Below, in pieces: positions 1 through 17,550 of a stretch of 17,550 bases of DNA. This DNA comes from Burkholderiales bacterium (GTDB lineage Bacteria; Pseudomonadota; Gammaproteobacteria; Burkholderiales; JAEUMW01), in contig JAEUMX010000061.1 in NCBI GenBank assembly GCA_016791285.1, forward strand, positions 1 to 17,550. Reading direction: 5' to 3'. Below the pieces are notes generated by a model that saw nothing but the letters and a program-made list of their open reading frames with translations, was not told where the DNA came from and did no database searches. Position 1 is the first letter of the stretch. The number at the start of each line of letters is the position of its first letter. The position numbers and the translations under genes are program-made.

Positions 1-146
1 CACGACCACGCTAACCCGCGGGCAATGTGCACCATTGCTACTTCGGTCTTCCCCGGCGCCACGTTCCAGCTTGCCACAGCGCCGCCACCCCTGTGTTTCT
101 TCGGCACGATTTGCGGACGCGGGCCGATTACTTCGCTAACCAGGCC

Positions 147-1850
147 CTAGTCACCAAGTTTGTCCCGGCGCTCGCGCAGCCATTCCCAGATCCAGGCGCC
201 GCTCGTCTCGCGGCCCCTCAACACGTAATCGGCCGCATTCCGGTTCGAGAGCACGAGCCCCTGCAGTGACGCTGCCTGCGACGTTCCGGCGAAAAGGATG
301 CGGTCGCGCGTCGTGATGTGTGTGGTCGGTTCCGGTAGCAGAATCTCGCCTCCCAGCCTCACGAGCAGCAGCGGACGGCAGTCGAGCCACTCCTCGCGGT
401 TGCCCGGATTGCGCATCAGGCGCGCGAGCGACAGCTGGCGCCGGCGCAGATGCCATGCGACCGCGGGCGCCGACTTGGCGTTGAGCTCGACCGTCCAGGT
501 TGCGGGTACGAGCGTCCCCGCGCATTGCTTCAGGTGCTCCACCACTGCGTCCGCCCAGGCGTCGTCCTGTTGCTTGACGATCGCCAGGAAGCGCGCCAGT
601 AGCGGCGTGGTGAGCACGGCGAGGCACTCGTGCGCGACAATCTCGCTCGGCACCATCTCGAGATCCGCGCGAAACGCCTCGAACAGAATGCGGTTCGATT
701 GCAGGTTGCGCCTCAGCACCACGAAGAGCTTCGGATTGAGCTCCTTCGCCGTGACGGCGATGGACAGGTTGTTCACATCGTTGTCGGAAGCCGCCACGAT
801 GCCCACCGCGCGGTCGATGCCTGCTGCGCGCAGCGTTCCGGCTTCGGTGCCAAGACCCGGCACGCAGGGGTGCGCCTTCACCTGCTCGTAGTCCGGGTCG
901 ATGATGGTGAGGTCCATGCCGTGCTGATCGAGCTGGCCCGCGACTGCCGTCCCGAAGCGACCGAATCCCGCGACCACCCAGTGACCCTGCGGCGGCTCTG
1001 CCTGTGGCTTGAGCTCGGTGCCCGGGATGCCGGTGAGCCACTCCAGCAGTTGATAGCTGCCCGGCGAGCGGATCGCGAGCGCGAGATACTCGGCGAACTT
1101 CTCGAACGGGTTGATGATGTGATCCGTGCCGAACGACGCCATGTTGGCGGCGATCTCCTTGCTCTGGGTCCGGCACAGCACCGGGATGCGATCGTTCAGA
1201 AGCCGCACGCTCATGGCGACCGCCAGATTCGTGCTGTCCGCGTCGGTAATGGCGACGACGCCCAGGCAGTGGTGATGCTGCAGCCCCGCCATCAGCAGCA
1301 CCTCGGGGTTGCCAGCGTCCGCCATCAGCGCGGGCACGTCACGCCCGAAGTCCTGCAGCTTCGTTTCGTCGATCCGCTCGGCGCGCTCGTCGATCACGAC
1401 GAGCGCGATGCCCAGATGATCGAGGGCATGACAGACGAGCTTTCCCGTTTCGCCGTAACCGACCACGAGAAAGAACGGATCCGCCATCGCCCGCACCCGG
1501 CGCGCAAAAGTTTGCGTCGTGCGCGCACTCTGGAACGCTTCCTCGCGCAACAGATTCAACACCGTGACGATGGCGTAGGTCCAGCCGACGACGGTGAGAT
1601 AAACGCACAACACGACCCACATGCGCTGGCCATAGCTGAAGGCTGTGGGAATCTCGCCGAAGCCGATCGTGGTGGCGGTATAGCTCACGAAGTAGAAGGC
1701 GTCGAAGAAGCCGAGCGGCGGCGCCGGCCTGCCCTCGGCGTCCACACCCGGAACCAGCGTGAGACCGACGATGGAGATGGCGTAGATCAGGATGATCGCG
1801 ATCAGCGGCGCACGCATGCGCCGCAGCACGATGAAGGTGATTACCGTCAT
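147..1850 (-). CDS. Two-RCK potassium channel (ion channel 2 + tandem TrkA-N domains)
   Basis: 567 aa. An inner-membrane K+ channel with a cytoplasmic nucleotide-binding gating ring. The N-terminus has one transmembrane helix (about residues 15-35), a pore loop with filter T61-I62-G63-F64-G65-E66 (the usual form is TVGYGD), and a second helix (about 77-101). Two Rossmann RCK_N domains follow, with dinucleotide-binding motifs GYGETG at 131-136 and GFGRFG at 295-300. An RCK_C-like segment ends the protein around 490-535. The tandem RCK layout on a single two-helix channel subunit fits the Kch/GsuK type rather than TrkA, which has no pore. No clear ribosome site precedes the ATG. The gene lies 34 bp after the small membrane protein on the same strand, so the two may share a transcript. 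The exact ligand (NAD(H), nucleotide or Ca2+) cannot be read from the sequence. Confidence 0.9.
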   Translation of the reverse strand: MTVITFIVLRRMRAPLIAIILIYAISIVGLTLVPGVDAEGRPAPPLGFFDAFYFVSYTATTIGFGEIPTAFSYGQRMWVVLCVYLTVVGWTYAIVTVLNLLREEAFQSARTTQTFARRVRAMADPFFLVVGYGETGKLVCHALDHLGIALVVIDERAERIDETKLQDFGRDVPALMADAGNPEVLLMAGLQHHHCLGVVAITDADSTNLAVAMSVRLLNDRIPVLCRTQSKEIAANMASFGTDHIINPFEKFAEYLALAIRSPGSYQLLEWLTGIPGTELKPQAEPPQGHWVVAGFGRFGTAVAGQLDQHGMDLTIIDPDYEQVKAHPCVPGLGTEAGTLRAAGIDRAVGIVAASDNDVNNLSIAVTAKELNPKLFVVLRRNLQSNRILFEAFRADLEMVPSEIVAHECLAVLTTPLLARFLAIVKQQDDAWADAVVEHLKQCAGTLVPATWTVELNAKSAPAVAWHLRRRQLSLARLMRNPGNREEWLDCRPLLLVRLGGEILLPEPTTHITTRDRILFAGTSQAASLQGLVLSNRNAADYVLRGRETSGAWIWEWLRERRDKLGD

Positions 1851-1884
1851 GCGCTGGTTCGTTGAACAATGCAGGCGATCTGGA

Positions 1885-2268
1885 CTAGCGGCGAAGCATG
1901 ACCGTCTCCACGATCAGGATGCTCACGGAGACGACGTTCGCGAACACCGCGCCCCCGGAGAGCGAAACCACGCTCGCCACGTGCTGGGGCGAATAGCCTT
2001 CCGACCACACGTGCACGGCCAGAGCCCACACCACGGCCGCCGCGATGAGCTGCAGATCGGCCACCAGACTCGTCGCGAGCTGGACGGCGCCGATCTGGGT
2101 GCGATCACCGAACTTGAGCACGGTCGCGATGAGGTTGACGACGACGGCGGCGAAGAGCTCGTATTCGTTGTGCAAGTCGGCATTCTGGATGTCGCCGATG
2201 AAGAATCCGAAGTTGAGCGTCGCGGCCAGGACGATGAAAAAACCGAAGAGGACCTTCTCCAGATTCAT
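1885..2268 (-). CDS. Small integral membrane protein, probably DUF6394 family
   Basis: 127 aa from the ATG at 2268, chosen because GGGGAAG lies 8 bases upstream; an in-frame ATG 33 bases further up lacks such a site. The protein starts MNLEKVLFGFFIVLAATLNF. It has about four hydrophobic helices, roughly residues 5-23, 35-52, 66-87 and 100-124, and no signal peptidase site, so it should sit in the inner membrane. The N-terminal pattern and length recall the uncharacterised DUF6394 proteins; this is from memory and unverified. It is transcribed towards the potassium channel, 34 bp away, and diverges from the lipoprotein gene. An accessory role for the channel is inference from position only. 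Confidence 0.75.
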   Translation of the reverse strand: MNLEKVLFGFFIVLAATLNFGFFIGDIQNADLHNEYELFAAVVVNLIATVLKFGDRTQIGAVQLATSLVADLQLIAAAVVWALAVHVWSEGYSPQHVASVVSLSGGAVFANVVSVSILIVETVMLRR

Positions 2269-2476
2269 GGCTAGCTTCCCCTGCGTGACATGCAATTCCA
2301 TTCGGAACCCGCCTCGGCGGCGTCCCAGCCCGAACCGATTCTACACGGACCCCCAGTCCGCGCGGCCCACGGGAAGTTGTCCCGCGGCAGTTCGCCGTGA
2401 ATTCTTGCTAGGATGGCGGCGAATGCCACCGCCCTGTCTGCGCCGCCATTGCGGCGCGCCGCCCGGAGAACCACTC

Positions 2477-2956
2477 GTGCATCCGATCGCCGCCTGGCTT
2501 CGACTCCTCGTGCTTGCGTTCGCCGCTGCCGGATGCGCGACGTTGAGCGGCCTCGAAGCGCCCCGCGTCAGCGTCTCCAACATCACGCCGCAGGACATGA
2601 CCCTGTTCGAGCAGAAGTTCCTCGTCACGCTTCGCATCCAGAATCCGAACGACGTTCCGCTCGGCGTGAAGGGCATGACCTTCAACCTCGATCTCAACGG
2701 CAAGTCGTTCGCGAGTGGACTTTCCAACCAGCAGGTCACCGTCCCGCGCTTCGGCAGCGAGTTGGTGGAGGTGGAAGTGTTCAGCGGGCTGACGGGAATT
2801 CTCAGGCAGTTCCAGACCTTCGCCGCAGGCGCACCGCCGAAGTTCACCTATCGCCTGCGCGGCAAGGCTTACCTCGACCAGCCGGCCGCCTTCACCCTGC
2901 CGTTCGACGAACAGGGAGAGATCGAACTGCCGACGCCTGCCGCCGAACCACGATAG
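2477..2956 (+). CDS. LEA14-like (WHy/LEA type 2) lipoprotein
   Basis: 159 aa, starting at GTG 2477. This start is preferred because GGAG sits about 9 bases upstream and it places a signal peptide exactly at the N-terminus; upstream in-frame codons give only low-complexity, arginine- and proline-rich sequence. Residues about 1-19 form a lipoprotein signal ending in ...FAAAG-C. The mature part contains the LEA_2/WHy pattern: a beta strand, then FLVTLRIQNPNDVPLGVKGM, a buried-core segment and a C-terminal DQPAAFTLPFDEQGEIELP strand. Bacterial WHy lipoproteins are linked to desiccation and stress tolerance, but no substrate or partner is known. The gene stands alone between a divergent operon and a gene-poor region. 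Confidence 0.87.
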   Translation: MHPIAAWLRLLVLAFAAAGCATLSGLEAPRVSVSNITPQDMTLFEQKFLVTLRIQNPNDVPLGVKGMTFNLDLNGKSFASGLSNQQVTVPRFGSELVEVEVFSGLTGILRQFQTFAAGAPPKFTYRLRGKAYLDQPAAFTLPFDEQGEIELPTPAAEPR

Positions 2957-2976
2957 TGACCTGCAAGGGCATGGTC

Positions 2977-2992
2977 GTCGCCGACAGGCGAC
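2977..2992 (+). other. Hairpin just after the LEA lipoprotein gene
   Basis: GTCGCC-GACA-GGCGAC gives a perfect 6-bp stem with a 4-base loop, 20 bp past the stop codon. No T-run follows, so it is not a classic intrinsic terminator. It may act as a 3' end stabiliser. Confidence 0.4.
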
Positions 2993-3039
2993 ATCTCATC
3001 GCCTCTATCGGTTGATTATTGCGCGAAGATGACATTTCA

Positions 3040-3119
3040 CTGTCGCTGAAGCCCGACAGATGGTTGCCCGTTCGCCTCGCCGTACGAACGCTGCAACCAT
3101 ATGAACCACTTATTTTTTT
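3040..3119 (+). ncRNA. Tandem stem-loops followed by T7: structured RNA or weak terminator
   Basis: Two hairpins lie side by side. The first is CTGTCG (3040-3045) with CGACAG (3054-3059). The second is larger: ATGGTTGC (3060-3067) pairs with GCAACCAT (3093-3100), and inside it CGTTCG (3069-3074) pairs with CGAACG (3085-3090), giving 14 bp around a small internal loop. A run of seven Ts is at 3113-3119. The 12-base gap between stem and T-run is long for an intrinsic terminator, so this may instead be a structured leader for the small ORF at 3216. No known riboswitch was recognised. Confidence 0.4.
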
Positions 3120-3199
3120 CCTCGGTAGGCACGAGTGTTGATGAGCAGGACAGGCTAAAACAGAACACATCGTCGGCCGTCGGCCGCAGAAGCAACCTT

Positions 3200-3209
3200 G
3201 GGGGGGGGG
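3200..3209 (+). repeat. G10 homopolymer tract directly upstream of a small ORF
   Basis: Ten consecutive Gs run into GGGGAAGCAA-ATG, so the tract forms part of the ribosome binding site of the 47-aa ORF at 3216. Tracts of this length are prone to slipped-strand change. A length change would not shift the SD-to-ATG spacing much, because the SD is at the 3' end of the tract, but it would alter promoter-to-SD spacing and RNA folding. Confidence 0.6.
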
Positions 3210-3215
3210 AAGCAA

Positions 3216-3359
3216 ATGAGATATCGCATCGCCATCCTGGCCCTTGCGGCCCTCTACTTCGGTTCTCCACCCACGCACATGGGTGAGAAGAACGCCCGCC
3301 AGGCAAGTCCCGAGCACCCGCCCACCGCGGCAGAACAGCCGCTCGTGAAGTCTCTCTAG
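3216..3359 (+). CDS. Putative small secreted peptide (47 aa)
   Basis: The ATG at 3216 follows an excellent purine-rich SD (GGGGAAG, 4-5 bases away). The product begins MRYRIAILALAALYFGS, a short positive N-terminus plus hydrophobic core typical of a signal peptide. About 30 polar residues follow, rich in Pro, Ala, Glu and Gln and ending in LVKSL. There is no lipobox cysteine. No family was recognised. It could be an exported peptide or a small single-pass membrane protein. A 9-bp hairpin lies 37 bases after the stop. Support is the SD plus the signal-like start only; conservation in relatives is untested. Confidence 0.5.
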   Translation: MRYRIAILALAALYFGSPPTHMGEKNARQASPEHPPTAAEQPLVKSL

Positions 3360-3396
3360 AAGCCTCCTCCGAAGAAAGCTGTCCGCCAGAAGTGCG

Positions 3397-3420
3397 CGGC
3401 CGGCGTCGCGCCGCCGGCCG
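3397..3420 (+). other. GC-rich inverted repeat
   Basis: CGGCCGGCG (3397-3405), a six-base TCGCGC loop and CGCCGGCCG (3412-3420) form a perfect 9-bp stem 37 bases downstream of the 47-aa ORF. No T-run follows on either strand. It may protect or end the mRNA of the small peptide. Confidence 0.45.
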
Positions 3421-3437
3421 TGGGTGTCATCGTCTGT

Positions 3438-3516
3438 CGCTGCGCCGAACCTCTCTTCGGGCGTGAGGCGAGCGCATAAGCGAGGCCGAATTCGCGCTGC
3501 GCCGCAACCTCTCTTC
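3438..3516. repeat. Imperfect direct repeat pair, 21-22 bp, 57 bp apart
   Basis: The unit CGCTGCGCCG(C)AACCTCTCTTC occurs at 3438-3458 and again at 3495-3516, with one inserted C in the second copy. There are only two copies, so it is not an array. It could be a local duplication or a pair of protein-binding sites. Confidence 0.45.
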
Positions 3517-3582
3517 CCTTCGCATCCCGCTCACCCTGCAAAAAGTTCTTGCTGCGTCGCATCACCGGGCGCGATTTGGGGT

Positions 3583-3782
3583 ATACTTTTATTAATGAAA
3601 TCATATAATTGATATAAGACAATTTTTACAGGACTCTCCCGGTACGGTATGGCTTCCCTCGGTTCTTCTGTCTGCCCGCAAGTCTGCACGCCGGCGCTGC
3701 CGCGTTCGATCCTCCGTCACGAATAAGACGCTGTCCGCTCAGGGAGCTTAGGGCGGGACTTCGTTCCGCCCTTTTTCTTTTT
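3583..3782 (+). ncRNA. Candidate untranslated RNA (AT-rich promoter-like island to terminator)
   Basis: The 3' boundary is firm: an intrinsic terminator at 3751-3782. The 5' boundary is uncertain. Two good -10 hexamers (TATACT 3583-3588, TATAAT 3604-3609) lie in the only AT-rich patch of the area, but neither has a clear -35 at 16-18 bp. The transcript would be about 150-190 nt and contains no supported ORF. The alternative is that the terminator ends a longer message from the small ORF at 3216. No known RNA family was recognised. Confidence 0.35.
3751..3782 (+). terminator. Rho-independent terminator, plus strand
   Basis: GGGCGGGA (3751-3758) pairs with TTCCGCCC (3764-3771), eight pairs including one G-U, around a CTTCG loop. 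TTTTTCTTTTT (3772-3782) follows immediately. On the minus strand the stem is not followed by Ts, so it does not serve the convergent GST gene well. No identified plus-strand gene lies directly upstream. Confidence 0.88.
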
Positions 3783-3817
3783 GGCAACCAAGGCGCTGGA
3801 CAGTCACACGCGGTCGC

Positions 3818-4561
3818 TCAACGCACGCGTGCGAGAGCGTCGAGCTCGGGGTAGTTGCGCCAGATGTCGGCTTCGCTGAAGGGCAGGCGCCGCGGTGATG
3901 CGAGGTAGGCCGCCACGTTGCGCCGCGCGGCCACCCTGGCATGCAGCGCGTGCAGCCGGGGGTAGTCCGCTTCGACCGATGACATCGCACGTGGGAAGGC
4001 ATAGTCCAGCCCGGCCATCACCTGGAAGATCGAGAGATCCACGTAGCTGATTCGGCCGCCTGCCATCCAGCCCCCGCGCCGCGGATTGCGCTCCAGCACG
4101 CCCTCGAAGTAGTCGAGGTACTTCCACAGGCGCGTGTGGAGGAAGTCGCTCGCACGGCGCTTCGCTTCCCGCTTCTGTTGCTCGTAATAGAGTCCGGCGG
4201 CAATGGGATGATGCGTGTCGTGGATCTCCGAGACGAAGTCGGCGATCGTAAGCTGGAGCTGGTGCACCCACGCGCGATCGGCTTCGGCGCGCGGCGCCAG
4301 CCGCAGACGCGGCCCGAGAAAAAACAGGATGTTCGCTGTCTGGCCGATCACCAGCCGGCCCGCCTTGAGGAACGGCGGTGCGAACGGTGGACGCTCGCCC
4401 CGCCTGCCTTCGAGAAACCGCAGCAGCGCCGGCATGCCCATACCGCGATGGGCGGGCATTCTCGCGACGTCGAGATAGTCGGCGGCGGCCTCTTCCAGCG
4501 CAAGCCGAACGAACTCTCCGCGGCCCTGGATCTCGGGCCAGTAGTAGAGCTCGTATCGCAT
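3818..4561 (-). CDS. Glutathione S-transferase family protein
   Basis: 247 aa. Cytosolic enzyme type that conjugates glutathione or reduces peroxides. The start MRYELYYWPEIQGRGEFVRL is the thioredoxin-fold first strand and helix of sigma/alpha-like GSTs, with the catalytic-position tyrosine in the YYWPEIQGRGE motif. The G-site element appears around residues 70-77 (LVIGQTANIL, where QTANI stands for the usual QSxAI). A helical C-terminal domain fills about 95-235, with a SYVDLSIFQV stretch near 172-181 typical of the domain's N-capping box. SD GGAAAG lies 7 bases upstream. It is the last gene of a probable pirin-CDGSH-GST operon, 48 bp after the CDGSH gene, which suggests a role in oxidative or electrophile stress. 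The substrate is unknown. Confidence 0.9.
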   Translation of the reverse strand: MRYELYYWPEIQGRGEFVRLALEEAAADYLDVARMPAHRGMGMPALLRFLEGRRGERPPFAPPFLKAGRLVIGQTANILFFLGPRLRLAPRAEADRAWVHQLQLTIADFVSEIHDTHHPIAAGLYYEQQKREAKRRASDFLHTRLWKYLDYFEGVLERNPRRGGWMAGGRISYVDLSIFQVMAGLDYAFPRAMSSVEADYPRLHALHARVAARRNVAAYLASPRRLPFSEADIWRNYPELDALARVR

Positions 4562-4609
4562 CGGCCGCTTTCCGGGAGTGGTGGCCCCGCCGGGTTCGGG
4601 GCGCGCGGC

Positions 4610-5263
4610 CTAAGCCGCCTTGAATCCGATCTTCTTGTGCGAGCCGTCGCAGAAAGGCTTGTTGTTCGACGCCCCGCAGCGGCACAGGAAAGCCTCGGTG
4701 CCGGACCAGCGCTTGAGGCCGGTGCCGGCCAGGATCGAGAGATTGCCCGTGAGGTGCAGCGGTCCATCCTTTTTGCAGCGAATTGCCAGCGGGCCACCCT
4801 CGGCAGGCGCACCGGGGCCGACCTCGCCGACGGCGCCGTAGTCCTTGAATCCCGCCGCCTCGTGACTGTTGTCGCAGAACGGCTTGCTCTTCGACTGCCC
4901 GCAGCGACAGAGCGCGGCGCGAAAGCGCGTGCCTGCCATATCTGCCGGCGCCCCCTCCAGCGCGAGATCCCCCCGCACGAAGAGCGGCCCGTGATAGGTC
5001 ACGTGCACGGTGTTACAGGCGGCGGGCTGCTCGCTGCGGCTTGCGTCCTTCACCTCGTAGACGAGCGCGCCGCTCGGGCAGCGCTCGCATACCTCGGCGA
5101 CTTCGGCGACCGTGGTCACGTCCGGCTGGCACCATGGTTGTCGACCGCCGACGAAGAGATCGCCTTTGGCACGGCCGCATTCGCCAACATGAATGCACAG
5201 CCGTTCGTCCCAGGTCACGTCGACTGCCTGTCCGGGGTAGCGATAGATGGGGGAGGTGCTCAT
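4610..5263 (-). CDS. Fer4_19 + double CDGSH iron-sulfur protein
   Basis: 217 aa, predicted cytosolic, likely to carry three Fe-S clusters. Residues about 10-70 match the divergent Fer4_19 domain, with C23, C29, C59 and C62 as likely ligands and an extra C45. Two CDGSH zinc-finger-like motifs follow: CRCGQSKSKPFCDNSH at 119-134 and CRCGASNNKPFCDGSH at 194-209. Each keeps the three Cys and one His that bind a labile [2Fe-2S] cluster; the first has Asn in place of the usual Gly. Proteins of the mitoNEET-related family are redox sensors or electron and cluster carriers. SD GAGGAG is about 9 bases upstream. It lies 51 bp after pirin and 48 bp before GST on the same strand, so co-transcription is likely. 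The specific partner is unknown. Confidence 0.92.
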   Translation of the reverse strand: MSTSPIYRYPGQAVDVTWDERLCIHVGECGRAKGDLFVGGRQPWCQPDVTTVAEVAEVCERCPSGALVYEVKDASRSEQPAACNTVHVTYHGPLFVRGDLALEGAPADMAGTRFRAALCRCGQSKSKPFCDNSHEAAGFKDYGAVGEVGPGAPAEGGPLAIRCKKDGPLHLTGNLSILAGTGLKRWSGTEAFLCRCGASNNKPFCDGSHKKIGFKAA

Positions 5264-5314
5264 GAGATCGGTCTCCTCGGTTTTGTGACACCGTGCCAGC
5301 TGCCCGCCCCGGCA

Positions 5315-6190
5315 CTATCGCCTGCCCTCGCGCCAGATGAATGTGTCGTTGTTGAGGTCGTTCAGCGCCTGCAGAATCTCGGCTCGCGAGTTCATCACGA
5401 AGGGCCCGTAGCGCGCAATCGGCTCGCGCGTCGGCGCACCGCTCACGAGCAGAAAGCACACCCCGGCACCACCGGCCTCGGCCCGGAAGGTATCGCCGTC
5501 GCTCAGCACGGCGAGCGCCGGACCGCCGATGCGCGCACCTTCGCCCGAGCGGTCCACACCCAGTCGACCGCTGCCCCGGTAGACGTAAGCGAACGCCGCA
5601 TGCCCGGGCGGGATCGGCTGCTCGAGGCGCGCATTGGCCGCGAGCTGCACGTCGAGATAGGTCGGCTGCATCGCGATCTCCCGCACCGGGCCGCGCACGC
5701 CGTCGATTTCACCCGCGATGACCTTGATCAGCGTGCCGTCGTCGCGCCGCACCTGTGGAATTTCGTCGGCACGGAACTCCTGGTAGCGCGGCCGCGACAT
5801 CTTCAGCCTGGCGGGCAGGTTCACCCAGAGCTGAAAGCCGTCGAGGCGGCCCGCAGCGCTGGAGCGCGGCATCTCCTCGTGCATCAGGCCGCCGCCCGCG
5901 GTCATCCACTGCACTCCGCCCGCATGCAGGGTTCCGGCACTGCCCGTGGTATCGCGGTGTTCGATCTCGCCCTCGAGCAGGTACGTGACGGTCTCGATGC
6001 CGCGGTGCGGATGCATCGGGAAGCCTTTCTCGAAGTCCGTCGGATCGTCGGAGCCGAAGTGATCGAGCAGCAGGAACGGATCGAGCCAGTCGATCTGCCT
6101 GCCCGCGATGAAACGGTGCAGGCGTACCCCGGCGCCCTCCAGCGTGGGTTCGGGGACGATCTCGCGGACAACGGTACGGGGTGTGGCCAT
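5315..6190 (-). CDS. Pirin family protein
   Basis: 291 aa bicupin, predicted cytosolic. The N-terminal cupin has the pirin signature HPHRGIETVTY, and the metal ligands are visible as H60, H62, H104 and E106, the set that binds iron in human pirin. The conserved WMTAGGGLMHEE run is at 95-106. The C-terminal cupin ends with the family's typical IARYGPFVMNSRAEILQA segment. Some pirins have quercetin 2,3-dioxygenase activity and others modulate enzymes by binding them; which applies here is unknown. SD AGGGG lies about 6 bases before the ATG. It is the first gene of the pirin-CDGSH-GST unit, with a candidate promoter about 80 bp upstream. Confidence 0.95.
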   Translation of the reverse strand: MATPRTVVREIVPEPTLEGAGVRLHRFIAGRQIDWLDPFLLLDHFGSDDPTDFEKGFPMHPHRGIETVTYLLEGEIEHRDTTGSAGTLHAGGVQWMTAGGGLMHEEMPRSSAAGRLDGFQLWVNLPARLKMSRPRYQEFRADEIPQVRRDDGTLIKVIAGEIDGVRGPVREIAMQPTYLDVQLAANARLEQPIPPGHAAFAYVYRGSGRLGVDRSGEGARIGGPALAVLSDGDTFRAEAGGAGVCFLLVSGAPTREPIARYGPFVMNSRAEILQALNDLNNDTFIWREGRR

Positions 6191-6271
6191 GGCGGACCCC
6201 TGAGTGTGGAAGCTGGGAATCTACTTTGCCCGAGCGCGCGGCGCCCGCCAGTACGTCGCGCCGTGTCGGCC

Positions 6272-6299
6272 AGTATATCCGCCAGAAGACCCACGTCCA
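6272..6299 (-). promoter_or_regulatory. Candidate sigma70-type promoter of the pirin operon
   Basis: On the minus strand TGGACG (-35, four of six matches) and TATACT (-10, five of six) are separated by 16 bp. The start would be near 6265, leaving a leader of about 75 nt before the pirin ATG. No operator was recognised. Confidence 0.45.
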
Positions 6300-6388
6300 C
6301 CCCCCGAGGACGCGACGCCCGCGCAAGCGTGCGCTCAACAGAACTTCGGCAGGACCGACTCCGACACTGTCATTGTCGTCGTGCGCCT

Positions 6389-6967
6389 TTAGCCGAACGG
6401 CGCCACCCCGATCAGCCACGCGTGCAGCCAGAAGGCGAATGCCACCCAGGCCACCACGCCGACTGCGACCGACACGGCACTGCGTACGGGTGTTCCCGAC
6501 GGATACGTCGTGCCCGCTCCCCGGTCGCGCCGCCGCGCCGCCGCAAAGTCGACCACCGACCAGACCAGGAAGGCACCGAACAGCACCACGTCCGCCAGCA
6601 TGCCATTCGCGAGGAGGTGCGCGAACGCCCACACCTTGACGCCCAGGACCATCGGATGCCCGACCGCAGCCTTGATGAAGTTGCCCTTGGGGCTCGCGGA
6701 GGCGAGCAGGATAAAGGCCGGCAGGTTGAGGAGTGCCGCCACGTGGCGCGTCCACACCGGCGGCGTCCAGAGCACGACGGGGTCCGCGCGCGCGAGACCG
6801 TATCCCCACACTATCAACACGAACCCCACCAGCGCCACCAGCGAATAGAGGTTCTTGTACCTGCGCAGGCCGAGCCGTGCCACCTGCTTCGCGCGCCAGT
6901 CGTCCGCGACGATGCGAATCGAATGCGTGCCGAGAAAGACAACGAGACCGATGATCAGGACGGTCAT
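6389..6967 (-). CDS. NnrU family integral membrane protein
   Basis: 192 aa from the ATG at 6967, which puts the N-terminus at the first membrane helix; the longer frame would overlap tyrS with non-hydrophobic sequence. The start MTVLIIGLVVFLGTHSIRIV with conserved His15, a second helix near 43-60, the block HPMVLGVKVWAFAHLLANG and a final helix near 163-185 match NnrU, a family that also contains plant zeta-carotene isomerase. NnrU was named from denitrification loci, where it affects nitrite and NO reductase expression, but no denitrification genes are seen here. It begins 40 bp after the tyrS stop and is probably read through from it. The ribosome site is weak (GGGATCC). Biochemical function is undetermined; heme binding through the conserved His residues is a family-based guess. 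Confidence 0.88.
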   Translation of the reverse strand: MTVLIIGLVVFLGTHSIRIVADDWRAKQVARLGLRRYKNLYSLVALVGFVLIVWGYGLARADPVVLWTPPVWTRHVAALLNLPAFILLASASPKGNFIKAAVGHPMVLGVKVWAFAHLLANGMLADVVLFGAFLVWSVVDFAAARRRDRGAGTTYPSGTPVRSAVSVAVGVVAWVAFAFWLHAWLIGVAPFG

Positions 6968-7007
6968 AACCGGATCCCGATTGGATGAGGGAAACCCCGA
7001 CGCATCA

Positions 7008-8204
7008 CTACCCGACTTTGACCCGCGCAAATCTGCGCTTGCCGACCTGCAGCACGGCCGTCGTCCCAAGGGCAAGCATCAAGCCCTTGTCGCTGACTTT
7101 CTCGCCGTCGATCCGCACGCCCCCCTGATCGATCATGCGCATCGCCTCCGAGGTGCTGGCGGTCAACGCAGTCTGCTTCAGCACCTGCACCAGCGCGATC
7201 GGTGCGCCCGCCGGCACCGCGATCTCCGGCATGTCGGCAGGCAGCACGCCCTCCCGGAACCGCGCTTCGAAATCCGCGAGCGCGCGCTCCGCGGCCGCTC
7301 GATCGTGGAAGCGCTCGACCATCTCCTGCGCAAAGGCGACCTTGATGTCGCGGGGATTGCGACCGCCGGCGACTTCATCCCGCCACTGGCGAACCGCGCC
7401 GACCGGCCGCGACGAGAGCAGCACGATATAGCGCCACATGAGCTCGTCCGAGATCGACATCAGCTTGCCGAAGATCTCGTTCGGGCTCTCGGTGATACCG
7501 ACATAGTTGCCCAGGGACTTCGACATCTTGTTGACGCCGTCCAGGCCCTCCAGCAGCGGCATCGTGAGGATGCATTGCGGCGGCTGGCCGTAGTGCTTCT
7601 GGAGTTCTCGACCCATCAGGAGGTTGAACCTCTGATCGGTACCGCCGAGTTCGAGATCCGCCTGCATCGCCACGGAGTCGTAACCCTGCACCAGCGGGTA
7701 GAGGAACTCGTGGATGGCGATCGCCTGGTTGCTCCGATAGCGCTTGCCGAAGTCGTCGCGCTCGAGCATGCGTGCGACGGTGTGAGTGGCAGCCAGGCGG
7801 ATGAGATCCGCCGCGGAGAGCTTGTCCATCCAAGTCGAATTGAACAGCACCTCGGTGCGCGCAGGATCCAGAATCTTGAACACCTGGTCGGTATAGCTCA
7901 CGGCGTTTCGCGCGACATCCTCGCGGGAGAGCGGCGGCCGGGTCGCGTTCTTGCCGGTCGGGTCGCCGATCATGCCCGTGAAGTCGCCGATCAGAAACAG
8001 CGCGGAGTGCCCCAAATCCTGCAACTGGCGCATCTTGTTGAGGAGCACGGTGTGCCCGAGATGCAGATCGGGTGCGGTCGGATCGAAGCCGGCCTTCACG
8101 CGAAGCGGGCGGCCAGCCCTCAGCTTCTGTGCCAGTTCCTCTTCCACCAGCAAGTCTTCACAGCCTCGCTTGATGATCTCGAGGGCGTTCGAAACGTCGG
8201 TCAT
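7008..8204 (-). CDS. tyrS: Tyrosyl-tRNA synthetase
   Basis: 398 aa. Class Ic aminoacyl-tRNA synthetase that charges tRNA-Tyr in the cytosol. Start ATG 8204 has GAGGA six bases upstream. The HIGH signature is HLGH at 48-51 within [19 protein letters not shown], and KMSKS lies at 226-230. This form ([10 protein letters not shown] plus KMSKS) belongs to the TyrRS clade called TyrZ/TyrRS-2 rather than the E. coli TyrS form with KFGKT. A C-terminal S4 RNA-binding domain covers about 335-398. It diverges from the M23 peptidase gene and is followed closely by the NnrU gene. An 8-bp hairpin lies in its leader. Confidence 0.98.
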
Positions 8205-8222
8205 GGATCCTCGCTGGGCAGT

Positions 8223-8241
8223 AACGCCCGCGCCGGGCGTT
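8223..8241 (-). promoter_or_regulatory. Perfect hairpin in the tyrS leader
   Basis: AACGCCCG (8223-8230), CGC, CGGGCGTT (8234-8241): eight base pairs with a three-base loop, beginning 18 bases upstream of the tyrS ATG. No T-run follows in the tyrS direction, so it is not an attenuator of the usual type. It could tune mRNA stability or bind protein. Confidence 0.4.
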
Positions 8242-8326
8242 GGCAAAACTCTAGCGGAAATAACGGTTTTTCATGGGCACGTTGTCTGCTAAGCTTCGCC
8301 GGACAACGAAAGCCTAGATAACCACA

Positions 8327-9646
8327 ATGCACACCCTAACACCTTGGATTTTAGCGCAAATCGGCGACGGTGCCGGGGCGCGCGGGCGTCGTCGCTGGGT
8401 GGTCGCAGCGGCCACCGTTCCCTTTTTCGGGGTCCTGGCGGCGTTCGGTACCGCTCCCGGCACGATTACCCAGCCCGTTGCCACGGAGCAGATTGTCGAA
8501 TCACTTTCGCCCCCGGAAGTTGCCGCGGTGCCTGCCGGTGAGCCGCACTTCTGGCGCGAGGAAACGATACGCCGTGGTGACACCCTCGCCAATGTGCTTG
8601 CACGCCTGCACGTGAGGGAGTCCTCCCTGCACGGGTACGTGCGCCAGTCGAAGGACGCAAAGCCGCTTCTGCAATTGACTCCCGGCCGCAGCATCCAGGC
8701 GTTGACGACGGAGTCCGGTTCTCTCATCGCGCTGCGCTATCGCACCGGAGCAGGCAAGGAGGTGCTCGTCACGCGCGGTGATGATGCCTATGCCACGAAG
8801 AACCAGGCGCTGGATCTGGAGCAGCAGCTGGTCATGAAATCGGCGACGGTTTCCGGGTCGCTCTTTGCAGCAATGGACGACTCGGACGTGCCGGATGCCG
8901 TCGCCAACCAGTTGCTGAAGGCTTTTTCCGGCGATATCGATTTCCACAAGGACACGCGTCGCGGCGACCGCTTCTCGGTCGTCTACGAAGGTTTCTTCGC
9001 GAACGGCACGCTGGTGCGAACCGGGCGTCTGCTCGCAGCCGAGTTCGTGAGCCGCGGGAAGAGCTACCAAGCTGTCTGGTTCGAGGGGGAGCCTCGCAAG
9101 GGTGCCTATTACACCCCCGAGGGCAGCACGGTCAGGAAGACGTACCTGCGCTCACCCATCGAGTTTTCGCGAGTGAGTTCCGGCTTCACCGAGGCGCGGT
9201 TCCATCCCATTCTTCAGAACGTGAGGGCGCACAGGGGTGTGGACTATGCGGCGCCGGTCGGCACCCGCGTCATCGCAGCGTCCGATGGCACCGTCGAGTT
9301 CGTCGGCCGCCAGTCGGGCTATGGCAACGTGGTCGTCATCGAGCATCGTAACGGCGTGAGCACGCTGTACGCCCATCTCTCGGGATTCGCAGCCGATCTC
9401 CAGAAGGGGCAGCGTGTGGAACAGGGCGAGCTCGTCGGCTACGTCGGGATGACGGGGCTTACCACGGGGCCCCATCTGCACTACGAATTCCGGGTGAACG
9501 GTGAGCACCAGGACCCGCTCGATGGGACGATTGCCCAAAGCCTTCCCATGACACCGCAGCTGCGCGCCGCTTTCGAGGCGGAGGCTGGCCCGCTCGCGCA
9601 ACGGTTGGCTTTGCTGCGCGGGACGAATCTGGCCCGCCTCGAGTAG
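8327..9646 (+). CDS. Membrane-anchored M23 peptidoglycan endopeptidase (MepM/OapA-like)
   Basis: 439 aa. Zinc endopeptidase that cuts peptide cross-links in the cell wall. Residues 24-43 form a single transmembrane anchor (WVVAAATVPFFGVLAAFGTA). An OapA/LysM-like segment follows around 78-130 (RRGDTLANVLARLHV), then the Csd3/MepM-type middle domain, and the LytM catalytic domain about 290-400. The zinc ligands are visible as H302 and D306 (HRGVD), with H383 and H385 (HLH) and the conserved H350 (YAHLS). The domain is therefore of the active type, unlike EnvC or NlpD. No Shine-Dalgarno is visible before the ATG, so the true start may differ slightly. It diverges from tyrS and converges with erpA, an arrangement familiar in betaproteobacteria. 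Confidence 0.95.
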   Translation: MHTLTPWILAQIGDGAGARGRRRWVVAAATVPFFGVLAAFGTAPGTITQPVATEQIVESLSPPEVAAVPAGEPHFWREETIRRGDTLANVLARLHVRESSLHGYVRQSKDAKPLLQLTPGRSIQALTTESGSLIALRYRTGAGKEVLVTRGDDAYATKNQALDLEQQLVMKSATVSGSLFAAMDDSDVPDAVANQLLKAFSGDIDFHKDTRRGDRFSVVYEGFFANGTLVRTGRLLAAEFVSRGKSYQAVWFEGEPRKGAYYTPEGSTVRKTYLRSPIEFSRVSSGFTEARFHPILQNVRAHRGVDYAAPVGTRVIAASDGTVEFVGRQSGYGNVVVIEHRNGVSTLYAHLSGFAADLQKGQRVEQGELVGYVGMTGLTTGPHLHYEFRVNGEHQDPLDGTIAQSLPMTPQLRAAFEAEAGPLAQRLALLRGTNLARLE

Positions 9647-9673
9647 TCAGCCGCCCCCGCGGTCAGGACAATC

Positions 9674-10024
9674 TCAGGCCGAAAACGAAGACCCGCACCC
9701 GCAGGTAGAGCTGGCGTTCGGGTTCTTGATCACGAACTGCGCGCCCTCTAGCGACTCCTGATAGTCGATCTCTGCCCCCACGAGGTACTGGAAGCTCATT
9801 GGATCGATAAGGAGCGTAACACCTTCCTTGACCATCGACGTGTCGTCTTCGTTGACCGTCTCGTCGAAGGTGAACCCGTACTGAAAGCCCGAGCAGCCTC
9901 CACCCGAAACGAACACGCGCAGTTTGAGATCGGGGTTGCCCTCCTCATCGATCAGGTCGCGGACCTTTCGCGCCGCAGCGTCGGTGAAGTTGAGCGGCGC
10001 TTCCATCGCGATCGGTGCATTCAT
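9674..10024 (-). CDS. erpA: Iron-sulfur cluster insertion protein ErpA (A-type carrier)
   Basis: 116 aa, cytosolic. It delivers Fe-S clusters to apo-enzymes, in other bacteria including those of isoprenoid synthesis. The A-type carrier signature is complete: C44 in [14 protein letters not shown] and C108/C110 in the C-terminal STCGCGSSF. The segment [16 protein letters not shown] is also typical. SD AGGAG lies 7 bases before the ATG. A strong candidate promoter directly precedes it, so it can be expressed separately from argC. It converges with the M23 gene, only 27 bp apart, with no clear terminator between them. Confidence 0.96.
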
Positions 10025-10057
10025 GACTTGACTCCTGAATTTTTAGCTGGACGGGGC

Positions 10058-10086
10058 ATTATGTTCCGGGAGGCAGAGGGGGTCAA
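10058..10086 (-). promoter_or_regulatory. Candidate sigma70 promoter of erpA
   Basis: On the minus strand TTGACC (-35) and CATAAT (-10) are separated by exactly 17 bp. Start of transcription would be near 10051, giving a leader of about 27 nt. No IscR-like box was identified with confidence. Confidence 0.6.
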
Positions 10087-10117
10087 ATCACGCAGTCCGC
10101 GCTACTCGCGGCTGCCG

Positions 10118-11146
10118 TCACGGCAGCAGTGGCAGCCCTTCGAGGCCGAGATCCTCCGCCAATCCGAACATCAGATTCATGTTCTGCACCGCTTGGCCGG
10201 ACGCGCCCTTGACGAGATTGTCGATCACGGAAAGCACGACCACGGTGTCGCCACCCTGCGGGCGATGCACGGCGATACGGCAATGGTTCGCCCCGCGCAC
10301 GCTGCGCGTATCGGGGTGCGCACCGGCCGGCATCACGTCGACGAACCGCTCCTTGGCGTAGCGCTGTTCGAATAACGCCTGCACGTCCACGTCCGTGACC
10401 AAGCAGGCGTACAACGTCGCATGGATGCCACGGATCATCGGCGTCAAATGCGGGACGAAGGTGAGACCGACGGGCTTCCCGGCGATGGCCTGCAGACCCT
10501 GGCGGATCTCCGGCAGGTGACGGTGACCCGGTACGCCGTACGCCTTGAAGTTGTCCGACGCCTCGGCGAAGAGCGTATGCGCCTCCGCCTTGCGACCAGC
10601 GCCGCTCACTCCCGACTTGGCGTCTGCGATGAGATGCGTCGAATCGACCACACCCGACTCGATGAGCGGCAGGAAGCCGAGTTGCACGGCGGTTGGATAA
10701 CAGCCCGGGTTGGCGACGAGACGTGCGGATCGAATCTGCTCCCGATTTGCCTCGGGCAGGCCGTACACGGCCTCGGCCACGAGCGCGGGCGCGACGTGGG
10801 TCATGCCGTACCACTTCTCCCATTCGCCCACGTTACGCAAGCGGAAATCTGCTGCGAGATCGATGATCCGGACCCCGCGCCGAAGAAGGTCTTCCGCCTG
10901 CAGCATGCTGACGCCGTTCGGCGTGGCAAAAAAAACGATGTCGCAGCGATCGAGCATCGCGTCCTGCGGATCGCTGAACACGAGTTCGATGTTCCCGCGC
11001 AGGCTGGGGAACATCTCGCTCACGGCGAGACCGGACTCCTTGCGCGAGGTGATGGACACAATCTTCGCCTCGGGGTGGCGCGCCAACAGCCGCAGCAGTT
11101 CGACCCCGGTGTAGCCGGTACCGCCGACTATGCCTACCTTGATCAA
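10118..11146 (-). CDS. argC: N-acetyl-gamma-glutamyl-phosphate reductase
   Basis: 342 aa. NADPH-dependent third step of arginine synthesis, turning N-acetylglutamyl phosphate into the semialdehyde. The Rossmann motif [15 protein letters not shown] opens the protein, and the catalytic cysteine is C149 in [10 protein letters not shown]. Conserved GHRHLPEI and [12 protein letters not shown] blocks follow. The start is a TTG at 11146, supported by a perfect GGAGG five bases upstream and by the usual family length; no ATG lies nearby. Upstream is the rpsI terminator, so either leak-through or its own unrecognised promoter drives it. ErpA is 93 bp downstream with its own promoter. Confidence 0.96.
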
Positions 11147-11202
11147 GTTGGCCTCCGTGTCTTCTTGCTTCGATGGTCTTGCGAGGGGAAGCACCTGCAG
11201 AC

Positions 11203-11229
11203 AAAAAAAGCCGCCCCGCGGCGGCTTTT
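11203..11229 (-). terminator. Intrinsic terminator after rpsI
   Basis: GCCGCC (11210-11215), CCGC loop, GGCGGC (11220-11225), flanked by seven As on the left and four Ts on the right. Read on the minus strand it is a GC stem followed by seven Ts, 19 bp past the rpsI stop. It may also work weakly in the plus direction. Confidence 0.9.
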
Positions 11230-11247
11230 CTCGACGAAGTCGACCGG

Positions 11248-11640
11248 CTACCGCTTGGAAAACTGCTTGCGGCGGCGCGCCTTGCGCAAACCGACTTTCT
11301 TGCGTTCCACCTCGCGCGCGTCCCGCGTCACGAGGCCTGCCTGCTTGAGCGCACCCTTGAGTGCCGCGTCGTACTCGATCAGTGCGCGGGTGATGCCGTG
11401 GCGCACCGCGCCCGCCTGACCCGATTCGCCGCCACCGTGCACGTTGACCTGGATGTCGAACGTGTTGAGGTGATCGGTAAGGGTGAGCGGCTGCCGAACA
11501 ATCATGCGGCCGGTTTCGCGCGAAAAGAATACATCGACCGGCTTGTTGTTGACCACGATCTTGCCGGTACCGGGACGTAGAAAAACGCGCGCAACCGCCG
11601 TCTTGCGGCGGCCTGTTCCGTACTGATGCTGGGCAGGCAT
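11248..11640 (-). CDS. rpsI: 30S ribosomal protein S9
   Basis: 130 aa, the standard length. Start ATG 11640 with AGGA about six bases upstream. The protein shows [18 protein letters not shown] near the N-terminus, the central [19 protein letters not shown] block, and the C-terminal basic tail [11 protein letters not shown] that reaches the P-site tRNA. It lies 8 bp after rplM, the universal L13-S9 pair, and is followed by a strong terminator. No odd features. Confidence 0.99.
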
Positions 11641-11648
11641 TCTCAATC

Positions 11649-12077
11649 CTAGAGCTGAACGGTCGTGGGTTGCTGGGCGCCATGCGGATGATCGGAACCC
11701 GCATAGATCTTCAGTTTGCGAAACATCGCCGAACCAAGAGGGCCCTTGGGCAGCATTCCCTTGACCGCATGCTCGAGCACCCGTTCCGGGTGGCTCGCGT
11801 GCAGTTTGGCGAAGGTCGTCGAATACAGTCCGCCAGGATAGCCGCTGTGGCGGTAATACGTCTTCTGAGCGGCCTTGTTACCCGTCACCCGCAGCTTGTC
11901 CACGTTGACGACTACGATGTAGTCCCCGGTGTCCACGTGCGGCGTGTACACCGCCTTGTGCTTGCCGCGCAGGCGGCTCGCGATCTGCGAGGCGAGTCGA
12001 CCCAGCACCTGTCCCGTGGCGTCCACCAGCAACCACTCCCGCTTGGTCTCGTGTGGCTTGGCGGAGAAAGTCTTCAT
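11649..12077 (-). CDS. rplM: 50S ribosomal protein L13
   Basis: 142 aa starting [20 protein letters not shown], the usual length and start. Conserved blocks include [24 protein letters not shown] and GMLPKGPLG. An in-frame ATG nine bases upstream (12086) is possible but less usual for the family. The Shine-Dalgarno is weak. It is first in the rplM-rpsI operon, behind a near-consensus promoter that gives a leader of about 38 nt. Confidence 0.99.
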
Positions 12078-12121
12078 TGTGGCCATTCGAGTCGTGTCTG
12101 CGCGTACGCGAAAAGGCGCGA

Positions 12122-12151
12122 AGTATAGTGGGGCGCCTCGTTGCATGTCAA
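12122..12151 (-). promoter_or_regulatory. Strong sigma70 promoter of rplM-rpsI
   Basis: Minus strand: TTGACA (12151-12146, perfect) and TATACT (12127-12122, five of six) with an 18-bp spacer. Predicted start is near 12115. It lies just downstream of the terminator of the candidate small RNA, so the two units are insulated. Confidence 0.8.
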
Positions 12152-12187
12152 CGCATTGCTATGCGTACGAATGCTGCAGTCGCGCGC

Positions 12188-12218
12188 AAAAAAAAAGCGC
12201 AACCGGGAGGCTGCGCTT
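12188..12218 (-). terminator. Intrinsic terminator of the candidate small RNA
   Basis: Minus strand: AAGCGCA pairs with TGCGCTT (12218-12212 with 12201-12195), extended inside by a CC/GG pair after one mismatch. The Ts opposite nine As (12188-12196) form the tail. On the plus strand no T-run follows the stem, so the direction is clear. Confidence 0.88.
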
Positions 12219-12282
12219 AATTCCACCAAAGGAGGAAGATGGAGGAGACAACACGTAACCACTCAGGCAGAGCGATCACGTG
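12188..12282 (-). ncRNA. Candidate anti-Shine-Dalgarno small RNA (about 95 nt)
   Basis: A complete small-RNA layout with no ORF. A promoter (TTGATT, 17 bp, CATAAT) predicts a start at about 12281. A hairpin begins there: 12282-12270 pairs with 12264-12252 in 13 consecutive pairs around a TGCCT loop. Three of these pairs are G-U on this strand and would be mismatches on the other, which supports the minus orientation. A CU-rich linker (about 12248-12228) carries TCTCCTCC and then CTTCCTCCTTT, the latter complementary to AAAGGAGGAAG and resembling the 3' end of 16S rRNA. The terminator follows. CU-rich anti-SD small RNAs that block ribosome binding are known in other proteobacteria; membership of a known family is untested. 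Confidence 0.6.
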
Positions 12283-12287
12283 AGGTC

Positions 12288-12316
12288 ATTATGGCGCTGC
12301 AGCAACGAAAAATCAA
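12288..12316 (-). promoter_or_regulatory. Promoter of the candidate small RNA
   Basis: TTGATT (12316-12311) and CATAAT (12293-12288) with exactly 17 bp between. The -35 element has five of six matches and the -10 element five of six. It abuts the 5' end of the divergent 6S RNA candidate, so the two RNAs may share or compete for RNA polymerase here. Confidence 0.6.
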
Positions 12317-12325
12317 GCTTTTTTT

Positions 12326-12478
12326 GTGCGCCGCAATGTCTCTCCCTCGAAGCCCCCTGAGCCTGGAACATATCTATGTTTAACAGCTAGATAACTCACT
12401 ATCCCCTGCCTCGATAGTTCATCCTGACTGGGGATTCGTTCCCCTCTTGGCTTTGTTGAGAGGTTTTGCGTTGCGCTG
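12326..12478 (+). ncRNA. ssrS: Probable 6S RNA
   Basis: 6S RNA mimics an open promoter and sequesters sigma70-RNA polymerase in stationary phase. The fold is visible by hand. A closing helix pairs 12328-12336 with 12466-12476 (9 bp, two bulged Ts) and continues through CTCTC (12340-12344) with GAGAG (12458-12462). AAGCC (12350-12354) pairs with GGCTT (12449-12453). A large central bubble follows. Its 3' side carries a small hairpin GGGGA-TTCGT-TCCCC (12430-12444), as in E. coli 6S. An apical stem uses ACTATC/GATAGT (12398-12403 with 12413-12418). The 5' strand contains CCCCTGAGCC, identical to the E. coli 6S product-RNA template region. Exact ends are uncertain and the helix is shorter than the 184 nt of E. 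coli. osmC lies downstream on the same strand. Confidence 0.72.
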
Positions 12479-12553
12479 CAACGAACATCGTCCGGGGCGC
12501 GGCGTGGTATCGATTAGAATTGAGGTCCATCATCGCCGATCCAGGAGGTCGCA

Positions 12554-12988
12554 ATGAAGGCGCGCATCAAGTGGCTCGAGCAGGCAGCCTTTCTCGGCGA
12601 GACCGAGAGCAGCCACACCCTTGTCATGGATGGCCCCCCGGAGGGAGGTGGACGCAATCTCGGCCCCCGCCCGATGGAGACCGTGCTCCTGGGCACCGGC
12701 GGCTGCACTGCTTACGACGTGGTCCACATCCTCAAGAAGGGTCGCCAGCCGATCAGCGACTGCGTCGTGGAGATCGATGCCGAACGTGCGCCGGACGACC
12801 CGAAGGTCTTTACCCGCATCCACTTCCATTTCATCGTGAGCGGCGGAGGTCTCAGCGCCCGGCACGTCGAGCGCGCAATCAGCCTGTCGGCCGAGAAATA
12901 CTGCTCGGCATCGATCATGTTGGGCAAGACCGCCGACATCACCCACGATTTCGAGATCGTCGACACGACCTCGCCCCCCACAGCCTGA
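12554..12988 (+). CDS. OsmC family peroxiredoxin-like protein
   Basis: 144 aa, cytosolic. Start ATG with AGGAGGT six bases upstream. OsmC/Ohr proteins reduce organic hydroperoxides with two cysteines; here C51 (in LLGTGGCTAYDVV) and C117 (in SAEKYCSASIML) are in the expected places. The GRNLGPRPMETVL segment contains the family's conserved arginine region. The sequence resembles the YhfA-like OsmC branch more than Ohr, so a peroxide role is likely but not certain. A -10-like TAGAAT at 12515-12520 could start a short message; transcription through the upstream 6S RNA is also possible, as E. coli 6S is co-transcribed with its neighbour. It converges with the phaM-like gene. Confidence 0.92.
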   Translation: MKARIKWLEQAAFLGETESSHTLVMDGPPEGGGRNLGPRPMETVLLGTGGCTAYDVVHILKKGRQPISDCVVEIDAERAPDDPKVFTRIHFHFIVSGGGLSARHVERAISLSAEKYCSASIMLGKTADITHDFEIVDTTSPPTA

Positions 12989-13178
12989 AAAAACCTGCTC
13001 CGCCTGCTAGAACCTGGCACACCGCTCGCGCAGGAATTCGATCTCATCGGCAGAACTTCGGCATCGAAGGCTGGTGCCTTTGCGAACTACCGCTTCTGCA
13101 CGACCTGCGGCACGCGCCAACTCGGCCCGAGCCAGAACTGCCGGATCCCGCCGGCGCACGGTGGCAAAATCAATCCTC
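12989..13178 (+). other. Intergenic stretch with an in-frame, start-less reading frame
   Basis: After the osmC TGA the same frame stays open for 95 codons (to TGA at 13274) but holds no ATG, GTG or TTG before 13127. It encodes FCTTCGTRQLGPSQNC, which looks like a zinc ribbon. It could be the worn remnant of a gene, a C-terminal extension by stop readthrough, or chance in GC-rich DNA. No convincing terminator was found between these convergent genes. Confidence 0.3.
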
Positions 13179-13502
13179 TCAGGACTGTGAAGGATTGGAG
13201 GCTGCCGCATGGATCGCTTCCGCGGAGCTTCGTACCGCTTGTGCCGAGGTCCGGACGGCTTCGGCAGAGGCGCTGATTGCCTGCAGCCCGGACTTCTGCA
13301 TCTCGAGGGTCTGAATGGTGACCTGGAGCATTCTCAGGTTCATCGAGAGCCAACCCTCGACCGCCTTCAGTTCCGTGATCTTCCGCTCGATCTCGGCAGG
13401 GTCCACTGTCGGCGTCAGCAGGCCCGGCAGCGGTATGTTGAGCGGGTTCCACATTTTCTGAATCAACTCGAACATTTCGGTCATGGTGGATTCGCTGGAC
13501 AT
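13179..13502 (-). CDS. PhaM-type polyhydroxyalkanoate granule regulatory protein
   Basis: 107 aa from ATG 13502, which has AGGAG seven bases upstream; a longer frame adds 13 unsupported residues. PhaM proteins of betaproteobacteria bind PHA synthase and DNA and control granule number and distribution. The diagnostic core is visible at about 33-68: DPAEIERKITELKAVEGWLSMNLRMLQVTIQTLEMQKSGL is that region, an amphipathic helical hairpin. The tail is Ala/Ser rich (repeats of SAEAVR/SAQAVR/SAEAIH) and lacks the long Lys/Ala-rich PAKKA-like C-terminus of Ralstonia PhaM, so DNA binding may be missing. It may be transcribed with the DUF4864 gene 104 bp upstream. No other PHA gene is in the window. 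Confidence 0.8.
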   Translation of the reverse strand: MSSESTMTEMFELIQKMWNPLNIPLPGLLTPTVDPAEIERKITELKAVEGWLSMNLRMLQVTIQTLEMQKSGLQAISASAEAVRTSAQAVRSSAEAIHAAASNPSQS

Positions 13503-13606
13503 CGGTATCTCCTCGGGAAAGCGGTGGGACGAAAACGACATGCTGGGATAACAGCAGATATGGCCGCGCCGACGGTCGCCACGCCATTCGTGAGCGGAAC
13601 CTCGAT

Positions 13607-14080
13607 TCAGGTTGCAAACTGTTTCGATTCGAGGAGGTGACAGCCACTGATCCGCCAGCTTCGATTCGGCTGCCGCTCCATCGAAAAGACGGCGATGCTG
13701 ACCGCGCCATCCAGCGCGATCACTTCAACTGGTTGGACAGGTGCGCCATCGAGCATCGAAGGCTTGAGGAACCGAAAAGCGCGCGGACGATAGACAGCGC
13801 TGTATTCGGTGCGCACCATGTCCATGAAGTCATCGGCGGATTCGAACACCCGCCGGACCCCGGGGGATGTCAGGGAGAAGGCAACGTCACCGTCGTTTAG
13901 GCGGAACGCGTCCATCTGCTTCGCGATCACAACCTGGATCGCCCGCCAGTCCCCTGCACCCAATCGCATCGATTTCGCGGCCGCGCCGCTGGCAGCTGTC
14001 AAGGCTGCCACTGCAACCATGCCAATCAGCAGGCGACAGATTCCGTTGGAAATGCGCAGAGCGGATCCCATGCATTGCAT
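13607..14080 (-). CDS. Exported DUF4864 domain protein
   Basis: 157 aa. An N-terminal signal peptide (about 1-35: basic start, hydrophobic LLIGMVAVAALTAASG, then AAA-KS cleavage region) implies export to the periplasm. The mature domain starts DWRAIQVVIAKQMDAFRLND and contains SPGVRRVFESADDFMDMVR and VYRPRAFRF, which match DUF4864, a small family of unknown function with a cystatin/NTF2-like feel. AGGGA is 10 bases before the first ATG; a second ATG lies nine bases in. The initiation region is unusual: the SD lies in one hairpin and the ATG in a 15-base palindrome. It sits between the lytic transglycosylase and phaM-like genes on the same strand. Confidence 0.85.
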   Translation of the reverse strand: MQCMGSALRISNGICRLLIGMVAVAALTAASGAAAKSMRLGAGDWRAIQVVIAKQMDAFRLNDGDVAFSLTSPGVRRVFESADDFMDMVRTEYSAVYRPRAFRFLKPSMLDGAPVQPVEVIALDGAVSIAVFSMERQPNRSWRISGCHLLESKQFAT

Positions 14081-14106
14081 GGTAACCGTTTCCCTGTGAA
14101 GGGAAA
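14068..14106 (-). promoter_or_regulatory. Back-to-back inverted repeats over the DUF4864 start site
   Basis: CCATGCA-T-TGCATGG (14068-14082) is a perfect palindrome containing the start codon. TTTCCC (14089-14094) and GGGAAA (14101-14106) pair across a six-base loop; on the minus strand the 3' arm of that stem holds the AGGGAAA ribosome-binding sequence. Together they could mask translation initiation. Confidence 0.45.
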
Positions 14107-14131
14107 AGACACGAGGCGCTTACGCGCCCTC
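14104..14131 (-). terminator. Probable weak terminator after the lytic transglycosylase
   Basis: Minus strand: GAG-G-GCGC, GTAA loop, GCGC-CTC (seven pairs with one bulged base, 14131-14113), followed five bases later by TTTT (14107-14104). It starts 14 bp past the stop codon. The short T-run makes it a weak candidate. Confidence 0.42.
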
Positions 14132-14144
14132 ACCGCCCAAGCGA

Positions 14145-14861
14145 TCAATTCGAACTACGGAAGCGACGCGTGAGCAGCTGCCGGAGGCGTTCCTTCTCGG
14201 CGATCACCTTGCTTGCATACTGAGCGGTCGTATCCCAGGGCGAGCCGTTATACATCTGCAATCCGGTTTGCAGATTTCCGCCGCTGCGGCCAATGTAATC
14301 CTTCAGGACCTTCGCGCCGACCAGTACGTTGACACTGGGATTCAGAAATGACGCGTCCGACTGCGAGTCCGGCAATTTGTCGGCATGGTATTTCGGGATC
14401 ACCTGCATGAGACCTTGGGCGCCTGCGTTGCTCTCCGCGATCGGATTGAATCGCGACTCCACGGCCATCACCGCCAGAATGAGCAGGGGGTCGAGGTTGA
14501 CCTCGTGGCCCACCGCAAAAGCCATCTCGACCAACCGCTGAATGGCCTCGGTAGATACGAAATAGCGCTTGCCGAGATAGTCTGACATCGCGCGGATTTT
14601 TCGCTCTTCCGGCGCGGGAGCACGCGGTTCCACGGCAGGCGCAGCGGTGGCGACCACGGCAACTGGATCGGCCACGAAAGGCTGCAGCGGCACCGACTCC
14701 TCGACGACCGGCTCGGTGACCGCCACGCTTGGCCTGCCTTGCAGGCTGACCGCGAGAGCAATCATGCTCAGCATGAGTGCCGCCAAACTGGCAAAGGACG
14801 GGGCCTGGAAGCTCCCATACGGCGCGTACGACCACGAAATACCGCTGGACTCATTCGCCAT
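14145..14861 (-). CDS. Membrane-anchored SLT-type lytic transglycosylase
   Basis: 238 aa. Cleaves the glycan strands of peptidoglycan, acting on the periplasmic side. Start ATG 14861 has a perfect AAGGAGGT 7 bases upstream. Residues about 20-41 form a hydrophobic anchor, followed by a Pro/Ala/Val-rich linker (44-84). The lysozyme-like SLT domain covers about 107-220: catalytic E135 in AVMAVESRFNP, AQGLMQVIP, the NVLVGAKVLKDYI helix and GLQMYNGS. All signature motifs are intact. A strong promoter is predicted about 250 bp upstream, which would leave a leader of about 218 nt with three hairpins. Together with the M23 enzyme it suggests wall turnover but the genes are not linked. Confidence 0.93.
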   Translation of the reverse strand: MANESSGISWSYAPYGSFQAPSFASLAALMLSMIALAVSLQGRPSVAVTEPVVEESVPLQPFVADPVAVVATAAPAVEPRAPAPEERKIRAMSDYLGKRYFVSTEAIQRLVEMAFAVGHEVNLDPLLILAVMAVESRFNPIAESNAGAQGLMQVIPKYHADKLPDSQSDASFLNPSVNVLVGAKVLKDYIGRSGGNLQTGLQMYNGSPWDTTAQYASKVIAEKERLRQLLTRRFRSSN

Positions 14862-15085
14862 CGAATGACCTCCTTTCTGTGTTCGAGGGTACGCGTATGA
14901 GCCGGATGGTCCGTAGGGGTTGGACCGAAAGGCTCAGGAGAGCGCGGACCCTGCGCGCCGGCGATCAACCGCCAGCGCCCCCGATCAGTCTCTGCGCAAT
15001 CCTTGCTGCAGAGTTGTTTCGGGCTTCAGGAAAGCGCCTGCGGGACAGGCGGGCGAGATCTCTTATTGCATTGCAATATCACTAT
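14862..15085 (-). other. Long structured leader of the lytic transglycosylase gene
   Basis: Between the predicted start (about 15079) and the ATG at 14861 no ORF is supported. On the minus strand three hairpins can be drawn: CGCCTG/CAGGCG (15051-15035), CTCTGC-A-GCAA with TTGC-GCAGAG around a GGA loop (15013-14990), and GGTCC/GGACC (14926-14908). The GGA in a loop is the kind of site CsrA/RsmA proteins bind, but one site is weak evidence. Confidence 0.4.
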
Positions 15086-15114
15086 ATTATTGTGTCCGGG
15101 ACGTGCCATGTCAA
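15086..15114 (-). promoter_or_regulatory. Near-consensus sigma70 promoter, minus strand
   Basis: TTGACA (15114-15109, perfect), 17 bp, AATAAT (15091-15086, five of six). It is among the strongest-looking promoters in the window. It points to the lytic transglycosylase gene. A 13-base palindrome ATTGCA-T-TGCAAT lies at 15064-15076, just past the expected start, and could be an operator. Confidence 0.65.
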
Positions 15115-15211
15115 CCCTGGAGACTGCTCCCGGAGCGGATGGGCGGTCGCGTCTGGGCACTGCTGGGGGGGCGATGTCTCCGCGCTGCCGGGTGGGATGC
15201 GGCGCCGTTGC

Positions 15212-15240
15212 TTGATTCCCCGGGGGGCGGTTTCTATACT
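15212..15240 (+). promoter_or_regulatory. Sigma70 promoter of the EF-G-like gene
   Basis: TTGATT (15212-15217), 17 bp, TATACT (15235-15240). Transcription would start near 15247, 27 nt before the ATG at 15274, with GGGGAG in between. Confidence 0.7.
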
Positions 15241-15273
15241 CGCCGGATACCAATGACGGGAGGGGAGCAGAGC

Positions 15274-17319
15274 ATGCCCAAGTTTGGCACGGAGTCCATT
15301 CGCGCGATCGCCTTCGTGGGCCACGGCGGCGCTGGTAAGACTACCCTGGTGGAGGCGCTCCTGGCGAGCACGGGCGAGGTGCAGACCGCCGGCACAGTCG
15401 AGCGTGGCAACACAGTGTGCGACTTCGAGCCCATCGAGAAGAAGCACGGCCACTCGCTCTACTCCACGCTCGCGCACTTCACCCACCGCGATTCCCACGT
15501 CTACCTGGTCGACACCCCTGGTTATCCGGATTTTCTCGGCCAGGCCATTGGCGCGCTTTCCGCCGTGGACACGGCCGCGATCGTCGTCAATGCTCAGAAC
15601 GGCATCGAGATGATTACGAGCCGCATGATGCAGTGGTCCGCGAAGCGCAATCTCTGCCGACTCCTGATCGTGAACAAGATCGACGCCGAAAACGTGGATC
15701 TTCCGGCCCTCCTCGCGAGCATTCAGGAGGCTTTCGGCAAGGAATGCCTGCCAATCAATCTGCCGGCCGCCGGGGGTAACAGGGTGGTTGACTGTTTCTT
15801 CAACCCTTCCGGAGACGCCGATTTCTCCTCGGTCGAGGACGCCCATCGGACGCTCGTCGATCAGGTGGTCGAGGTGGACGAGGACCTGATGTCCCTTTAC
15901 CTGGATCAGGGCGAGATCAGCCCGGAGCAGTTGCACGCGCCGTTCGAACGCGCCTTGCGCGAAGGCCACCTGATCCCGGTGTGCTTTGTGTCCGCGCGCA
16001 ACGGTGCGGGCATCCCCGAGCTTCTCGAGATCTTCTCCCGCCTGATGCCCAATCCAACCGAAGGGAATCCGCCCGTGTTTCTCAAGGGCGAAGGGGTGCA
16101 GGCGGAGGAAGTCGTCGCCGTTCCGGACCCGAAGAAACACGTGCTGGCCCACGTGTTCAAGGTCGTGGTCGATCCCTTCGTGGGCCGACTCGGCATCTTC
16201 CGCGTGCACCAGGGGACGATCACCCGCGACACGCAGCTCTATGTCGGGGACGGGCGCAAACCCTTCAAAGTCGGGCACATGTTCCTTCTGCAGGGGAAGG
16301 AACACGTGGAGACCGATCTGCTGGTACCGGGAGACATCGGTGCAGTCGCCAAGGTCGAGGAGATGGAGTTCGACGCGGTGCTGCACGATTCGCACGACGA
16401 GGATCACTATCACCTGCGTCCGCTCGAGTTTCCGCAGCCCATGTATGGGCTCGCCATCGAGCCCAAGCGCCGCGGCGACGAGCAACGCATCTCCGATGTC
16501 CTGCACAAACTTACCGCGGAGGATCCCTGCTTCAAGGTCGAGCACAGCAGTTCCACCCACGAAACCGTGATACGCGGGCTCGGCGAACTGCACGTGCGCT
16601 GCGTGCTCGAGCGCATGGCCGAGCAGTACAAGGTGGAGGTGGCGACGCACCCGCCCCGCATCCCCTACCGCGAGACGGTCACGGGCAAGGCGGAAGGCCA
16701 CCACCGTCACAAGAAGCAGACCGGCGGCGCGGGTCAGTTCGGGGAAGTGTTCCTGCGCATCGAACCCCTGCCGCGCGGGGCGGGATTCGAGTTCGTCGAC
16801 GACGTCTACGGCGGCGCCATCCCCAATCAGTTCATCCCGGCCGTGGAGAAAGGCGTGCGCCAAGTGCTGGCAGCCGGTCCTCTCGCCGGCTTCCCGGTAC
16901 AGGACGTCCGCGTCATCGTGTACGACGGCAAGTCACACCCGGTCGATTCGAAGGAAGTGGCGTTCGTGTCTGCGGGCAAGAAGGCGTTCCTGGATGCCAT
17001 TCAGAAAGCACGACCGATCGCTCTCGAGCCTGTCGTCGATATCGAGATCTTCGCGCCGGACACCAACATGGGCGATCTCGCCGGCGACCTTTCGAGCAAG
17101 CGTGGTCAGGTAACGGGTACCCAGAATCTGCGCGGCGGCATGGTGAAGATCAAGGGCCTCGTGCCGTTGGCGGAACTCAACAGCTACCACTCCCGGCTCA
17201 AGTCCATGACCGGCGGCCAGGGTTCCTACTTGATCGAGCTCAGCCACTACGAAGTGGTACCGCCGACGGTGCAGCAGCAACTCGTCGCGCAGAAAAAGGT
17301 GGTGCAGGAGGAGGACTGA
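15274..17319 (+). CDS. EF-G-like translational GTPase (FusA2/EF-G2 type)
   Basis: 681 aa. Full EF-G architecture: G domain (about 1-280), domain II (about 300-385), domains III-V to the end. Start ATG 15274 has GGGGAG 8 bases upstream; an ATG 21 bases earlier would overlap that site. G1 is GHGGAGKT (16-23), G3 is DTPGYPDF (80-87), G4 NKID (134-137), G5 SARNG. Two differences from canonical EF-G stand out: the switch I RGITI region reads KHGHSLYST (57-65), and the catalytic His of DTPGHVDF is Tyr84. Domain IV keeps RETVTGKAEGHHRHKKQTGGAGQFGEV, so ribosome docking may persist. Such paralogues (e.g. mycobacterial EF-G2) bind GTP but show little ribosome-stimulated hydrolysis. It stands alone, without rpsL/rpsG/tuf, so it is not the main fusA. 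Role unknown; stress or stationary phase is inferred. Confidence 0.93.
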   Translation: MPKFGTESIRAIAFVGHGGAGKTTLVEALLASTGEVQTAGTVERGNTVCDFEPIEKKHGHSLYSTLAHFTHRDSHVYLVDTPGYPDFLGQAIGALSAVDTAAIVVNAQNGIEMITSRMMQWSAKRNLCRLLIVNKIDAENVDLPALLASIQEAFGKECLPINLPAAGGNRVVDCFFNPSGDADFSSVEDAHRTLVDQVVEVDEDLMSLYLDQGEISPEQLHAPFERALREGHLIPVCFVSARNGAGIPELLEIFSRLMPNPTEGNPPVFLKGEGVQAEEVVAVPDPKKHVLAHVFKVVVDPFVGRLGIFRVHQGTITRDTQLYVGDGRKPFKVGHMFLLQGKEHVETDLLVPGDIGAVAKVEEMEFDAVLHDSHDEDHYHLRPLEFPQPMYGLAIEPKRRGDEQRISDVLHKLTAEDPCFKVEHSSSTHETVIRGLGELHVRCVLERMAEQYKVEVATHPPRIPYRETVTGKAEGHHRHKKQTGGAGQFGEVFLRIEPLPRGAGFEFVDDVYGGAIPNQFIPAVEKGVRQVLAAGPLAGFPVQDVRVIVYDGKSHPVDSKEVAFVSAGKKAFLDAIQKARPIALEPVVDIEIFAPDTNMGDLAGDLSSKRGQVTGTQNLRGGMVKIKGLVPLAELNSYHSRLKSMTGGQGSYLIELSHYEVVPPTVQQQLVAQKKVVQEED

Positions 17320-17325
17320 GGAAAT

Positions 17326-17339
17326 CCGGCAACTGCCGG
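17326..17339. other. Small inverted repeat between convergent genes
   Basis: CCGGC-AACT-GCCGG forms a 5-bp stem with a 4-base loop in the 20-bp gap between the EF-G-like and KTSC stop codons. No T-run on either side, so any terminator role is speculative. Confidence 0.3.
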
Positions 17340-17550
17340 CTAGCGCAGGCGCTTCGCCGTGTACTCGTCCTCGATGTGATCCCGGAAGTAGCTCACGATC
17401 GTCGGTGCCGCCATCAAGCGCCGATGCACCTCCGGGGGCACTCGGGAGTATTGCACCACCCTGCCATCGCTGAACTCGATCTCGAGCACCTGACCTCCCG
17501 CCTCATAGGCGATGCTTCGAATCTTGTCGGAATTCACTTTTTTGCGTTCC
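17340..17550 (-). CDS. KTSC domain protein, 5' end cut by the window edge
   Basis: A small single-domain protein of about 65-70 aa. The KTSC fold (also found at the C-terminus of some lysyl-tRNA synthetases) is recognised from IRSIAYEAGGQVLEIEFSDG, RVVQYSRVPPEV and ...SYFRDHIEDEYTAKRLR. The frame stays open to the last base of the window and reads ERKKVNSDKIRSI. Family members usually begin M-x-R-x-x-V-x-S-x-x-I, so the true start is probably just outside; the internal GTG at 17537 has no ribosome site. Function is not established for this family; RNA or nucleic-acid binding is only suspected. It converges on the EF-G-like gene. Confidence 0.82.
   Translation of the reverse strand, partial: ERKKVNSDKIRSIAYEAGGQVLEIEFSDGRVVQYSRVPPEVHRRLMAAPTIVSYFRDHIEDEYTAKRLR

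What the first reader, a model, noticed from the sequence alone, without database searches (positions are those of the whole stretch)
12188..12316. Candidate anti-Shine-Dalgarno small RNA, possibly undescribed
Seen: on the minus strand, a TTGATT-17-CATAAT promoter, a 13-pair hairpin starting at the predicted first base, a CU-rich single-stranded linker with two anti-SD blocks (TCTCCTCC and TTCCTCCTTT), and an intrinsic terminator with nine Ts. The second block resembles the 3' tail of 16S rRNA. Three G-U pairs make sense only on this strand. Inference: an abundant RNA that competes for SD sequences and lowers translation of many messages, perhaps in balance with the neighbouring rplM-rpsI operon or with 6S RNA.
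Basis: partly seen in the sequence, partly recalled or inferred. Interest (0 to 1): 0.72.

Follow-up and report, generated by a model that had tools for sequence, protein, structure and literature searches.

The report
Ribosome-site-mimicking small RNA of PHB bacteria
This is a roughly 94-letter regulatory RNA of a known betaproteobacterial family that pairs with ribosome-binding sites of messages; unexpectedly, its promoter carries what looks like the switch that cells use to sense their stored bioplastic.

Summary
On the minus strand 12282-12189 lies a predicted ~94-nt three-hairpin RNA with two anti-Shine-Dalgarno blocks and an intrinsic terminator (fold z -6.8). It is not undescribed: it passes the Rfam cut-off for RF02278, Betaproteobacteria toxic sRNA (55.1 bits, cut-off 50), the family of B. 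cenocepacia NcS27. Block 2 is a hairpin loop, not an open linker. The copy sits in a recurrent OsmC - sRNA - rplM locus (51 relatives have a copy beside rplM and/or osmC). The 5' hairpin, outside the Rfam model, keeps its pairing while its sequence diverges. New here: the promoter carries the core of the operator of PhaR, the PHB-granule-sensing regulator, 10 nt upstream of -35. Of 77 relatives with analysed copies, 39 of 53 PhaR+ genomes have this core within 150 nt upstream of a copy, against 1 of 24 where PhaR was not found. Phasin promoters have it (28 of 30); 6S promoters of PhaR+ genomes do not (0 of 17). Best reading: a known kind of anti-SD sRNA, probably controlled by PHB storage. Transcription and PhaR binding are untested.

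The parts
12327..12335 (-). PhaR-operator-like core TGCGGCGCA, 10 nt upstream of the -35 hexamer; right arm CACAAAAA
   Evidence: consensus YTKNTGCRNYGCANMAR from PMC12849132 (passage); inferred site, binding untested
12311..12316 (-). -35 hexamer TTGATT
12288..12293 (-). -10 hexamer CATAAT
12189..12282 (-). predicted sRNA, about 94 nt (ends inferred from promoter and terminator)
12252..12282 (-). stem-loop 1 (13 pairs), not part of the Rfam RF02278 model
12189..12250 (-). RF02278 Betaproteobacteria toxic sRNA core, 55.1 bits (cut-off 50)
12241..12248 (-). anti-SD block 1 TCTCCTCC (partly in the stem of hairpin 2)
12228..12237 (-). anti-SD block 2 TTCCTCCTTT, the loop of hairpin 2 (stem 12243-12238 / 12227-12222)
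12195..12218 (-). stem-loop 3, intrinsic terminator, followed by T9 (12196-12188)
12554..12988 (+). OsmC family protein, recurrent divergent neighbour
   Evidence: synteny
11649..12080 (-). rplM (ribosomal protein L13), recurrent downstream neighbour with its own promoter-like site 12151-12122
13179..13541 (-). PhaM-family PHA granule regulatory protein: suggests that the host is a PHB maker
   Evidence: NF043076, 82.2 bits, cut-off 38

Best explanation
The locus encodes a trans-acting anti-Shine-Dalgarno sRNA of the RF02278 / NcS27 kind. It is the copy linked to OsmC and rplM that many relatives carry. The RNA exposes two CU-rich blocks, one between hairpins 1 and 2 and one in the loop of hairpin 2. 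These pair with SD regions of a set of mRNAs and block ribosome binding, as shown experimentally for published relatives and inferred here. Hairpin 1 is a conserved structural cap that may be removed by processing, as reported for NcS27 and S17 (inferred here). Transcription is probably controlled by PhaR, which would bind a palindrome just upstream of -35 as it does at phasin promoters. When PHB granules form and sequester PhaR, the sRNA and the phasins would be switched on together, and the sRNA would damp translation of carbon-uptake and catabolic messages. The PhaR step and its sign (repression) are inferred.
For: Family. Structure: z -6.8. SL1 with z <= -2 in 61 of 115 copies, among which median SL1 identity is 0.27 against 0.70 for the core. 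In a 6-row alignment chosen for gapless SL1, 88.5% of cells pair, 7 of 13 pairs change on both sides, and 0 of 500 shuffles reach the covariation score. PhaR: core TGCRNYGCA within 150 nt upstream in 44 of 80 copies from PhaR+ genomes against 1 of 31 from genomes where PhaR was not found; shuffles 50 of 1600; 0 of 79 at -1000 to -850. By genome 39 of 53 against 1 of 24. 6S promoters of PhaR+ genomes 0 of 17. Phasin upstream regions 28 of 30; in 17 of the 30 loci the core lies 8-12 nt before a TTG hexamer, the layout seen in the window and in 17 PhaR+ copies. Chromobacterium, two Vogesella and a Neisseriaceae MAG: 4 of 4 rplM-linked copies carry it. In 4 of 6 loci with more than 900 nt to osmC the site is at the sRNA. 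PhaM is encoded about 0.8-1.2 kb from the sRNA promoter. Literature fit: B. cenocepacia ncS03, ncS05 and ncS27 rise 8.0, 6.9 and 4.3-fold in glucose medium (passage); S. meliloti PhaR represses the sRNA MmgR (passage).
Against: No transcript data for this organism, and its genome is not held. In the window alone the full 17-base PhaR consensus with 3 mismatches is at chance (21 against 20.1 expected), so the claim rests on relatives. Unlinked copies in PhaR+ genomes have the core in only 12 of 37. Five of 5 Burkholderia-like copies beside osmC and rplM lack the exact core (PhaR was not searched for in those genomes). NmsR-type second copies lack it within 150 nt, 4 of 4. The core is also above background downstream of the sRNA (14 of 80) and at -300 to -150 (9 of 80), and upstream of osmC (16 of 38). 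Genomes are related, so the association is not a set of independent events, and 'PhaR not found' may include incomplete genomes. S17 was not toxic in E. coli BL21 (passage).
Confidence: 0.7

Rival explanations
1. Same anti-SD sRNA, but the TGCRNYGCA core is bound by another factor or belongs to the divergent osmC gene, and the sRNA is controlled by growth phase or nutrient signals through other proteins.
For: osmC upstream regions also carry the core in 16 of 38 PhaR+ loci, and the window has a separate core at 12472-12480 nearer osmC. Copies in genomes without PhaR use another promoter element, TATTAGA-type, 23 of 32, so other inputs exist.
Against: Of 38 PhaR+ loci with osmC upstream, 27 have a site within 150 nt of the sRNA and 17 within 150 nt of osmC, 14 of the latter being the same site because the gap is short; in the other 3 each gene has its own site; 15 loci have an sRNA-side site more than 150 nt from osmC. 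Unlinked copies have it too (12 of 37). The motif follows PhaR presence and marks phasin promoters in the same layout.
Confidence: 0.25
2. A general SD-titrating RNA that lowers bulk translation by competing with 16S rRNA.
For: Block 2 resembles the 16S anti-SD tail (recalled sequence). RF02278 members were toxic in E. coli (passages), and E. coli expressing both NmsRs or NmsRB was not viable (passage).
Against: Relatives act on defined targets: TCA-cycle mRNAs, phenylalanine and tyrosine catabolism and carbohydrate transport, transporters and a sigma54 activator. S17 expression did not impair exponential growth of E. coli BL21 and only modestly impaired entry into stationary phase. A ~94-nt RNA would need ribosome-scale abundance (inference).
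Confidence: 0.1
3. An element of the rplM-rpsI operon (leader, attenuator or autoregulatory site) rather than a free RNA.
For: Recurrent position upstream of rplM (43 relatives with a copy beside rplM).
Against: The terminator with T9 precedes a separate rplM promoter-like site, TTGACA-18-TATACT. 63 of 115 copies have no rplM or osmC match in the roughly 3 kb fetched (some contigs end early). Published relatives are free 57-92-nt RNAs.
Confidence: 0.03
4. Chance structure, no gene.
For: None beyond the absence of expression data.
Confidence: 0.01

Closest known systems
RF02278 Betaproteobacteria toxic sRNA; B. cenocepacia NcS27 / ncS03 / ncS05 / ncS62 'double-hairpin RNAs' (PMC5688073, PMC4603805, passages)
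   Same: Passes the Rfam cut-off; two CU blocks, hairpin 2 and terminator; NcS27 is 92 nt and can be processed. Burkholderia-like genomes (my label, from size and gene content) carry a copy between osmC and rplM (5 of 5 genomes inspected).
   Different: The window copy has a clear 13-pair hairpin 1 outside the Rfam model and a promoter with the exact PhaR core. NcS27 itself was not fetched by name, so orthology rests on locus and length.
Neisseria NmsRA/NmsRB = NgncR_162/163, RF02877 (PMC5362039, PMC9973317, passages)
   Same: Three stem-loops, one anti-SD block between SL1 and SL2 and one in the SL2 loop; full-length alignment 40 bits, E 7e-5.
   Different: Below the RF02877 cut-off of 52. 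NmsRs lie between dsbB and lrp. Chromobacterium, two Vogesella and a Neisseriaceae MAG have an NmsR proper (86-97 bits) and, separately, an rplM-linked RF02278-type copy, so the two are paralogues.
B. pertussis S17 (PMC11722255, passages)
   Same: CU-rich Sites 1 and 2, terminator, SD targeting; the authors relate it to RF02278.
   Different: Located beside coq7; the long form is ~190 nt and processed; that paper's text has no occurrence of PhaR, PHB, phasin or polyhydroxy.
S. meliloti MmgR, RF00519 (PMC12542648, PMC8401924, passages)
   Same: PhaR (AniA)-repressed Hfq-dependent sRNA with a PhaR palindrome in its promoter; CU-rich segment in the Rfam consensus.
   Different: 21.8 bits against a cut-off of 41: a parallel, not a member.

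Membership tests
RF02278 Betaproteobacteria toxic sRNA | covariance score at or above the curated cut-off | tested here: met
   55.1 bits, cut-off 50, model 1-64 of 64
RF02278 Betaproteobacteria toxic sRNA | hairpin with CU-rich anti-SD loop plus intrinsic terminator | tested here: met
RF02278 Betaproteobacteria toxic sRNA | growth inhibition when expressed in E. coli | not testable with these tools
   reported for the family
NcS27 orthologue (copy between osmC and rplM) | same locus in Burkholderia-like genomes | tested here: inconclusive
NmsR, RF02877 | score above the cut-off of 52 bits | tested here: not met
   40 bits; NmsR copies proper in four other genomes score 86-97
NmsR, RF02877 | dsbB-lrp locus, tandem copies | tested here: not met
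   window locus is OsmC / rplM, single copy in the window; NmsR location
MmgR / alpha-r8, RF00519 | score above the cut-off of 41 bits | tested here: not met
   21.8 bits
PhaR regulon | palindrome core TGCRNYGCA at the promoter | tested here: met
   12327-12335, 10 nt before -35
PhaR regulon | full consensus YTKNTGCRNYGCANMAR | tested here: inconclusive
   3 mismatches, all in the arm far from the promoter; no better than chance in the window alone
PhaR regulon | host encodes PhaR | tested here: inconclusive
   host genome not held; closest fetched relative G036 encodes PhaR; PhaM in the window
PhaR regulon | PhaR binds and alters expression | not testable with these tools
   needs EMSA and a phaR deletion

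The most novel reading that the evidence does not exclude
Anti-SD sRNAs of the RF02278 kind are a second output of the PHB-granule sensor PhaR across Betaproteobacteria, with one weak gammaproteobacterial case. PhaR controls them through operators placed as at phasin genes, and some phasin mRNAs carry a related CU hairpin in their 3' UTR. Stored polymer would then be read out as translational repression of carbon intake, mirroring PhaR-MmgR of alphaproteobacteria and explaining glucose induction of NcS27-type RNAs.
Probability: 0.6. Interest if true: 0.7.

Novelty: new member of a known kind. Interest (0 to 1): 0.5.

Why it matters
The RNA itself extends a known family. If the PhaR link holds, it gives the 'toxic' anti-SD sRNAs of Betaproteobacteria a physiological switch, stored PHB; in the passages seen their expression conditions are reported (biofilm, glucose, starvation; virulence mode for S17), but no PHB regulator. 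It would also make testable how PHB storage is coupled to translation in species such as Cupriavidus necator, where a review states that the role of riboregulation remains undeciphered (PMC8401924, passage).

Tried and rejected
Rejected: rplM leader or attenuator (own terminator and separate rplM promoter-like site); chance hairpin; membership in NmsR or MmgR (scores below cut-off); the core belonging only to osmC. No plasmid record matches the region. The own genome is not held. tblastn of the PhaM protein against the fetched loci found nothing, so conserved linkage of phaM to the sRNA is not shown.

Rows and alignments dropped: a 27-row alignment (A1) contained one row cut at wrong coordinates (L082), and A1 was used for no count. 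A2 and A3 were misaligned in SL1 and not counted. The six rows of A4 were chosen because their SL1 aligns without gaps. Two copies in L189 lack CTCC or CCTC in their first 20 nt and were kept in the counts. Of the RF02278 places listed were analysed; the listed places left out all scored under 45 bits, among them most of the phasin-adjacent ones. The phasin control is the best phasin match of each of 30 genomes, out of a longer capped list. The 6S control is 30 of 54 matches. All papers were read as passages or listings only; Sass 2019 (NcS27), Kimelman 2012 and Lagares 2017 were not held.

Full report
Observation. The fold shows three hairpins, not two hairpins and a linker: block 2 is the loop of a six-pair hairpin 2 and block 1 runs into its stem.

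Identity. cmscan gives one match over the cut-off in the whole window: RF02278, Betaproteobacteria toxic sRNA, 12250-12189 minus, 55.1 bits. At a relaxed threshold the full-length RNA also aligns with Neisseria NmsRb end to end, 40 bits against a cut-off of 52, and with MmgR at 21.8 against 41. So it is a member of RF02278, works like NmsR, and is not a member of NmsR or MmgR by score.

What the literature shows (passages read, not whole papers). B. cenocepacia has four RF02278 RNAs, ncS03, ncS05, ncS27 (92 nt) and ncS62. In planktonic culture ncS27 overexpression slows growth and silencing of the CU region speeds it. The authors compared them with NmsRs, and three homologues share an upstream motif that the text does not identify (the supplementary figure was not seen). 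NcS27 affects amino acid and carbohydrate genes (review). NmsRs repress TCA-cycle mRNAs through two anti-SD regions. B. pertussis S17 is a related RNA that represses a sigma54 activator.

Distribution and locus. RF02278 matches occur in 53 of 80 relatives of L004's genome, 99 of 150 relatives of G036 and 51 of 61 relatives of G124 (the three sets overlap), with up to 13 copies in one genome, and in 0 of 14 control genomes in each search. I analysed 114 copies from 77 genomes plus the window; listed places left out scored under 45 bits. 51 of the 114, from 51 genomes, have rplM and/or osmC in the fetched stretch, 35 have both; with the window 52 and 36. The closest fetched relative is L102 (rplM 89%, rpsI 92%, OsmC 84% identity). 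Burkholderia-like genomes, so called by me from size and gene content, have a copy in the same place, 5 of 5 inspected, so the window copy is most likely at the NcS27 locus; B. cenocepacia itself was not fetched by name.

Hairpin 1. A significant hairpin (z <= -2) directly before the core is present in 61 of 115 copies: 28 of 52 linked and 33 of 63 unlinked, the window included. Within these 61 it has 8-18 pairs, its ungapped identity between copies is at chance (median 0.27), and the 30-nt core is at 0.70. In a gapless six-row alignment that includes the window, 88.5% of cells pair, 7 of 13 pairs change on both sides, and sliding the partner by 1-3 columns drops pairing to 27-41%. The number of pairs with a both-side change alone is not exceptional (72 of 500 shuffles reach it). 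Structure, not sequence, is kept where the hairpin exists; 54 of 115 copies do not show it at this threshold.

Promoter. Upstream of -35 the window has TGCGGCGCA followed by CAAAAAAAGC and TTGATT. The R. eutropha PhaR palindrome is given as YTKNTGCRNYGCANMAR, with one site directly upstream of the phaP1 -35 (PMC12849132, passage). PhaR (PF07879) was found in 102 of 150 relatives and phasin (PF09361) in 98 of 150. The core occurs within 150 nt upstream of 44 of 80 copies from PhaR+ genomes and 1 of 31 from genomes where PhaR was not found; the 1 is G128, a small genome in which a phasin gene was found. Three genomes untested at that point were resolved later (G003 and G005 PhaR+, G004 not), giving 46 of 82 copies against 1 of 32, and 39 of 53 genomes against 1 of 24 (Fisher p 6e-9; relatedness is not corrected). 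Among linked copies it is 33 of 44 against 1 of 7. Controls: dinucleotide shuffles 50 of 1600, 150 nt at -1000 to -850 0 of 79, 6S promoters 0 of 17 in PhaR+ and 1 of 13 in other genomes, rpsI upstream 0 of 35 and rplM upstream 5 of 36. Positive control: the 300 nt before the phasin domain in 28 of 30 loci, inside the domain 0 of 30; two of the 30 loci, both with the core, come from genomes without a PhaR match (G105, G128). Of 46 PhaR+ copies with the core, 17 have it 8-12 nt before a TTGN hexamer, against a background of 11.5% of positions, and 8 have it 31-36 nt before the RNA core, where it would overlap -35 of the short forms. The first layout was seen in 17 of the 30 phasin loci.

Results against. 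The core is above background also downstream of the sRNA (14 of 80) and at -300 to -150 (9 of 80), and upstream of osmC (16 of 38). Of 38 PhaR+ loci with osmC upstream, 27 have a site within 150 nt of the sRNA, 17 within 150 nt of osmC, 14 of these the same site; 15 have an sRNA-side site more than 150 nt from osmC; where the gap exceeds 900 nt the site is at the sRNA in 4 of 6. Unlinked PhaR+ copies have it in 12 of 37 only. In Burkholderia-like genomes 18 of 29 best copies and 8 of 20 copies from five genomes (the two sets sharing some places) have it, and the 5 copies beside osmC and rplM there lack the exact core; apart from G124, PhaR was not searched for in these genomes. Of four genomes with an NmsR proper (86-97 bits), the NmsR copy lacks the core within 150 nt in 4 of 4, while the rplM-linked copy has it in 4 of 4; two of these four rplM-linked copies are nearly identical. 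In the window alone the full motif is at chance; the 9-base core occurs 7 times in the window against 2.6 expected.

Wider link to PHB. The window encodes PhaM (13182-13541 minus, NF043076, 82.2 bits). Several weak RF02278 matches lie just downstream of phasin genes or near phaR (compare). In L192 the order is phasin, CU hairpin with terminator, then a gene that reads like phaB (by eye). Among 30 phasin genes, 10 have GTCTCC or CTCCTCC within 150 nt after the stop, against rpsI 4 of 74, osmC 3 of 117, rplM 0 of 75 (often rpsI coding sequence) and shuffles 98 of 1500; at least two of the ten (L155, L159) look incidental by eye. In the gammaproteobacterium Ectothiorhodospira mobilis a match of 39.1 bits, below cut-off, has the core between what look like its -35 and -10, and in Marichromatium gracile one of 31.7 bits lies after a gene that reads like phaB (by eye).

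Mechanism. Shown here: family, structure, conservation, locus, motif and its co-occurrence with PhaR. Inferred: transcription, SD pairing (by published relatives), PhaR binding, and repression as its sign. The model is that PHB granules titrate PhaR, so that phasins and the anti-SD sRNA are switched on together, and the sRNA then holds back translation of carbon-intake messages. Induction of ncS03, ncS05 and ncS27 in glucose medium by 8.0, 6.9 and 4.3-fold fits. S. meliloti PhaR repressing MmgR is a precedent in another class; R. eutropha PhaR also activates phaP3 (title and passages), so the sign is open.

Novelty. The RNA is a new member of a known kind. I saw no report of PhaR control of RF02278-type RNAs: the joint search for PhaR, NcS27, RF02278, double-hairpin RNA, NmsR and MmgR returned 8 papers, none with PhaR together with an RF02278-family term. 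Of the papers that mention these RNAs, PMC5688073 has no PhaR or polyhydroxy, and PMC11722255 and the review PMC10987360 have no PhaR, PHB, phasin or polyhydroxy. The passages shown of two PHA reviews name MmgR, ArrF and Rsm RNAs but no betaproteobacterial sRNA (12 of 18 places shown). One search listed 15 of 33 papers, most of them not opened. The library holds open-licence papers only, and Sass 2019 was not held.

Noticed in passing
L087, L095, L099, L107, L110, L112, L113, L127 and others, 80 nt upstream of the RNA core: In genomes where PhaR was not found the sRNA promoters carry another element, ATATTAGATAATTCTAATA-like, spanning the -10 (23 of 32 copies against 4 of 82 in PhaR+ copies); its regulator is unknown.
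   Followed up: partly
L133, L134, L142, L145, L148, L192 and others: Some phasin mRNAs end in a CU-rich anti-SD hairpin plus terminator, possibly 3'-UTR-derived sRNAs (10 of 30 phasin genes by motif).
   Followed up: partly
L253-L281, about 35-70 nt upstream of the RNA core: Many Burkholderia-like copies share a second upstream block resembling CCATAGGGGTTTTTACT, of unknown meaning.
   Followed up: no
L303, L304, L306, L310 and L307, L311, L312, L313: Chromobacterium, two Vogesella and a Neisseriaceae MAG carry both an rplM-linked RF02278-type RNA and a separate NmsR proper (86-97 bits RF02877).
   Followed up: yes
window 12472-12480, 14071-14079, 15067-15075: Further TGCRNYGCA cores, one between the sRNA and osmC and one upstream of the elongation-factor-G-like gene (named by eye); 7 in the window against 2.6 expected.
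   Followed up: no
window 13179-13541 minus: PhaM-family PHA granule protein (NF043076) without a Pfam hit at E 1e-3.
   Followed up: partly
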